From Candidatus Saccharimonadota bacterium (GTDB lineage: Bacteria > Patescibacteriota > Saccharimonadia > Saccharimonadales > Saccharimonadaceae), in assembly GCA_028289015.1 (NCBI GenBank), contig JAQGHC010000012.1, positions 1 through 55,064 of the forward strand: DNA of 55,064 bases, read 5' to 3'. The number at the start of each line of letters is the position of its first letter. Within the stretch, counting starts at the first letter, position 1. The position numbers and the translations under genes were made by a program. The notes under the pieces are model-generated. The model ran no database searches. It worked only from the letters and a program-made list of their open reading frames with translations, and was not told where the DNA came from. This document shows positions 1 to 55,064 of this stretch, piece by piece.

Positions 1-77
1 GGATACGCGTATTCGTGTGTCTGGTTGGTTAGCGCAATAAAGTCGCTAACGGTTAAGCGGGGGACGTTTTTTTCCAT
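1..77 (-). CDS. xseA: Exonuclease VII large subunit, N-terminal fragment (partial at window edge)
   Basis: An ATG at 75-77 opens a frame that runs off the left edge and starts MEKNVPRLTVSDFIALTNQT, continuing HEYAY. Patescibacterial XseA proteins typically open with a T/SVSDF-LxNQT-EYAY block leading into the OB fold. The product would form exonuclease VII, which degrades single-stranded DNA. The ATG lies 32 nt inside the 3' end of the upstream flippase gene, so the two are probably translationally coupled. No clear ribosome binding site is visible. Only 25 codons are present, so the assignment rests on one short motif. Confidence 0.55.
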   Translation of the reverse strand, partial: MEKNVPRLTVSDFIALTNQTHEYAY

Positions 78-1089
78 ACTTTATAATCGCGTGTTGATAA
101 AATAAGTACCCTAGACCAATCGTGCCAATCAGCAAAATGACACGCGTCAATACAATTCCTGCAATCGCCGTTCCCTGTGCAAGGCCGGCTAACGCCAGGA
201 AGGCCACCATAATTGCCTCATACGCTCCTGCGCCACCTGGAGTGACAACAAAGAACCCCGCAACCGACGCGACGCCGTAGGCAATCAAAACCGGTGCGGG
301 ATTAACTGGTATACCTAGCGCCCAAAACGTAATCAAGAACAACGCTACGTCTGCCGAGGTAAATAACACGCCCCACAAAAACGGTTTGATCAATATACGC
401 TTATCAGCGTTCAATGCCAGATAGTCTTTGTGTAATTCGTCAAAAAACTGATTCACCTGATCGTGATTTAATACTCTTTTCTTACGGCCAAACGTTAATT
501 TTCTAACAATTTTATTTGCCGTTCGCACCGTCCAACGCGCAAACCACGTCATCCTCTTCGTACTACTCATAACGAACATCGCTGTAATGATCACGCCCAA
601 CATTCCCGTTGTTAGTATCGAACTGACCAAGATAATCCATCGATTAATACCACCGTCAATCGTCACCATTAGAACGGCAATCGATAGCAGCGCGATAAAC
701 GCGGCAAAGCCCATCGAATAGCGAACCACCTGCGCCATTGTAGACTTGCCTGGCGATACGCCATAGCCGCCTAATCGCCAGCCCATGTATGATACGCCGC
801 TAACACCGCCACTTGGCAGTACGTGATTAACAAAATTCATTTCAAGCGACATGCGCGCTAATCCTATTGGCGAAATATGGTCAATTGATTTTTTTTGGCG
901 TAAATACGAAAACATCATTTCGCCTGCGGCATAATATACCAATAGCTGCCCAGGAATAAGTAACAGAAGAATCCATATATTGACGCGTGACAATAATTCC
1001 CAAGCATGCACAAGTTCATGGCGCGAAAAAAAGATAATGATCGCAATCAAAACTAGCGTTATCGTACTCAACCATGCGCGAAAAGACAT
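46..1089 (-). CDS. YbhN/MprF-type membrane protein (UPF0104, lysylphosphatidylglycerol synthase TM family)
   Basis: Polytopic membrane protein of 347 aa with about eight hydrophobic segments. It has the family blocks NHVLPSGGVSGVSYM (about residue 85) and FVVTPGGAGAYEA near the C-terminal third, where Pro-Gly-Gly precedes a helix. Relatives are the flippase half of MprF and YbhN-like lipid or glycolipid carriers; the substrate here is unknown. I place the start at ATG 1087-1089 (MSFRAW) because the longer frame would run into the divergent gene. A TATACT -10 box sits 6 nt upstream, so the message is probably leaderless. The last 32 nt overlap the probable xseA. Confidence 0.8.
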   Translation of the reverse strand: MSFRAWLSTITLVLIAIIIFFSRHELVHAWELLSRVNIWILLLLIPGQLLVYYAAGEMMFSYLRQKKSIDHISPIGLARMSLEMNFVNHVLPSGGVSGVSYMGWRLGGYGVSPGKSTMAQVVRYSMGFAAFIALLSIAVLMVTIDGGINRWIILVSSILTTGMLGVIITAMFVMSSTKRMTWFARWTVRTANKIVRKLTFGRKKRVLNHDQVNQFFDELHKDYLALNADKRILIKPFLWGVLFTSADVALFLITFWALGIPVNPAPVLIAYGVASVAGFFVVTPGGAGAYEAIMVAFLALAGLAQGTAIAGIVLTRVILLIGTIGLGYLFYQHAIIKYGKKRPPLNR

Positions 1090-1095
1090 GTAACT

Positions 1096-1105
1096 AGTAT
1101 ATACT
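1096..1105. promoter_or_regulatory. Palindromic bidirectional -10 element
   Basis: AGTATATACT is a perfect 10-bp palindrome in the 22-nt gap between two divergent start codons. It gives TATACT on the plus strand (1100-1105), 6 nt before ATG 1112, and TATACT on the minus strand (1101-1096), 6 nt before ATG 1089. Neither gene has a ribosome binding site. The -35 matches at 17-nt spacing are poor on both sides. Transcription starting the usual 6-7 nt after the -10 would give leaderless mRNA in both directions. Confidence 0.6.
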
Positions 1106-1111
1106 ACAGAT

Positions 1112-2281
1112 ATGTATATTGCGATTTTAGGACGACAACCAGCACTCGGAATGGCCGAGCTTGAACATTTATATGGCGCGACGAACACCCACTGGTTTTC
1201 CGATCAGACCGCAACCGTCAAAACGGATTTACTTTCAATCGAACGATTAGGTGGCACGCAAAAAGCCGGCCGCGTCGTCATTGAACTGCCCGCTAGTGAC
1301 TGGCACCGTGTCAGCCAAAAAATCGTCCAGGCCTACGTCCAAGCGTGGTCTAGCGTTGAAGGTAAGATCACTCTTGGTATCAGCGCCTATGGGTTTAACC
1401 TTGATGGCCGTGAAGTGCAAAAAACTGGCATCATCCTTAAACAAAAACTGAAAAAAAATAACGTTAGTCTTCGCCTTATTCCAAATACAGAAGCAGTTCT
1501 CAATACGGCAACAGCCCACCACAACAAGCTTGGCTTATCAGACAATAAGGTTGAGCTTATCGTCATCAAAGGTGGCAACGGCAAAATTATCGTCGCCGAA
1601 AGTACGGGTTCGCAAAATATTACCGCCCTTGCCCGGCGCGATCAAGAACGTCCAAAACGTGACGCGTTCGTTGGCATGCTACCGCCAAAGCTTGCGCAAA
1701 TGATGGTCAATATGACCGTTCAGGGTGATAGCAAACCTATGCGTATTTTGGATCCGTTCTGTGGAACCGGCGTCATCTTACAAGAAGCGGCACTAATGAA
1801 CCACGCAGTCTATGGCACCGACCTTGCAGAAAAGATGGTCAAATATTCACAAGCTAACCTTGAGTGGCTCGCCGACACTCATCATCTGACAATCGATGCG
1901 ACCGTACATGGCGGCGACGCAATGGATACACAGTGGAAGATGCCAATTGACGCCGTAGTCTGTGAAAGTTACCTAGGACAACCCTTCAGCGCCCCTCCCT
2001 CTCCGGCAAAATTAGATGACGTGCGCAAAAACTGCAATTATATTATCAGCACGTTTCTAAAAAATATTGGAACGCAAATTGAACCAGGCACGCCACTATG
2101 CATCGCTATACCCGCGTGGAAAAGTACGAACAATGATTTTACTCACCTGCCCTTAGTCAACCAACTTGAAACACTGGGCTACGCACAATATGAGTTCAAA
2201 AATATTACTCCAAAAGAACTACTCTACTTCCGCGAAGACCAAATCGTCGCTCGTGAACTACTTGTTTTAGTTAGGAAATAG
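1112..2281 (+). CDS. Trm11-like SAM-dependent RNA methyltransferase
   Basis: 389 aa. The N-terminal half looks like the THUMP-type region of Trm11/Trm14 proteins (opening AILGRQPALGMAELE). The C-terminal half is a Rossmann methyltransferase with DPFCGTGVILQEA (motif I, about residue 212) and DAVVCESYLGQPFS at the motif IV position. Trm11-family enzymes N2-methylate G10 of tRNA, and G10 is the likely but unproven target. Motif IV is normally D/N-PPY; here it is CESYLG, so activity or target could differ. Translation likely starts leaderless from the palindromic -10 immediately upstream. Confidence 0.7.
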   Translation: MYIAILGRQPALGMAELEHLYGATNTHWFSDQTATVKTDLLSIERLGGTQKAGRVVIELPASDWHRVSQKIVQAYVQAWSSVEGKITLGISAYGFNLDGREVQKTGIILKQKLKKNNVSLRLIPNTEAVLNTATAHHNKLGLSDNKVELIVIKGGNGKIIVAESTGSQNITALARRDQERPKRDAFVGMLPPKLAQMMVNMTVQGDSKPMRILDPFCGTGVILQEAALMNHAVYGTDLAEKMVKYSQANLEWLADTHHLTIDATVHGGDAMDTQWKMPIDAVVCESYLGQPFSAPPSPAKLDDVRKNCNYIISTFLKNIGTQIEPGTPLCIAIPAWKSTNNDFTHLPLVNQLETLGYAQYEFKNITPKELLYFREDQIVARELLVLVRK

Positions 2282-2309
2282 GAAAAGCCAGGTCCTATAA
2301 GAACCTGGC
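2281..2309 (-). terminator. Rho-independent terminator of the small lipoprotein gene
   Basis: A 7-bp stem GCCAGGT/ACCTGGC (2287-2293 with 2303-2309) has a 9-nt loop and, read on the minus strand, is followed by TTTTCC. It lies 38 nt past the lipoprotein stop and directly after the plus-strand methyltransferase stop. The T-tract is on the minus strand only. Confidence 0.65.
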
Positions 2310-2346
2310 GCGTTGCAGGTCATTAAGGGGACCTAGCTTACCCGCA

Positions 2347-2697
2347 CTACTGGCACATCTTTGGATCACTGGGGTCAAACCCCGGAACGGGTGCACCTTG
2401 ACGTTGCGCTTCGGCGGCAAACTCATTCCAAAGATGCTTCCCTTCGTCAGCAATCGCGTCGGCGATCGGCGTATTGCGTAGCGGACAGTAAATCTTAGCA
2501 AACGCCACCTTCCACTCTTCCGCGTGAGCCCCAAGTGGTTTCGTGGCGTCAATAGGGATAGACGGAAGCGTAGGAGTAGTAATATCAACCGTAGGAATGG
2601 CCGGCTTGGAATCAATAGTCACACATCCAGACAAAAGCCCGATTGCAACAACCCCTCCTATAGTAGTAGTCGCTACGCACCGAATTGTAGAGAACAT
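2347..2697 (-). CDS. Small lipoprotein of unknown function
   Basis: 116 aa. The N-terminus is a type II signal peptide with lipobox LLSGC, then a Thr/Pro-rich linker (VDITTPTLPSIPID) and a compact C-terminal region holding two further cysteines (IYCPLR and the terminal KMCQ) that could pair. The mature protein should be lipid-anchored outside the membrane. ATG 2697 is preferred over GTG 2700 because AAGGAG lies five nt before it. Its own terminator follows. I do not recognise the family. Confidence 0.7.
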   Translation of the reverse strand: MFSTIRCVATTTIGGVVAIGLLSGCVTIDSKPAIPTVDITTPTLPSIPIDATKPLGAHAEEWKVAFAKIYCPLRNTPIADAIADEGKHLWNEFAAEAQRQGAPVPGFDPSDPKMCQ

Positions 2698-2808
2698 CAC
2701 AGCTCCTTCCGTAGAGTGTCCAGCTATGTGTTTATAGTATTTACTTAATCCAACACCTCGTCAGTAAAATAGATCACAAATTCCTATTGTCGATTGCCAC
2801 CCTAACCC

Positions 2809-2837
2809 TTGACGAATCATGATATTTTCGCTACAAT
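2809..2837 (+). promoter_or_regulatory. Sigma70-type promoter of rpmA
   Basis: TTGACG (2809-2814), a 17-nt spacer and TACAAT (2832-2837). Transcription would start about 30 nt before the rpmA ATG, leaving room for the AAGGAG ribosome binding site. Confidence 0.75.
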
Positions 2838-2875
2838 TGAACAGATTGATTTTAGAAACTATAAGGAGTTAACCT

Positions 2876-3148
2876 ATGTCACACGTTAAAGCAGGTGGTT
2901 CATCCAAAAATATCCACAACAATGCCGGCCAACGCCTTGGTGTGAAACGCTTTGGTGGTCAAAAAGTTCGCACTGGCGAAGTACTTGTCCGTCAAACTGG
3001 TTCTACTAAAGTAGCTGGTCCTGGTACATTTATCAGCAAGAACTTTACAATTCATGCTGCTATCGATGGCATCGTTGAATTTGGCAAAGTTAAAAAAGGC
3101 CACTTCACTGGCAAAAGCGTGCCCCGCACCCAAGTCAGCGTTAAGTAA
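2876..3148 (+). CDS. rpmA: 50S ribosomal protein bL27
   Basis: 90 aa, the normal length. It has the bL27 core RLGVKRFGGQKVRTGEVLVRQ, GSTKVAGPGTF and GIVEF. The N-terminus (MSHVKAGGSSKN) starts directly at the mature form that reaches toward the peptidyl-transferase centre, without the cleavable leader of Firmicutes bL27. An AAGGAG site lies 7 nt upstream. The gene is alone between its own promoter and terminator. In most bacteria rpmA follows rplU, but here rplU lies about 37 kb away. Confidence 0.95.
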   Translation: MSHVKAGGSSKNIHNNAGQRLGVKRFGGQKVRTGEVLVRQTGSTKVAGPGTFISKNFTIHAAIDGIVEFGKVKKGHFTGKSVPRTQVSVK

Positions 3149-3162
3149 TTCGCACTGAATTA

Positions 3163-3193
3163 AAAAATACTCCGCAAGTTGCGGAGTATTTTT
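3163..3193 (+). terminator. Rho-independent terminator after rpmA
   Basis: A 13-bp stem AAAAATACTCCGC/GCGGAGTATTTTT (3163-3175 with 3181-3193) with a 5-nt loop, ending in a T-run. Confidence 0.9.
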
Positions 3194-3274
3194 ATAAGAG
3201 TGCTTTAGTATTGCCGAGAGTTTAAATTCGACAATACCGCTTCCCTTGCGCGCTAAATCATTTAGCTACGACTA

Positions 3275-3500
3275 CTACTCCTCGAACGCCGGATGGCCCT
3301 GAACTCTCTTTGGGTCGCCTCGAAACGCGACAATGGCAACATTTGCCATCTGCTCTTCTATTCTATTCTATTCTAGCAGTCTGACTACTATTACGCTCGA
3401 AACCTGGAACATGATCAATCATTTCCGCAATTTTATAAACAGTTACATTATCGCTACCACTGACTGCCTCAGGAGTATAGGGAAAGGTTTCGTGACTCAT
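3275..3500 (-). pseudogene. Small ORF disrupted or switched off at a TTCTA tandem repeat
   Basis: The 465-nt gap between rpmA and the response regulator holds a minus-strand frame. ATG 3500 (MSHETFPYTPEAVSG..) has a GGAG site about 6 nt upstream and stops at TAG 3363 after 45 codons, inside four tandem TTCTA units (3356-3375; TAGAA on the coding strand). Just beyond, one frame over, an open segment reads EEQMANVAIVAFRGDPKRV and ends at two stops (3277-3272). With two repeat units instead of four, both parts join as one 71-aa protein (..ARIE-EQMANV..). The family is unknown. It could be a decayed gene, a repeat-length switch, or two unrelated frames. Confidence 0.45.
3356..3375. repeat. Pentanucleotide tandem repeat (TTCTA)x4
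   Basis: Four perfect TTCTA copies lie inside the disrupted small ORF. Only the two-copy version keeps that reading frame open through the repeat; three or more copies place an in-frame TAG. Confidence 0.85.
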
Positions 3501-3563
3501 TGTTCGCTCCGTTTAGTATCTATTTTTTAAAATTATAAATAAACTATAGCATAAGTGCAATAG

Positions 3564-3593
3564 AAAAGCAACCCTGCGGACTGGCAGGGTTGC
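3564..3593 (-). terminator. Rho-independent terminator after the response regulator
   Basis: A perfect 10-bp stem GCAACCCTGC/GCAGGGTTGC (3568-3577 with 3584-3593) with a 6-nt loop, followed on the minus strand by TTTTCT. It ends the long minus-strand gene block that starts upstream of secA. Confidence 0.9.
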
Positions 3594-3613
3594 TAGAAAA
3601 GTACATCTGGTCT

Positions 3614-3997
3614 TTAGGCAGTAATGCCTAGGTGATGCTTTACGCGCTCAACAACATCGCCAATAACGACTTGTGATTTCACAAGGTAATCATCGACACC
3701 AAGAGCTTCGGCGCGCTCTTTATCCTTAGGCTGACTAAGTGCAGTTAACATGATAATGCGCATATTTGCAGTGTCGGGCGTATTACGAAGAATATCAAGC
3801 ACGTCAAAGCCACTAATCTTTGGCATCATCGCATCTAACAAGATAAGATCAGGCTTGTATTCAACGGCAGCAGAAAGTGCCAGTTCGCCGTTGTTTACTT
3901 CACGGATATCGAATCCTTCCAGTTCTAGCCGGGATTTGTAGACAGCCGCAAGCGCAGTGTCATCTTCAACAAGTAAAATCTTTTTCTTTGTATCCAT
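3614..3997 (-). CDS. Stand-alone response regulator receiver protein
   Basis: 127 aa, a single REC domain with no output domain. It has the acidic pocket E11-D12-D13, the phosphoacceptor D55 (LILLDAMMP), the conserved Thr in IIMLTA and the Lys in DYLVK. GAGGT lies 5 nt upstream of the ATG. It follows the CtpA protease gene by 46 nt and no histidine kinase is present in the window, so it is an orphan here. A CheY-like role by protein-protein contact is likely; the partner is unknown. Confidence 0.9.
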   Translation of the reverse strand: MDTKKKILLVEDDTALAAVYKSRLELEGFDIREVNNGELALSAAVEYKPDLILLDAMMPKISGFDVLDILRNTPDTANMRIIMLTALSQPKDKERAEALGVDDYLVKSQVVIGDVVERVKHHLGITA

Positions 3998-4043
3998 ATA
4001 TACCTCTATAGTACTGAATATTTAATAAAAGCACAAGCTCGCA

Positions 4044-5258
4044 CTATCCGAGTTTTTGTTTAGCCGCATCCAATTGCGGATCCCTGCCCGCGTTCGCGTC
4101 CTCGGCCTTTAACTCGATGACTTGATTTGGCGTTATACCTTCCTTTGTTATATTTTTGCCGTTAGGTGTATACCAACGAGCTATCGTTACCTTTAACACC
4201 GTCCCCGCACCAAGATCAAGTACCTTTTGCACCGTACCTTTTCCGAATGTTTTCTCGCCAATTAGTGTTGCAGCCTTATGGTCTTGCAGTGCACCAGCCA
4301 CAATTTCACTTGCGCTTGCACTACTGCCGTTCACTAATACGACCGTCGGAACACCTGCAAGCAGTGCGTTGTTGCCGGATTTTAACTCGTCGACGATTTT
4401 ACCGTTCGTTCGTTCTGATACAACCACCTTATCATTCAGCCACAGGCCAGAAACGTCCTGTGCGGCAGTTAGATAGCCCCCACCGTTTCCACGTAGATCC
4501 AAGATAATACCGCGGACATTCTGCTGCTTAAACGTTTGCGCCGCTTTTTGAGAAAGAGCCGCCGTTTCACCGTCAAAGCGACTGATCGTCAGCGTACCAA
4601 TGCCATTTTCAACCGAAGTCTGAATACTTGGGTTACTGACCGTTGCGCGGGTAATCGTAAAAGATTTTTCCTCACCGCCCCGAAGCACCTCAACTTTAAC
4701 CGTCGTATCTACCTGGCCACGTATTTTTTCGGCAGTCGTCGTGGCCGTCCATTCATTTGTGGGCTGATCGTTGACGCCAATAATAATATCGCCAGCTAAC
4801 AGTCCGGCCCTTTCAGCTGGGTTGCCCGGTAATATACGAATAATAGTCGGCACCTCGTTGCGTAGGCCGATCTCCGCACCAATACCGCCGCCGATTTGAC
4901 CCGATAGATCATCGTTAAACTCTTTTGCCTCTTTCGCATCCATGTAAACGGTATACTGATCACCAGCCGCTGCGACCAGGCCACGGCTTGCGCCGTCAAT
5001 CAGCTTCGCTTCATCAATCGAGCCATCGTAATTCACTTTTAGTTGCTGGTAGGTTTTTTGCACGCTCGATAAGTCAAGCGTACCAGTTTCTACTTTAAGT
5101 CCAAGCACTGGTGCGATAGTTCCTAAAATTTCATTACCCCGTGTTCCCGCGACAAAACTAATAACCGCAACTACGGCAATCGTTAAGACATATATATTTT
5201 TCGATATACCGGTAGGGCGTTCTAACGGCGTCGCCATAGACTTGTTGTTTGCTGACAC
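4044..5258 (-). CDS. ctpA: S41-family C-terminal processing peptidase (CtpA-like)
   Basis: 404 aa. One N-terminal membrane anchor (about residues 22-42, NIYVLTIAVVAVISFVAG) leads to an extracytoplasmic part with a PDZ domain (GGGIGAEIG.. to VEVLRGG, about 120-200) and the S41 catalytic core. NGSSASASE carries the nucleophilic Ser and EKTFGKGTVQ the general-base Lys. The family trims secreted or envelope proteins from the C-terminus. The start is GTG with AGGGG upstream. It lies just downstream of the PcsB-like hydrolase; in other bacteria Ctp proteases degrade such hydrolases, so a functional link is plausible but inferred. Confidence 0.92.
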   Translation of the reverse strand: MSANNKSMATPLERPTGISKNIYVLTIAVVAVISFVAGTRGNEILGTIAPVLGLKVETGTLDLSSVQKTYQQLKVNYDGSIDEAKLIDGASRGLVAAAGDQYTVYMDAKEAKEFNDDLSGQIGGGIGAEIGLRNEVPTIIRILPGNPAERAGLLAGDIIIGVNDQPTNEWTATTTAEKIRGQVDTTVKVEVLRGGEEKSFTITRATVSNPSIQTSVENGIGTLTISRFDGETAALSQKAAQTFKQQNVRGIILDLRGNGGGYLTAAQDVSGLWLNDKVVVSERTNGKIVDELKSGNNALLAGVPTVVLVNGSSASASEIVAGALQDHKAATLIGEKTFGKGTVQKVLDLGAGTVLKVTIARWYTPNGKNITKEGITPNQVIELKAEDANAGRDPQLDAAKQKLG

Positions 5259-5301
5259 TGATATTCCCCTATATAAATTTAAATAAAATGCTTCTTATGA
5301 T

Positions 5302-5331
5302 TATAGCGTACCTGACAGTAAGTACGCTATA
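5302..5331. other. 10-bp inverted repeat between the PcsB-like gene and ctpA
   Basis: TATAGCGTAC (5302-5311) and GTACGCTATA (5322-5331) form a perfect 10-bp stem with a 10-nt loop. There is no T-tract on either strand, so it is a poor terminator. On the minus strand the downstream arm merges with TATAAT, a likely ctpA -10, so it may be an operator or cruciform overlapping that promoter. Confidence 0.5.
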
Positions 5332-5354
5332 TCGGTGCAAGGCTTTGCCTGTGA

Positions 5355-6512
5355 TTACCCGCCAAAGTATATGTACGAGTCAAAGTATCGTGGACTAAGA
5401 TTATTCCATTCAGCGTATTCACCCGCCCAACCAACATTGTAATGGCTGATGTTAATCGTACCGTCACCGTTGACTGATTCCACCCATGCGGCATGTCCGT
5501 ATGAACCATCGTTCAAGATCGCTACTGTGCCAGCTGCAGGGACAGAACTAACCTTTAGGCCCATTGCCCGGGCATTATCATCCCATTCATGCGCATTACC
5601 TTTGCCACCCCAATATGGCATATTGCCGTAGGCTTGTTGAACTTTGAAAGCAGTGTAACTGACACACTGACGAGAATACATGCCCCAGTTATCGACATAG
5701 GCATTCATAGGTGCGCTCGCCCACTTTGTCGGGTAGCCGCCACGACTACCATCACCTGGTAAAGCAGAGTAACCACCGCCATACGTACGAGCACGTGCAG
5801 CAAGTTCGGCAGCTTGTTGCGCTTGCAACTTGGTAATTTCAGCATTCTTTGCTGCAGACATTTGCTGATACGCTGCTTCTTCGCCACGAGTCTGAGCTAA
5901 GATGCCTTGGCTTTCGGCTTCTTTTGCAGCCAGGGCTTCACGCTGTGTCTTTTGATCCGCCAGTACACGCTCAACATCAATTTTTTTCTGTTCGTTCTCT
6001 TTTTTCAGCTTTGCAATTTCATCAATAGTTTGCTGTAAATTATCGCTAATCGATGAACGATACGACTGCTTGTCGACATATTCGGCAATATTATTACTAC
6101 TTGCAATCATTTCGAGCGGAGAAATATCTTCGTCAACTTGAATGTCAGCAATAATTTCACCAAGACCCTCTTTGTTATCAGCAATCTTTTGCTCATTATC
6201 TTTGATGTCTAAGACTAATTTTTCATAAGTTGCCTGGCTAAGATCAATCTGCGTTTGGATAGTCGCCTTCTCTGCCGCCAAACGATTTAACTCATTTTGC
6301 AACGTATTCGCCTGTTGGCGTAGCTCGCCGGCACGCGTTTGGAATTCGCTTACTTGACCTTTTAAGGCGTTAATCTTATCGTCGTATTGATCAGCCTGCG
6401 CTCTAGGCATCAGTGCAAGAGGCGTAGCAACGGACATTAATACAGCAGCGGCTACAAGAGCAAACTTGGTAAGAATTCCTGACGTAACTAGTGTGGTGGA
6501 CCGTTGCTTCAT
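5355..6512 (-). CDS. PcsB-like peptidoglycan hydrolase: coiled coil plus CHAP domain
   Basis: 385 aa. A signal peptide (about residues 10-40, ending ..PRAQADQ) is followed by a long coiled coil (about 42-235, rich in Ala, Gln, Glu, Lys) and a C-terminal CHAP domain (about 265-385) with catalytic Cys in RQCVSYTAF and His in YGHAAWV. This is the architecture of PcsB/CwlO/RipC-type hydrolases, whose coiled coil is gripped by FtsX, and ftsX lies directly upstream. ATG 6512 is preferred because a consensus promoter places the transcription start almost on it. Confidence 0.9.
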   Translation of the reverse strand: MKQRSTTLVTSGILTKFALVAAAVLMSVATPLALMPRAQADQYDDKINALKGQVSEFQTRAGELRQQANTLQNELNRLAAEKATIQTQIDLSQATYEKLVLDIKDNEQKIADNKEGLGEIIADIQVDEDISPLEMIASSNNIAEYVDKQSYRSSISDNLQQTIDEIAKLKKENEQKKIDVERVLADQKTQREALAAKEAESQGILAQTRGEEAAYQQMSAAKNAEITKLQAQQAAELAARARTYGGGYSALPGDGSRGGYPTKWASAPMNAYVDNWGMYSRQCVSYTAFKVQQAYGNMPYWGGKGNAHEWDDNARAMGLKVSSVPAAGTVAILNDGSYGHAAWVESVNGDGTINISHYNVGWAGEYAEWNNLSPRYFDSYIYFGG

Positions 6513-6520
6513 TACGACCA

Positions 6521-6549
6521 ATATTAGCATATGCAGAATGGACTGTCAA
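6521..6549 (-). promoter_or_regulatory. Consensus promoter of the PcsB-like gene, inside the ftsX/pcsB gap
   Basis: On the minus strand TTGACA (6549-6544), exactly 17 nt, then TAATAT (6526-6521). The ATG begins 8 nt after the -10, so the transcript would be leaderless or carry one or two nt. It allows the hydrolase to be made independently of ftsEX. Confidence 0.75.
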
Positions 6550-6567
6550 GAAAATATGTTAACTAGA

Positions 6568-7548
6568 TTACAGTTTTAAGTAACGCTGTGTGGCTAGTAG
6601 CGACGACAAGACACCGATCAGTCCGCCTAGTAGAACCATGCACAGCAAAACAAGCGGCATATAGGCCGTTGAAAATGCCAGAGTATTATCAATATTAACG
6701 CCTGCTGCCAATAGCTTGCCACTAGCAGCTTGTAATAGCCCAATGCCAAGTATCGTCGCAATAACCGCGGCAATACAGCCATAAACGACCGCCTCGACGA
6801 GGAACGGTCCGCGAATAAAGCTTTTATCGGCACCGATCAGCTTCATCATCTGGATCTCATCCTTACGATTAAAAATTGCCATACGGATCGTATTAAAGAC
6901 GATGAGTGACGAAATGGCGACAAAAACGACGCTCGTTAGCAAACCTGCCTTTTCAGCAAAGCCTACCCATCGTCCAATGTTCTCGATAGCAGATTTACGG
7001 TCGCCAGCAAACGACGGTTTACGATTTGGGTCGATGTTCTCTTTCAAAACCTCATTTGTTTCAACGAAAGTGCGTAATTCAGCCGGATCATTGATATCGA
7101 CGATTTTAATACGGAACGTCCCGGGAAAACGGTTTGTCGCCTGATTGAGAGCCTCTAATGCGCCGGCATCATCAGCATTTGCTTTGGCAAAATTTGCTCG
7201 CGCTTCACGCGGGCTAATATAGGCAACTTCCTTAACAGATTTAAGACTTTCTAAATCCGTTTTTATAGATGCGACTTCACTATCCTCTGTACCGTTGAGG
7301 ACGTAAATGGACATGTCAACACTATCGCGAATCACGCCAACGGTATCAATCAGCACATTACGCGCAGCAAATGTCGTAAATACGACAAGCAATGTAATTG
7401 TCATAACAGCGGTTGCCGCAATCGTCAACCATGCGTTACGGCTAAAGTTATTAACCCCATAGCGGCACATTCGCGCAAATGTCAGTAATTGACGGCGCTT
7501 ACGTTTTTGCTGGGCAAATGCTTTTGCATCTAATTTTCGCTTAGCCAT
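6568..7548 (-). CDS. ftsX: Cell-division protein FtsX
   Basis: 326 aa with the FtsX layout: a cytoplasmic basic N-terminus, TM1 (about 40-62), a large extracellular domain (about 63-190), and three C-terminal TMs (about 195-220, 245-270, 290-315). FtsX pairs with the ATPase FtsE and activates periplasmic or extracellular wall hydrolases through the extracellular loop. Its start codon shares one base with the ftsE stop (TAATG), implying coupled translation. The CHAP hydrolase that it likely controls is the next gene. Confidence 0.93.
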   Translation of the reverse strand: MAKRKLDAKAFAQQKRKRRQLLTFARMCRYGVNNFSRNAWLTIAATAVMTITLLVVFTTFAARNVLIDTVGVIRDSVDMSIYVLNGTEDSEVASIKTDLESLKSVKEVAYISPREARANFAKANADDAGALEALNQATNRFPGTFRIKIVDINDPAELRTFVETNEVLKENIDPNRKPSFAGDRKSAIENIGRWVGFAEKAGLLTSVVFVAISSLIVFNTIRMAIFNRKDEIQMMKLIGADKSFIRGPFLVEAVVYGCIAAVIATILGIGLLQAASGKLLAAGVNIDNTLAFSTAYMPLVLLCMVLLGGLIGVLSSLLATQRYLKL

Positions 7549-8231
7549 TACTGTTTATAACTCCCTTGTGCTTGGTCACTGCTAATTTTGCCATGTTCTA
7601 ACGTGACAACGCGACGCTTCAATTTATTGACGATATCGACGTTGTGCGTAGTCAGAAGGACTGTCGTGCCGTATTTATTAATCTTTTCAAGAAGGCGCAC
7701 AATATCCCAGCTGTGTTTTGGATCAAGATTACCTGTCGGCTCGTCGGCGATTAATATTTTTGGCTGACGGACGACGGCACGGGCTATCGCGACGCGCTGT
7801 CTTTCACCACCCGATAACTGATGCGGAAACTGCTTTTCCTTGCCAGACAGTCCGACCAATTCAATCACCTTCGGAACGGTGTTTTTAATTTCACGGTTCG
7901 TCATGCCGGCAATCTCTAAGGCAAAGGCAATGTTCTCAAAGACAGTACGCTGAGGGAGTAACTTGAAATCCTGAAAAACAACACCGATTTTACGACGAAG
8001 CAACGGAATATGCTTATCTTTAAGTGTGTCATAGTCGATACCACCAACAACGATTTTGCCGCTGGTAGGCTTTTCCTCGCGCGTCAACAAACGGAGCAGA
8101 GTTGTCTTACCTGCACCGCTCGTACCAACAAGAATAACGAACTCTTTTGGTTCGACATGCAAACTGATACGATTAAGAGCAGGCTTCATATCTTTACCGT
8201 ACGATTTTGTGACGCGATCTAATAGAATCAT
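7548..8231 (-). CDS. ftsE: Cell-division ATP-binding protein FtsE
   Basis: 227 aa ABC ATPase. Walker A is GTSGAGKTT (about residue 36), the Q-loop is VVFQDFKLLP, the signature LSGGERQR, Walker B ILIADEPTGN and the H-loop TTHN. The sequence around DFKLLP.RTVFENIAFALE is typical of FtsE. It drives FtsX, which lies immediately downstream and overlaps it by one nt. Confidence 0.95.
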   Translation of the reverse strand: MILLDRVTKSYGKDMKPALNRISLHVEPKEFVILVGTSGAGKTTLLRLLTREEKPTSGKIVVGGIDYDTLKDKHIPLLRRKIGVVFQDFKLLPQRTVFENIAFALEIAGMTNREIKNTVPKVIELVGLSGKEKQFPHQLSGGERQRVAIARAVVRQPKILIADEPTGNLDPKHSWDIVRLLEKINKYGTTVLLTTHNVDIVNKLKRRVVTLEHGKISSDQAQGSYKQ

Positions 8232-8241
8232 TACTTTAGCA

Positions 8242-8250
8242 ATTATAGCA
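8242..8250 (-). promoter_or_regulatory. ftsE: Extended -10 promoter of ftsE
   Basis: On the minus strand TGC-TATAAT (extended -10), ending 10 nt before the ftsE ATG. There is no ribosome binding site, so a leader of about 3-4 nt is predicted. The -35 region is weak, as expected for extended -10 promoters. Confidence 0.55.
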
Positions 8251-8276
8251 TAAGCAATGTAAATTGCCAGCAGCAG

Positions 8277-9356
8277 CTAGCTAATATTCGCCTCAAGATA
8301 TGCTATTATAAATCCATCAATTTTTCCGTCCAATACGCCGCTTGCGTCGCGATCCTCGTATTTCGTCCGCGCGTCTTTGACCATCGTATAAGGGTGAAGA
8401 ACATAGTTTCGAATTTGACTACCCCAGCTAGCCGATTCGTTAGCCTGCAAGTCGCTGATATTTTCAGCGTGCTGCTGTAGCTGCAGCTGGGCGAGTTTTG
8501 AACGCAAAATTTTCATCGCCGTTTCTTTGTTCTGTAACTGCGAACGCTCGTTTTGAATAGCAACCACAATGCCAGTAGGAATGTGCGTGATGCGGACCGC
8601 ACTATCGGTCGTGTTGACCGACTGACCACCATGGCCACCAGCACGGTAAACATCTGTCTTTAAATCTTTATCGTCAATTGCAATTTCCTCAGGTGTTGTA
8701 ATTTGCGGCAAGATGTCAACGAGAGCAAAACTGGTTTGACGCAGATTATCACTATTGAACGGACTAAGCCGCACTAGACGATGCACGCCATTTTCTGAAC
8801 GCAATTTACCGTACGCGTATGGCCCTGTGATCTCAATGACACTACTTTTAATTCCCGCTTCATCGGCGGCTGACCGCTCGACAATCGTCGACTGCATACC
8901 CGCCTTTTCCGCCCAACGAAGATACATACGCTCTAACATTTCCGTCCAATCTTGCGCGTCAGTTCCACCTGCGCCCGCGCTCAAGCGAATGATCGCATTA
9001 TGATCATCGTATTGCCCGTTAAAGAGTAGCTCTTTTTTTCGCTCCGCCAGTTCCGTCTCTAAAGCGCTAATCTGCGTTTCAAATTCCGGTAACAATGTGT
9101 CATCGCCCAGTTCCATCAACTCACGCATGTCATCAGCTTGACTACGTAGCACATGCCACGGTTGTACCATCCCCTGTAGCGCGGCTAACTGCTTACTTTT
9201 TTCCTGTGCGTACGCAGGATTATTCCATATTTCAGGTAAAGCCATTTCCACTTCGTTCGCCGCTAGCTGTACCGCCTTATCGTCAATCGCTAACTGATCG
9301 TAGGCGGTAGCAATAGATTGACGAAGAAGCTCAAGCCGCTTAGCGAGTGGCTGCAT
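8277..9356 (-). CDS. prfB: Peptide chain release factor 2
   Basis: 359 aa. It has the RF2 anticodon-like tripeptide SPF (LVRLSPFNSD) and the GGQ motif in [20 protein letters not shown] that triggers peptidyl-tRNA hydrolysis. RF2 reads UGA and UAA, so UGA is a stop codon in this organism. The frame is continuous: the autoregulatory +1 frameshift site near codon 26 found in most bacterial prfB genes is absent. Its ATG directly follows the murD TAG with no gap. Confidence 0.95.
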   Translation of the reverse strand: MQPLAKRLELLRQSIATAYDQLAIDDKAVQLAANEVEMALPEIWNNPAYAQEKSKQLAALQGMVQPWHVLRSQADDMRELMELGDDTLLPEFETQISALETELAERKKELLFNGQYDDHNAIIRLSAGAGGTDAQDWTEMLERMYLRWAEKAGMQSTIVERSAADEAGIKSSVIEITGPYAYGKLRSENGVHRLVRLSPFNSDNLRQTSFALVDILPQITTPEEIAIDDKDLKTDVYRAGGHGGQSVNTTDSAVRITHIPTGIVVAIQNERSQLQNKETAMKILRSKLAQLQLQQHAENISDLQANESASWGSQIRNYVLHPYTMVKDARTKYEDRDASGVLDGKIDGFIIAYLEANIS

Positions 9357-10679
9357 CTATAACTCCCCAATCGCGTGAACGGCAGCAACAAATTGATCCC
9401 CGCGATCACTGTAGTTTTTAAACATACCAAAGCTAGCGCATGATGGACTAAGAATAACCACATCGCCCGCCGTCACCTGCTGGCGAGCACTCGCAACGAT
9501 TTCAGGCATCGCTACCTCCTTGCCAAGATTTATTACCTTAACCTGCGTACTGCGAAATGCCGCTTCGATATTATCAGCCTCGTCGCCAATTAGGAGGACG
9601 GACTTGACGTTCGTCTCATTGGCAATCGCCGCTAATTCATCAAAGTTAGCACCTTTACTTGAACCACCCAGGATAAGTACTTTCGGCTGTTTAAATGCAT
9701 ACATGCCAGCAATTGCGCTCCCTGGCGTCGTGGAAATGCTGTCATCGTAATAATCTACACTATTGACTGTGCGTACAAACTTCAAACGATGCGGCAAGCC
9801 AGAGAAATTATTTAATCCCGAAACCACCGCCGACGCAAAATCATCAGTCACATTACGCTCTTCAAAGTTACCAGGCACGTGATACCACGCAGCTGTAATC
9901 GCTGCGCATGCATTCTCAACATTATGCCGCCCAGGGATACGCATTTCGTTTGTCGAGCAAACCTTCTCGCGCCTGAACCAGAACCAATCGTCCTTTACAT
10001 ACGCGCCAAGCTCCGACAAATATGGAGTCCGGATTGCTGTCGAGTTTTCAGCAATTTTTGACGTCAGTTCGTCATTTGTATTCCATATGACTACGTTCGG
10101 TGCCTTTTGAAATTCCGTGATATTCGCCTTTGCAGCGACGTAGTCCTCAAAGTCAGCATGGACATCTAAATGATCAGGTTCGATTGGTAGAATGACTGCG
10201 GTTTGCGGACTTTTTTCAATATCCCACAACTGGAAACTGCTGAGTTCATAAACAACCACGTCATCTGCAGTAATTTCAGATAACACATCAAGCGCTGGTA
10301 CGCCGATATTCCCGACAAGATGAACATTTTTGCCGGCCGCTCGAAGAATACTCGCAATCAAACTACAAGTCGTCCCCTTACCTTTAGTGCCCGTAACGCC
10401 AATAATTGGCGCTGGGCATTTCGCAAAGAACTCATTCGTTGCCGACCAGATTTTTCCATCCGTACTAATTTTGCTCGGAGGAAGACCCGGCGTACGGATC
10501 ACCATGTCATATCCTTGTAATCTGCTAAACGCAGCTTCGCCAACGATCAATGACGCATCAATCGGCACTTCATGCGATGGCTGTTGCTCATCAATAATGA
10601 CAACCTGATTATCGGGCATGTTCCAGTAACGATAGTTAGACTCGCCTTCCACACCGTAACCAGCAATTGCAATTTTCAT
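9357..10679 (-). CDS. murD: UDP-N-acetylmuramoylalanine--D-glutamate ligase
   Basis: 440 aa. It adds D-Glu to UDP-MurNAc-L-Ala in cytoplasmic peptidoglycan precursor synthesis. It has an N-terminal Rossmann domain (AIAGYGVEGESNYRYW), the Mur-ligase ATP loop GVTGTKGKGTT (about residue 114), the ELSSFQL metal and substrate motif, PDHLDVH, GRHNVENACAA and the C-terminal domain (DSISTTPGSAIAG, LILGGSSKG). Wall precursor synthesis is therefore retained. The D-Glu supplier murI is also in the window (52851). The gene follows the M16 peptidase gene by 11 nt. Confidence 0.95.
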   Translation of the reverse strand: MKIAIAGYGVEGESNYRYWNMPDNQVVIIDEQQPSHEVPIDASLIVGEAAFSRLQGYDMVIRTPGLPPSKISTDGKIWSATNEFFAKCPAPIIGVTGTKGKGTTCSLIASILRAAGKNVHLVGNIGVPALDVLSEITADDVVVYELSSFQLWDIEKSPQTAVILPIEPDHLDVHADFEDYVAAKANITEFQKAPNVVIWNTNDELTSKIAENSTAIRTPYLSELGAYVKDDWFWFRREKVCSTNEMRIPGRHNVENACAAITAAWYHVPGNFEERNVTDDFASAVVSGLNNFSGLPHRLKFVRTVNSVDYYDDSISTTPGSAIAGMYAFKQPKVLILGGSSKGANFDELAAIANETNVKSVLLIGDEADNIEAAFRSTQVKVINLGKEVAMPEIVASARQQVTAGDVVILSPSCASFGMFKNYSDRGDQFVAAVHAIGEL

Positions 10680-10690
10680 TTTGCGTACCC

Positions 10691-11977
10691 TTATTTTTTT
10701 ACGAACAATGTCTCTAATTTATCATTGAGCTCAACAATATCTTCTTTTTCACCGCTGCTAACACCGGCCAATACCCAAGCATTAGACTCGACAAATTCGC
10801 GCGCCGTAGCGATAATACATTCACGCGTAGTCTTGCGAATAGAATCTGGAACTTTTTCGTAATTTTTCACCAGACCATCAGCAAAGTATCGCCCAGTGTA
10901 AAAGTTACTGATTTGCGCCACCGTTTGCGCACCCATCTGATGGCGTCCGAGCGCATATGACTTCGCAGCCACCAATTCATCTTCGGTGATTTTACCATCT
11001 AATACATGTTTTACTTCGCGAACGATAATATCAAATAACGCACCTGATGTCTCCAGATTTACCTGCCCGCCAAAATCCCAGCTACTGTCATGAAAGCCGA
11101 CCGACGTATCCGAAAAAACGCCGTACGCCAAACCTTTTTTACGAGCTGCGCCGTAAATTCGAGAGTGCATCGTGCCTGTTAATATCTGATCCAAACAGTT
11201 CATCGCCTCCGCCTCTTCGTCAGTTAACTCGCGAGGGACAGTCATCGATAGACCAAAAGTAAGATTTGAAGCCTCTTTACGGCGAATCAAAGTTGGATTT
11301 CCGCTAGTTAACTCGTCTTTAGGCACTTCAAAACGTTCACCTTCCGGCAGCTCCCAATCTTCAAGCTGACGCTTGATTTCTGCCTTACGACCACTTAATT
11401 TACCGGCAATAACAAAGCACATGTTTCTCGCAGCATGCGTTCGCTTGTGATGTTCCCGAATGTCAGCTAACGTCACGTTTTGAATTGTTTGCAAACGTTG
11501 CCAAAATGTATATACATCTTCACCCAACAGCTGTTGAATCTTTGGCCATAGCACACGATTGTGATTATTAAGATACCCCGTCAGTTCACTTTTTACGTTG
11601 CCTTTTTCTGCCTCTAGCTCTTCGCTGTTAAATTTTGGCTGACAAATTGCGACGCGTTGCAGTGCAAATATTCGATCCCACTCAAAATCCGCGCAGTCAG
11701 CGACATACACCATCGAGAGGTCACTTGTGTAGGCATTATGATAGGCGCCGTTTTTTGTAAAATCAGCTTCATAATCGTGTTCGGATTTATATTTTGCATT
11801 CGAGCCAAATGCCATATGCTCCATAATATGAGCAGTTTCATAAATGTCTTTATTGCGGACGTATCTGTTACCAGCACGAAACTGGAACTGAAAACTCATA
11901 ACTGTAGCACCGGGAATGTCAATTAATAATCCTCGGGCACCATTCTTTAGACGTACTTCTTCGACGGTATGTTTCAT
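10691..11977 (-). CDS. M16 family zinc peptidase
   Basis: 428 aa. The inverted zinc motif HIMEH (about residue 48) is followed about 70 residues later by E-ExEKGNVKSE, which supplies the third ligand. The second M16 domain (about 220-420) has the usual GLAYGVFSD block. The length fits half-size YmfH/PqqL-like bacterial M16 proteins that clip peptides, often as dimers; the substrate is unknown. It lies 25 nt after secA and 11 nt before murD. Confidence 0.88.
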   Translation of the reverse strand: MKHTVEEVRLKNGARGLLIDIPGATVMSFQFQFRAGNRYVRNKDIYETAHIMEHMAFGSNAKYKSEHDYEADFTKNGAYHNAYTSDLSMVYVADCADFEWDRIFALQRVAICQPKFNSEELEAEKGNVKSELTGYLNNHNRVLWPKIQQLLGEDVYTFWQRLQTIQNVTLADIREHHKRTHAARNMCFVIAGKLSGRKAEIKRQLEDWELPEGERFEVPKDELTSGNPTLIRRKEASNLTFGLSMTVPRELTDEEAEAMNCLDQILTGTMHSRIYGAARKKGLAYGVFSDTSVGFHDSSWDFGGQVNLETSGALFDIIVREVKHVLDGKITEDELVAAKSYALGRHQMGAQTVAQISNFYTGRYFADGLVKNYEKVPDSIRKTTRECIIATAREFVESNAWVLAGVSSGEKEDIVELNDKLETLFVKK

Positions 11978-12002
11978 GTATTATTTACTTCCCAACACCC
12001 GT

Positions 12003-14624
12003 TTATTTTCGATTTGTTTTACGATTTTGACGCTGCGCTTTTTTCTTTTTGCGAACGTCATTCTTTTGCTTATTCACTTCTGCGACAGTTTTCGTCTTCT
12101 TAACTTTAAAGTCATCATCACGGCCTTGTTCACCACTCGTGATTTCGTTCACGCCCTTTTCAACAGCATGCTCAGCAAGTCGAGTTAGCTCTGTTTCGTG
12201 ATCCTCTGCTTCACTAGCTACTACGTCATGAACGTGAACATGTGTGACTGCGCGGATAACTTCATCACGGAGGGTCGCCTGTAAACTATTGAACAAGTTT
12301 TGCGATTCACTGCGATATTCGACTAACGGATCTCGCTGACCGACACTACGCCAATGGATCCCGTCGCGAAGGTGTTGCATGTTTTCAAGATGTTGCATCC
12401 AAAGTGTGTCTAGAACCTGCATATACACTTCACGCTCTACCTTACGAATAACATCCTCGCCAAGCTCTTTTTCTTTTGACGCATACAGTTTTTCAACAGC
12501 TTTTTTAGCAAGCTCTAGGCGAAGCTTATCTTTTTTCTCCGCACCAATAGTCTCAATTGTTTTATCCGCAATTGGAAACACAATTTCAAACTCTTCAGCG
12601 AATTTTGGATTATTTTTTAAAGGAAGAACGGTCAGTTCCTGCACTTTTTCACCGATCAATCGTTCGATCTCAGGCTTAATGTTGTCACCTTCAAGAATTT
12701 TACGTCGCATAGAATACACAACGCGACGATGACGATTAATGACATTGTCATATTGCACGACGTTTTTACGCGTATCGTAGTTGTAGCCTTCAATGCGTTT
12801 TTGCGCCGCTTCAAGCGTTTTAGAAACAGCCTTGTTTTGAATCGGCGTATCCTCGTCAACGCCCAATCGGTCCATCAAACTTGCAATGCGCTCGCCCTGA
12901 AAAATACGCATCAAGTCGTCTTCAGTACTGACGTAGAATTGTGTTTCCCCTGGATCACCTTGCCGGCCACCACGACCACGAAGCTGATTATCGATACGAC
13001 GCGATTCATGTCGCTCCGAGCCTATAACAACCAGGCCACCCAACTCTTTAACCCCCTTACCTAGGACGATATCCGTACCACGGCCAGCAATGTTGGTCGC
13101 AAGAGTAATGGCGCCTTTTTGGCCAGCTTTTTCAACGATGGCGGCTTCACGTTCGTTATTTTTCGCGTTTAGCAATTCATAAGAAACCTTTTCTTTGTCA
13201 AGCCATGCTGCGATCAATTCGTTTTTAGCGATCGAGGCAGAGCCAACCAATACTGGACGCCCTTGTGCGTGATATTCTTTAATGGCGTCAGCAACCGCTT
13301 TTAGTTTGCCTTTTTCAGTCTTGAAAATAAGGTCTTCATGATCGATACGAGAGATCGGACGGTTTGAAGGAATCTGTATAACATCAAGGCTATAGATTTG
13401 CTGAAACTCTTCCGCTTCAGTAAATGCCGTACCTGTCATACCGGATAATTTATTATACAAACGGAAATAATTCTGGAATGAAACAGTTGCTAGTGTCATG
13501 CTTTCTTGTAAAACAGGCACGCCCTCTTTTGCTTCGATAGCCTGGTGTAAACCTTCGTTGTAGCGGCGACCTTGCATCAAGCGTCCCGTATGTTCGTCGA
13601 CGATAATCACTTCGCCGTCTTTTGTTACAACGTAATCTTTATCGCGTTTAAATACGATTTGAGCCTTCAGAGCCTGGTCCATGTGATAAACGGAACGGAC
13701 AGCGTCAGGTGTGTATAAGTTTTTTATGCCGAGCATTTTTTGAACTTTTTCAACGCCTTCGTCTGTCAATGCAACACTTCGACGCTTTTCATCAAAGATA
13801 TAATCCTCTTCGACTAGTTTTGCGGCAATCTTTGAAAATTGATAATAACTATCAGGGTTTTCGGCAGCTGGCGCACTAATGATAAGTGGCGTCCGGGCTT
13901 CATCAATCAAGATAGAGTCAACCTCGTCGACGATCGCATAATGAAGATCTCGCTGACGAAGAAGATCAACTTCGTTCACCATGTTGTCACGCAGATAATC
14001 GAATCCGAATTCATTGTTCGTGCCATAGGTGATGTCAGCGGCATATGCTTCTTTGCGAGTAACTGGACGAAGTCTGCGCATACGTGGATCGTCATGTTCC
14101 TGGTTGTCGAAGTCTTTGTCGTAGATAAATGAGGCATCATTAACGATGACACCTGTGCTCATACCCAAGAAATCATACAATTGCCCCATCCAGCTAGCGT
14201 CACGTTGTGCCAAATAGTCGTTAACCGTAACGACATGAACACCCTTTTCTTCAAGTGCGTTCAAATAAACCGGCAACGTCGCGACAAGCGTCTTACCTTC
14301 ACCAGTCTTCATCTCGGCAACGTTACCCTCGTTAAGCGCCATGCCGCCAATAAGCTGCACGTCAAAGTGGCGCATTCCAAGAACGCGATCGCCTGCTTCA
14401 CGGACCAACGCAAAGGCATCAGGCAAGACATCATCGAGAGTGACTTTTTTATCCGCCAGGCGCTCTTTTAATACATCAGTCTGCTTACGCAGTTCTGGTT
14501 TGGTCATTTTTGTATACTTATCTGTCAGGTCATTAATAGCCCCAACTTTCTTTTGTAACACTTTTAAAATCCGCACCTGCGGATCACCAAACACCTTAGT
14601 TAATGCTTTCTGTCGATTTACCAT
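12003..14624 (-). CDS. secA: Preprotein translocase ATPase SecA
   Basis: 873 aa. DEAD-like motor: MKTGEGKTLVATLP (Walker A, about residue 106), YAIVDEVDSILIDEARTPLI (Walker B), the preprotein crosslinking domain, and GRGTDIVLGKGVKELGGL with the arginine-finger region GRGGRQGDPGETQFY in motor domain 2. The helical scaffold follows. The C-terminus is Lys/Arg/Asn-rich (KKKKAQRQNRKTNRK) and lacks the zinc-binding CxCxSGxxxxxC(H/C) tail used for SecB contact. It feeds exported proteins into SecYEG and heads the M16-murD-prfB gene string. Confidence 0.97.
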   Translation of the reverse strand: MVNRQKALTKVFGDPQVRILKVLQKKVGAINDLTDKYTKMTKPELRKQTDVLKERLADKKVTLDDVLPDAFALVREAGDRVLGMRHFDVQLIGGMALNEGNVAEMKTGEGKTLVATLPVYLNALEEKGVHVVTVNDYLAQRDASWMGQLYDFLGMSTGVIVNDASFIYDKDFDNQEHDDPRMRRLRPVTRKEAYAADITYGTNNEFGFDYLRDNMVNEVDLLRQRDLHYAIVDEVDSILIDEARTPLIISAPAAENPDSYYQFSKIAAKLVEEDYIFDEKRRSVALTDEGVEKVQKMLGIKNLYTPDAVRSVYHMDQALKAQIVFKRDKDYVVTKDGEVIIVDEHTGRLMQGRRYNEGLHQAIEAKEGVPVLQESMTLATVSFQNYFRLYNKLSGMTGTAFTEAEEFQQIYSLDVIQIPSNRPISRIDHEDLIFKTEKGKLKAVADAIKEYHAQGRPVLVGSASIAKNELIAAWLDKEKVSYELLNAKNNEREAAIVEKAGQKGAITLATNIAGRGTDIVLGKGVKELGGLVVIGSERHESRRIDNQLRGRGGRQGDPGETQFYVSTEDDLMRIFQGERIASLMDRLGVDEDTPIQNKAVSKTLEAAQKRIEGYNYDTRKNVVQYDNVINRHRRVVYSMRRKILEGDNIKPEIERLIGEKVQELTVLPLKNNPKFAEEFEIVFPIADKTIETIGAEKKDKLRLELAKKAVEKLYASKEKELGEDVIRKVEREVYMQVLDTLWMQHLENMQHLRDGIHWRSVGQRDPLVEYRSESQNLFNSLQATLRDEVIRAVTHVHVHDVVASEAEDHETELTRLAEHAVEKGVNEITSGEQGRDDDFKVKKTKTVAEVNKQKNDVRKKKKAQRQNRKTNRK

Positions 14625-14719
14625 CTTATAGATTCCCCTCGCTGACCTGAAACTTCTGTCAAATACTACAGTGTATTATACGCTGTTTTCATATCTTATA
14701 AAAGTAGCAAGACATAAGA

Positions 14720-14745
14720 AAAGCCTCTTTTTCAAGAGGCTTTTT
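14720..14745 (-). terminator. Rho-independent terminator after hpf
   Basis: An 11-bp stem AAAAGCCTCTT/AAGAGGCTTTT (14720-14730 with 14735-14745) with a TTTC loop and T-rich flanks on both strands. It separates hpf from secA. Confidence 0.88.
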
Positions 14746-14770
14746 AACATTTTGTTACTAAATGGCGTTT

Positions 14771-15145
14771 TTACTGCGCTTCCCTGGCATAACTACGCTT
14801 AAATTTACTTAAAACACTGCGGCGGCCAACATGGGGGATGCTTGCTTCTTTATATTTCCGCAACTGCGTCACAAGTTTCGCTTCGATAATATCTATCGCT
14901 GCCAGCATATTTACCGTCGAATCTTTTACCACAATGCGCTTATCAGGAATAGTAAATATAACCTCGGCTTCGTATTTGTTGCCATAATTGGCGTTAATCT
15001 GTCGAAGCCGCACATCAGCAGTGGCCGTTTTACGCGCATGTCGCGGGAGGTATCTATCAAGTCGTCCAATCTTCTTGAAAACGTACTTTTTTGTCGTTTC
15101 GTCCACGTCATACCGCGTACTACTGATATCGATCGAATCTATCAT
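14771..15145 (-). CDS. hpf: Ribosome hibernation promoting factor (HPF/RaiA family)
   Basis: 124 aa. Beta-alpha-beta-beta-beta-alpha fold with DISSTRYDVDE at the start, IGRLDRYLPRHARKTATADVRLRQ and DMLAAIDIIEAKLVTQLRKYKE-like blocks. It binds the 30S decoding channel and silences idle ribosomes. It is short-form length; the C-terminal dimerization domain of long HPF is missing. A strong AGGAGGG site and an extended -10 promoter (TGG-TATAAT, 15183-15178) lie upstream, and its terminator separates it from secA. Confidence 0.88.
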   Translation of the reverse strand: MIDSIDISSTRYDVDETTKKYVFKKIGRLDRYLPRHARKTATADVRLRQINANYGNKYEAEVIFTIPDKRIVVKDSTVNMLAAIDIIEAKLVTQLRKYKEASIPHVGRRSVLSKFKRSYAREAQ

Positions 15146-15177
15146 GCAACCCTCCTAATGTTATTGGTGGTAACCTA

Positions 15178-15186
15178 ATTATACCA
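15178..15186 (-). promoter_or_regulatory. hpf: Extended -10 promoter of hpf
   Basis: Minus strand TGG-TATAAT, with -10 at 15183-15178, about 32 nt before the ATG and followed by an AGGAGGG site. The divergent plus-strand small ORFs start at 15241. Confidence 0.55.
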
Positions 15187-15240
15187 CTCTAGCTGCGCTT
15201 ACGTAAGTTGACGATATGGGATTAAAGTAGTGTTAAAATA

Positions 15241-15336
15241 ATGAAGCCGATTGAACTCTATCCTAACCACACCGTTCCAACTCAACGCGACGCCCATCAG
15301 GAATTCGATGATGCATTACGAAACACCGATAATTAG
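15241..15336 (+). CDS. Hypothetical 31-aa ORF, first of three overlapping small ORFs
   Basis: ATG 15241 opens MKPIELYPNHTVPTQRDAHQ.. and stops at TAG 15336. TTGACG lies at 15208-15213 and an A/T-rich TTAAAATA runs directly into the ATG; there is no ribosome binding site. The next ORF starts inside it. It could be a leader peptide, a fragment of a broken gene or noise. Confidence 0.3.
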   Translation: MKPIELYPNHTVPTQRDAHQEFDDALRNTDN

Positions 15337-15658
15337 TGAAATACGACGAGATTTATGGAATGGTGCGTTACTTTCAGCGATGAATTCGGGCGCATACCTT
15401 TACGACGATGACGAAATGATCGGTATTAATCATGGCATAGACACAATATCGATGAGTCCGAGATATAGACAGCGTGTCCAACGTTATTGCACTGGTCGGC
15501 GACGTGCACATGCGAACGCAGGCATGGCGTCTGTTCAATTTTCTCCACACGCAACCCCATTAAAGCACACGCCCAGCTCTACCCACCCAAATATATCTAA
15601 GGGTACCTACCCGGATGGATTTTATGACACGACAGTTAAACGGACCATACGAGGCTAG
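15308..15658 (+). CDS. Hypothetical 116-aa protein, second of three overlapping small ORFs
   Basis: Starts at ATGATG 15308 with AGGA five nt upstream, inside the 31-aa ORF, which suggests translational coupling. The sequence MMHYETPIISEIRRDLWNGA.. continues with an acidic patch (YLYDDDEM) and a basic stretch (RYRQRVQRYCTGRRRAHAN); the C-terminal third is His/Pro/Thr-rich and low in structure. No family is recognised. Confidence 0.4.
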   Translation: MMHYETPIISEIRRDLWNGALLSAMNSGAYLYDDDEMIGINHGIDTISMSPRYRQRVQRYCTGRRRAHANAGMASVQFSPHATPLKHTPSSTHPNISKGTYPDGFYDTTVKRTIRG

Positions 15659-15800
15659 TCTGGTTATACCTTTTAACCATTACGCTGATCGCGATGACTT
15701 TCAAATTGATGCAGATACCTATGAGACTCATGGACGTAAGACTGAGTATATCGCCGTACACTCATCAACGATCATTTGGTCACTGAGCGTTAAAGAATAA
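15624..15800 (+). CDS. Hypothetical 58-aa protein, third of three overlapping small ORFs
   Basis: Begins MTRQLNGPYEASLVIPFNHY (ATG 15624, or ATG 15615 three codons earlier) inside the end of the previous ORF. It reads like a beta-rich fold and ends at TAA 15800, 11 nt inside the convergent serS 3' end. The three ORFs sit in three different frames, so they could be pieces of one frameshifted gene. Family unknown. Confidence 0.4.
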   Translation: MTRQLNGPYEASLVIPFNHYADRDDFQIDADTYETHGRKTEYIAVHSSTIIWSLSVKE

Positions 15801-17088
15801 ATTTGCCACCTAAATACGGCTGCAGGACCGCTGGGATAGCCACCGTTCCATCTTGCCGCTGACCATTTTCAATAATCGCAATCATAATACGACCAAGGGC
15901 AAATGCCGTCGCATCGTTTGTATGTACTAGTTCAAGGTCACCGTTTTCGCGGCGAACCCGAGTCTTTAGGCGGCGCGATTGGTAGTCAGTCATGTAGTCC
16001 GCGGTGTGAGTCTCGCGGTATCTATCTTGTCCGGGCAGCCACGCTTCCATGTCAATCCCACGCGCATTCGGCTTGCCAATATCAACGGTACATTTTTGAA
16101 TCACCTGGTAAGGTAATTCCAATGACGCAAGCAAATACTCTTGAATCGCAACAAATAACATATGCTCTTTCAAACCATCATCACCTATTGTAAAGCTCTC
16201 CATTTCAAGCTTGTCGAACTGGTGCATACGCAAGATACCTTCCATATCCTTTCCGTACGTTCCCGCTTCACGGCGGAAGCTTGTCGCGTATCCAAGGTAG
16301 CGAAGAGGCAATTGCTTTTCGTCAAAAATTTCATCGGCGTGCATACTGCCTAAGACATGCTCGGCGCTTCCCTGTAGCCAAAGATCATCATCCTCTAATT
16401 TGTAACGGTCGTCACGCGGCTCAAGCCTGTCCATCGCATCGTACAAATCTGTTCGGATCATAAGTGGCGGTAGAATTGGCGTAAATGGCTTAAGTGAAAC
16501 ATTTAAGCCGGCAGCCTGTGCAATCTCTTGCAGTCTACCCTCGTCACCGAGCGTATTAATGACATATTGAATGATAGCAAATTGCAATTTAACAAGATCG
16601 CCTTTGATATACGCAAAACGACTGCCCGCCACTTTCGCGGCACGCTCTTTATCAATCCAATCGCGCTGTTCGGCTATTTCGTAATGATTGCGCGGGCTAA
16701 AGTCAAACACTGGCTTTTCGCCTACTACTTTCGCAATGACATTTTCGTCTTCCGTCGCACCGACTGGCACGTCGTCTGCCGCCATATTTGGGACTAGTTT
16801 TAATAAACGCGTAAATGATTCGTCAGCTTCTTTTAGCGCACCCTCGATCTCGCCTAGCCGCTCTTTAAGCGCCTTCCCTTCGGCAACCAATTCGTCCGAC
16901 GGCCGGCCGCCTTTCATTTTCGAAGAAATGACATTACGTTTTTCGCGAAGCTCATCTGCAGATTGCTGCAACTCACGCTTGGATTTATCCCATCGAAGCA
17001 GCTCGTCAATCGAAACGTCATAGCCTTTGCGCTTGGCGTTTTCCTGAACTTCAGTGGGGTGCGTACGAATAAAACGAATATCTAACAT
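15790..17088 (-). CDS. serS: Seryl-tRNA synthetase
   Basis: 432 aa class II synthetase charging tRNA-Ser. An N-terminal coiled-coil tRNA-binding arm (about 30-105) is followed by the catalytic core with motif 2 LRYLGYATSFRREAGTYGKDMEGILRMHQFDKLE and motif 3 near the end (NDATAFALGRIMIAIIENGQ). TACAAT ends 6 nt before the ATG (17100-17095), so the mRNA is probably leaderless; AAGG also lies within this gap. Confidence 0.95.
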   Translation of the reverse strand: MLDIRFIRTHPTEVQENAKRKGYDVSIDELLRWDKSKRELQQSADELREKRNVISSKMKGGRPSDELVAEGKALKERLGEIEGALKEADESFTRLLKLVPNMAADDVPVGATEDENVIAKVVGEKPVFDFSPRNHYEIAEQRDWIDKERAAKVAGSRFAYIKGDLVKLQFAIIQYVINTLGDEGRLQEIAQAAGLNVSLKPFTPILPPLMIRTDLYDAMDRLEPRDDRYKLEDDDLWLQGSAEHVLGSMHADEIFDEKQLPLRYLGYATSFRREAGTYGKDMEGILRMHQFDKLEMESFTIGDDGLKEHMLFVAIQEYLLASLELPYQVIQKCTVDIGKPNARGIDMEAWLPGQDRYRETHTADYMTDYQSRRLKTRVRRENGDLELVHTNDATAFALGRIMIAIIENGQRQDGTVAIPAVLQPYLGGKFIL

Positions 17089-17136
17089 GGCCTTATTGTA
17101 TCACTCAGTTTACACCGAGGGTAGCCTACAATAAAC

Positions 17137-18423
17137 TTATTCGGTACGCAGCGCTTCAATCGGGTCAAGTTTTGCTGCTTTGCGCGCCGGCAACATGCCT
17201 GCCGCCACCGAAACGATCATCAAGCCGATAATTACTCCTGCAGCCGCAATCGGACTAAAGATCAACAAGTTAATGTCACCCAAGCTGAGCGCTTCGCTTA
17301 TAAATGGATTAGCAATAACGCCAGCAATCACCGCCATACCCGACCCTATTACTCCACCCAAAAATCCAACCCATGCCGCCTCGTAACGAAATAGACGACC
17401 GACATCTCGCTGACGCATTCCAAGCGCTTTCATCAGCCCAATTTGCTGCGTGCGCTCAAGAACGCTTATGTACTGAGTGTTGATAATTCCAAAAATAGAA
17501 GTCAATACCGCAAGCGCACCAAACCCAAGCAGAATTCCCTGCAAGACATTAATAAACGTGTTCAGCGTGCCTAGTACATCTTTCGCCGTCTGCGCCTCGT
17601 ACCCCATCCTTGCTAATTCCGTTTTTACAGTTTCAGCAGCGTCGGGATCGTTCACTCTGACCGATGCAAGCGCAAAATTACCATAATCACGTGTATCTTT
17701 ACTGACATAATCGTATAAATTCTTTGCTGCCTCATTTGATAAAAGAAGCGTACTTTGCGCACGCAACGCCAAACCAGATTTATCACTTACAGCTTTCACT
17801 TTATACGTAAATGTCTCCATCTCAGGGCTGGTGGCAAATGAAGATAACCGCTCCGCGACAATATCGACAGTCTTACCAATTGCCGCTTGGTCACTCGCAA
17901 ACCCAAGTGCCTTGACGTATTCCTGCGTAAGAACAATCTCATCAGTTGAAAGATTGCTATTCGCGCCACCGGCCACATACTTTAATTTTACACTGGGACT
18001 GAATGTACTGATCGGAGCGACGTATTTATCTTGGCCAGTGCGAGTAATGTATTTTACAGACGGACTATAATTCGGGGCGACACTTTCAACATTTTTTACC
18101 GCAACTATACGAGTGATATCATTATTGTTCAAGAATGACGCGGGAAAAAACGGGTTTGCAGAAGCCGCACCTGCCGATGATATGTCGGTATATTTCTGCG
18201 GCCCTTCCTGTTGCTGTTCGGGTGCTTTTGTCACGCTTAGCTCATTGACATCAGTGTTCGCACTGACGATTGCATCCGTATACGCTCGCCCACCAGCACC
18301 AGCGGCAAATGACAGTGTAATCGTAAATGCACCGACGCCGATCGCCAAGCTTGTAAGAAGCGTGCGCGCTTTTGCCTGGCGTAAACTGCGCCCCGCTCTC
18401 TGAATCGTATCCCGCATTTTCAT
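17137..18423 (-). CDS. MacB/FtsX-type ABC transporter permease
   Basis: 428 aa. An N-terminal TM (LLTSLAIGVGAFTITLSFAAGAG) is followed by a large extracytoplasmic MacB-PCD-like domain (about 50-290) and three C-terminal TMs with ERTQQIGLMKALGMRQRDV, the FtsX-family coupling loop. It forms a type VII mechanotransmission exporter with the ATPase encoded just upstream; the two genes overlap by 4 nt (ATGA). Substrates of such pairs include peptides, lipoproteins and drugs; here unknown. Confidence 0.88.
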   Translation of the reverse strand: MKMRDTIQRAGRSLRQAKARTLLTSLAIGVGAFTITLSFAAGAGGRAYTDAIVSANTDVNELSVTKAPEQQQEGPQKYTDISSAGAASANPFFPASFLNNNDITRIVAVKNVESVAPNYSPSVKYITRTGQDKYVAPISTFSPSVKLKYVAGGANSNLSTDEIVLTQEYVKALGFASDQAAIGKTVDIVAERLSSFATSPEMETFTYKVKAVSDKSGLALRAQSTLLLSNEAAKNLYDYVSKDTRDYGNFALASVRVNDPDAAETVKTELARMGYEAQTAKDVLGTLNTFINVLQGILLGFGALAVLTSIFGIINTQYISVLERTQQIGLMKALGMRQRDVGRLFRYEAAWVGFLGGVIGSGMAVIAGVIANPFISEALSLGDINLLIFSPIAAAGVIIGLMIVSVAAGMLPARKAAKLDPIEALRTE

Positions 18424-19145
18424 AGTTGAATTTTCCTTGCTACCGGACGGTGAGCGATTACTGGTTGTTGCGATTCAATGATTGATTCGATAGTGCCATC
18501 TTTAATCCGTATTTGAATATCACATTTCTTTGCCAGGTCAGGATCGTGTGTGACGATAATTAACGTGCTGCCACTTTTTTTATTGTAGCCAAATAATAAA
18601 TCCTCAATCTTTTCACCAGTCGCACTGTCTAAATTTCCCGTCGGCTCGTCGGCAAACAAAACCCGCGGGCTATTAACGATTGCTCGCGCAACAGCTAACC
18701 GCTGTTTTTGTCCACCGGATAAATCTCTAGCACGTGACTTAATCTTATCCAATAACTCGACCGATTCCAATGTTTTCTCAATCATGCCGCGACGCTGCCT
18801 GACCGGTGTTTGCGCAATTTCGAGCGGTAAACTAACGTTATCGTAGCAACTTTCATTAGCTTGGACAAAAAAACTCTGAAATATGAAGCTCATTTTTGTT
18901 GAGCGAAATATATCTACTTCTTTTTGTTTCAACTGTAAAATGTCTTGCCCATCGATAATCACTTCGCCAACACCAGGTCTATCAAGCCCGCTCATGACAT
19001 GCATGAGCGTACTTTTACCGCTGCCCGATTTGCCAAGGATCGCGACGCTTGCGCCGTCTGGAACAGTAAAATTGACATTGTCGAGTGCCGTGAATGTCGT
19101 ATGTTTTTTGCCATACGTTTTTGTTACATTTCTTACTTCGATCAC
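18420..19145 (-). CDS. ABC transporter ATP-binding protein (LolD/MacB type)
   Basis: 241 aa. Walker A is GKSGSGKST, the Q-loop FIFQSFFVQ, signature LSGGQKQR, Walker B LFADEPTGN, H-loop TH. It partners with the MacB-type permease that overlaps it. A GAGGAG site lies 9 nt before GTG 19145 but only 3 nt before an upstream TTG (19151), so GTG is the better start. TATAAT lies just before that site. Confidence 0.9.
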   Translation of the reverse strand: MIEVRNVTKTYGKKHTTFTALDNVNFTVPDGASVAILGKSGSGKSTLMHVMSGLDRPGVGEVIIDGQDILQLKQKEVDIFRSTKMSFIFQSFFVQANESCYDNVSLPLEIAQTPVRQRRGMIEKTLESVELLDKIKSRARDLSGGQKQRLAVARAIVNSPRVLFADEPTGNLDSATGEKIEDLLFGYNKKSGSTLIIVTHDPDLAKKCDIQIRIKDGTIESIIESQQPVIAHRPVARKIQL

Positions 19146-19274
19146 GCGCAACCACTCCTCGGATTCATTATAATTACTTTACTCACTATAGCATTGAAAA
19201 CGATTATGTTTTCTACTTTATCGTTTGTAGGTCTGACTTCGGGGACACACAACGACATAATATGATATCCACTA

Positions 19275-21602
19275 CTATCTGCCGCGTCGGCGATCATATT
19301 TGCGCTTATGCTGCGGTCGCCATGAGCGACGACTGGGTTGATCAGCATGACGATCGCTATCTTTGCGGTGTGCACCTAATTTTGCCATAAAGACGTCGCC
19401 TAAATATGTCTGCATTTTTCCCACCTTCACCAGATCTTCACGCTGATAATCACTCAGCTCTTCAACGGATATCGCCTTACCAACAATCGCGCGGACTTTT
19501 TGCTGAATCTGGCGCAAAGGAATCATAGGTATTCGCCGATTATAGCCACGCTGCAGATACCGACGTTCCGTCTCTAACTGTTCATATATCCAGGTACCAT
19601 ACATTTCGCTAAATAGCCGCTTGTCACGCGCAGTTCGCTGTGTCACCGGCACACCACCGCCTTCGATAGTGCGGCCATTAAATCGCACAAGCTGGCGAGT
19701 CGCCAAGACCCCGCGCTGACTGTCAAAATATGTCTTTCCTTGGCGAACACTAAATAGGTGCGGCGCTAACGCCTGCAACCATTTCGGGTTCACATCAGTA
19801 ATTCCCTGAACCAGATGTAGCGTTTCAAGATCGCCTTTTTGTGTCTGAATTTGTAAGTCAAACGGCGTACCGGCGACTAATTTTGGATTAGCAACAACAG
19901 TACTGCTTGATAGTTCGCGTTTCTTTTTTGTCGTTAAGTGAATTGCCGATCCGTCACCTTCTATTAACCATAGCTGGTCAATTTGACCAGCTATGATACA
20001 TTGCAATAGTCTTTCTACCTCCCCTGACTCCACTGGCGTCAGCGCACTTCCGTCTAACCCTAAATCGCGGTGCAGGCGCCCCATCACTTCACCTGCCTTA
20101 TCGATATTCTTGCCGATAATACCGAGTTCTTCGTACATCTCAGGGTCGATATCCGGTATCGCCAGATAGACATCGTACTGCGCGATCAAATCAGAGCGCG
20201 TCTGTTTGGTATACCTGCGCCACCCGCTATGCCGCGTCCCACCCTTCACAATTCCGCCAATCTCTTGGATAGCTATAATCGCCGCCAGTTTTACCTGCAG
20301 GGGGGCGTCATACTGCGACACCTCAACAAGCATTCGTGCATAATTTGACTCGACAGGAAAGCGCTCCATCTGTCGACCAATACTTGTTACTTCTCCTGTC
20401 CTGGTTAATGCGCCTAAGTTCACCAATGTCTGCTTTGCGGATCTAATCGCCCGCTTGCTTGGGTCATGATAAAAATTTAATTCTTCTATATCTATACCGA
20501 CATTTGCCAACCTCAGCGTCAAGCGATCGATATGCTTTCGCAGGATTTCTGGTATAGCGTATTCGGGGCGGTCATCAAACGCCAGGCAGGGCATTTCATC
20601 AAGAGGGGCTAATATATATTCGCCTGCTTTCGTACGACCAGCACGGCCGGCACGCTGCAAGCAATCTGCTTGTGAGATTTGCGAGATAAACAAGCCCTCG
20701 ACGCCGTTCTGCACTTCACTTCTACGTGCTAATCCCGAATCGATAACTACATCGATGTCGTCTATCGTGACGCTGGTCTGGGCAATGTTCGTCGATAAGA
20801 TGATTTTTCCGTTTGGATAATTCGCAAATGCCTGTTGCTGAGCGGACGCCTCCAACTGGCTATGGAGTGGAATGATCGGCACACCAGCGCCTGCTGCATT
20901 TTTCTTTAGTGCGTAGGCCAGACTTTCAATTTCTGCTTTTCCAGGTAGAAAAACAAGCATGTTGCTATTACCCGTATCGAGTTTTTGTACAATCTCTGTC
21001 AGCACGTCCTTACCTACTCGCTTAGTAACTTCAAAGCTGCGGCCCGGGACCGAAATCGTTGCTGCGCCGTTAAAATAAGCGGCAAGCGCATCAACTTCGA
21101 TGGTTGCGCTCATGATGACAACTTTGAATCTTGGTTCTTCTTGGCAACGTTTTTTTGCCCACGCAACTAAGACCTCCATATTCTCATTCCATTCATGCAC
21201 CTCATCTAGTACCAGAACCTGGCGGTCATTCGTACCGCTGCCTGTAATTTCACGCACCAATTGTAATCCGTCCGTACAGTACAAAATTGCCGTATCCGGT
21301 CCATCATCCCGTTCATGTGCCGTCCGATACCCAATTAAATTATCACCGTCTTTGCCAGTCCGCAGTGCCCATTCTTCGCGGACGCGTCGTGAAAGATTGC
21401 GAGCCGCAAGAATACGCGGCTGGGTTACTATCACTTTTTGATACCCATGATCGGCAAGATATTGCGGCACCTGGGTGCTTTTTCCAGCACCAGTTTCAGC
21501 CGTGATGATGGTTACCTGATTGGAATCTACGGCAGACAAAATCATATCCTGGTAGTCAAACACCGGTAGCTCATCTGTGAAACTTGATGTATGTAGTGTC
21601 AT
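19275..21602 (-). CDS. DEAH-box ATP-dependent RNA helicase (HrpA/HrpB-like)
   Basis: 775 aa. Helicase motifs in order: I AETGAGKSTQVPQYL, II LDEVHEWNENM (DEVH), III MSATIE, IV LVFLPGKAEIE, V STNIAQTSVTIDDIDVVIDSG, VI QRAGRAGR. A winged-helix/ratchet region and an OB-like C-terminal part follow, with a basic tail (RRSWRPQHKRKYDRRRGR). It likely remodels structured RNA, possibly rRNA or mRNA. ATG 21602 is chosen over 21620 because TACAAT ends 6 nt before it. Confidence 0.88.
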   Translation of the reverse strand: MTLHTSSFTDELPVFDYQDMILSAVDSNQVTIITAETGAGKSTQVPQYLADHGYQKVIVTQPRILAARNLSRRVREEWALRTGKDGDNLIGYRTAHERDDGPDTAILYCTDGLQLVREITGSGTNDRQVLVLDEVHEWNENMEVLVAWAKKRCQEEPRFKVVIMSATIEVDALAAYFNGAATISVPGRSFEVTKRVGKDVLTEIVQKLDTGNSNMLVFLPGKAEIESLAYALKKNAAGAGVPIIPLHSQLEASAQQQAFANYPNGKIILSTNIAQTSVTIDDIDVVIDSGLARRSEVQNGVEGLFISQISQADCLQRAGRAGRTKAGEYILAPLDEMPCLAFDDRPEYAIPEILRKHIDRLTLRLANVGIDIEELNFYHDPSKRAIRSAKQTLVNLGALTRTGEVTSIGRQMERFPVESNYARMLVEVSQYDAPLQVKLAAIIAIQEIGGIVKGGTRHSGWRRYTKQTRSDLIAQYDVYLAIPDIDPEMYEELGIIGKNIDKAGEVMGRLHRDLGLDGSALTPVESGEVERLLQCIIAGQIDQLWLIEGDGSAIHLTTKKKRELSSSTVVANPKLVAGTPFDLQIQTQKGDLETLHLVQGITDVNPKWLQALAPHLFSVRQGKTYFDSQRGVLATRQLVRFNGRTIEGGGVPVTQRTARDKRLFSEMYGTWIYEQLETERRYLQRGYNRRIPMIPLRQIQQKVRAIVGKAISVEELSDYQREDLVKVGKMQTYLGDVFMAKLGAHRKDSDRHADQPSRRSWRPQHKRKYDRRRGR

Positions 21603-21635
21603 ATTTCTATTGTACCGCATATGATTAAAAAATAA

Positions 21636-21674
21636 TTAGCACTCTTGACTAATGAGTGCCAACATCTTTATACT
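21636..21674 (+). promoter_or_regulatory. CIRCE operator overlapping the hsp20 promoter
   Basis: TTAGCACTC-N9-GAGTGCCAA (21636-21662) matches the HrcA operator CIRCE (TTAGCACTC-N9-GAGTGCTAA) with one mismatch. The 9-nt spacer contains the -35 TTGACT (21645-21650); 18 nt on is the -10 TATACT (21669-21674). A bound HrcA repressor would block the -35. hrcA itself is not in the window. Confidence 0.9.
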
Positions 21675-21742
21675 AATAGTAGAAGCGATTATAGCTTCTC
21701 TCGGGCGTTATTTTTAACCATTTAACGAAAGGAGAAAATATA

Positions 21743-22180
21743 ATGAACAAACTTATGAGATACGACCCTTTTACAGAGCTAAATGCGCTGCAAAAACAAT
21801 TTTTTGGCGATGATCCGCTTTCGCCGTTCAAAGGTGTCAACATCCCCACAACCGACGTCTACACTAACGAAGACAACCAATTGATTGTCGAAGCGCACCT
21901 GCCAAACTTTAACCAAGAAGACGTCGACATACAAGTTGATGACGGCGCGCTCATCATTCAAGCGGCCCGTCACGAAAAAGAAGAAGACAAGAGCAAAAAA
22001 TATGTCGTTCGTGAAAGTAGCAGCAGTTTCTACCGCCGCATACAACTACCTGAACGCGCAGACATAAACAAGGTACGGGCAAACCTGGATGATGGCGTCC
22101 TTAAGGTGGCGGTGCCGCTTACTCCGTTACCTGAACCTAAAAAGGTTGCTATCGAAAGCAAGTCGCGTAAAAAGGTGTAA
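21743..22180 (+). CDS. Small heat shock protein, Hsp20/alpha-crystallin family
   Basis: 145 aa. The alpha-crystallin domain (about 38-130) includes PTTDVYTNEDNQLIVEAHLPNF, and the DGVLKVAVPL beta-strand precedes the C-terminal tail with the dimer-docking PL-T-P-L pattern. It is an ATP-independent holdase. An AAAGGAG site lies upstream and expression is likely under HrcA/CIRCE heat-shock control. The leader is about 60 nt. Confidence 0.95.
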   Translation: MNKLMRYDPFTELNALQKQFFGDDPLSPFKGVNIPTTDVYTNEDNQLIVEAHLPNFNQEDVDIQVDDGALIIQAARHEKEEDKSKKYVVRESSSSFYRRIQLPERADINKVRANLDDGVLKVAVPLTPLPEPKKVAIESKSRKKV

Positions 22181-22188
22181 CGTCCGAT

Positions 22189-22214
22189 AAAAGATGCCCT
22201 TCTGGGCATCTTTT
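22189..22214 (+). terminator. Rho-independent terminator after hsp20
   Basis: A perfect 11-bp stem AAAAGATGCCC/GGGCATCTTTT (22189-22199 with 22204-22214) with a TTCT loop, 8 nt past the stop. Confidence 0.92.
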
Positions 22215-22296
22215 ACATCAGCATGCTTCATGATTGACTTTTTATACCTATTATGCTTAAATTGTATTATAAAAGCCTTTCAAAGGAAAAATTAAA

Positions 22297-22560
22297 ATGT
22301 CAGTACTAGAAAAAAATTCACCACCAACCATACAGCCTGAACGGCCTAATTTAACAGATGTTCAAGTTTACTTAGCGCGCACTGGCGCAGCTGAAGAAGC
22401 CAAACAAGCGCACCGTTCCAAATATGCGCATGAGCATTTTACGGACCGCCATATTGAGACGATGTTAAATCAGGATGCTGAATTACAACTTGGCATTATC
22501 GCACTATCTGCCTCCGCTTCATCAAGTCCTGAATTCACGATTCCAACAGGCGATAACTAG
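22297..22560 (+). CDS. Hypothetical 87-aa protein
   Basis: An AAAGGA site and an A/T-rich upstream region support translation from ATG 22297. The protein opens with a Pro-rich stretch, then a helical charged middle (ARTGAAEEAKQAHRSKYAHEHFTDRHIETML) and a Ser-rich C-terminal end. It has no signal peptide, no TM and no Cys. The family is not recognised. A separate DUF5663 gene follows 70 nt downstream. Confidence 0.6.
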   Translation: MSVLEKNSPPTIQPERPNLTDVQVYLARTGAAEEAKQAHRSKYAHEHFTDRHIETMLNQDAELQLGIIALSASASSSPEFTIPTGDN

Positions 22561-22630
22561 AACTCTCCATTAGAAGTCGCTATACTAAACATATCATTTA
22601 AACAATTAAACAATCGAGTTATTTATCTAC

Positions 22631-22927
22631 ATGCAACCACAATACATCACACAAAGCACACTAGAAACACTTGGCATTGACCTGTCTGGCGAAGATGTCG
22701 ATGCCCTTTTGGACGATCTAAACGAAACCCTCCAAGAGCGCGTTGGGACAGAAATCGCTCAATCACTTCAAGAGGAGCAACTAAAAGAATTAGCCGATCT
22801 GCAAGAATCAGCCACTGAAACAGAAATTGGCACATGGCTACAGAAGAATGTTCCTGACATGCAACAGATTATTCAAAACGAAATCGATATCCTTATCGGT
22901 GAGATTGTTGAAGAAGAAGAGGAGTGA
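22631..22927 (+). CDS. DUF5663 domain protein
   Basis: 98 aa, highly acidic. The pattern LGIDLSGEDVDALLDDLNETLQERVGTEI, then LQEEQLKELADLQ, resembles the DUF5663 domain, which to my knowledge is common in Patescibacteria and has no known function. The protein is helical and ends in EEEEE. It stops with TGA, directly showing TGA use as a stop. No ribosome binding site is visible; TATACT at about 22579 would give a leader of about 45 nt. Confidence 0.7.
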   Translation: MQPQYITQSTLETLGIDLSGEDVDALLDDLNETLQERVGTEIAQSLQEEQLKELADLQESATETEIGTWLQKNVPDMQQIIQNEIDILIGEIVEEEEE

Positions 22928-22932
22928 GCCCT

Positions 22933-22976
22933 ACTAACTAAAAAAGACTCGGCGACGCGAGTCTTTTTTAGTTAGT
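22933..22976. terminator. Bidirectional terminator between the DUF5663 gene and lysS
   Basis: A perfect 19-bp stem (22933-22951 with 22958-22976) with a 6-nt GCGACG loop, and runs of six A and six T inside the stem, so it works in both directions. The lysS stop codon (22972-22974) lies within the right arm. Confidence 0.92.
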
Positions 22977-24474
22977 CGAGATGTACTTCTGGATATATCT
23001 CACGAGTCGTATTGTCGTATTCCGTTCGCAGTTGCGGAAATGGCACACCTTCGCGAGCAGTCACACCTTCAAAAATCCAAAATACACGCTCGCTATAACC
23101 CCAGCCGCAGGCAGGTGGCATGCCGTATTCGAGCATTTCTACAAAGTCGATATCAAGCATCATCGCCTCATCATCACCAGCTTCACGCATCTGCTGCTGC
23201 TCAACAAAACGATTCAACTGATCGATCGGATCATTTAATTCAGAAAAGCCGTTGCCAAGCTCTGAACCGGCCATGACAGGCTGGAAACGTTGAACGGTTT
23301 GATCATTATCAGGGTTCGACTTAGCAAGCGGACTAATGAACTTCGGTGTGTTAATTAACCAGACCGGACCAGCGACATCCTTGCGAATATTTTTCCACAA
23401 CTTATCAATACCACGAGCACGGTTTTCAGTTTGCTCTACTTCTAGTTTGTTGTCAGCCAGCGCCTGTTTAACATCCTCGAGTGAAGACTTGTAAACATCA
23501 ATGCCATAGTGCTCATTGATGACCGTCGCATAATCCCACACTTCCCAATCGCCACTCATATCAACGTCAAAATTATTTAACTTAAATTGTAGTGTATCAA
23601 ATGTTTGTTCAAGGACATACTTATACATCCCTTCCATAAATTTCATACCGTCCTGCCAGTTGGCATATGCCCAGTACCATTCCATTGCAATGTGCTCTGG
23701 TAGATGCTCGTCGCTGTAATTCTCGTTACGGAATCGTGGCCCTAGGTCATATACCTTTTCAAATCCAGCCCCGATAAGGCGCTTAAGCGGGAGCTCGTGG
23801 CTTATGCGCAGGTAAAAATCCTGATCTAACGCGTCCATGTGCGTCACAAACGGATTGGCGTCTGCGCCACCAGTCGTATGCTCTAAAACAGGAATGTTGA
23901 TCTCAAGAAAGTCATTTTGATTAAGATAGTCGCGTGTTGCCTGCCAAAACTTTGAACGACGAACAAAACGATCACGAACATCCTGGTTGACGTTCATATC
24001 GACGTAGCGACGTCGTAACCGCTCTTCTTTATTAGTTAGTTCCGTCGGCATAGGACGCAAAGATTTTGTCAGTAAACGAAGCGTATTACCGGCCACGGAT
24101 ATTTCACCTGTTTGTGTTTTGATAACCGGACCGGTTGCTTCAATAAAATCACCCGTATCAAGCAATGGTAGTTCTTTCATCCCAATCACACCGCTTGCGC
24201 CGTCAAGCGCAGCCACCTCGCCTGCGCGAAGGAATAGCTGCACCTGCCCACTGAAGTCTTTGATGACAATAAATGCTAGTTTACCAAACTTACGAATACT
24301 CGTAATACGCCCAGCAACAGTAACAACCTGGCCTTCTAATTGATCAAACTGGGGGGCAATTTGACCGGCATGGTGCGTGCGGCAGCTTTCGGCAGGAAAG
24401 GGATTAACGCCGAGCGCCTTTAGTTCATCTAGTTTACGTAGTCGCTCATCGCGGTAATCTTGTAGTGTTGCCAT
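22972..24474 (-). CDS. lysS: Lysyl-tRNA synthetase, class II
   Basis: 500 aa. An N-terminal OB fold for the anticodon (about 50-150) is followed by the class II core: motif 1 around EINIPVLEHTTGGADANPF, motif 2 FRNENYSDEHLPEHIAMEWYW and motif 3 MPPACGWGYSERVFWIFEG. A TATACT -10 ends 9 nt before the ATG (24489-24484) with no ribosome binding site, so the mRNA is near-leaderless. The sequence next to the ATG (ACAGATATG) resembles that of the 1112 and rpmE starts. Confidence 0.96.
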   Translation of the reverse strand: MATLQDYRDERLRKLDELKALGVNPFPAESCRTHHAGQIAPQFDQLEGQVVTVAGRITSIRKFGKLAFIVIKDFSGQVQLFLRAGEVAALDGASGVIGMKELPLLDTGDFIEATGPVIKTQTGEISVAGNTLRLLTKSLRPMPTELTNKEERLRRRYVDMNVNQDVRDRFVRRSKFWQATRDYLNQNDFLEINIPVLEHTTGGADANPFVTHMDALDQDFYLRISHELPLKRLIGAGFEKVYDLGPRFRNENYSDEHLPEHIAMEWYWAYANWQDGMKFMEGMYKYVLEQTFDTLQFKLNNFDVDMSGDWEVWDYATVINEHYGIDVYKSSLEDVKQALADNKLEVEQTENRARGIDKLWKNIRKDVAGPVWLINTPKFISPLAKSNPDNDQTVQRFQPVMAGSELGNGFSELNDPIDQLNRFVEQQQMREAGDDEAMMLDIDFVEMLEYGMPPACGWGYSERVFWIFEGVTAREGVPFPQLRTEYDNTTREIYPEVHLD

Positions 24475-24512
24475 ATCTGTTACAGTATACCGTATTTGTT
24501 TAAAATTAAAAA

Positions 24513-24532
24513 CTCGTCCGGTGTCGAACGAG
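24513..24532 (-). terminator. Weak terminator after greA
   Basis: CTCGT/ACGAG (24513-24517 with 24528-24532) with a 10-nt loop, followed on the minus strand by TTTTTAATTTT. The stem is short, but its location between greA and lysS and the T-tract support it. Confidence 0.5.
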
Positions 24533-24555
24533 CTTTGAGATGTATGTTGCTATGA

Positions 24556-25011
24556 TTAGCCAATGTTAACAATTTTATAGCTGATCTCGCCCTTTTGAGT
24601 GCTGATCGTTGCGCTATCGCCAACTTTTTTACCCATTAGCGCTTCGCCAAGTGGTGACTCATTGCTGATTTTGCCCTCTAGCGGATTAGCTTCGACAGGA
24701 CCAACGACAGAATAAGTCGTCGTTTTTTTACCCGATTGTAGTTCTACCTTGCTGCCAAGAATAACTTTTGAGCTTTTTGCCGCTTTAATAAGTTCAGCGT
24801 TCAATAAGATATCTTCGATTTCAGCAACGCGACTCTCAACAAGACCCTGCTCTTCACGAGCGCTGTCGTATTCAGCATTTTCACTAAGGTCACCGAAATC
24901 ACGTGCTTCTGCAATCTTATCTGCAATCGCACCACGGCGACCGACTAGTTCAGCAAGTTCTGCTTCGAGTTCTCGTTTACCTTCATCGGTAATTTGATAC
25001 ATTTTTTTCAT
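24556..25011 (-). CDS. greA: Transcription elongation factor GreA
   Basis: 151 aa. The N-terminal coiled coil ends in the acidic tip ARDFGDLSENAEYDSAREEQ, which enters the RNA polymerase secondary channel to rescue backtracked complexes. The C-terminal globular domain carries SPLGEALMGKKVGD. AGGA lies 9 nt upstream and TATAAT further up, so it has its own promoter in the gap after proS. Confidence 0.96.
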   Translation of the reverse strand: MKKMYQITDEGKRELEAELAELVGRRGAIADKIAEARDFGDLSENAEYDSAREEQGLVESRVAEIEDILLNAELIKAAKSSKVILGSKVELQSGKKTTTYSVVGPVEANPLEGKISNESPLGEALMGKKVGDSATISTQKGEISYKIVNIG

Positions 25012-25058
25012 ACGTCTATTCCTCTAATTCACATTATATAGGGGTTTAAATAAATTTT

Positions 25059-25080
25059 ATTACGCTACATATAGCGTAAT
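25059..25080 (-). terminator. Probable terminator after proS
   Basis: A perfect 9-bp stem ATTACGCTA/TAGCGTAAT (25059-25067 with 25072-25080) with a 4-nt loop, followed on the minus strand by AAAATTTATTT. The T-tract is imperfect. Confidence 0.6.
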
Positions 25081-25100
25081 GCCCCTGAAGTTTTTTACAG

Positions 25101-26345
25101 TCAATTTAGTTTATCAAGCAGTTCATCGCGTGTCAATAGAGTCGTGTCGCCACCGGTGCGTGGAGTAAATTCGTATTGACCCGCCTCTATTAATCGGTCA
25201 CTGACTGTCACGCGGTATGGAATACCCATAAGTTCAGCGTCGGCAAATTTTGTGCCTGGCCGCTCATCGCGGTCGTCATACAGCACATCGACACCTTTCG
25301 CCATTAATTCGTCGTACAGCTCGTCGGCGTGCGCAATCGCCTGCTCCGCACCGATGCGTACAAGATACACTTTTGCGGGAGCGACGTTCTCTGGCCACAC
25401 CAAACCCTTATCATCGCTGAAATGCTCCGCGATCAACCCCATAACACGGCTTGGACCGATACCATAGCTACCCATAACGACAGGCTTCGAGACACCATCT
25501 TCATCCGTAAAATTAAGATTTAATGCGTCAGAGTATTTCGTTCCAAGTGTAAAGATATTTCCCACTTCGACAGCAGTCTCTTCGACAAGTTCATCTTTTG
25601 TAATCCCAAGGCTGGCCAATACTTCATCATTGTAGACTTCCTCGTTAATCGCAATATTCTTGCCTTTGTGAACATAGATCTTATCTTCACCCACTGAACT
25701 CAGCGTTTGAAATTCATGACTATATTTAGCAAAGCTACCACCACTGGCAAATGTTTTGAAGGTAATATCACCAAGACCAAGTCGCGCATATACTCGATCA
25801 TAAGCCTCGCTGATACGTTCGTAGAAAGCATCGTGCTCAGCTTGGTCACGACTGAAACTATAAAGATCCTTCATCCAAAATTCACGGCCACGCATCAACC
25901 CACTTTTACTGCGCAGTTCGTTACGGAATTTAATCTGGAACTGATATGGATACACTGGCAAATCTTTATAGCTACTGATAAAGCTTTTCATCAATTTTGT
26001 CAGCGGCTCTTCGTGGGTCGGTGCAAGCCCCAGTTCGCTGCCGTTGGCAAGCTTCGTCTTAAACCAGACGTCCATCACCTTATCGTCCCATCGGCCCGAA
26101 GCTTCCCAGACGTCTTTTTGTTGCAAGGCTGTCAGACTAAGCTCGTTACCACCAATCGCATCCATCTCTTCGCGAATCACATCAATGACTTTATTTAAAA
26201 CAATTTTACCAAGTGGCAGGTAATCGTACACGCCCGCCATCTCTTTGTGAATAAATCCCGCGCGGATTAACAGCTGGGCGTTCTTAGACACTTCATCGCC
26301 TGGGGCGGTTTTGCTGGTTTTAGTAAATAGTTGCGATACTCGCAT
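25101..26345 (-). CDS. proS: Prolyl-tRNA synthetase, short form without the INS editing domain
   Basis: 414 aa. Class II core with motif 2 FRNELRSKSGLMRGREFWMKDLYSF and motif 3 MGSYGIGPSRVMGLIAEH, plus a C-terminal anticodon-binding domain (KVYLVRIGAEQ to the end). Usual bacterial ProRS is about 570 aa, with a roughly 180-residue INS domain between motifs 2 and 3 that hydrolyses Ala-tRNA-Pro; here the two motifs are joined by a short linker. Editing must come from a separate protein or be absent. AGGAG lies 7 nt upstream. Confidence 0.95.
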   Translation of the reverse strand: MRVSQLFTKTSKTAPGDEVSKNAQLLIRAGFIHKEMAGVYDYLPLGKIVLNKVIDVIREEMDAIGGNELSLTALQQKDVWEASGRWDDKVMDVWFKTKLANGSELGLAPTHEEPLTKLMKSFISSYKDLPVYPYQFQIKFRNELRSKSGLMRGREFWMKDLYSFSRDQAEHDAFYERISEAYDRVYARLGLGDITFKTFASGGSFAKYSHEFQTLSSVGEDKIYVHKGKNIAINEEVYNDEVLASLGITKDELVEETAVEVGNIFTLGTKYSDALNLNFTDEDGVSKPVVMGSYGIGPSRVMGLIAEHFSDDKGLVWPENVAPAKVYLVRIGAEQAIAHADELYDELMAKGVDVLYDDRDERPGTKFADAELMGIPYRVTVSDRLIEAGQYEFTPRTGGDTTLLTRDELLDKLN

Positions 26346-26449
26346 GATAGTTTCTCCTGGTTAAGTTAGGTTGAATCGTCGATATATTAAAAAGAGCTAC
26401 CGACCGAGCGGCAGACGTACAAGGAAAGATGGAGCTAAATGCGTCATCA

Positions 26450-27262
26450 TCACCCACCCATTGTAGATAATAATGCCGTATTAATAAAGAGGAGATAAAA
26501 CGCCAAGCCGTTTTTCATCATATGAAGCACGATTCCTGCCCAGATACTCCCCGTCACTTCACGTAGACTACACATCACCACGCTCAGCACGAACACATCC
26601 AGACCGACGTTCGCGCCCGCAAGCAGCCCCCCGTCCCATTTCATATGCAATAAGCCAAATAAAAGACTGGTGATGCCTATCGCCATCCATATCGGCACCG
26701 ATTTCCTTAATTTACCGTAAAGATAGCCCCTAAAGATTGCCTCCTCGGCGACAGGTGCTATCATCACCAGCGTGACAAATGCAAGGACGTACTCGTATTG
26801 TTTCGTAAGATCCTGAAACCCGATATCTTGTGATTCGGCGGCGTTAAATCCAGGCGCTAATTGCGCCACAATATACATCATAAGTGCAGAAGCCAACAAG
26901 TAAATAACGAAGCCTGCAGGCGCCAAGCCCAAATCAATCCAAGATGGCAGTCGAGCTAGCCCTACATCCTCGCGAGTCGTCCTAAAGCCTTTTATCCACA
27001 TCGGCAGGCTGACGATGACGCCGAAACATAATAGATAGATAACCGCTGCAGCGACTGTTTCTAGTACCGAAGTATTCACTTCTGTAAATACGACGCCGAG
27101 TCCCCGTAGTGCCGTAATAATAGCCACGACGAGCATTTGCGCAAAGACAAAGCTGATAAACACCCACGCAGGCAGCGCGATCGCCAGCCACCATCGGTAG
27201 GCACGAGGTTTTTTCACCACCGGCGTCACCGCCGCAGGGTTAGTTGAAAAGCTTGCCGACAT
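26450..27262 (-). CDS. CPBP family intramembrane metalloprotease
   Basis: 270 aa with about seven TM segments. The CAAX/Rce1-like (CPBP, ABI) motifs are EEAIFRGYLYGKL (EExxxR) and FGLLHMKWDG (the first metal-binding His). It probably cleaves membrane-embedded substrates; some relatives confer bacteriocin self-immunity, and the role here is unknown. The start is ATG 27262, 23 nt inside the rseP 3' end; a TTG at 27268 is possible. Coupled to the site-2 protease. Confidence 0.85.
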   Translation of the reverse strand: MSASFSTNPAAVTPVVKKPRAYRWWLAIALPAWVFISFVFAQMLVVAIITALRGLGVVFTEVNTSVLETVAAAVIYLLCFGVIVSLPMWIKGFRTTREDVGLARLPSWIDLGLAPAGFVIYLLASALMMYIVAQLAPGFNAAESQDIGFQDLTKQYEYVLAFVTLVMIAPVAEEAIFRGYLYGKLRKSVPIWMAIGITSLLFGLLHMKWDGGLLAGANVGLDVFVLSVVMCSLREVTGSIWAGIVLHMMKNGLAFYLLFINTALLSTMGG

Positions 27263-28382
27263 CTGCAATCGTCACAATTATAATTAATCCCATTAATATC
27301 ATAAAGCCAGTCGCCTGTATTTTCTCTTCGATCTCTTTCGTTAATGGCTTTTTCAATAGGCGGAACAGTGCCATCGTAAACCATCGGCCACCATCAAGCG
27401 CTGGAATAGGCAATGCGTTCATCACTGCCAGTGTTAACGAAACAATCGCTGTTAAAAAGATTAGCTGCGTTGGGCCTGCGCGCTCTGCAGCAGGGAAAAT
27501 CGTCCCTAAAATGCCCACTGGACCTGCCACACTGTTGCCAGCTTTTTCGAGATTTCTACCCCCTTCTTCTCGCACGGAAGAATCAAGGCTGAGATGCATC
27601 ACAATGCCCTTAGTGAAGTTAGCAACCAAATCACCCAATCCCTGCAACGTGACGACTGTAAACTGCCCCGTTGTGACGACACCGACTATCGGTGCCGACC
27701 AAGTAGCCTGGATCTGCTCGCGCTGTCCCGAGCTCACACCAAGATAACCGTCCTGCTTGTCGGCCTTCAGTGTTGCGTTTGTCGTACTCTCGACACCACG
27801 ACGTGCGTAAATTATTTCTACAGTCTTGCCTTTGTTCGCCTCTGTAGCAGCTGATAAATCTTCCGCTGATGCCACGCTACGGCCAGCAAAACGAACAATC
27901 TGGTCACCTACTTTCAAGCCAGCCTTGTCTGCGGGCGAATCTTTAACGACAAGCCCAAGCTCGATTGGCCTCTTTATTATCGTCGTATCATTTGCGACTG
28001 AAAATTGATTTGGCAGAATTTTTGGCAATCCAGTCCACGCTAGGATGGTCAGTAGCAATGCTGCGACCACCCAGTTAATCAATACTCCGGCTAGCAAAAT
28101 ACGTGTTTTTTGCCAAAACGTCGCCGCGCCATAATCGCCTTTTTTACTGGCAGCATCATGCTCGCCTTGCAATTTGACAAACCCACCTAAAGGCAGCCAA
28201 TTGAGCGTAAATAAAACGCCATTCTTGAGTTTTTTTGCCCATGCGCGCGGTGGGAAGCCAATGCCAAACTCTTCGACGACGACTCCGTTACGTCGAGCAA
28301 ATATTGCGTGCCCTAGTTCGTGGACGGTCACTAAAAAGACCAAGATTAATACGCCGACAATGATACCAAAAATTAATTCCAA
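27240..28382 (-). CDS. rseP: Site-2 (RseP/M50) membrane zinc protease
   Basis: 380 aa. The HELGH zinc motif is in TM1 (VTVHELGHAIFARRNG), a PDZ domain is central (about 125-200, including GLVVKDSPADKAGLKVGDQIV) and the third ligand motif is ALPIPALDGGRW in the C-terminal TM. It performs regulated intramembrane proteolysis and signal-peptide clearance. I place the start at TTG 28382, just after the uppS stop, because GGAGGG lies 4 nt before it; a TTG 12 nt upstream precedes that site. Confidence 0.92.
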   Translation of the reverse strand: MELIFGIIVGVLILVFLVTVHELGHAIFARRNGVVVEEFGIGFPPRAWAKKLKNGVLFTLNWLPLGGFVKLQGEHDAASKKGDYGAATFWQKTRILLAGVLINWVVAALLLTILAWTGLPKILPNQFSVANDTTIIKRPIELGLVVKDSPADKAGLKVGDQIVRFAGRSVASAEDLSAATEANKGKTVEIIYARRGVESTTNATLKADKQDGYLGVSSGQREQIQATWSAPIVGVVTTGQFTVVTLQGLGDLVANFTKGIVMHLSLDSSVREEGGRNLEKAGNSVAGPVGILGTIFPAAERAGPTQLIFLTAIVSLTLAVMNALPIPALDGGRWFTMALFRLLKKPLTKEIEEKIQATGFMILMGLIIIVTIADVGKLFN

Positions 28383-28383
28383 T

Positions 28384-29085
28384 TTACCCTCCAAATCGTC
28401 GGCTGCGCCGTGAATATTCTTCTAGTATACCCCTGACGTCATCTTTTGTCATGTCTGGCCATAATTTATCTAGAAATAACAACTCGCTATAAGCGGCGCT
28501 CCATAGCATAAAATTACTTAACCGCTGTTCACCACTTGTTCGAACAACAATATCAATCGGTGGAATCTCAGGCGCATACAGATGTTGCGTAATTAATTCG
28601 GGCGTAATCTCGTCAGCATCCACTCCCGACTGAACAATTTTTTTGCACGCGTCCGCAATCTCTGCCTGACCGCCGTAGTTTAGGCACAAGACAAAAACTC
28701 CGCCGGTCATCGTCGCCGTCTTCGCTTCGGCCTGATCAATCGCTTTATTCACTTTGGCGCTAAGTCGCTCGCGCGAGCCAATCACCTTTAGCTGTACGTT
28801 ATTGTCAATAAACGTTCGTAGGTCAGCCCTAAACGCATTAATAATAAGATTCATCAGCCTGACCACCTCATCCTCGCTGCGCTTCCAGTTCTCTGTAGAG
28901 AATACGTAGGCCGACGCATACGGCACTCCGGCGCGCAGTGTCGCAAACGCCACCTCTTTCAACGCCCTGTAGCCTGCCAGATGGCCCTCATATGTCGGCA
29001 GCTCGCGCTCTTTTGCCCAGCGGCGATTGCCATCAACGATAAAGCCGATATGCTGTGGGATGGTATTTTCACTACTCACGACCAA
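28384..29085 (-). CDS. uppS: Undecaprenyl diphosphate synthase
   Basis: 233 aa cis-prenyltransferase making the C55 lipid carrier for wall glycans. Signature HIGFIVDGNRRWAKE with the catalytic Asp, then GHLAGYRALKEV, YAFSTENWKR-like VFSTENWKRS, and the C-terminal RTSGEQRLSNFMLWSAAYSELLF. The start is TTG 29085 or GTG 29079, both reachable from the upstream GAGGGG, overlapping the preceding gene by 14 or 8 nt. It is followed immediately by rseP, as in many bacteria (uppS-cdsA-rseP), although cdsA is missing here. Confidence 0.95.
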   Translation of the reverse strand: MVVSSENTIPQHIGFIVDGNRRWAKERELPTYEGHLAGYRALKEVAFATLRAGVPYASAYVFSTENWKRSEDEVVRLMNLIINAFRADLRTFIDNNVQLKVIGSRERLSAKVNKAIDQAEAKTATMTGGVFVLCLNYGGQAEIADACKKIVQSGVDADEITPELITQHLYAPEIPPIDIVVRTSGEQRLSNFMLWSAAYSELLFLDKLWPDMTKDDVRGILEEYSRRSRRFGG

Positions 29086-29467
29086 GATACCCCTCTAGCA
29101 GCAAGATGTCAGCCTTGTCTTTATCACTCAGTCGCTGGCGTTTCCAGTCAATGACAAATTGCGGATTTGCAAATCGGACTCCTCCAACGGTAATGCCGTC
29201 ACGATACAACTCTTCGAAGTTCGGGACCGCATCATTCCCCCACGACATGAATGCTTCCGTGTCATCGTGAACTAAAATGGGCTCATCGTGCTTGGTAGAA
29301 CGGCTCCAATCGGGTGTATCTGACAGCGATATGAACAATTCCGATGCCAACACAAGATCCACATCCCCTGCCCTGCGAAGTCCAAGCGCATCCAACACTC
29401 CACTTCCAATCACCACCACTTGATCAAGCGGCAACTGCAGTTCGTTAACGCGCTCGACGATTGTCAT
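29072..29467 (-). CDS. Unknown 131-aa protein, possibly a minimal nucleotidyltransferase fold
   Basis: The middle of the N-terminal half reads VVVIGSGVLDALGLRRAGDVDLVL, recalling the G-S..D-x-D strand-helix-strand core of nucleotidyltransferase-like proteins (AbiEii/MNT type). The second half includes an acidic patch and GVRFANPQFVIDWKRQRL, like the xxVxxxKxxxxRxKD tail of such folds (KDKADILLLEGYL). It sits between frr (1-nt overlap, TAATG) and uppS (14-nt overlap) and so is cotranslated with them. The substrate is unknown. Confidence 0.55.
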   Translation of the reverse strand: MTIVERVNELQLPLDQVVVIGSGVLDALGLRRAGDVDLVLASELFISLSDTPDWSRSTKHDEPILVHDDTEAFMSWGNDAVPNFEELYRDGITVGGVRFANPQFVIDWKRQRLSDKDKADILLLEGYLGRE

Positions 29468-30021
29468 TAGATAGTTAAAATATCCTTCTCTTTAGCAGCA
29501 AAAATACTTTCAATTTTCCCCTGGTAGTCAGACATCAATTTGTCAATTTCTTTTTCTACGCGCTTAACGTCATCTTCAGATAATTCTTTGGCGTCCTTTT
29601 TGCGCTTGGCGTCTTTTAGTGCGTCCTGACGAACATTGCGCAGTGCGATACGAATTTCTTCGACCTTGTCAGAAGTTTGTTTTACTAATTGTTTGCGCCG
29701 TTCTTCAGTCAGTGGCGGCACGGGAACGCGAATAATACGTCCGTCATCGCTCGGGTTAAAGCCGAGCGACTGATCGGCGCGAATAGCTGCCGCGATCAGT
29801 TGGACGTTAGCAGGGTCAAATGGCGTAACCTGCAGCATCTGTGGCTCTGGAGCGGTGATGTTCGCCACTTGGTTCAGCGGAGTTGGCACGCCATATGCCT
29901 CTACCTTGATGCCTTCGAGCATGCTCGGATGCGAGCGGCCAGTGCGAACCTTTCGCAGTTCTTCTTCGAAGTGCTCCAACGCACCTGCCATTTTTAGTTC
30001 ATAGGGATCGGTATCAAACAT
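29467..30021 (-). CDS. frr: Ribosome recycling factor
   Basis: 184 aa. A three-helix bundle with a small beta domain: LRKVRTGRSHPSMLEGIKVEAYG, PLNQVANITAPEPQML, RIPVPPLTEERRKQLVKQ-like RVPVPPLTEERRKQ, and a charged C-terminal helix. With EF-G it splits post-termination ribosomes. AGGA lies 7 nt upstream. A TTTTGC-TATAAT extended -10 upstream (about 30049) gives it its own promoter after the tsf terminator. Confidence 0.97.
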   Translation of the reverse strand: MFDTDPYELKMAGALEHFEEELRKVRTGRSHPSMLEGIKVEAYGVPTPLNQVANITAPEPQMLQVTPFDPANVQLIAAAIRADQSLGFNPSDDGRIIRVPVPPLTEERRKQLVKQTSDKVEEIRIALRNVRQDALKDAKRKKDAKELSEDDVKRVEKEIDKLMSDYQGKIESIFAAKEKDILTI

Positions 30022-30115
30022 ATTTTTCCTCGTTTTATTCTGTTGTCATTATAGCAAAATTACTCTTCAAATAGTAAAACATCGATGTAGCAGCGTACGT
30101 GATGATCCTCACAAG

Positions 30116-30138
30116 AAAAACCGGCTATTTCTAGCCGG
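30116..30138 (-). terminator. Rho-independent terminator after rpsB-tsf
   Basis: CCGGCTA/TAGCCGG (30121-30127 with 30132-30138) with a TTTC loop, followed on the minus strand by TTTTTCTT. Confidence 0.88.
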
Positions 30139-30162
30139 CTATTTCTTGATCAGATACGTATC

Positions 30163-30759
30163 TTATTCAGTTACACCAAGTTCAATTCGCTTGAACTGGC
30201 TGACGCGAATGTTTTCGCCGCTTTTTGCGATTTGGTCTTTAATGCGACCTTCGACAGTCATACTGTCGTCAAGTATAAATGTCTGGCTCATCAATACTTT
30301 TTCAGCAAAGTGCTTCTTGAGTTGACCTTCAACGATTTTCTCACGCATTTCTTCAGGTTTTTTCTGTAGATCTTCGCTTGCAAGCAATTCCGCTTTGACG
30401 CGCTCTACTTCTTCAGCTGGAATATCTTCTTTTGAAACGTATTGAGGTGACATTGCGGCAACCTGCATAGAAATTTGATGCGCTAGCTCCTTGAAATCAT
30501 CAAGGCGAGCAACGAAATCAGTCTCACAATTTAACTCTACAACAACGCCAATGCGGCTTGAGTGAACGTAGCTATCAATGACACCCTCGCGAGTTTCGCG
30601 GTCGCCCTTTTTCTCAGCCTTTGTCAGACCTTTTTTGCGCATTTCTTCTAGTGCCTTATCAAAATCACCGTCAGCTGCTACCAAAGCAACCTTAGCGTCT
30701 GTCAGACCAACACCAGTTAATTCTTTTAGCTTTTTAATGTCTTCGATTGAAACGCCCAT
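30163..30759 (-). CDS. tsf: Elongation factor Ts
   Basis: 198 aa. An N-terminal UBA-like domain with LKELTGVGLTDAKVAL, and the conserved core NCETDFVARLDDFKELAHQISMQVAA that ejects GDP from EF-Tu. It is short compared with E. coli EF-Ts (about 280 aa), with one core subdomain, as in Thermus-type proteins. Cotranscribed with rpsB, which ends 3 nt upstream. Confidence 0.96.
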   Translation of the reverse strand: MGVSIEDIKKLKELTGVGLTDAKVALVAADGDFDKALEEMRKKGLTKAEKKGDRETREGVIDSYVHSSRIGVVVELNCETDFVARLDDFKELAHQISMQVAAMSPQYVSKEDIPAEEVERVKAELLASEDLQKKPEEMREKIVEGQLKKHFAEKVLMSQTFILDDSMTVEGRIKDQIAKSGENIRVSQFKRIELGVTE

Positions 30760-30761
30760 TA

Positions 30762-31481
30762 TTATTTCTCCTCAGAGTTATCAGCTGGTTTTTGTGAGCC
30801 GGCGCCTTCTGCGACTGCAGCTGTAAAGTAATCAAGTAGCAATTGCACACCCTTGATTGCATCATCATTACCTGGCACAACGTAGTCGATGTCGCTAGGG
30901 TTAGCGTTCGTATCGACAAGTCCAACAACTGGCACGCCAAGAGTTTTCGCTTCTTTGACAGCGTTAGCGTCAGTGATTACGTCGATGATAACAATTGCGC
31001 CTAACTTACCGTTAAGGTCTTTGATGCCGCCGTACTTAACGTTCAGTTCATCAATTTCTTCCTGGAAGCGTTGCACTTCAAGCTTATTGTAACGCTTTTC
31101 AAGATCACCGGCAGCCATTCGCTTTTCAAGATCTTTTAACTTCTTTACTTGCTGAGTAACAGTGTTGACGTTCGTCAACATACCACCAACCCAACGCTCC
31201 GTGACGAATGGTTGGTTAATTTTCTGAGCAGCTTCGCGGACGATGTCTTTCGCTTGCTTTTTTGTACCAACAAATAATACTTGCTTACCACTTGCCGCTA
31301 CCTTTGTAAGGAATGGAAGTGCTTTGTCTAGACCTTCAACAGTTTTAGTCAGGTCAATAATGTGACTGTCCTGGCGTTTGCTGTGAATGTAAGGTGCCAT
31401 TTTAGGGTGCCAACGGCTCGTTTTGTGTCCAAAGTGGACACCAGCTTCGAGCAAAGCTTTAATATCGACATCTACTGCCAT
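30762..31481 (-). CDS. rpsB: 30S ribosomal protein uS2
   Basis: 239 aa. The uS2 signatures are LLEAGVHFGHKTSRWHPKMAPYI near the start and a central QQVKKLKDLE coiled coil, then VPVVGLVDTNANPSDIDYVVPGNDDA. An AAGGAG site lies upstream. The leader is about 80 nt from a TTGTCA-N17-TATAAT promoter, long enough for the uS2 autoregulation known for rpsB-tsf elsewhere. The C-terminal tail is acidic and probably unstructured. Confidence 0.97.
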   Translation of the reverse strand: MAVDVDIKALLEAGVHFGHKTSRWHPKMAPYIHSKRQDSHIIDLTKTVEGLDKALPFLTKVAASGKQVLFVGTKKQAKDIVREAAQKINQPFVTERWVGGMLTNVNTVTQQVKKLKDLEKRMAAGDLEKRYNKLEVQRFQEEIDELNVKYGGIKDLNGKLGAIVIIDVITDANAVKEAKTLGVPVVGLVDTNANPSDIDYVVPGNDDAIKGVQLLLDYFTAAVAEGAGSQKPADNSEEK

Positions 31482-31569
31482 AATTGTTTACTCCTTGTTT
31501 CCTCACCGTCCGCTCTGATGATTCAGAAGTATGCGGAACGGTTGTGTCGTTAATAATTGTTACCATCGT

Positions 31570-31620
31570 ATTATACCGCACAATCGACCCTTTGACAATC
31601 CCTGGCCAATCAGATATACT
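31570..31620. promoter_or_regulatory. Back-to-back promoters of rpsB and rpmE sharing the -35 region
   Basis: Plus strand: TTGACA (31592-31597), 17 nt, TATACT (31615-31620) toward rpmE. Minus strand: TTGTCA (31598-31593), 17 nt, TATAAT (31575-31570) toward rpsB. The two -35 hexamers overlap by five bases, so RNA polymerase cannot occupy both at once. The rpmE ATG lies 9 nt after its -10, predicting a leader of about 3 nt. Confidence 0.75.
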
Positions 31621-31629
31621 AGTTCAGAT

Positions 31630-31950
31630 ATGAAAAGCACTATACACCCAACCGATTACCGTCCCGTCGTATTTAGCGATGACGTGGCTGGGTTTGCGTT
31701 CTTGACACAGTCTACTGCGCAGACCAACGACACTATTAAATGGGAAGATGGCAACGAGTACCCACTCGTCAAAGTCCACATCTCATCAGCTTCTCACCCA
31801 TTCTTTACTGGTGAAGAACGCATCATCGACACCGAAGGTCGTGTCGATCGCTTCAAGGCGAAATTTGCTGCCGCCGAAGCACGCAAAGAAGCACTTGCAA
31901 GCAAAGCTAAAAAAGCCGCTGCTAAAAAAGCTTCAAAAGCTGAGCAATAG
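31630..31950 (+). CDS. rpmE2: 50S ribosomal protein bL31, type B (zinc-free), with Lys/Ala tail
   Basis: 106 aa. [46 protein letters not shown] and [10 protein letters not shown] match bL31. There is no CxxC pair, so this is the zinc-independent type B. The last 30 or so residues are an extra Lys/Ala helix ([19 protein letters not shown]). The start is ATG 31630, set by the consensus promoter ending 9 nt upstream and the absence of a ribosome binding site. Own terminator follows. Confidence 0.93.
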
Positions 31951-31959
31951 CACACTAAT

Positions 31960-31993
31960 AAAAAAGAGACTGCCCTTTAGCGGTCTCTTTTTT
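31960..31993 (+). terminator. Rho-independent terminator after rpmE
   Basis: A 14-bp stem with one G-T pair (31960-31973 with 31980-31993), a 6-nt loop, and a terminal run of six T. Confidence 0.92.
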
Positions 31994-32033
31994 GTTACAA
32001 TATAATTAGACAATCGTAATGGAGTTCTCCCTA

Positions 32034-32366
32034 ATGGATCAACGACAACCAGAAGCACCCGCCCACCAACCGCCAGCCGAACAAGTGGCTCCTATTGCGC
32101 CGGCAAAAAACAAACGCAAGATCCTAGCACTCTGGCTTTTGATCGGCCCGACGGCCCTTATTGTAGGTTCGCTTATCTTATTTGCAATTGTTAACGCTAT
32201 CCTTGCCAGTACAACGCCCGTAAGTGGCGAAATGTTTGGCGGTCAGTCAATTATCCGATCTATTCTAAATGTCATTCTGTTCTTAGTTGGCATCGTTAGT
32301 GTTATCACATGGATGCCAGGTATCATTGCCGGCATTATTTTACTAGCGACACAAAAGAAGTCATAA
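32034..32366 (+). CDS. Small two-TM membrane protein
   Basis: 110 aa. A Pro/Ala/Gln-rich cytoplasmic N-terminus ([17 protein letters not shown]..) is followed by a KNKRK patch and two TM segments (about 35-58 and 80-105). ATG 32034 has GGAG 9 nt upstream; an ATG at 32019 is in frame but precedes that site. TATAAT at about 32001 is a likely -10. The gene ends 4 nt before prfA and is probably cotranscribed with it. Function unknown. Confidence 0.65.
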
Positions 32367-32370
32367 TTAT

Positions 32371-33441
32371 ATGCCAAAAATTAGCCTCAATATCGACGAG
32401 CTCACCACCGAAAAAGCCGAATTGGCTGAATTTTTGGCAACCCCAAGCGCCTACACTGATCCTGATTTCAGCAGTAAGAATAAACGCTTTACTGAACTTG
32501 AAACAATTCTCGAAAAAGCTAACTTACGCCAGACACTTGAATCGCAGCTGATTGAAGCAAAAGAGCTGCAAGGCGGCGGCGACGAACTAGCGGAACTTGC
32601 GAAAATGGAAGTCAGCGAAACAACTGAGCGTCTTGCAAGTCTTGAAGACGAATTATTTGTTATGTTAGCGCCTAAGGACCCTAATGATGAAAAGAACGTC
32701 ATCATCGAAATTCGTGCGGGCGCTGGTGGTGATGAAGCAAGTCTATTTGCCGCCGAATTATACCGTATGTATTTACGCTACTGCGAAACCCACAGCTTAA
32801 AAACCGAGCAATTATCTGAAAGTGCCAACGATACTGGCGGTTATAAAGAAGTTGTTTTTAGCGTTAAAGGCGATATGCCCTATGCGCAGTTAAAATTTGA
32901 GTCCGGAGTCCACCGCGTACAGCGCGTTCCGCAGACTGAATCACAGGGTCGCATTCACACCAGTACAGTTACCGTCGCTGTTCTCCCCGAAGCCCAAGAA
33001 ACGGACATCGAAATTGGCGCAAATGATCTTAAGATCGATGTTTACCGTGCCGGTGGCCATGGCGGACAGTCGGTCAATACAACCGACAGCGCCGTTCGTA
33101 TCACCCACCTTCCGACAGGACTTGTGGTGACTAACCAAGACGAGAAATCGCAGATAAAGAACAAAGAAAAAGCCATGAGCGTCCTTCGCGCTCGTCTATT
33201 GCAAGCAAAAATTGACGAAGAACAGTCCAAGCTCGCTGCAGAACGTCGCAGTCTTATTGGTAGCGGCGACCGTAGTGAAAAAATCCGCACCTATAACTTC
33301 CCGCAGGACCGCATTACCGACCATCGTATCGGTTATTCACGCAGCAGCATCCCTCAAGCGATGAACGGATCAATAGATGACTTAATTGAGCATTTGCAGG
33401 CGTATGAACGAGAACTTGCCGCTAAAAGCGCTAGTAATTAG
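32371..33441 (+). CDS. prfA: Peptide chain release factor 1
   Basis: 356 aa. It has the RF1 codon-reading tripeptide P-x-T ([14 protein letters not shown]) and GGQ in [20 protein letters not shown], plus [12 protein letters not shown] of domain 3. It reads UAA and UAG. The GGQ block is almost identical to that of prfB in this window. The last 38 nt overlap prmC, the gene for the methyltransferase that modifies the GGQ glutamine. Confidence 0.97.
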
Positions 33442-34261
33442 AGATTGGCTGCGTGATGCAGCTGGTCAATTGGCCAATGCCGGCATCAGCTCGGCTAAAC
33501 TCGATGCTGAAATTATTCTTTCGCACACATTACGACAAAGTCGCACCTATCTGCACGCCCATGACGATGAACTGGTTTCGGTGCGCCACGTAGAAATTGC
33601 CGACGCACGCCTGCAGCTACGACTGGATCGTACGCCGATCGCCTACATTGTTGGACATAAAGAATTTTACGGTCGTTTATTCAAGGTCAACCCCGCCACG
33701 CTTATTCCGCGGCCTGAATCCGAAACTATAATTACTATTTTAAAAGAGTTAACCGCGCAGACAGCTATCAATCTGAGTCAGTCACCGCCCCGCCTTGTGG
33801 ACATAGGCACCGGATCAGGCTGCCTGGGGATTACGGCAAAATTAGAAATGCCCGAACTGGAGGTAACACTTGTCGATGTCAGCCGCCAAGCTTTGAGAGT
33901 TGCTGAAACCAACGCCAAAGAGCTCCATGCGGAGGTGATAATGACGCGCAGCGATTTACTGCATTCTTATCCTTTTGTCGCTGATTACATCGTTGCAAAC
34001 TTACCCTACGTCGATCCCGAATGGGAACGGTCGCCCGAAACGAACTATGAGCCGGCCTTGGCGTTGTTTGCAGCCGATGATGGTCTGGCGTTAATTAATA
34101 AACTTCTCCAGCAAGCCCCTCTACACTTAAAATCAGGCGGATATATACTCCTTGAAGCTGACCCTCGACAACACGCCGCAATCATTAAAACGGCTAAGGG
34201 TCATCAATTCGTTCTTCATGAAGCGAGAGACTTTATCGTCACACTCCGAAAAGCAACCTAG
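33404..34261 (+). CDS. prmC: Release factor glutamine methyltransferase (HemK family)
   Basis: 285 aa. An N-terminal helical RF-binding domain (about 1-75) is followed by [24 protein letters not shown], the SAM-binding [13 protein letters not shown] and the catalytic N-x-P-Y as [10 protein letters not shown] (usual NPPY; the first Pro is Leu). It methylates the GGQ Gln of RF1 and RF2. ATG 33404 ([10 protein letters not shown]) fits the usual prfA-prmC overlap; a longer frame from 33386 is less likely. Its TAG shares CTAG with the convergent HtrA stop. Confidence 0.94.
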
Positions 34262-35490
34262 CTTTTAAACGCAACTAGTCTTGCATCGATAGTCATCGTT
34301 TTACCTTCACGTATAAGTGTCAGTTTTATCGTGTCGTCAGGAGCATACTCTGCAACCAAGCTTGATACACTTCCACGGTCACCAACCTCAATATCACCAA
34401 CCTTAGTGATTATGTCTTTATCCTTGATGCCTGCTTTTGCCGCCGGGCTACCGTCGGCGATCGCGGTCTTGCCTCCACCGTTAAACACGTACGCGCCCTT
34501 TTTGACTGACAACTTGTAAAAATCAGCGACATTGGCAGTGATTGGAACATAATTAATACCTAGATAGGCACGCTGTACGCCTTTGCCCGCAAGCACCCCC
34601 TTTAGGATACCCTTTGTCGCACCAATTGGAATTGAAAACCCAATCCCTTGCGCATCAGCAGCAATTGCAGTATTAATACCAATCACCTGCCCTTGAAGAT
34701 TAAGTAACGGTCCGCCAGAGTTACCTGGATTAATTGCGGCATCGGTCTGAATAAGATCCGTGAGCGTCTCGACAGCATCCCCCGCCTGAGCAGAAACTGG
34801 GCGGCCTGTCCCAGAAATAATTCCGCTTGTGACGGTATTTTGATATTGACCTAGTGAATTGCCAATCGCTACCACTTTTTGACCAACACGGACCGAAGTA
34901 GAGTCCCCTAGTTCAGCTGCCGGTAAGTTGCTAACATTTGGTATCTTTAAAATAGCTACGTCATTCAGCGGATCTACTCCCAGCACCTGTACATTCTCAT
35001 ACGTTGTCCCATCAGACAAGGCGATACCCACAGTATTAGCACCGTTAATAACATGCTTGTTCGTCATCACATAGCCGTCTTTACTAACAATAATTCCCGT
35101 TCCTGCACCTTCTTGCGTCGATGAGCCTAAGTAAAAGTCTGTCGTTCGTGACTGTGTAATAATCGATACGACACTCGGCGAGACCTTTGATACGACGCTT
35201 GAAAGATTTTCCTCCTCCTGAGTAACAATCTTGTTGCCATCAGTACCGCTCGTCAGGCGCGAACTAAGCTGGTCATTATTAGCAGTTAATGAAGAAATTT
35301 CTGCACCGGCAAAACCAGACACCAGGCCAAAAATACTTGCCAATAAAATAGTTGCGATCACTCGGCGATTTGGACCACGACGCCCGTTGTTATACGAAGG
35401 CTGTGAATTCGCATTCTGTTGTTGTGCGTCCGATGACGTGACAACGGGAGGTAGCGAATCTTTAGAGTGGGGTGTGGGTGTTGTATCCAT
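34258..35490 (-). CDS. HtrA/DegP-type serine protease with PDZ domain
   Basis: 410 aa. An N-terminal disordered Gln/Asn/Pro region is followed by one TM (VIATILLASIFGLVSGFAGAE), a trypsin-like domain with His in MTNKHVINGA, Asp in PLNDVAILKI and Ser in AAINPGNSGGPLLN, and one PDZ domain (about 315-405). It is a membrane-anchored envelope protease or chaperone. AAGGAG lies 9 nt before ATG 35490, favouring it over ATG 35499. It is the third gene after the LCP and a 259-aa membrane protein. Confidence 0.94.
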   Translation of the reverse strand: MDTTPTPHSKDSLPPVVTSSDAQQQNANSQPSYNNGRRGPNRRVIATILLASIFGLVSGFAGAEISSLTANNDQLSSRLTSGTDGNKIVTQEEENLSSVVSKVSPSVVSIITQSRTTDFYLGSSTQEGAGTGIIVSKDGYVMTNKHVINGANTVGIALSDGTTYENVQVLGVDPLNDVAILKIPNVSNLPAAELGDSTSVRVGQKVVAIGNSLGQYQNTVTSGIISGTGRPVSAQAGDAVETLTDLIQTDAAINPGNSGGPLLNLQGQVIGINTAIAADAQGIGFSIPIGATKGILKGVLAGKGVQRAYLGINYVPITANVADFYKLSVKKGAYVFNGGGKTAIADGSPAAKAGIKDKDIITKVGDIEVGDRGSVSSLVAEYAPDDTIKLTLIREGKTMTIDARLVAFKS

Positions 35491-35543
35491 GTTCTTCATC
35501 TCCTTCTAGAGTACGATAATCAGCTTACAATATACTGAAAAAA

Positions 35544-36323
35544 TTAAATAACGCCCGTACTAATCATATTGAATAATGTCAGCAAAATAATGATGACACT
35601 GACAGATAATAGCGTTGGCATGATAATATCACTTGAACGAATACTGCCATGCCTGACGTAGCTCGTATACGCTCGCTCGGCTAAAAAGCTGATAGCTAAG
35701 GAAATTAAGGCTACTTGCGATAGCTTGATATCTCCTGCACCCGGAATTGCATAGGCAAACGTCCAGTGGTAAGCCAGCCATCCCAATTCGGCAAATACCA
35801 GCCCCCATACCAGGCTGTAAAATGAGGCGTGCGGTTCGTCGTAACTACTGACGACATGTCGTGCGGCACTATAGCCGATAAGCCACATCGCAAGAACGAC
35901 AAGGGATGCGATCCAGTCATACGAGACCGTCATCAAGGCAGAGACGCCCAAAAACACTGCCGCACCAGCCTGAATAGCAACGAACGATCGTTTTGATTTA
36001 GGCTTAACATACAAAAGCCATGCAATATATAGTGCCGTCAAAACGATCTGCAAACCAATTGCTCCGCCGGCAGTATAAATTAAAATCACGATGCTAAGAC
36101 TAACAATCAAGTCAACTAGGTTCGTCAAAATATTAACAAACCAATAGCGTGGACGCACCGCAAGAATGCGCCATTTACTAAGCAACACTAACGCAAAAGC
36201 CGGCAGTGGCGACTCGATGACAAGTAAAATAATCAAAAGTGTCACTGCAAAAGCGACATTTAATCCTATGTAGACAAGCTCGCTAATCAACGAACGGCGT
36301 TTAGATGACTTTAAAAACTCCAT
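35544..36323 (-). CDS. Polytopic membrane protein of unknown function
   Basis: 259 aa with about eight hydrophobic segments and few polar loops. There is a short basic N-terminus and a conserved-looking KWRILAVRPRYWFVNI loop. No catalytic motif is visible. TGG-TATAAT (36343-36335) ends 11 nt before the ATG, giving its own near-leaderless promoter inside the 27-nt gap after the LCP gene. Context with LCP and HtrA suggests an envelope role (inference). Confidence 0.6.
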   Translation of the reverse strand: MEFLKSSKRRSLISELVYIGLNVAFAVTLLIILLVIESPLPAFALVLLSKWRILAVRPRYWFVNILTNLVDLIVSLSIVILIYTAGGAIGLQIVLTALYIAWLLYVKPKSKRSFVAIQAGAAVFLGVSALMTVSYDWIASLVVLAMWLIGYSAARHVVSSYDEPHASFYSLVWGLVFAELGWLAYHWTFAYAIPGAGDIKLSQVALISLAISFLAERAYTSYVRHGSIRSSDIIMPTLLSVSVIIILLTLFNMISTGVI

Positions 36324-36350
36324 AATCTGCTTCTATTATACCACTCTCGC

Positions 36351-38027
36351 CTAGTTTGCCGAACGATCTACACCAAAGATAAGGACAAAATTAACGCCTT
36401 CGGGTACCGCAATCGGCGGAACAGTCTTTTTTACCTTGACGCCAAATGCTGATTCTAGACGCTGCTTCGTACCCGCCATACCATCACCAATCTGGTACAC
36501 TTCGACATCAGCATACTCGCCAGTCGGGGCGTTATCAACATCAGTAACGATAAAACCGGCGTCTGTTAATTTGTCAGCCTCTGTTTGCGCAACACCGCTG
36601 ACGCCCGAGCCATTCAATACGATAATATTTGCTCCTTCATTTGTCACAGGATCAGTACTGAGTTTTTGCTTCAAGAACGTTCGCAAATCTGAATAGTTAA
36701 AGATCCCCGCCGCAGGCATCACGACACTGGCGCCATTATAGCTGCCACTTGTCACGATCGAGTTCTCATCACCGAACAAGCTGATTGATTTGATGCTCGC
36801 CGATGGAATGTCTGATCCAAGCGTCATTAATGTTCGAATTTCACTGGTCTCAAAGTTGGTGCGAAGATTATTCCCTAAGCTATCAATCAATCCAGTCACC
36901 TTGCCAAGATCAGTTAATGTACCGGTACTGACGGCCTTTTCTTTTAATGCGACAATGATTTTTTGCTGGTTTTTCTCGCGGTCAAAGTTTGAGTTGCCTA
37001 GGCCGTACGTAGGTGCAATGTCACCACGTGCCATCGCGAGGAACAAAGCATGCTCCCCGTCCAAATGGTGGATGCCGTTATCATATTTCACCAAATGACA
37101 TTTATAGCTACAGCGCCAGTCGAAATTGCGATCAAGAATACCCGGATCGCCGTTACTACCTTGAATATCTACATCAACACCACCTACAGCGTTTACGGAA
37201 TCTTTGATTACCGTGTTATTAACATGGACACCGTATTGAATATCCATCCCAAAGATCTCACCAACGAACTTACGAGTCTCTGTCAAACGCTCTTGCTCGG
37301 CTTCTGGGGTTGAATAGTCTTCGTTCACACAGTTAAAATACTCGTTAATCTTACCTTCGTAGCCACTGTTACATGCCATGCCGTATTTAACGTACAAATC
37401 ACGTGGAATACTAAACATCGATGCTGTTTTATTCTTTTGATCGATACTAGCAATCATCATCGAATCAGTTAAAAACGCACCGCCATGTCCAGGATCGTCT
37501 TCTGACGTTCCCAAAATAAGAATGTTGCTTCGCCCATTAGTATCTTGCTTGAGCGGCTGACTTTGCACTAGGCCAAAAATATTTCCCTTAAAAATATTAC
37601 TACTTGCAGTAAATGTTTTATACGCCAGCCAGCCGCCAACGGCAGCCAATATAACGATGATGGCGATAATTGCCCACTTTATAACACGGCGGCTTTTAAA
37701 TTTTGACCCAAGGGTACTTTTTTTACCAAAAATACCACGACGCTTTTTTGAAGCCCCAGGTGATGTATCGTTAATGCCGCTAAGAGATTCGTCTATATCT
37801 CGACGTAGCAATCCTTTACTGCTATACGCTAGCGGTGCTGCACCCTGATTCGCCTGCGGGCTACTATCAGATTTAGTCTGCCGACGAGAAGGAGCTTGCA
37901 CACCAGTTGGCTGCTGCGAAGCGTGTCTGTGACGAAGATCCCCAGCTTGGCCTGGGTGTCGTTCGCCCAGGCGGCTACCAGCTCGGCGTGGAACAAATCC
38001 GTCGATTGAGTGTCGTTGTGGTTTCAT
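36351..38027 (-). CDS. LytR-CpsA-Psr (LCP) family protein with LytR_C domain
   Basis: 558 aa. A long Arg/Gln/Pro-rich cytoplasmic N-terminus (about 1-125) is followed by a TM (VIKWAIIAIIVILAAVGGWLAYK), the LCP catalytic domain with NILILGTSEDD, FLTDSMMIAS and MFSIPRDLYVKYG, and a C-terminal LytR_C domain (about 460-540, NIIVLNGSGVSGVAQ..). LCP enzymes transfer glycopolymers from undecaprenyl phosphate to peptidoglycan, fitting uppS and the mur genes here. ATG 38027 (MKPQRHS) is preferred over an upstream frame. Confidence 0.92.
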   Translation of the reverse strand: MKPQRHSIDGFVPRRAGSRLGERHPGQAGDLRHRHASQQPTGVQAPSRRQTKSDSSPQANQGAAPLAYSSKGLLRRDIDESLSGINDTSPGASKKRRGIFGKKSTLGSKFKSRRVIKWAIIAIIVILAAVGGWLAYKTFTASSNIFKGNIFGLVQSQPLKQDTNGRSNILILGTSEDDPGHGGAFLTDSMMIASIDQKNKTASMFSIPRDLYVKYGMACNSGYEGKINEYFNCVNEDYSTPEAEQERLTETRKFVGEIFGMDIQYGVHVNNTVIKDSVNAVGGVDVDIQGSNGDPGILDRNFDWRCSYKCHLVKYDNGIHHLDGEHALFLAMARGDIAPTYGLGNSNFDREKNQQKIIVALKEKAVSTGTLTDLGKVTGLIDSLGNNLRTNFETSEIRTLMTLGSDIPSASIKSISLFGDENSIVTSGSYNGASVVMPAAGIFNYSDLRTFLKQKLSTDPVTNEGANIIVLNGSGVSGVAQTEADKLTDAGFIVTDVDNAPTGEYADVEVYQIGDGMAGTKQRLESAFGVKVKKTVPPIAVPEGVNFVLIFGVDRSAN

Positions 38028-38114
38028 AAATACTTTCTCTACTATATATGAATTCTTAGCATTTTTGAACCACAAAAACCGTAAACGTGATTACTATATC
38101 CGCTATATAAAGCA

Positions 38115-38123
38115 TGTTATAGT
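38115..38123 (+). promoter_or_regulatory. lepB: Extended -10 promoter of lepB
   Basis: TGT-TATAGT with -10 at 38118-38123, 8 nt before the ATG at 38132. No ribosome binding site; leaderless start predicted. Confidence 0.55.
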
Positions 38124-38131
38124 AAATAATA

Positions 38132-38731
38132 ATGGAAGCTTCATTCATGCAACGTCACCCATTCATCAAAGACACAGTCGGCATACTTGTGTTTATCAGC
38201 TGTGTTCTGATCGGGACAATATTAATTAATGCGTTTATTTTTCGCAGCTTCAACGTCGTTGGTCCAAGTATGCAGCCGACAATGTACACGGGCGATCGCT
38301 TGATTGTTAATCGCCTGCCGGTTACATGGGCACAGCTACAGAACAAGCCATACATACCTGAACGAGGCCAGGTTATCGTCTTCAAAAATCCTCGCTACAA
38401 CGTCGGAACTGGGGACGAGTATATCGTCAAGCGCGTTATCGCCTTCCCTGGCGAACGTGTCACAGTAACTGATGGTACCTTAACAGTTTACAATAACGAA
38501 TACCCTCAGGGATTTAACCCGGATAACGACAACAACGGAGAACCTGGCTCACCTACGAGTGGCGTCGTTGACACCACAGTAACTGATGGTACACTTTTTG
38601 TTGCCGGTGATCACCGCGAAGGTGACTTCTCGTTTGATTCACGTAGCGGTCTTGGCCTGATTCCCTACTATGACGTAGTTGGACCAGTCAAGTTCCGCAT
38701 TTATCCATTCACTGCAATTCGAACATTTTAA
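38132..38731 (+). CDS. lepB: Type I signal peptidase
   Basis: 199 aa. One N-terminal TM (about 12-35), then box B VVGPSMQPTMYTGDRLIV with the catalytic Ser, box D EYIVKRVIAFPGE with the catalytic Lys, and box E VAGDHREGDFSFDSRSGLG, where FSFDSR replaces the usual N-S-x-D-S-R. It removes signal peptides of Sec-exported proteins, complementing secA and RseP here. ATG 38132 fits the leaderless promoter; ATG 38147 would still keep the TM. Confidence 0.94.
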   Translation: MEASFMQRHPFIKDTVGILVFISCVLIGTILINAFIFRSFNVVGPSMQPTMYTGDRLIVNRLPVTWAQLQNKPYIPERGQVIVFKNPRYNVGTGDEYIVKRVIAFPGERVTVTDGTLTVYNNEYPQGFNPDNDNNGEPGSPTSGVVDTTVTDGTLFVAGDHREGDFSFDSRSGLGLIPYYDVVGPVKFRIYPFTAIRTF

Positions 38732-38751
38732 TCATTCATTCACCCCAAGCA

Positions 38752-38778
38752 AAAAAGCCACCGATATGGTGGCTTTTT
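38752..38778. terminator. Bidirectional terminator between lepB and parB
   Basis: A perfect 11-bp stem AAAAAGCCACC/GGTGGCTTTTT (38752-38762 with 38768-38778) with a GATAT loop. Confidence 0.92.
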
Positions 38779-38791
38779 AAATTTTATAAAA

Positions 38792-39679
38792 CTAACGGTC
38801 AAGTAATTTTTCAAGCCGCTGAAACTCACTATCGCTCTTAAAGCGAATAATGATTTGGCCCGCGCCCTTCGCGTTCGTCTTAACGCTCACGTCCGCTGCA
38901 AGGCGCTGCACGAGTCGCTTCGTCGTATCTTCATATGGCTGCTGATCAATCTTCTGCTTTTTTGCCGGATCACCTAATTGCGGAGACTTTTTTAGCTGCA
39001 CGATAAATTGTTCGATTTTTCGCGCGCTCCACTCTTCTTTTAATATCTGTGGCAAAACTTCTTCGATGATAGCCGGATCAACGTTGACTAACGGACGAGC
39101 TTGACCCTCTCGAAGCTTACCCTCTACCAAGGCAGTTCGTACGGATTCAGGCAAGCGCAGTAATCGTAATGTATTACTGACCGCACTGACTGATTTGCCG
39201 CCGACACGTTGTCCGATTTGATCTAATGTCAGGTTAAATTGATCACGTAGCTTTAAATACGCCGTGGCTGTCTCAAGGACATTCAAATCACGACGCTGCA
39301 GGTTTTCAATCAACGATAGTTCTAGTTTATGCTGATCACTAAGTGTACGGACGAGTGCGGGAATTTTATCTAGCCCTGCCATCTTTGCTGCACGGTAGCG
39401 ACGCTCACCGGCAACAATTTGGTAGCCGCCAGCTTTCGGCGTGACGACAATCGGCTGCAGTATACCATGCTCTTTAATAGATATGGACAGCTCCTCTAGT
39501 CCGACCTCATCAAAGTGACGACGTGGCTGATCGGGATCTGCAGATACTTCAGTTAACTTAATATTGCGAAGATCACTCACCTGATCATCTTGAGCTGCAG
39601 TCGGATCAAATGATTCATCCAATAATTCCGTTGGTATCAACGAGTCAAAACCCCGTCCTAATCCTTTTTTAACCGACAC
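38792..39679 (-). CDS. parB: Chromosome partitioning protein ParB
   Basis: 295 aa. An N-terminal KKGLGRGFDSLIP, the CTP-binding ParB/Srx domain with DQPRRHFDE, GILQPIVVTP and VAGERRYRAAKMAG (the GERRYRA motif), the helix-turn-helix ALVRTLSDQHK..LIENLQRRDLN, and a C-terminal dimer region. GTG 39679 is the start, with AAGGAGG 9 nt upstream; the longer in-frame extension lies inside parA. It overlaps the parA stop by 11 nt. It loads at parS and slides as a clamp; no parS was found in the window. Confidence 0.94.
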   Translation of the reverse strand: MSVKKGLGRGFDSLIPTELLDESFDPTAAQDDQVSDLRNIKLTEVSADPDQPRRHFDEVGLEELSISIKEHGILQPIVVTPKAGGYQIVAGERRYRAAKMAGLDKIPALVRTLSDQHKLELSLIENLQRRDLNVLETATAYLKLRDQFNLTLDQIGQRVGGKSVSAVSNTLRLLRLPESVRTALVEGKLREGQARPLVNVDPAIIEEVLPQILKEEWSARKIEQFIVQLKKSPQLGDPAKKQKIDQQPYEDTTKRLVQRLAADVSVKTNAKGAGQIIIRFKSDSEFQRLEKLLDR

Positions 39680-40430
39680 GTTCAACCACCTCCTTAGTGA
39701 CCGCTTTATATGCGCGCGCACCCTTAGAAAACTTATCATATACACCGACAGGTAATCCATGGCTTGGCGCCTCTGCGAGGCGGATATTGCGCGGAATAAC
39801 TGTTTTAAATACTTTGCCTGGGAAGTGCTTTTTAATCTCTTCGTGCACTTGCCCACTCAATGTAGTCCGTCCATCCACCATCGTCGGCAAGACGCCGATC
39901 AAATCGAGTGTCGGATTCATACTTTTGCGGATCAACTTCATTGTCTCTAACAGCTGCCCAAGGCCTTCAAGTGCATAAAACTCCGCCTGAACAGGTAGCA
40001 ATACGTAACGAGCAGCGATCAATCCATTCACCGTCAGCAAACTTAGGCTTGGCGGGCTGTCGATAATAACAAAATCATAATTAGGCGTATTATCGATGGC
40101 GTTTTTTAGGCGCGTAAAACGGCGATTTGCATTCGCGAGCTCAACCTCAGTATTTGCCAGATGCGACGTTGCGGGCGCTAAAAATAAATTTTTATGATCC
40201 GTCGGTATAATGATATCCGTTAATAGTTTTGTTTCAAGGATGACATCTGTCATCGTCCCGTCAAGAGACTGTTTATCAATGCCTAGTCCGCTAGATGCAT
40301 TACCTTGCGGGTCAAAATCGATCAGCAACGTCTTTTTACCCATCTTTGCCAGATAATACGCAATATTGACGGCACTCGTCGTCTTACCGACACCGCCTTT
40401 TTGGTTTGTCACGGATATGACTGTGGTCAC
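39669..40430 (-). CDS. parA: Chromosome partitioning ATPase ParA/Soj
   Basis: 253 aa. Deviant Walker A is NQKGGVGKTTSAVN (about residue 9) with the signature Lys, the A' motif IDFDPQGNASSGLG, and Walker B FVIIDSPPSLSLL. It binds DNA cooperatively with ATP and drives ParB-parS segregation. The start is GTG 40430 with GAGGG about 12 nt upstream. ATGC-TATAAT is a likely extended -10, just after the rplU terminator. Confidence 0.95.
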   Translation of the reverse strand: MTTVISVTNQKGGVGKTTSAVNIAYYLAKMGKKTLLIDFDPQGNASSGLGIDKQSLDGTMTDVILETKLLTDIIIPTDHKNLFLAPATSHLANTEVELANANRRFTRLKNAIDNTPNYDFVIIDSPPSLSLLTVNGLIAARYVLLPVQAEFYALEGLGQLLETMKLIRKSMNPTLDLIGVLPTMVDGRTTLSGQVHEEIKKHFPGKVFKTVIPRNIRLAEAPSHGLPVGVYDKFSKGARAYKAVTKEVVERVG

Positions 40431-40478
40431 TGTGTATTTTCCCTCTCTCTTTTGGACTATTATAGCATGAGCGCAATT

Positions 40479-40512
40479 AAAAATCCCCGCTTTATTGGAG
40501 CAGGGATTTTTT
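40479..40512 (-). terminator. Rho-independent terminator after rplU
   Basis: An imperfect stem pairs AAAAATCCCCGC (40479-40490) with GCAGGGATTTTT (ends about 40511), followed on the minus strand by an A/T tract. Confidence 0.8.
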
Positions 40513-40517
40513 GAAAG

Positions 40518-40826
40518 TTACTTGATTGAAGTAATTTCAATCTTGCTGTATTTTTGGCGGTGGCCCATTTCTTTGTGGACGCGCTTTTTCGCTTTGTAGC
40601 GGATAATACGAATTTTTTCGCCTTTGACGAGATCGTCAATGACTTTCGCGGTGACGGTCACCCCTTTAACAGTTGGCGTGCCGATAGTGGTTTTGTCACC
40701 ATCAATAACCAACAGTGCATCAAGCGTGAGCTCTTTTGTGCCTTCCTGGAGGAGGTCCACCAGTAGGGTCTCTTTTTCGGCGACAATAAATTGTTTTCCA
40801 CCGATCTTAACGACTGCTTTTGTCAT
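40518..40826 (-). CDS. rplU: 50S ribosomal protein bL21
   Basis: 102 aa. VVKIGGKQFIVAEKETLLVDLL, VTVTAKVIDDLVKGEKIRIIRYKAKKRVHKEMGHRQKYSKIEITSI match bL21, including the C-terminal KKR-x-x-GHRQ block that binds 23S rRNA. ATG 40826 has AGGA 5 nt upstream, making the longer frame from 40850 unlikely. It is alone here; its usual partner rpmA is about 37 kb away. Confidence 0.96.
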   Translation of the reverse strand: MTKAVVKIGGKQFIVAEKETLLVDLLQEGTKELTLDALLVIDGDKTTIGTPTVKGVTVTAKVIDDLVKGEKIRIIRYKAKKRVHKEMGHRQKYSKIEITSIK

Positions 40827-40906
40827 ATGATTCCTTTTATTATTAATCAATCAGTTGTTAATTGTAACAGATAGCGGCCATTTGGACAAGGGGTTAATAT
40901 GAAATC

Positions 40907-40953
40907 GAGTCCACCCTATGAAGGAGTGGAACTCGACCTCATAGGGTGGACTC
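40907..40953. repeat. Perfect 15-bp inverted repeat with a nested hairpin
   Basis: GAGTCCACCCTATGA (40907-40921) pairs perfectly with TCATAGGGTGGACTC (40939-40953). The 17-nt loop contains a second small stem GAGT-gga-ACTC (40924-40934). There is no T-tract on either strand. It lies between rplU and the first of two small unknown genes on the minus strand. Confidence 0.75.
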
Positions 40954-40987
40954 ATATTGTTGAGTTAGGCCGGAATGAAGCGTCGAC

Positions 40988-41362
40988 CTACTTGAAGCGC
41001 CTGATCATCGCTACGATCTCGGCCGCTATCTTAGCGTCAGGATGCTCAGATTGAACAGCTAGTGCTCTTGCCCGACTTAACACCTCGCCGAATTCGAATG
41101 ATGGAGCCCCTGCGAACTCTTGCATCTGTTCGTCGTGAAAACCACTTTTCGCAAGCGTCTCCCTGAGGGTTTGGCGTTGCCTATCTGAGATTGTCATAGC
41201 TTCTCCACCTTCTCGCTTGCACGGCGCTTGATGCTCCCCGTAAAATGACTGCTGGTCGTAAAGAGACTCTAGTTCGTCGTACTCAGTCAATCTACGCCTG
41301 AAGCTCTCATTCCTGAGTGCATCACAAAAAACATCGACTACCGCAGGCTGCTCCTTGGACAT
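40988..41362 (-). CDS. Hypothetical 124-aa protein, first of a motif-sharing pair
   Basis: Mostly helical and charged, with no TM or signal peptide and two Cys (VFCDAL and APCKREG). The start is ATG 41362 with GAGGTG closely upstream. The C-terminal half has LAKSGFHDEQMQEFAG..EVLSRARALA, which matches a block in the neighbour at 41557 (KCNFQDEEIRNLAE..IRERAVKLA). I recognise no family. Confidence 0.55.
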   Translation of the reverse strand: MSKEQPAVVDVFCDALRNESFRRRLTEYDELESLYDQQSFYGEHQAPCKREGGEAMTISDRQRQTLRETLAKSGFHDEQMQEFAGAPSFEFGEVLSRARALAVQSEHPDAKIAAEIVAMIRRFK

Positions 41363-41556
41363 CTTCACCTCACTCATAAATAGACGTAGTAGACTTGTTC
41401 TCTTCACCTTTCTTCTCACCTAGATTGTGCGGGCTGCGACGTACATTTTACAATGTTGTCATAGTCTTGGCAGTATTTAACAACGCTTAAACATAACCAT
41501 TAAAAGTATAGCGCCTCTTCGAAAAAAGCAGGACTCTCTTCTTCAAACCGGATTAG

Positions 41557-41928
41557 CTATAACTTATCCCGACCACCTTCTAATGTGGCGCGCGTTAAGG
41601 GCGTGATGCCGTTCATCTCTTCAGGGCTGCGAATCGGGCGTCGAACAGCTTCCTCTGCGAGCTTCCGCTCAGCCTTGGCTAGCTGATCAATTGTGTTGAT
41701 TATAAAAAGAGCTTCTCGCTCTTCGCGAGTATACCCTTCAAACTCTCCTACAGACAGGGGATCTACATCTATTGCCTGTCTAACGTGCGCCAGCTTAACG
41801 GCCCGCTCCCGAATAGCTTCGACGCTTCCCTCGCTCTCTGCGAGATTGCGTATTTCTTCATCTTGAAAATTACACTTGATAACCGCTCGGCGGATATGTT
41901 CCTCAGAACTAATATGTCGTCCAGCCAT
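41557..41928 (-). CDS. Hypothetical 123-aa protein, second of a motif-sharing pair
   Basis: Helical, charged and soluble-looking. It begins MAGRHISSEEHIRRAVIKC; the NFQDEEIRNLAESEGSVEAI..RAVKLA block resembles the C-terminal block of the neighbouring 124-aa protein. The start is ATG 41928 or GTG 41940; GAGG lies about 11 nt before the ATG. The 194-nt gap to the neighbour (41363-41556) is A/T-rich with no clear gene. Family unknown. Confidence 0.55.
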   Translation of the reverse strand: MAGRHISSEEHIRRAVIKCNFQDEEIRNLAESEGSVEAIRERAVKLAHVRQAIDVDPLSVGEFEGYTREEREALFIINTIDQLAKAERKLAEEAVRRPIRSPEEMNGITPLTRATLEGGRDKL

Positions 41929-42037
41929 TAGAGATAACACCTCTTTCGATAACGTACGACACAGAACGGGCTGTTCTATGTTTCTACGAATATATAAACA
42001 TCATTGGATTAGATATACAAGCACAAGCGTATCAGTA

Positions 42038-42466
42038 CTAAATCTGTCCGCCGCCGGATAGAGACAGGACGACAGCAACGAGCGACATTAACCCAACCGC
42101 CTTGTATGCGCCATGGTGCAGATACCATGATTTCTTTAAAGATTTCGGTAATTTATGTCGATACGCGTGCGCTCCGAGCGCTACTGCCGTCGCCGCAATC
42201 AAAAGGACCACCGAACCAATCGCAGCAGGCGTTAACGATTGCACCATCACGCCCATCTGGGATACAAATCCGTACGGCTGAGCAGTCGGCGGCGCCACTT
42301 CAGTTTGCATACCCGCAACCGTCGCAGGCATTGTTTCGCTTGCATACATCGCCACCACTAGGGTCGCCGGCTTGCCGCTCAGATCGCCGCTCACAACAGC
42401 AAAGCCCGCTTGTTTGTACTCCGCACCAAGTATATTAGCGCGGTGCTCATAGCTAGTTATATAACC
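42038..42466 (-). pseudogene. 5'-truncated CAP/SCP-domain membrane protein gene
   Basis: The frame is open from just after TGA 42469-42467 to the stop at 42038. It begins GYITSYEHRANILGAEYKQA, like the C-terminal third of a CAP domain (..W-x-x-S-x-x-HR-x-NIL..), continues through ASETMPATVAG and VAPPTAQPYGF, and ends with two TM segments separated by KLPKSLKKS. No start codon other than GTG 42394 lies upstream of the TMs, and the signal peptide and first two thirds of the domain are missing. The upstream gene's stop overlaps this frame by 10 nt. Probably a remnant. Confidence 0.6.
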
Positions 42467-43047
42467 TCAGACAACTTTGGTATTATCTTACGGCAAACAA
42501 GTAGTGTGCAATAATAAATCATTATTACAAAAAAAACCAACCAATACCAAGCTACTCCATATAATTTCCAACCATGATCAGAAGCCTGTAGTGGAGCAGT
42601 AACATCAGGTGCTATCGTCATTACATTTGGCAACGTTGTTAACGCCAGGCTTTGATAATTCGTATATAGCGTTTGCGGTTGCATTTCTGATATAACGATA
42701 GACGGCAACTGATCAAGCGGCTCTGTCACTATTGTCGCTACAGAGGTAGAATTAACTGTCGTCGGCGGCTGTAAAATTACGTCCGGAGCTTTATTGGCGG
42801 GCGGACGTGTTGCTGTAGGGGTATTAGTTTTACTGGATTCTCGCTTAGTGTCACTATTAGTGTTGCCTCCAGATTCATTTAATCTGGTAGCTGATAGCAC
42901 CATATCGACAATAGGCTCAACGGTACGTGCGTGCGTCGTCGCAGATAGTAAGAATGAGACAGCGAAGGCACACGATAAGATGATTGCCCCTGTACGAACA
43001 TTCATTAACGCCCCACCGGTATTGAGTCGCCCCATGGATTCCCTCAC
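42457..43047 (-). CDS. Secreted or anchored protein of unknown function
   Basis: Up to 196 aa. MNVRTGAIILSCAFAVSFLL is a good signal peptide if translation starts at ATG 43005; GTG 43047 and ATG 43035 are also possible and each has a G-rich site upstream. The middle is Thr/Ser/Pro/Asn-rich and low complexity (NTPTATRPPANKAPD), and a C-terminal TM (VAWYWLVFFVIMIYYCTLLV) precedes KIIPKLSEVI. It looks like a wall-spanning anchored protein. The truncated CAP frame begins at its end in the -1 frame. Confidence 0.5.
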   Translation of the reverse strand: MRESMGRLNTGGALMNVRTGAIILSCAFAVSFLLSATTHARTVEPIVDMVLSATRLNESGGNTNSDTKRESSKTNTPTATRPPANKAPDVILQPPTTVNSTSVATIVTEPLDQLPSIVISEMQPQTLYTNYQSLALTTLPNVMTIAPDVTAPLQASDHGWKLYGVAWYWLVFFVIMIYYCTLLVCRKIIPKLSEVI

Positions 43048-43109
43048 TTTTCCCCACTGAAAATGTAGGGTTAGTGCGTATAATTATATCATAGGCAAAA
43101 TATGTAAAA

Positions 43110-43493
43110 TTAAGAACGCTTGGCTTGGATTTCGTCGATGCGGCTGTGATTCAACCCGTAGTAGTGAGCAATCTCGTGCCACAGCGTTCGCTTTACTTGT
43201 TCGAAAAGATCATGTTCATTGTCTACGACAGCCAAGATGGAGCTTTTAAACATCGTGATTTTGTCCGGCAACATGCCGGAGAAACCACTGCCCCGCTGTG
43301 TTAGCGGAATACCTTCATACAGCCCTAATAGGACATGGTGATGATCGACTTTCATTTTTTCAAGCTGTTCTGGCGTCGGGTCGTCTGCTTGGACTATAAC
43401 GACATTTTCGAGCCCTTTAATATACTCTTGCGGCAATTCATTCATTGCACGAGTAATGATTTGATCGAATTGTTCGTCGCTCAATTGCATCAT
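43110..43493 (-). CDS. Minimal zincin-like metallopeptidase family protein
   Basis: 127 aa. The C-terminal TLWHEIAHYYGLNHSRIDEI has HExxH and a third His seven residues on, a zincin zinc site, as in the DUF1025/Zincin_1 minimal metalloproteases. The N-terminal part (FDQIITRAMNELPQEYIKGLENVVIVQADDP) also fits that family. Start at ATGATG 43493; the longer frame to 43688 is discarded because that part is low complexity and overlaps the next gene. TATAAA 13-7 nt upstream may act as a -10. Substrate unknown. Confidence 0.82.
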   Translation of the reverse strand: MMQLSDEQFDQIITRAMNELPQEYIKGLENVVIVQADDPTPEQLEKMKVDHHHVLLGLYEGIPLTQRGSGFSGMLPDKITMFKSSILAVVDNEHDLFEQVKRTLWHEIAHYYGLNHSRIDEIQAKRS

Positions 43494-43533
43494 AATAGTG
43501 TTTATAATTATACTATAAATAATATAGTAATTG

Positions 43534-43752
43534 TTAATCCTCGGAATAAGTGAATTCATCATTGTCGTTTTGAACGTCGACAGTGATCGATTCAAGGTAG
43601 TTAACAAGGTCGCCTTCATCAAGTCCATTTTCAAGATCAATCGCGTCCGGTTCGGACTGTTCGGCGAGAATGTCTTCGCGCAGCCCATCGCCTAGTGGGT
43701 CGACTGGCGTAAACGTAACATGGTGACTTAGGTGCGGATGAAGTAGTGACAT
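43534..43752 (-). CDS. Small acidic protein, 72 aa
   Basis: MSLLHPHLSHHVTFTPVDPL is followed by a strongly acidic remainder (EDILAEQSEPDAIDLENGLDEGDL..DNDEFTYSED). No TM and no Cys. A consensus promoter lies upstream (TTGACA 43820-43815, 17 nt, TATCCT 43797-43792), giving a leader of about 35 nt that is almost all A/T and has no ribosome binding site. It ends 40 nt before the metallopeptidase gene. Function unknown. Confidence 0.6.
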   Translation of the reverse strand: MSLLHPHLSHHVTFTPVDPLGDGLREDILAEQSEPDAIDLENGLDEGDLVNYLESITVDVQNDNDEFTYSED

Positions 43753-43791
43753 TGTTTTATACTTTTTTTATTTTTATTAATTTATATAATT

Positions 43792-43820
43792 AGGATAGCA
43801 TAAACATTATTAAATGTCAA
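43792..43820 (-). promoter_or_regulatory. Consensus promoter upstream of the 72-aa acidic protein
   Basis: Minus strand TTGACA, exactly 17 nt, TGC-TATCCT (extended -10). It ends the gap after the DUF2207-like gene (43821-43847). Confidence 0.7.
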
Positions 43821-43847
43821 TAAGACTCCCCTCTTCGTTAGCGTCTA

Positions 43848-45029
43848 CTACCGCGAACCACGCGTGAGGCGCTGGAACAGGTCATTCTTATCAATAGCAA
43901 CTATGCCGAGTGTCTGCGCATACGGCAAAAAATTAAGCTCGTCCGATTTTGACAGTACACCGGACGTCAAACGATCATTCATCGCGACCCGTAAATACAA
44001 TGCGAACCCCTGAATTTCGATAAACTTATTTAATCCAAATCGTGTATAAATATCTGTTTTCAAAAACCAAATTGCACCAGTCAAAATACCCAGAAGGTAG
44101 ATAACAATAACCATTCCACCTGTACCGGTTAGATGGTAGACGGTCTGTCCTTCGAAAAATAGCTGCAAAGCAATCTGATCAAAAAGCAATGCAAACGGCG
44201 TCGCACCAAATAACAACGCGAACAGAAAAGTTTGCCACCAAAGAGCCCGTGGATGAAGCGGCTGGAATAAGCCGTCATTGATTAATTGCTTACGAACCTT
44301 CTCGTTTAGCAGCCCAATTAAGTGCGTCGTACGATAGCTTTCGATTTCGTCCCATAATAACCCTGGCGCCGTTTTACTGACAGTTGATACGCGGAGGCGT
44401 TCCGGGGTCATGAGACGACTGAGCTTTTTGAGGTATTGCTGATCCGATTCCAATAAGTCGTTCAGAAAAGACAGCTCATACCAGCGCAGGTCTGCCTCGG
44501 TCCGTGCCGTACCGACGCGTCGCAAACGCCAACGGCCGCTATCCTCGTCTTTTAGTAGAATCGCGTTGCCCGTTTCAATATAGCGGCCCACCAACTGCCA
44601 GACTTCGTTTCGGCTACTAGCTCGGCCCACCACGGCTGCCATTTCAATTGGATGCAAGTCCGTTTCGTGCTGAGCAATGATCGTCATTTGACGACGGGTT
44701 GCCCGCGCCACTCGCCAGCCATAGATTAACAACCCAGCGCTATACATAGCCGTGAATAAAAATAATACAAAAGGTAACAAGCTAATAAGGAAAATAGATA
44801 GCGGCATCTTGCTCATACCACCTGTTGAATCACTTGGCATCACAGCCACTAAAATCGGCACGAGCAAATTAATGAATAGTACTAGCCATAGCACGGTTTT
44901 GACAGCAGGATTTTGCATCCATAATAATTGGATCTGGTGTTTAATAGCGTTACTATAAAATTCACCTTTTGTAGTTGACCGAATATCCTGTATTAAGTCC
45001 TGTGCGGACTTTACGTAATTTGGCTGCAT
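43848..45029 (-). CDS. DUF2207-like predicted membrane protein
   Basis: 393 aa. Two N-terminal TMs (about 43-65 and 80-105), a cytoplasmic domain with HPIEMAAVVGRASSRNEVWQLVGRYIETGNAIL (winged-helix-like), two more TMs (about 265-285 and 298-325), then EIQGFALYLRVAMNDRL..LPYAQTLGIV. The last block resembles the C-terminal part of DUF2207 proteins. It lies 79 nt after ileS and is probably in the same transcript. Function unknown. Confidence 0.6.
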   Translation of the reverse strand: MQPNYVKSAQDLIQDIRSTTKGEFYSNAIKHQIQLLWMQNPAVKTVLWLVLFINLLVPILVAVMPSDSTGGMSKMPLSIFLISLLPFVLFLFTAMYSAGLLIYGWRVARATRRQMTIIAQHETDLHPIEMAAVVGRASSRNEVWQLVGRYIETGNAILLKDEDSGRWRLRRVGTARTEADLRWYELSFLNDLLESDQQYLKKLSRLMTPERLRVSTVSKTAPGLLWDEIESYRTTHLIGLLNEKVRKQLINDGLFQPLHPRALWWQTFLFALLFGATPFALLFDQIALQLFFEGQTVYHLTGTGGMVIVIYLLGILTGAIWFLKTDIYTRFGLNKFIEIQGFALYLRVAMNDRLTSGVLSKSDELNFLPYAQTLGIVAIDKNDLFQRLTRGSR

Positions 45030-45107
45030 ATGTTCTCAATAGTAGCGCAGTCGGACATATCTAATCAATGCGTTCAATGATTATCCGATCCATGCCTTTC
45101 TCCATGC

Positions 45108-48014
45108 TTACATTTTTTGAAGCGAGATATTCAACTGCGAACCCTCAACCTTGGCGCTCGCACTGTACTGTTCGTATGGGCTATTCGTAAGTGAATCGGC
45201 AAGCACTTCAGCGCTGATTACGTTTTTAAAGTCAGCGATCGCCTGCTGGATCTCTATGTCATCAGTCGACAGGCCGACTTGAATACGATCATCCACATTC
45301 AAACCGGCAGCCTTGCGAGCGCTTTGAATGTGGCGGATCACTTCGCGCATCAAGCCTTCCCTCTTTAACTCCGGCGTAATCATCAGATCGAGACGTAGTG
45401 CTTTTCCCTGTACAACTTTTTTGACATTCAATTCTTCGGTCAAGATATCTTCAAAATTCACAAACTCACCAAGGGTTGGCACAGTCACGCTCGCAAGTGG
45501 CTGGCGAACCTTTTGACGTTCTTTAGCGCGAATACTCAAACCTTCGTTAACGTATTCACGGACCGTCTCCATATCCTGAATGACCAGCTCGTTAATATGC
45601 CCCGTTTTTGGCCAATCTAGCAGGTGAACACTTTCACCACCTGTCAGCTTTTGATACAGCTCTTCGGCAAGGAATGGTGTGAACGGCGCCAGTACCTGGC
45701 TCAACTGAACAAGAGTGTAATGCAATGTCGTATATGCGTTATTCTTATCGGTATCATCGCCAGATTTCCAGAAGCGTCGACGACTACGGCGAACATACCA
45801 GTTACTCGCGTCTTCAATGAATGGCAGAATAGGTTTGACCGCATTTGGAATATCATAGTCATTCATATGTTTTTCTACTTCTTGAGTCAATTGGTGAACC
45901 CGACTAACGATCCACTGATCCAGCGGGTTTTCCAGTTGATCCGTCGGATCGACGCACTTGCCGTCGAATTCCCAACCATCCACATCGGCGTACATCGTAA
46001 AGAAGTCATACATGTTCCAGATCATGGATAGTTTGCGCGCCACATCCCCCACTTCCTTATCCTGCAATGCAAAATCTTCACCGTTAAGTAGTGGGCTTTG
46101 TAGCAATAGGAAGCGCAGGCTGTCGGCTGAATACTCGTCCATCAATACGTTCGGGTCAGTGTAGTTGCCGTAGCTCTTACTCATTTTACGGCCGTCATTT
46201 CCGGCGACGTTACCGGTAACGATCACGTTCTTGAATGAGTTTTCACCGAATAACGCGACGCTCATTGAGTGCATATAATAGAACCACGCACGAACCTGGC
46301 CAATATATTCAACGATAAAATCACCAGGGAAATTCTGTTCGAATGTTAGCTTGTTTTCGAACGGATAATGGAACTGCGCAAACGGCATGCTACCTGCCTC
46401 AAACCAGCTGTCCATGACCTTATCGATGCGCGTATACGTCACGCCGTCAATTATAAATGTAATATCGTCGACCCATGGACGGTGGTAATCTTCTAGCTCA
46501 ACGCCACTTAATTCTTTTAACTCGGCATAACTACCGACAACTTTAACGTGTATTTCGCCGTCTTTATCGACACCTTTCCAGACCGGCATCGCTGTCGCCC
46601 AAAAACGATCACGGGAGATATTCCAGTCCGGTGCCTGTTCGATTGTTTTTGCAAAACGGCCGTTCTTTACGTGTTCTGGGAACCAGTTGATATTACCATT
46701 CTTCTCGAGCATTGTTTCGCGCTGCTCATCAATGTCCATGAACCAGCTGGGATGTGCACGGTACATTAATTTCGTACCACAGCGGTGACAGTGCGGATAA
46801 CTGTGGCGGATGTAATCAATTTTCCAGACGATTCCACGCTCTTTTAGGTCCTTGGCGATTGTTTTATTAATCTCCCAAACATTATGACCCTGCCAGTCAC
46901 TTTCGGTAAATATGCCGTTCTCATCAATCGTATGTACTACAGGGATTTTATTTTTACGAGCTAAGTCAAAATCTTCTTCACCGTATGCAGGCGCCAAGTG
47001 AACAATTCCAGTACCCGATTCAGCAGTCACATAATCTGCAAACCATATTTTGTGTGCATTTTCGCCACGATTCTCAAATAAAGGTACGTAGCTCAAACCA
47101 TTCAAGTCTTTCGCATCAAACAAAATATTTCTTCTACTATAGTCGAGGCTGCTATGCTTTTCGTCTTGAAATATATTTTTTATAAGTTCGTCATCTTTCG
47201 CGACGATCAGTAGCTCGTTATTATGCTCGATGACCTCGTATACGAGGTTTGGACTCACAGCTAGCGCGGTATTAGCTGATAACGTCCAAGGTGTCGTAGT
47301 CCATGCTAGTAAATAAACATCCTCAACTCCTTCGGGGATACCATTTAGCTTCCGTGCTGACTCTTGAGAGAGCTTAAACTTCACATACACACTCGGGTCC
47401 GTCACGTCCTGGTACGCGCCAGCGTCCATCGTCACTTCCGCTTTTGATAAAGGGGTCGCGTCAAGCGTACAGTACATTAGTACTTTTTCACCTTCGTAAA
47501 TCTTGCCCTTTTCATAAAGATTCTTAAACGCCCACCAAACGCTCTCCATGTACTCTTTGTCCATGGTTTTGTAGGCGCCCTTAAAGTCTACCCAGCGACC
47601 AATGCGATCAACCGTATCTTCCCAAAGACTGCTGGTTTGCACCATATTCTCACGGCAGGCGATAATGTACTTTTCAATGCCGTAGTTAATGACCTCTTCG
47701 CGGGAATTTATACCAAGCTTTTTCTCGGTGAAGCGTTCTGCAGGCAGACCGTGGCAATCCCAGCCCCAAACACGCTCGACACGCTTGCCTTGCATCGTCT
47801 GATAGCGAGGCACGACATCTTTAACAATCGAGCTAAGAAGTGTTCCATGATGTGGCACGCCTGAAATAAACGGCGGGCCGTCATAAAATACGTATGAATT
47901 ATCCTTCGGTCGCATTTCAACCGACTTTTCAAATGTCTTGTTTTTCTTCCACTGCGCAATGATATCTTTTTCATATTCCGCTGCGCGGCGTCGAGAATTG
48001 GCTTTAAATTTCAT
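45108..48014 (-). CDS. ileS: Isoleucyl-tRNA synthetase
   Basis: 968 aa class I synthetase. The HIGH region reads PHHGTLLSSIVKDVVPRY with Thr for the last His, then WGWDCHGLPAE and, near residue 600, DGRKMSKSYGN (KMSKS). A CP1 editing domain lies between (about 190-400, TTPWTLSANTALAV). A C-terminal anticodon domain is present, but the zinc finger of bacterial-type IleRS is not, so it resembles the eukaryote-like type (IleRS2), often linked to mupirocin resistance (family knowledge, untested). A T-box precedes it. Confidence 0.95.
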   Translation of the reverse strand: MKFKANSRRRAAEYEKDIIAQWKKNKTFEKSVEMRPKDNSYVFYDGPPFISGVPHHGTLLSSIVKDVVPRYQTMQGKRVERVWGWDCHGLPAERFTEKKLGINSREEVINYGIEKYIIACRENMVQTSSLWEDTVDRIGRWVDFKGAYKTMDKEYMESVWWAFKNLYEKGKIYEGEKVLMYCTLDATPLSKAEVTMDAGAYQDVTDPSVYVKFKLSQESARKLNGIPEGVEDVYLLAWTTTPWTLSANTALAVSPNLVYEVIEHNNELLIVAKDDELIKNIFQDEKHSSLDYSRRNILFDAKDLNGLSYVPLFENRGENAHKIWFADYVTAESGTGIVHLAPAYGEEDFDLARKNKIPVVHTIDENGIFTESDWQGHNVWEINKTIAKDLKERGIVWKIDYIRHSYPHCHRCGTKLMYRAHPSWFMDIDEQRETMLEKNGNINWFPEHVKNGRFAKTIEQAPDWNISRDRFWATAMPVWKGVDKDGEIHVKVVGSYAELKELSGVELEDYHRPWVDDITFIIDGVTYTRIDKVMDSWFEAGSMPFAQFHYPFENKLTFEQNFPGDFIVEYIGQVRAWFYYMHSMSVALFGENSFKNVIVTGNVAGNDGRKMSKSYGNYTDPNVLMDEYSADSLRFLLLQSPLLNGEDFALQDKEVGDVARKLSMIWNMYDFFTMYADVDGWEFDGKCVDPTDQLENPLDQWIVSRVHQLTQEVEKHMNDYDIPNAVKPILPFIEDASNWYVRRSRRRFWKSGDDTDKNNAYTTLHYTLVQLSQVLAPFTPFLAEELYQKLTGGESVHLLDWPKTGHINELVIQDMETVREYVNEGLSIRAKERQKVRQPLASVTVPTLGEFVNFEDILTEELNVKKVVQGKALRLDLMITPELKREGLMREVIRHIQSARKAAGLNVDDRIQVGLSTDDIEIQQAIADFKNVISAEVLADSLTNSPYEQYSASAKVEGSQLNISLQKM

Positions 48015-48039
48015 AGTGTTTTCCTTTCGTTAAAAAACA

Positions 48040-48235
48040 AAAAATCCCTGTTTAGTCACTGGAATCCGCATTGTCGCGGACGGTACCATCCAGTTTCTAA
48101 AAAGAGATTCTTTTTAGCGCTTAGTTATTCGCAGTAACGCCGCGTTCACGTCGGGGTCTAATTACCAATTGGCGTTCTTCCCAAATAACATTCGCGGGTG
48201 ATAGCCGCTCATCTTACAACAAGAGTGTTACGTTT
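48040..48235 (-). promoter_or_regulatory. T-box riboswitch in the ileS leader, very short Stem I
   Basis: Read on the minus strand: Stem I GCGG/CCGC (48208-48205 with 48197-48194) with loop CTATCAC holding the Ile codon ATC (48202-48200); Stem II AACGCC/GGCGTT (48176-48171 with 48141-48136); Stem III CTAAAAAGA-ATC-TCTTTTTAG (48117-48097); then ACTGGA, TGGTACC (T-box, 48088-48082), helix TCCGC/GCGGA and TTCCAGT. Uncharged tRNA-Ile should bind TGGTACC and favour ileS expression. A competing ATTCC/GGGAT hairpin followed by a T-run suggests termination; translational control is also possible. Confidence 0.85.
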
Positions 48236-48247
48236 ACAATTTTACCT

Positions 48248-49408
48248 TTAATTATCATCGTTAGCAACCATATAACGCCAACGCCCTTCCTGCTGCGCTC
48301 GTTTCCGCGAGCCAACAAAACTTTGCGCCACATCAACTATCACATCAGCACTCGTATCGCTTTTATAAACCGCCCATGCATGAGCGCCATTTGCCTCTAG
48401 GTCATGATTACGCTCAACACCAACCCTACCGGCTAAATAGCCTCTCGAAATCACTTCTTCGATCAAATGTGCGGCGAGGAGTGCTTGATGCCGACAAACG
48501 CCGACACCCTGCTCAACATATTCACTTAAATCAATTAACCCTTTATTGCCATAATGCGGGCGACTCATACGCTCTGTTTGCCCTAGATCATAGCGCATTA
48601 TATTTGCAACGCGTAACGTAATTTTATTGAGGATCATTTGAGTACTTAACGTCTCTGCATCTTCGCCACTTGGCAGCGTCCCCATGAAAGCGTCGACAGT
48701 CTGCTTAAGTAATTGGCTCTTATCGTCAACGACGATAAACTCTGATTCGCGAGTACCGTACACGCCGCCTCTGACAGTAGCTGACCTTCGACCAATAATC
48801 GGGTGGTTGCGATAATATCCGTAAGGGGCTTCAGAGTCTCGATCACCGAAGCTTCTTCCATGCTCGACATCCTCGACGACACGAGAAGTGAATTCATGGT
48901 GAATATCACGTTGACTAGTCCGTTTTTCCGAGAGGACGTAACCCGTAAGAAGGGTGCCATTAACCGATCCTTCGTCTTGAATAAATAACTTGTCCTCACC
49001 CTCGCTATAAGTCACGGAGAAGTGATCACGAGAAATTTTTTTGTCATACTGAAAGCGGCTTACGTAATGATGGCGGCCAATCACAACTGGCTCGTCTGGA
49101 TGTATGCCCTTATATCCTGTCGTCGAGTTATGTTCGTATGTATCAGTCGTAATGAGAAAAGGTGTCTGATATTGGCGAGTACTTCGCGTATCGAGCAGTA
49201 AAAATGACATACCACCGGCGCGCACACCAGCGATCAGCCTTCCTTGTACGCCCATTTCTTTTTGAACTTCCGGCACATCAAGCAGACTCTGCGTCGTATC
49301 AATTTCAATTTCCTTCTTTGGTTCCAGCTTTAGGCGCTCTACATAGGCAAATCCCTCGGCATCCGGGAAAATTTCTTGCTTATCCGTAGAAACTAATTCA
49401 TTAGGCAT
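48248..49408 (-). CDS. FHA domain plus transglutaminase-like domain protein
   Basis: 386 aa. An FHA domain is central (about 105-160: PVVIGRHHYVSR, KISRDHFSV with Ser and His, GSVNGTLLTG), so it should bind phosphothreonine peptides. A C-terminal transglutaminase/cysteine-protease-like core (about 290-370) has Cys in GVGVCRHQALLAAH, His in NGAHAWAVY and Asp in VIVDVAQ, the C-H-D triad. It is cytoplasmic by absence of signal or TM. I know of no standard function for this fusion. TTGCAC-N17-TATAAT ends 8 nt before the ATG. Confidence 0.75.
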   Translation of the reverse strand: MPNELVSTDKQEIFPDAEGFAYVERLKLEPKKEIEIDTTQSLLDVPEVQKEMGVQGRLIAGVRAGGMSFLLLDTRSTRQYQTPFLITTDTYEHNSTTGYKGIHPDEPVVIGRHHYVSRFQYDKKISRDHFSVTYSEGEDKLFIQDEGSVNGTLLTGYVLSEKRTSQRDIHHEFTSRVVEDVEHGRSFGDRDSEAPYGYYRNHPIIGRRSATVRGGVYGTRESEFIVVDDKSQLLKQTVDAFMGTLPSGEDAETLSTQMILNKITLRVANIMRYDLGQTERMSRPHYGNKGLIDLSEYVEQGVGVCRHQALLAAHLIEEVISRGYLAGRVGVERNHDLEANGAHAWAVYKSDTSADVIVDVAQSFVGSRKRAQQEGRWRYMVANDDN

Positions 49409-49412
49409 GATA

Positions 49413-49430
49413 ATTTATTATATAATAAAT
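49413..49430. promoter_or_regulatory. 18-bp perfect palindrome overlapping the FHA-transglutaminase promoter
   Basis: ATTTATTATATAATAAAT is its own reverse complement. On the minus strand it contains the TATAAT -10 (49422-49417) with TTGCAC (49445-49440) 17 nt upstream. The palindrome could be an operator or a second symmetric -10. Confidence 0.6.
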
Positions 49431-49495
49431 GATATGTAAGTGCAACCAGTAGCGCCATTACGCCCCGTCACAGCATAAGCAGGCGAGGAATCACC

Positions 49496-49534
49496 GCAAT
49501 AATAATTGCCGACCGTTTGTGCGATTATTATTGC
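49496..49534. repeat. 11-bp inverted repeat, A/T-rich
   Basis: GCAATAATAAT (49496-49506) and ATTATTATTGC (49524-49534) pair perfectly around a 17-nt loop. It lies 18 nt past the stop of the 85-aa gene. There is no T-tract, so it is a weak terminator at best. Confidence 0.5.
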
Positions 49535-49551
49535 TAGCTACTTTTTAAGCA

Positions 49552-49809
49552 TTATACATAATAACTGACTTCACTAATAGTTGGCAAGGGCCGTCCACGC
49601 CATAAGTTCTGTAACGCACCGCTGTCACTTAAGGCGGCGACACTAGGGTATTCGACAATATCATAAGTTCGGCAAAATGCTGCACCGTCGGTAGTCTCGG
49701 GGTTAATCGTTTCCAGCTCATGACCAGTTTGCCGGGCAAAGTCACGTAAGTAATCAATCACTTCTCTTGCATGGTCACTTTCTTCTTTATAGATAACGAC
49801 TGCTTTCAT
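49552..49809 (-). CDS. Thioredoxin-fold protein lacking the CxxC motif
   Basis: 85 aa. MKAVVIYKEESDHAREVIDYL..HELETINPETTDGAAFCRTYDIVEYPSVAAL is beta-alpha-beta, with YPS at the cis-Pro position (Pro55) of glutaredoxin/thioredoxin folds. The usual CPxC site is EESDHA, and one Cys remains (C46, at the start of helix 2). It follows nrdR by 5 nt, so it is cotranscribed. Redox activity seems unlikely; binding or regulation of another protein is possible (inference). Confidence 0.65.
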   Translation of the reverse strand: MKAVVIYKEESDHAREVIDYLRDFARQTGHELETINPETTDGAAFCRTYDIVEYPSVAALSDSGALQNLWRGRPLPTISEVSYYV

Positions 49810-49814
49810 AACCC

Positions 49815-50264
49815 CTACTTCCTGCGGCGTTGCTGTAAAATTTCTTCAAATTCATCGAGTGTTTTAAAATCATGATATACGCTTGCAAATCGAACATACG
49901 CTACTTCGTTACGGACGGCCAGTTCATCCATAACCAAATCACCAATTTGTCGTGAGGTGACTTCACTTTCCCCTAATTCATACAACGCATCTTCAACGCC
50001 GTTGATCATTTCTTCTACTTCTACTTCTGATGAAAAGAATTTTCCAACTGATCGTTTGATGGCAATCGAAAGCTTGTCGCGGTCAAATAACTCGCGTGAG
50101 CCATCTTTTTTTACCACTGCAAGGTTTGGTCGTTCTATACGCTCGTAAGTCGTGAATCTATGCTTACCATCGTGTGATTCGCGGCGACGGCGAATTGTGA
50201 CGCCATCAGCAGATTCACGGGATTCAATAACGCGACTATCGCCAATTTTATACTTTGAGTTCAT
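49815..50264 (-). CDS. nrdR: NrdR-like regulator with no cysteines
   Basis: 149 aa. The ATP-cone domain is intact (LAVVKKDGSRELFDRDKLSIAIKRSVG, then VEDALYELGESEVTSRQIGDLVMDEL and VRFASVYHDF). NrdR senses ATP/dATP and represses ribonucleotide reductase genes. The N-terminal zinc ribbon, normally MxCPxC..CxxC, reads MNSKYKIGDSRVIESR and RRRRESHDGKHRFTTYERIE: all four Cys are gone although the Arg-rich DNA-binding part remains. An in-frame TAG just upstream and a GAGGT site fix the start. Follows ftsZ by 10 nt. Confidence 0.9.
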   Translation of the reverse strand: MNSKYKIGDSRVIESRESADGVTIRRRRESHDGKHRFTTYERIERPNLAVVKKDGSRELFDRDKLSIAIKRSVGKFFSSEVEVEEMINGVEDALYELGESEVTSRQIGDLVMDELAVRNEVAYVRFASVYHDFKTLDEFEEILQQRRRK

Positions 50265-50274
50265 AGACTACCTC

Positions 50275-51480
50275 TTAAGATTCGTCGGTTTTTTTATTCT
50301 TTTTGCGACGACGAAGAAACGCAGGCGTATCGGATTCATCATTTTCTTCAGGCTGATCGTTCCAGATATTGTGCGTTGTATCATCTGCAAAGCTTGCAGC
50401 AACGTCAACTTGATCAAGGTCCATATTGATCGCTTCTACGGCGGCATCGTCGACAACTGGTTGCTCACGTCGCTGGTTAAGCGCGGATGGTACTTCTAAC
50501 TGAGCTGCTTGTTCGTGGAAGTAGGCACTATCAAAGCCAGTTGCAATGACGGTGATAATTAATTCATCTTCAAGTTCAGGCTTAAGCGTCGCACCAAAGA
50601 TAATATTCGCATCTGGCGAAACGGAGCTGGTGATAATTTCAGCCGCTTCTTGAATTTCACTCATGCTCATGTCATACCCACCAGTGACGTTAAATAGAAC
50701 ACCCTTGGCCCCATCGATTGAAACTTCAATAAGTGGTGACTCAATTGCCTGTTGTGCTGCTTGAGCGGCACGGTCATCGCCACTTGCGCGGCCAATACCC
50801 ATTAATGCAGATCCCGCATTGCTCATAATTGCCTTTACGTCAGCAAAGTCCAAGTTGATCAGTCCGTGCTCGGTAATCAGTTCGGAGATACCCTGAACGC
50901 CCTGACGAAGAACGTCATCAGCAATCTTGAACGTCTCAAGAAGTGGAGTCCGACGATCTATCGTCTGTAGCAAGCGATCATTTGGAATAGTAATCAACGT
51001 GTCAACCTGACGGCCTAATTGCGCAATTGCCCAATCAGCATTTCGACGACGCTTGTCACCCTCGAAGCTAAATGGCTTTGTCGCCACACCGACAACGAGA
51101 ATACCAAGTTCTCGAGCAATTTCAGCGACGACGTGTCCTGCACCACTACCTGTACCGCCACCGGCACCAATAGTCACAAAAATCATATCTGCGCCTTCAA
51201 TCGCTGCACGAATTTCATCACGAGATTCATTTGCCGCAGCTTCACCAGTTAATGGATCCGCACCGGCACCGAGACCGTTTGTTGTTGCATGACCAAGGTG
51301 GATTTTTACATCTGCCCTCGAATTATGTAATGCCTGCGCATCGGTATTCATTGCGATAAACTGAACGCCAGACAGACCGGCGTCTTTCATGCGATTAACC
51401 GCTGAACCGCCGGCACCGCCGACACCAACGACTTTTATGCTCGCAAATGTTTGTATTTCACTTGGTTTTACTTCAGGCAT
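50275..51480 (-). CDS. ftsZ: Cell-division protein FtsZ
   Basis: 401 aa tubulin homologue. N-terminal VVGVGGAGGSAVNRM, the tubulin signature GGGTGSGAGHV, the synergy T7 loop around NLDFADVKAIM and a C-terminal linker with the FtsA-binding tail DTPAFLRRRKK. It polymerises the division ring. ftsA lies 65 nt upstream and nrdR directly downstream. Confidence 0.98.
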   Translation of the reverse strand: MPEVKPSEIQTFASIKVVGVGGAGGSAVNRMKDAGLSGVQFIAMNTDAQALHNSRADVKIHLGHATTNGLGAGADPLTGEAAANESRDEIRAAIEGADMIFVTIGAGGGTGSGAGHVVAEIARELGILVVGVATKPFSFEGDKRRRNADWAIAQLGRQVDTLITIPNDRLLQTIDRRTPLLETFKIADDVLRQGVQGISELITEHGLINLDFADVKAIMSNAGSALMGIGRASGDDRAAQAAQQAIESPLIEVSIDGAKGVLFNVTGGYDMSMSEIQEAAEIITSSVSPDANIIFGATLKPELEDELIITVIATGFDSAYFHEQAAQLEVPSALNQRREQPVVDDAAVEAINMDLDQVDVAASFADDTTHNIWNDQPEENDESDTPAFLRRRKKNKKTDES

Positions 51481-51545
51481 GGAATTGCACTCTCCCCAGA
51501 TATTCTATTCTTAATTTAGTATACCATTATTGTTCAAAAAAATAG

Positions 51546-52787
51546 TTATGCCTTGAAACGGTCTAAGAACTTAGACACGATTCCACTGGCGTTTTTGATC
51601 GCAGCCTTGCCGCCACCCTTTACTTCATGTCGTCCTGCGATATGACTCGCGCCATGAACATCGGTGAGCATTAACCCAACCGCTGTCGCATATTGCGGCT
51701 GATCGATGTCTTCGGCCACCCCACCGTACCCAGCAGATTTACCTATTCGCGCGGCGAGACCTAATCTCTCTTTAGCGTACTGAGCTATACCCTTTAGGTT
51801 TGCCGTTCCACCCGTTAGTACGACACCGCTAGGCAGTTGGCCGGCGCGACCAGCTTTTTTCAGTTCCTTTTGAATGGCATCAAATATTTCCTCAAGTCGA
51901 GCTTCGACGATTTCATCAATCTCATTCGTACCAAACGTAAACGTCTCTTTATCATGCTTAATGCTAATCTCTTCGTTCGTGGATCGAGCCACCGCCACCG
52001 CATGACCAAGTTTAACCTTTTCGGCAATTTCAGGATCGGTCTTCAAGCCGATCGCAAGATCGTTTGAAATATTCGAACCACCCAGGGGGATAATCGCAAC
52101 ATACTGCAGGTCGCCCTCTTCAAAAACAGCAACACTGGTCGTCGCCCCGCCCAAATCAATTACCGCAACACCATTTTCAAGTTGCTGCTCGTTCAAAACA
52201 GCACGCGACGCTGCCAATACCGCAGGAGTGATCGTATGTGGTATTACTTTTGCCATTTCAGCAGATTTTTGTAAGTTAGCTAAATGTGGAGCCAACGCGG
52301 AAACAACGTTCGCATTAATCTCAAGACGCGTCCCCATCATGCCAATTGGATCTTTGATATTATCTTGTCCGTCCAAACGGTAGCTATGAGGCACAACCTC
52401 TAGGATTTCACGGTTTGCAGGCACCTTGCCAAGGGTCGCTACTTCTTCAATTCGAGCTAAATCAGCTTCGGTAATTTCATGATCCATGCCACCAACAGCA
52501 ATCATGCCGTCGGCCTTAGTGCTAAGAATATGCACACCGTTAATACTAATGGATGCCGCGTCAACTTGGTATCCACTCATGCGTTCTGCCTCGCCAAGCG
52601 CGTTATCAATCGCCTGACCTGGGCCGGCTAAATGGGCGACCACCCCTTTTCGCATACCGCTATTAGGTGCCTGGCCAACACCAACGATTGTTGGCGTTCC
52701 TGTCGTCGCGTCAATATGTCCAACCACACAGCGAACAGTGGTCGTTCCGATATCTATACCGACTGCATATCGAGAAGTTTCTTGCAT
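51546..52787 (-). CDS. ftsA: Cell-division protein FtsA
   Basis: 413 aa actin-like ATPase. Phosphate-1 is VGIDIGTTTVRCVVG, then the 1C domain, VIDLGGATTSVAVFEEG (phosphate-2), GVVLTGGTANLKG (adenosine motif), and a C-terminal amphipathic helix ending SKFLDRFKA for membrane binding. It tethers FtsZ filaments to the membrane. TATACT ends 7 nt before the ATG, so a leaderless mRNA is predicted. Confidence 0.96.
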   Translation of the reverse strand: MQETSRYAVGIDIGTTTVRCVVGHIDATTGTPTIVGVGQAPNSGMRKGVVAHLAGPGQAIDNALGEAERMSGYQVDAASISINGVHILSTKADGMIAVGGMDHEITEADLARIEEVATLGKVPANREILEVVPHSYRLDGQDNIKDPIGMMGTRLEINANVVSALAPHLANLQKSAEMAKVIPHTITPAVLAASRAVLNEQQLENGVAVIDLGGATTSVAVFEEGDLQYVAIIPLGGSNISNDLAIGLKTDPEIAEKVKLGHAVAVARSTNEEISIKHDKETFTFGTNEIDEIVEARLEEIFDAIQKELKKAGRAGQLPSGVVLTGGTANLKGIAQYAKERLGLAARIGKSAGYGGVAEDIDQPQYATAVGLMLTDVHGASHIAGRHEVKGGGKAAIKNASGIVSKFLDRFKA

Positions 52788-52794
52788 GTGTTTT

Positions 52795-52844
52795 AGTATA
52801 ACGCTTATGACATATTTTGCCTAGCGGCGACATAAGGTTAGAAT
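52795..52844. promoter_or_regulatory. Back-to-back promoters of ftsA and murI with overlapping -35
   Basis: Plus: TTGCCT (52817-52822), 16 nt, TAGAAT (52839-52844), 6 nt to the murI ATG. Minus: TAGGCA (52823-52818), 17 nt, TATACT (52800-52795), 7 nt to the ftsA ATG. The two -35 elements occupy the same bases and neither gene has a ribosome binding site. Confidence 0.6.
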
Positions 52845-52850
52845 AAGATT

Positions 52851-53498
52851 ATGAAATTAGGCGTATTTGATAGTGGTATAGGTGGCGAAGCGGTTGCGGC
52901 CGCATTACGTGCCACCTATCCAGATGCGAAGATAGTTACCGTCAATGATAAGGCGCATGTTCCTTACGGCAATAAAACTCCCACTGAAGTACTATCCCTT
53001 ACCAAGGCAGCACTACAGCCGCTTTTATCAAGCGACTGTGACATTATCATTCTCGCCTGCAACACCGCAACGGCGCTAACGATAGTACATCTACGCAAGC
53101 AGTATCCGCAGCAAAAATTTATAGGAATCGAGCCGATGATTAAAACCGCCGCCGCTTTGACCAAAACAGGCACAATAGCCGTCTGCGCCACTCCAGCAAC
53201 ACTAAAGAGCGATCGTTATCATGACCTGCTAAAAAAATACGGATCCGAACTTAAAGTCATCGAACCTAACTGTGCCACATGGGCATATATGATTGAATGT
53301 GATCAAATCAATCATGACAGTATCAAGCGAACCATAACCAACGTCTGCGATCAAGGGGCGGATGTCATCGTTCTAGGATGCACTCATTATCATTGGTTAA
53401 AAGAAAATATCATTTTAGCTACCGCAGGTCGCGCCGCTGTCCTTGAACCTTCCGAGGCGATTGGACGTCGCATACAACAACTGCTAACTAAGAGCTAG
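52851..53498 (+). CDS. murI: Glutamate racemase
   Basis: 215 aa, shorter than the usual 260-270. FDSGIGGEAVAAAL, IILACNTATALTI (catalytic Cys1) and VIVLGCTHYHWL (catalytic Cys2) identify it. It makes D-Glu for MurD, whose gene is at 9357. It begins at a predicted leaderless start divergent from ftsA and ends in a CTAG shared with the convergent map gene. Confidence 0.95.
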   Translation: MKLGVFDSGIGGEAVAAALRATYPDAKIVTVNDKAHVPYGNKTPTEVLSLTKAALQPLLSSDCDIIILACNTATALTIVHLRKQYPQQKFIGIEPMIKTAAALTKTGTIAVCATPATLKSDRYHDLLKKYGSELKVIEPNCATWAYMIECDQINHDSIKRTITNVCDQGADVIVLGCTHYHWLKENIILATAGRAAVLEPSEAIGRRIQQLLTKS

Positions 53499-54256
53499 AG
53501 TTGGGTTAAGATCTCAGTACCATCCTCGGTGATAAGTATCGTATGTTCGAAATGAGCCGCCAAGCTGCCGTCGCGCGTACTAATCGTCCAACCATCACCT
53601 GCTGTATCGGTCACTATCTTTTCACCACCAAGCGTCGCCATAGGTTCAATCGCAATCGTATCGCCGGGCTTTAATAATACACCCATGCCTTTGCGCCCAT
53701 AGTTAGGTATTTCAGGTGCCATATGCATTTCTAGGCCAACACCGTGCCCAACAAGATCACGAATAATTCCTAATTTGCCGTCGTTCAATACTTTTTCAAC
53801 AGCCGCCCCAATATCACCGGTGTATACCGGGCCTTTAATGGCATCGATGCCGGCATATAAACTTCGCTCGGTCACATTTAATAAATGCTTTTTTATACCC
53901 GTTGGTAGTTCGTCGATAATCATTGTAAAGGCACTGTCCGTTTTCATACCCTTATACGTAACGACGAGGTCAAAGCTGACGACGTCGCCTTTTTCAAATA
54001 CGTAATTCGTCGGCACGCTATGAACGATTTCATCATTCGTACTGATGCAGATGGCATTTGGGAATTCTACTTCAGGTGTTTTATAAGTCGCGACTGCGCC
54101 GTGTCGAATAATTTCTTTTTCCACCCAGGCGTCAACCTCTAATTCACTCATGCCAGCATGGACATAGTTTTTTAAATCACGATAAATAGTTGCGAGAATC
54201 TTGCCGCCTTCGCGCATTGCTTGAATTTGTGCGTCAGTCTTTAGGCCAGTTTGCAT
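53495..54256 (-). CDS. map: Methionine aminopeptidase, type I
   Basis: 253 aa pita-bread fold. Metal ligands include the Asp in GDVVSFDLVVTYKG and D of TDSAFTM, the His in LVGHGVGLEMHMAPEIPNY, and Glu in IAIEPM and HFEHTILITEDGTEIL. NDEIVHSVPTN is the substrate loop. It removes N-terminal Met from new proteins. The start overlaps the adk 3' end by 16 nt, the classic adk-map arrangement. Confidence 0.95.
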   Translation of the reverse strand: MQTGLKTDAQIQAMREGGKILATIYRDLKNYVHAGMSELEVDAWVEKEIIRHGAVATYKTPEVEFPNAICISTNDEIVHSVPTNYVFEKGDVVSFDLVVTYKGMKTDSAFTMIIDELPTGIKKHLLNVTERSLYAGIDAIKGPVYTGDIGAAVEKVLNDGKLGIIRDLVGHGVGLEMHMAPEIPNYGRKGMGVLLKPGDTIAIEPMATLGGEKIVTDTAGDGWTISTRDGSLAAHFEHTILITEDGTEILTQL

Positions 54257-54786
54257 GCCGTTAACTCATCCATAATTCGGTCATGCACCTGACCAACCGT
54301 ACCGGTTCCGTCAATATGCACAATATTAATATGCTCTTCAGTGAAGTAGCCGAGCACTGGATACATTTCTTGTCGGTAAATGCGAAGTCGCTCTTCAATA
54401 ATCTCTGGCTGGTCATCAACACGCCCACGAACTTCGAGGCGCTTCAATAATTCGCTCCGGGGTACTTCTAGCACGACAACCAAGGCTATTGAACGGCCGT
54501 GCTCAGGCTGTGATTCGACAAGCCATTTTGCCTGGCCTAACTGACGTGGAAATCCATCTAGGATAACGCGGTCGATATTCACAGCACGCTTTAACGCATC
54601 GCCCATCAGTGCGTTCACGCGATCAGGACTGACAAGAGCACCGGTTTGCATTTCTTTAATAAGTTCAATGTCGTGCGTATCCCGCAGTAGCTGTCCTGCA
54701 CTTAACCAGCGCCATCCATGACGCGCCGCTAACATTTGCCCCTGAACGCTCTTGCCAGCACCAGCTGGACCGAAAAATACAATCAT
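54241..54786 (-). CDS. adk: Adenylate kinase
   Basis: 181 aa, short form lacking the zinc-finger LID insertion. The P-loop is GPAGAGKSVQGQMLA, then SAGQLLRD, the AMP-binding Arg region DGFPRQLGQAKW and the LID Arg in VRGRVDDQPEIIEERLRIY. It catalyses ATP + AMP to 2 ADP. AGGAAG lies upstream. It is followed by map and preceded by a YqeY-like gene. Confidence 0.94.
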   Translation of the reverse strand: MIVFFGPAGAGKSVQGQMLAARHGWRWLSAGQLLRDTHDIELIKEMQTGALVSPDRVNALMGDALKRAVNIDRVILDGFPRQLGQAKWLVESQPEHGRSIALVVVLEVPRSELLKRLEVRGRVDDQPEIIEERLRIYRQEMYPVLGYFTEEHINIVHIDGTGTVGQVHDRIMDELTACKLA

Positions 54787-54809
54787 TATTTATTCACTTC
54801 CTTTTTTGT

Positions 54810-55064
54810 TTAGCTCAGCGCTTCTTTGACAAGTTTCGCTACCAATGAACCATCGGCTGTATTTCCAACCTTTGACTTGACGACACCAATCACTTTGCCC
54901 ATATCGCTCATACCGCTCGCACCCAATTGCTGCACGGCCGCTTCGACGATTGCACGCACATCGTCTTCGCCTAACTGCTCGGGTAAGTATACTTTAATAA
55001 CATCAATTTCATTTTGCTCAACCTCGGCAAGATCAGCACGATCACCCTGGGCATACAGTTTGAT
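54810..55064 (-). CDS. GatB/YqeY-domain protein, C-terminal part (start beyond window)
   Basis: 84 codons end at TAA 54812-54810 and run off the right edge. The sequence (IKLYAQGDRADLAEVEQNE, VIKVYLPEQLGEDDV, GASGMSDMGKVIGVVKSKV, DGSLVAKLVKEALS) matches the C-terminal YqeY domain, which resembles the tail domain of GatB. Stand-alone YqeY proteins have no firm function. It lies 23 nt upstream of adk. Confidence 0.85.
   Translation of the reverse strand: MKLYAQGDRADLAEVEQNEIDVIKVYLPEQLGEDDVRAIVEAAVQQLGASGMSDMGKVIGVVKSKVGNTADGSLVAKLVKEALS

Follow-up and report, generated by a model that had tools for sequence, protein, structure and literature searches.

In the 55,064-nt window of the Candidatus Saccharimonadota bacterium genome analysed here (the whole stretch of DNA, to which all coordinates refer unless a contig is named), ileS lies on the minus strand and encodes isoleucyl-tRNA synthetase (810 bits against TIGR00392, cut-off 621, E=2e-243). 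Its leader runs from 48229 down to 48032 and forms a complete T-box with an ultrashort Stem I, in which all parts can be seen (Table 1). The coordinates of the parts from the AAGCG string onwards were read by hand off the sequence. The predicted promoter of the leader has 9 of 12 consensus matches in a consensus scan and overlaps the 3' end of the upstream gene (48248-49408, minus strand), which is without an NCBIfam match. A −10-like hexamer is found directly 5' of Stem I in 81% of 74 relatives compared with 32% in shuffles, and therefore a long Stem I has no space.

Table 1. Features of the ileS leader and its surroundings, in window coordinates.
Feature	Positions	Strand	Details
Predicted promoter	48239-48267	−	−35 TTGCTA (48262-48267), 17-nt spacer, −10 TAAAAT (48239-48244)
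Stem I domain	48187-48229	−	Base helix AACA/UGUU (48226-48229 / 48187-48190), read from sequence
Ultrashort Stem I hairpin	48194-48208	−	GCGG-CUAUCAC-CCGC, 4 bp and 7-nt loop; 48-leader alignment
Specifier codon AUC (Ile)	48200-48202	−	In apical loop, A next; conservation and tRNA-Ile(GAU) in relatives
Stem II with S-turn	48153-48189	−	Halves GAAGAAC (48174-48180) and AAUUAGA (48157-48163)
Putative Stem IIA/B pseudoknot region	48130-48153	−	ACG/CGU and CGCG/UGCG
AAGCG purine string (RRRxG motif)	48118-48122	−	5' of Stem III; motif as in PMC7583486
Stem III	48097-48117	−	CUAAAAAGAAUCUCUUUUUAG, 9 bp, predicted −5.6 kcal/mol
Antiterminator	48058-48094	−	A1 (48089-48094 / 48058-48063), T-box bulge UGGUACC (48082-48088), A2 (48064-48081)
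Terminator 5' strand	48097-48109	−	AAUCUCUUUUUAG, equal to Stem III loop and 3' strand; pairs with 48043-48055 in MFE
Terminator 3' strand	48043-48055	−	CUAAACAGGGAUU; pairs with 48097-48109
U-tract	48032-48044	−	UUUUUUGUUUUUU; from sequence
Shine-Dalgarno (SD)	48020-48027	−	AAAGGAAA, 3' of U-tract; from sequence
ileS, isoleucyl-tRNA synthetase	45108-48014	−	Regulated gene; TIGR00392

About a hundred ileS start regions of the order were gathered, and 76 leaders were extracted from them by searching for a 4-bp Stem I with the loop NNATCNN and a paired A1 helix. Alignment A1 holds 48 of these leaders. RNAalifold recovered the three expected helices from it unaided. Across the 48 leaders, two-sided changes occur in 13 of 15 pairs, and 98.5% of helix cells are paired, compared with 28-45% in slid controls; the covariation score is 0.68 compared with 0.27 in shuffles, and none of 500 shuffles scored as high. 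All four Stem I pairs show two-sided changes with 100% of cells paired, and helices A1 (100%) and A2 (95%) also carry compensatory changes. With Stem I, A1 and A2 all covarying, the element stands far above chance.

Other parts of the leader are conserved as well. A K-turn-like GA/GA step probably flanks the mini-hairpin in the Stem I domain, as judged from the sequence. In alignment A1, the UAGA of the Stem II S-turn is invariant with near-invariant flanks, and the AAG of the AAGCG string is invariant or almost so. The Stem IIA/B region gave a pseudoknot-like score of 7.3 compared with 4.0 in shuffles over 75 leaders, a weak signal that was partly judged by eye. The AAGCG string, Stem III and AAA of the ileS leader together make up the discriminator pattern RRRxG-Stem III-AA. 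Helix A1 of the antiterminator is ACUGGA/UCCAGU, and A2 has a terminal wobble between G48081 and U48064, G-U being the commonest pair type at this position (23 of 48 leaders).

The leader matches the Rfam T-box model RF00230 over its full length with 36.6 bits (E=1.7e-6). Because the gathering score of this model is 93 bits, the default Rfam scan of the leader reported nothing. Only two of the five control genomes with a match exceeded the cut-off in a control search, so the cut-off should be regarded as an annotation threshold and not as defining biology. The same search of the own genome and 40 relatives yielded 12 matches in 11 genomes, none of them above the cut-off. We confirm the ileS leader as a real T-box with an ultrashort Stem I, and we infer that it binds tRNA and senses aminoacylation.

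Since ATC was demanded in the Stem I search, its presence in 76 of 76 leaders of the order is no test of specificity, and the test comes from leaders outside the order, where genes were named by NCBIfam and Stem-I-like hairpins were listed without a codon requirement. A blind choice of the lowest-energy Stem I placed the cognate codon in 40 of 58 loops, compared with 24.5 after permutation. This choice was dropped in favour of a cross-table of all listed hairpins because it often picked wrong ones. In the cross-table, Ile leaders carry AUC[AC] in 27 of 27 cases and never GUC, Val leaders carry GUC[AC] in 18 of 23 cases and never AUC, and Asp leaders carry GACA in four of six. Two single leaders read by eye are a tyrS leader with UAC (L282) and an aspS/asnS-type leader with AAC (L272). 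The specifier tracks the downstream synthetase across the phylum. The base directly 3' of the AUC specifier is A in 70 of 76 ileS leaders. Leaders of the same kind also stand 5' of valS, aspS, thrS, tyrS and lysS in Patescibacteria. The valS leaders across Patescibacteria (L221, L229, L235, L268-L271, L273-L275 and others) have GUC in the Stem I loop, which is often longer (AUUAAUGUCA).

The T-box bulge was compared with the tRNA ends. In ten relatives, tRNA-Ile has the GAU anticodon and A73, giving an ACCA end that fits the UGGU bulge; no tRNA-Ile was found in the own genome, which is incomplete. The own genome has a second T-box before thrS (L003:2424-2640, C19, minus strand). Its Stem I loop contains ACC, its bulge is UGGA and its terminator hairpin is strong. 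All three tRNA-Thr of this genome have U73 (end UCCA), which fits UGGA, while most other tRNAs end in ACCA. A close relative of this thrS T-box is present in G016 (L011). Four of six Asp leaders have UGGC, as expected for a tRNA-Asp with G73, and the own genome has such a tRNA-Asp. Among the 76 ileS leaders, the bulge base is U in 65, A in seven and C in four, so that 11 of 76 depart from U. The UGGA bulge occurs in L076, L110, L115 and L118, and also in L010, whose genome yielded no tRNA-Ile. An altered tRNA-Ile was rejected as the explanation, since tRNA-Ile has A73 (ACCA end) in the genomes of L076, L110, L115 and L118; these four leaders have a discriminator-position mismatch with their own tRNA-Ile.

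We built a covariance model, R1, and used it to map the element. Of 295 genomes of the order, 210 carry it, and the count is 161 of 223 (72%) when only the good genomes are considered. Across the phylum Patescibacteria, 143 of 380 sampled genomes have it. An exact Stem I plus T-box pattern searched in 84,980 named species genomes matched 28 records, whose titles are mostly Saccharibacteria or Saccharimonadia, with one Patescibacteria and the few others uncultured or unclassified bacteria. The earlier note, made from this DNA, had proposed an Ile-specific T-box in a probable CPR bacterium, with a 4-bp Stem I bearing AUC in its loop among its listed parts. Every one of these parts is present on the minus strand. 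The proposal also agrees with the RF00230 match, although this lies under the gathering score, with the conservation of Stem I, specifier and TGGNACC in related leaders, with the two-sided changes in the 4-bp, 7-nt-loop Stem I, with the specifier following the synthetase outside the order, and with the titles of the 28 matched records. Its description of the switch as rare does not hold, given the 210 genomes of the order that carry the element.

The 3' part of the leader carries the expression platform. The predicted terminator helix forms 12 of 13 pairs with one mismatch at −12.1 kcal/mol, and none of 100 shuffles was as low. A simple terminator scan found none in this leader because it allowed only short loops. 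Downstream of A1, 75 of 76 leaders have a T-run, and in 66 of 75 the SD and start codon lie 3' of it. We called an enclosing terminator, a pairing between the segment preceding the T-run and the region directly 5' of A1, when it beat 98% of shuffles and reached −8 kcal/mol or lower; 48 of 75 leaders have one, this leader included. The largest register group comprises 24 distinct leaders, in which 95% of terminator cells are paired, 12 of 15 pairs show two-sided changes and 34 double-change cells were counted compared with 6.7 in shuffles, a test that leans to pairing because the groups were chosen by best register. All 48 leaders of this type keep A1 in the predicted OFF fold, enclosed by at least 8 pairs. 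The OFF fold is a median of 13.1 kcal/mol more stable than the ON fold in these leaders, where ON was computed with the terminator strand omitted; the two predicted folds of this leader have −24.3 and −31.3 kcal/mol. In 43 of the 48 leaders of the enclosing type, a Stem III hairpin shares the terminator strand.

According to PMC7583486, a transcriptional T-box builds the 5' strand of its terminator from the 3' strands of A1 and A2. The predicted terminator of this leader instead draws on Stem III for its 5' strand, and therefore the platform differs from the classical one. The earlier note had read the hairpin as competing with the antiterminator, which does not fit the predicted fold: the strongest U-tract hairpin is formed with the 3' strand of Stem III and holds the antiterminator, still intact, inside it. 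Its reading of transcription attenuation agrees with an SD past the U-tract in those 66 leaders and with a conserved terminator helix.

We consider it likely that the T-box controls ileS by transcription attenuation and that the switch is between Stem III and the terminator rather than between antiterminator and terminator. With uncharged tRNA, the ACCA end would pair with the UGGU bulge, which would hold the tRNA together with Stem I and the S-turn while Stem III and its flanking purines dock on the antiterminator. A docked Stem III would be locked, and RNA polymerase would read past the U-tract. With charged or absent tRNA, the segment directly 5' of the U-tract may capture the 3' strand of Stem III, giving a long hairpin with the antiterminator hairpin inside, and transcription would stop. 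This model builds on the parts of the ileS leader, their covariation, the specifier and bulge matches and the two helices that share one strand. Its docking and release step would be analogous to known discriminator structures (PMC7583486). We also lean, with less assurance, towards a lineage-wide T-box class of Patescibacteria that combines an ultrashort Stem I with transcription termination, and in which, within the Saccharibacteria order, charging would be read through one strand that pairs in Stem III when the switch is ON and in the enclosing terminator when it is OFF.

The best of the other readings is a classical platform, in which a local hairpin takes up the A1 3' strand (GGAUUCC/GGGAUUU) so that, as in Bacillus, either the antiterminator or the terminator can form. 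A local hairpin of 5-7 bp is indeed possible in this leader, a weaker one (AUUCC/GGGAU) that would compete with A1, and hairpins overlapping A1/A2 are plain in L004, L005 and L007. The Stem III-based helix, however, is the longer one, with 14-15 enclosing pairs, and forms the predicted optimum here and in L008, L049 and L090, which makes the classical platform unlikely for this leader. Local hairpins, many of them classical, occur within the order in L004, L005, L007, L010, L057, L082 and L110, and they dominate outside it (31 of 52). A Stem-III-free enclosing terminator (AAGUCCC...GGGGCUU) was considered for L057, L082, L110 and L137, which were counted as classical because a stronger classical local hairpin is present there. 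Judging from these predicted hairpins, both platforms occur in the lineage.

The aptamer resembles the ileS T-boxes with an ultrashort Stem I in Actinobacteria (N. farcinica, M. tuberculosis), described by Sherwood et al. (2015) and in PDB 6UFM/6UFG, as cited in PMC7583486. These have the specifier in the apical loop, a Stem I K-turn and a Stem II S-turn, and they are translational (PMC7583486, PMC10651847). A translational T-box here, whose OFF fold hides the ribosome-binding site, could appeal to the match in Stem I, S-turn and loop with the Nocardia farcinica and Mycobacterium tuberculosis elements. No partner sequestering the SD was seen in this leader, the SD lies past the U-tract here as in most relatives, and T-runs with a complementary strand 5' of them are conserved, so this reading is very improbable. 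It has been argued on kinetic grounds that transcriptional T-boxes generally require a long Stem I (PMC7583486), which counts against a transcriptional element with an ultrashort one. From the predicted folds, transcription termination is the most likely output. A degenerate, non-functional remnant or chance hairpins would suit the Rfam score under the gathering threshold but are hardly conceivable with compensatory changes throughout, presence in 72% of the good genomes of the order and agreement between specifier and gene.

Common to this leader and the actinobacterial ultrashort class are the apical-loop specifier followed by A, the apparent K-turn-like base of Stem I, the Stem II S-turn sequence, a candidate IIA/B region, Stem III, the UGGN bulge and the ileS target. 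The two differ in that the actinobacterial elements are translational, whereas in this leader the SD is free and lies 3' of a predicted terminator with its U-tract, and in that the Patescibacteria leaders also precede the other synthetase genes named above. With the class I T-boxes of Bacillota (RF00230), the leader has in common the specifier, RRRxG-Stem III-AA, the UGGN bulge, the A2 G-U wobble and an intrinsic terminator (predicted here), but it is without the long Stem I or the elbow-binding module; most leaders of the order also take the terminator 5' strand from Stem III, unlike the A1/A2 strands of class I (PMC7583486). TBDB has used its class II model on Actinobacteria and on truncated class I hits (PMC7778990); a truncated Stem I is common to both sets, whereas the Patescibacteria leaders fall under the Rfam cut-off. 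We place the aptamer with the ultrashort actinobacterial ileS T-boxes. The open-access literature searched held no report of T-boxes in Patescibacteria, Saccharibacteria or the Candidate Phyla Radiation, and earlier reports elsewhere are possible.

Stem III has been recognised as a part of the charging sensor only recently. The platform proposed here would make Stem III itself the switching helix, and the leader would put to the test the idea that speed demands a long Stem I in transcriptional T-boxes. The element points to control of synthetase genes by tRNA sensing in bacteria whose genomes are very small, in a phylum where T-boxes of this kind are unannotated because their scores fall under the Rfam cut-off.

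Several minor observations concern the distribution and targets of the element. The ileS T-box is absent from most genomes sampled in the species-rich genus g2 of family f1 (e.g. G097, L116) and kept in some, a pattern that looks like repeated loss. In L008 and L047, a GNAT-like gene and an unnamed gene, respectively, lie between the T-box and ileS, and in L007 a NUDIX-like gene follows the T-box while ileS was not located; these genes may therefore share the T-box control. G066 has two ileS genes, with a T-box leader before each (L137, L139).
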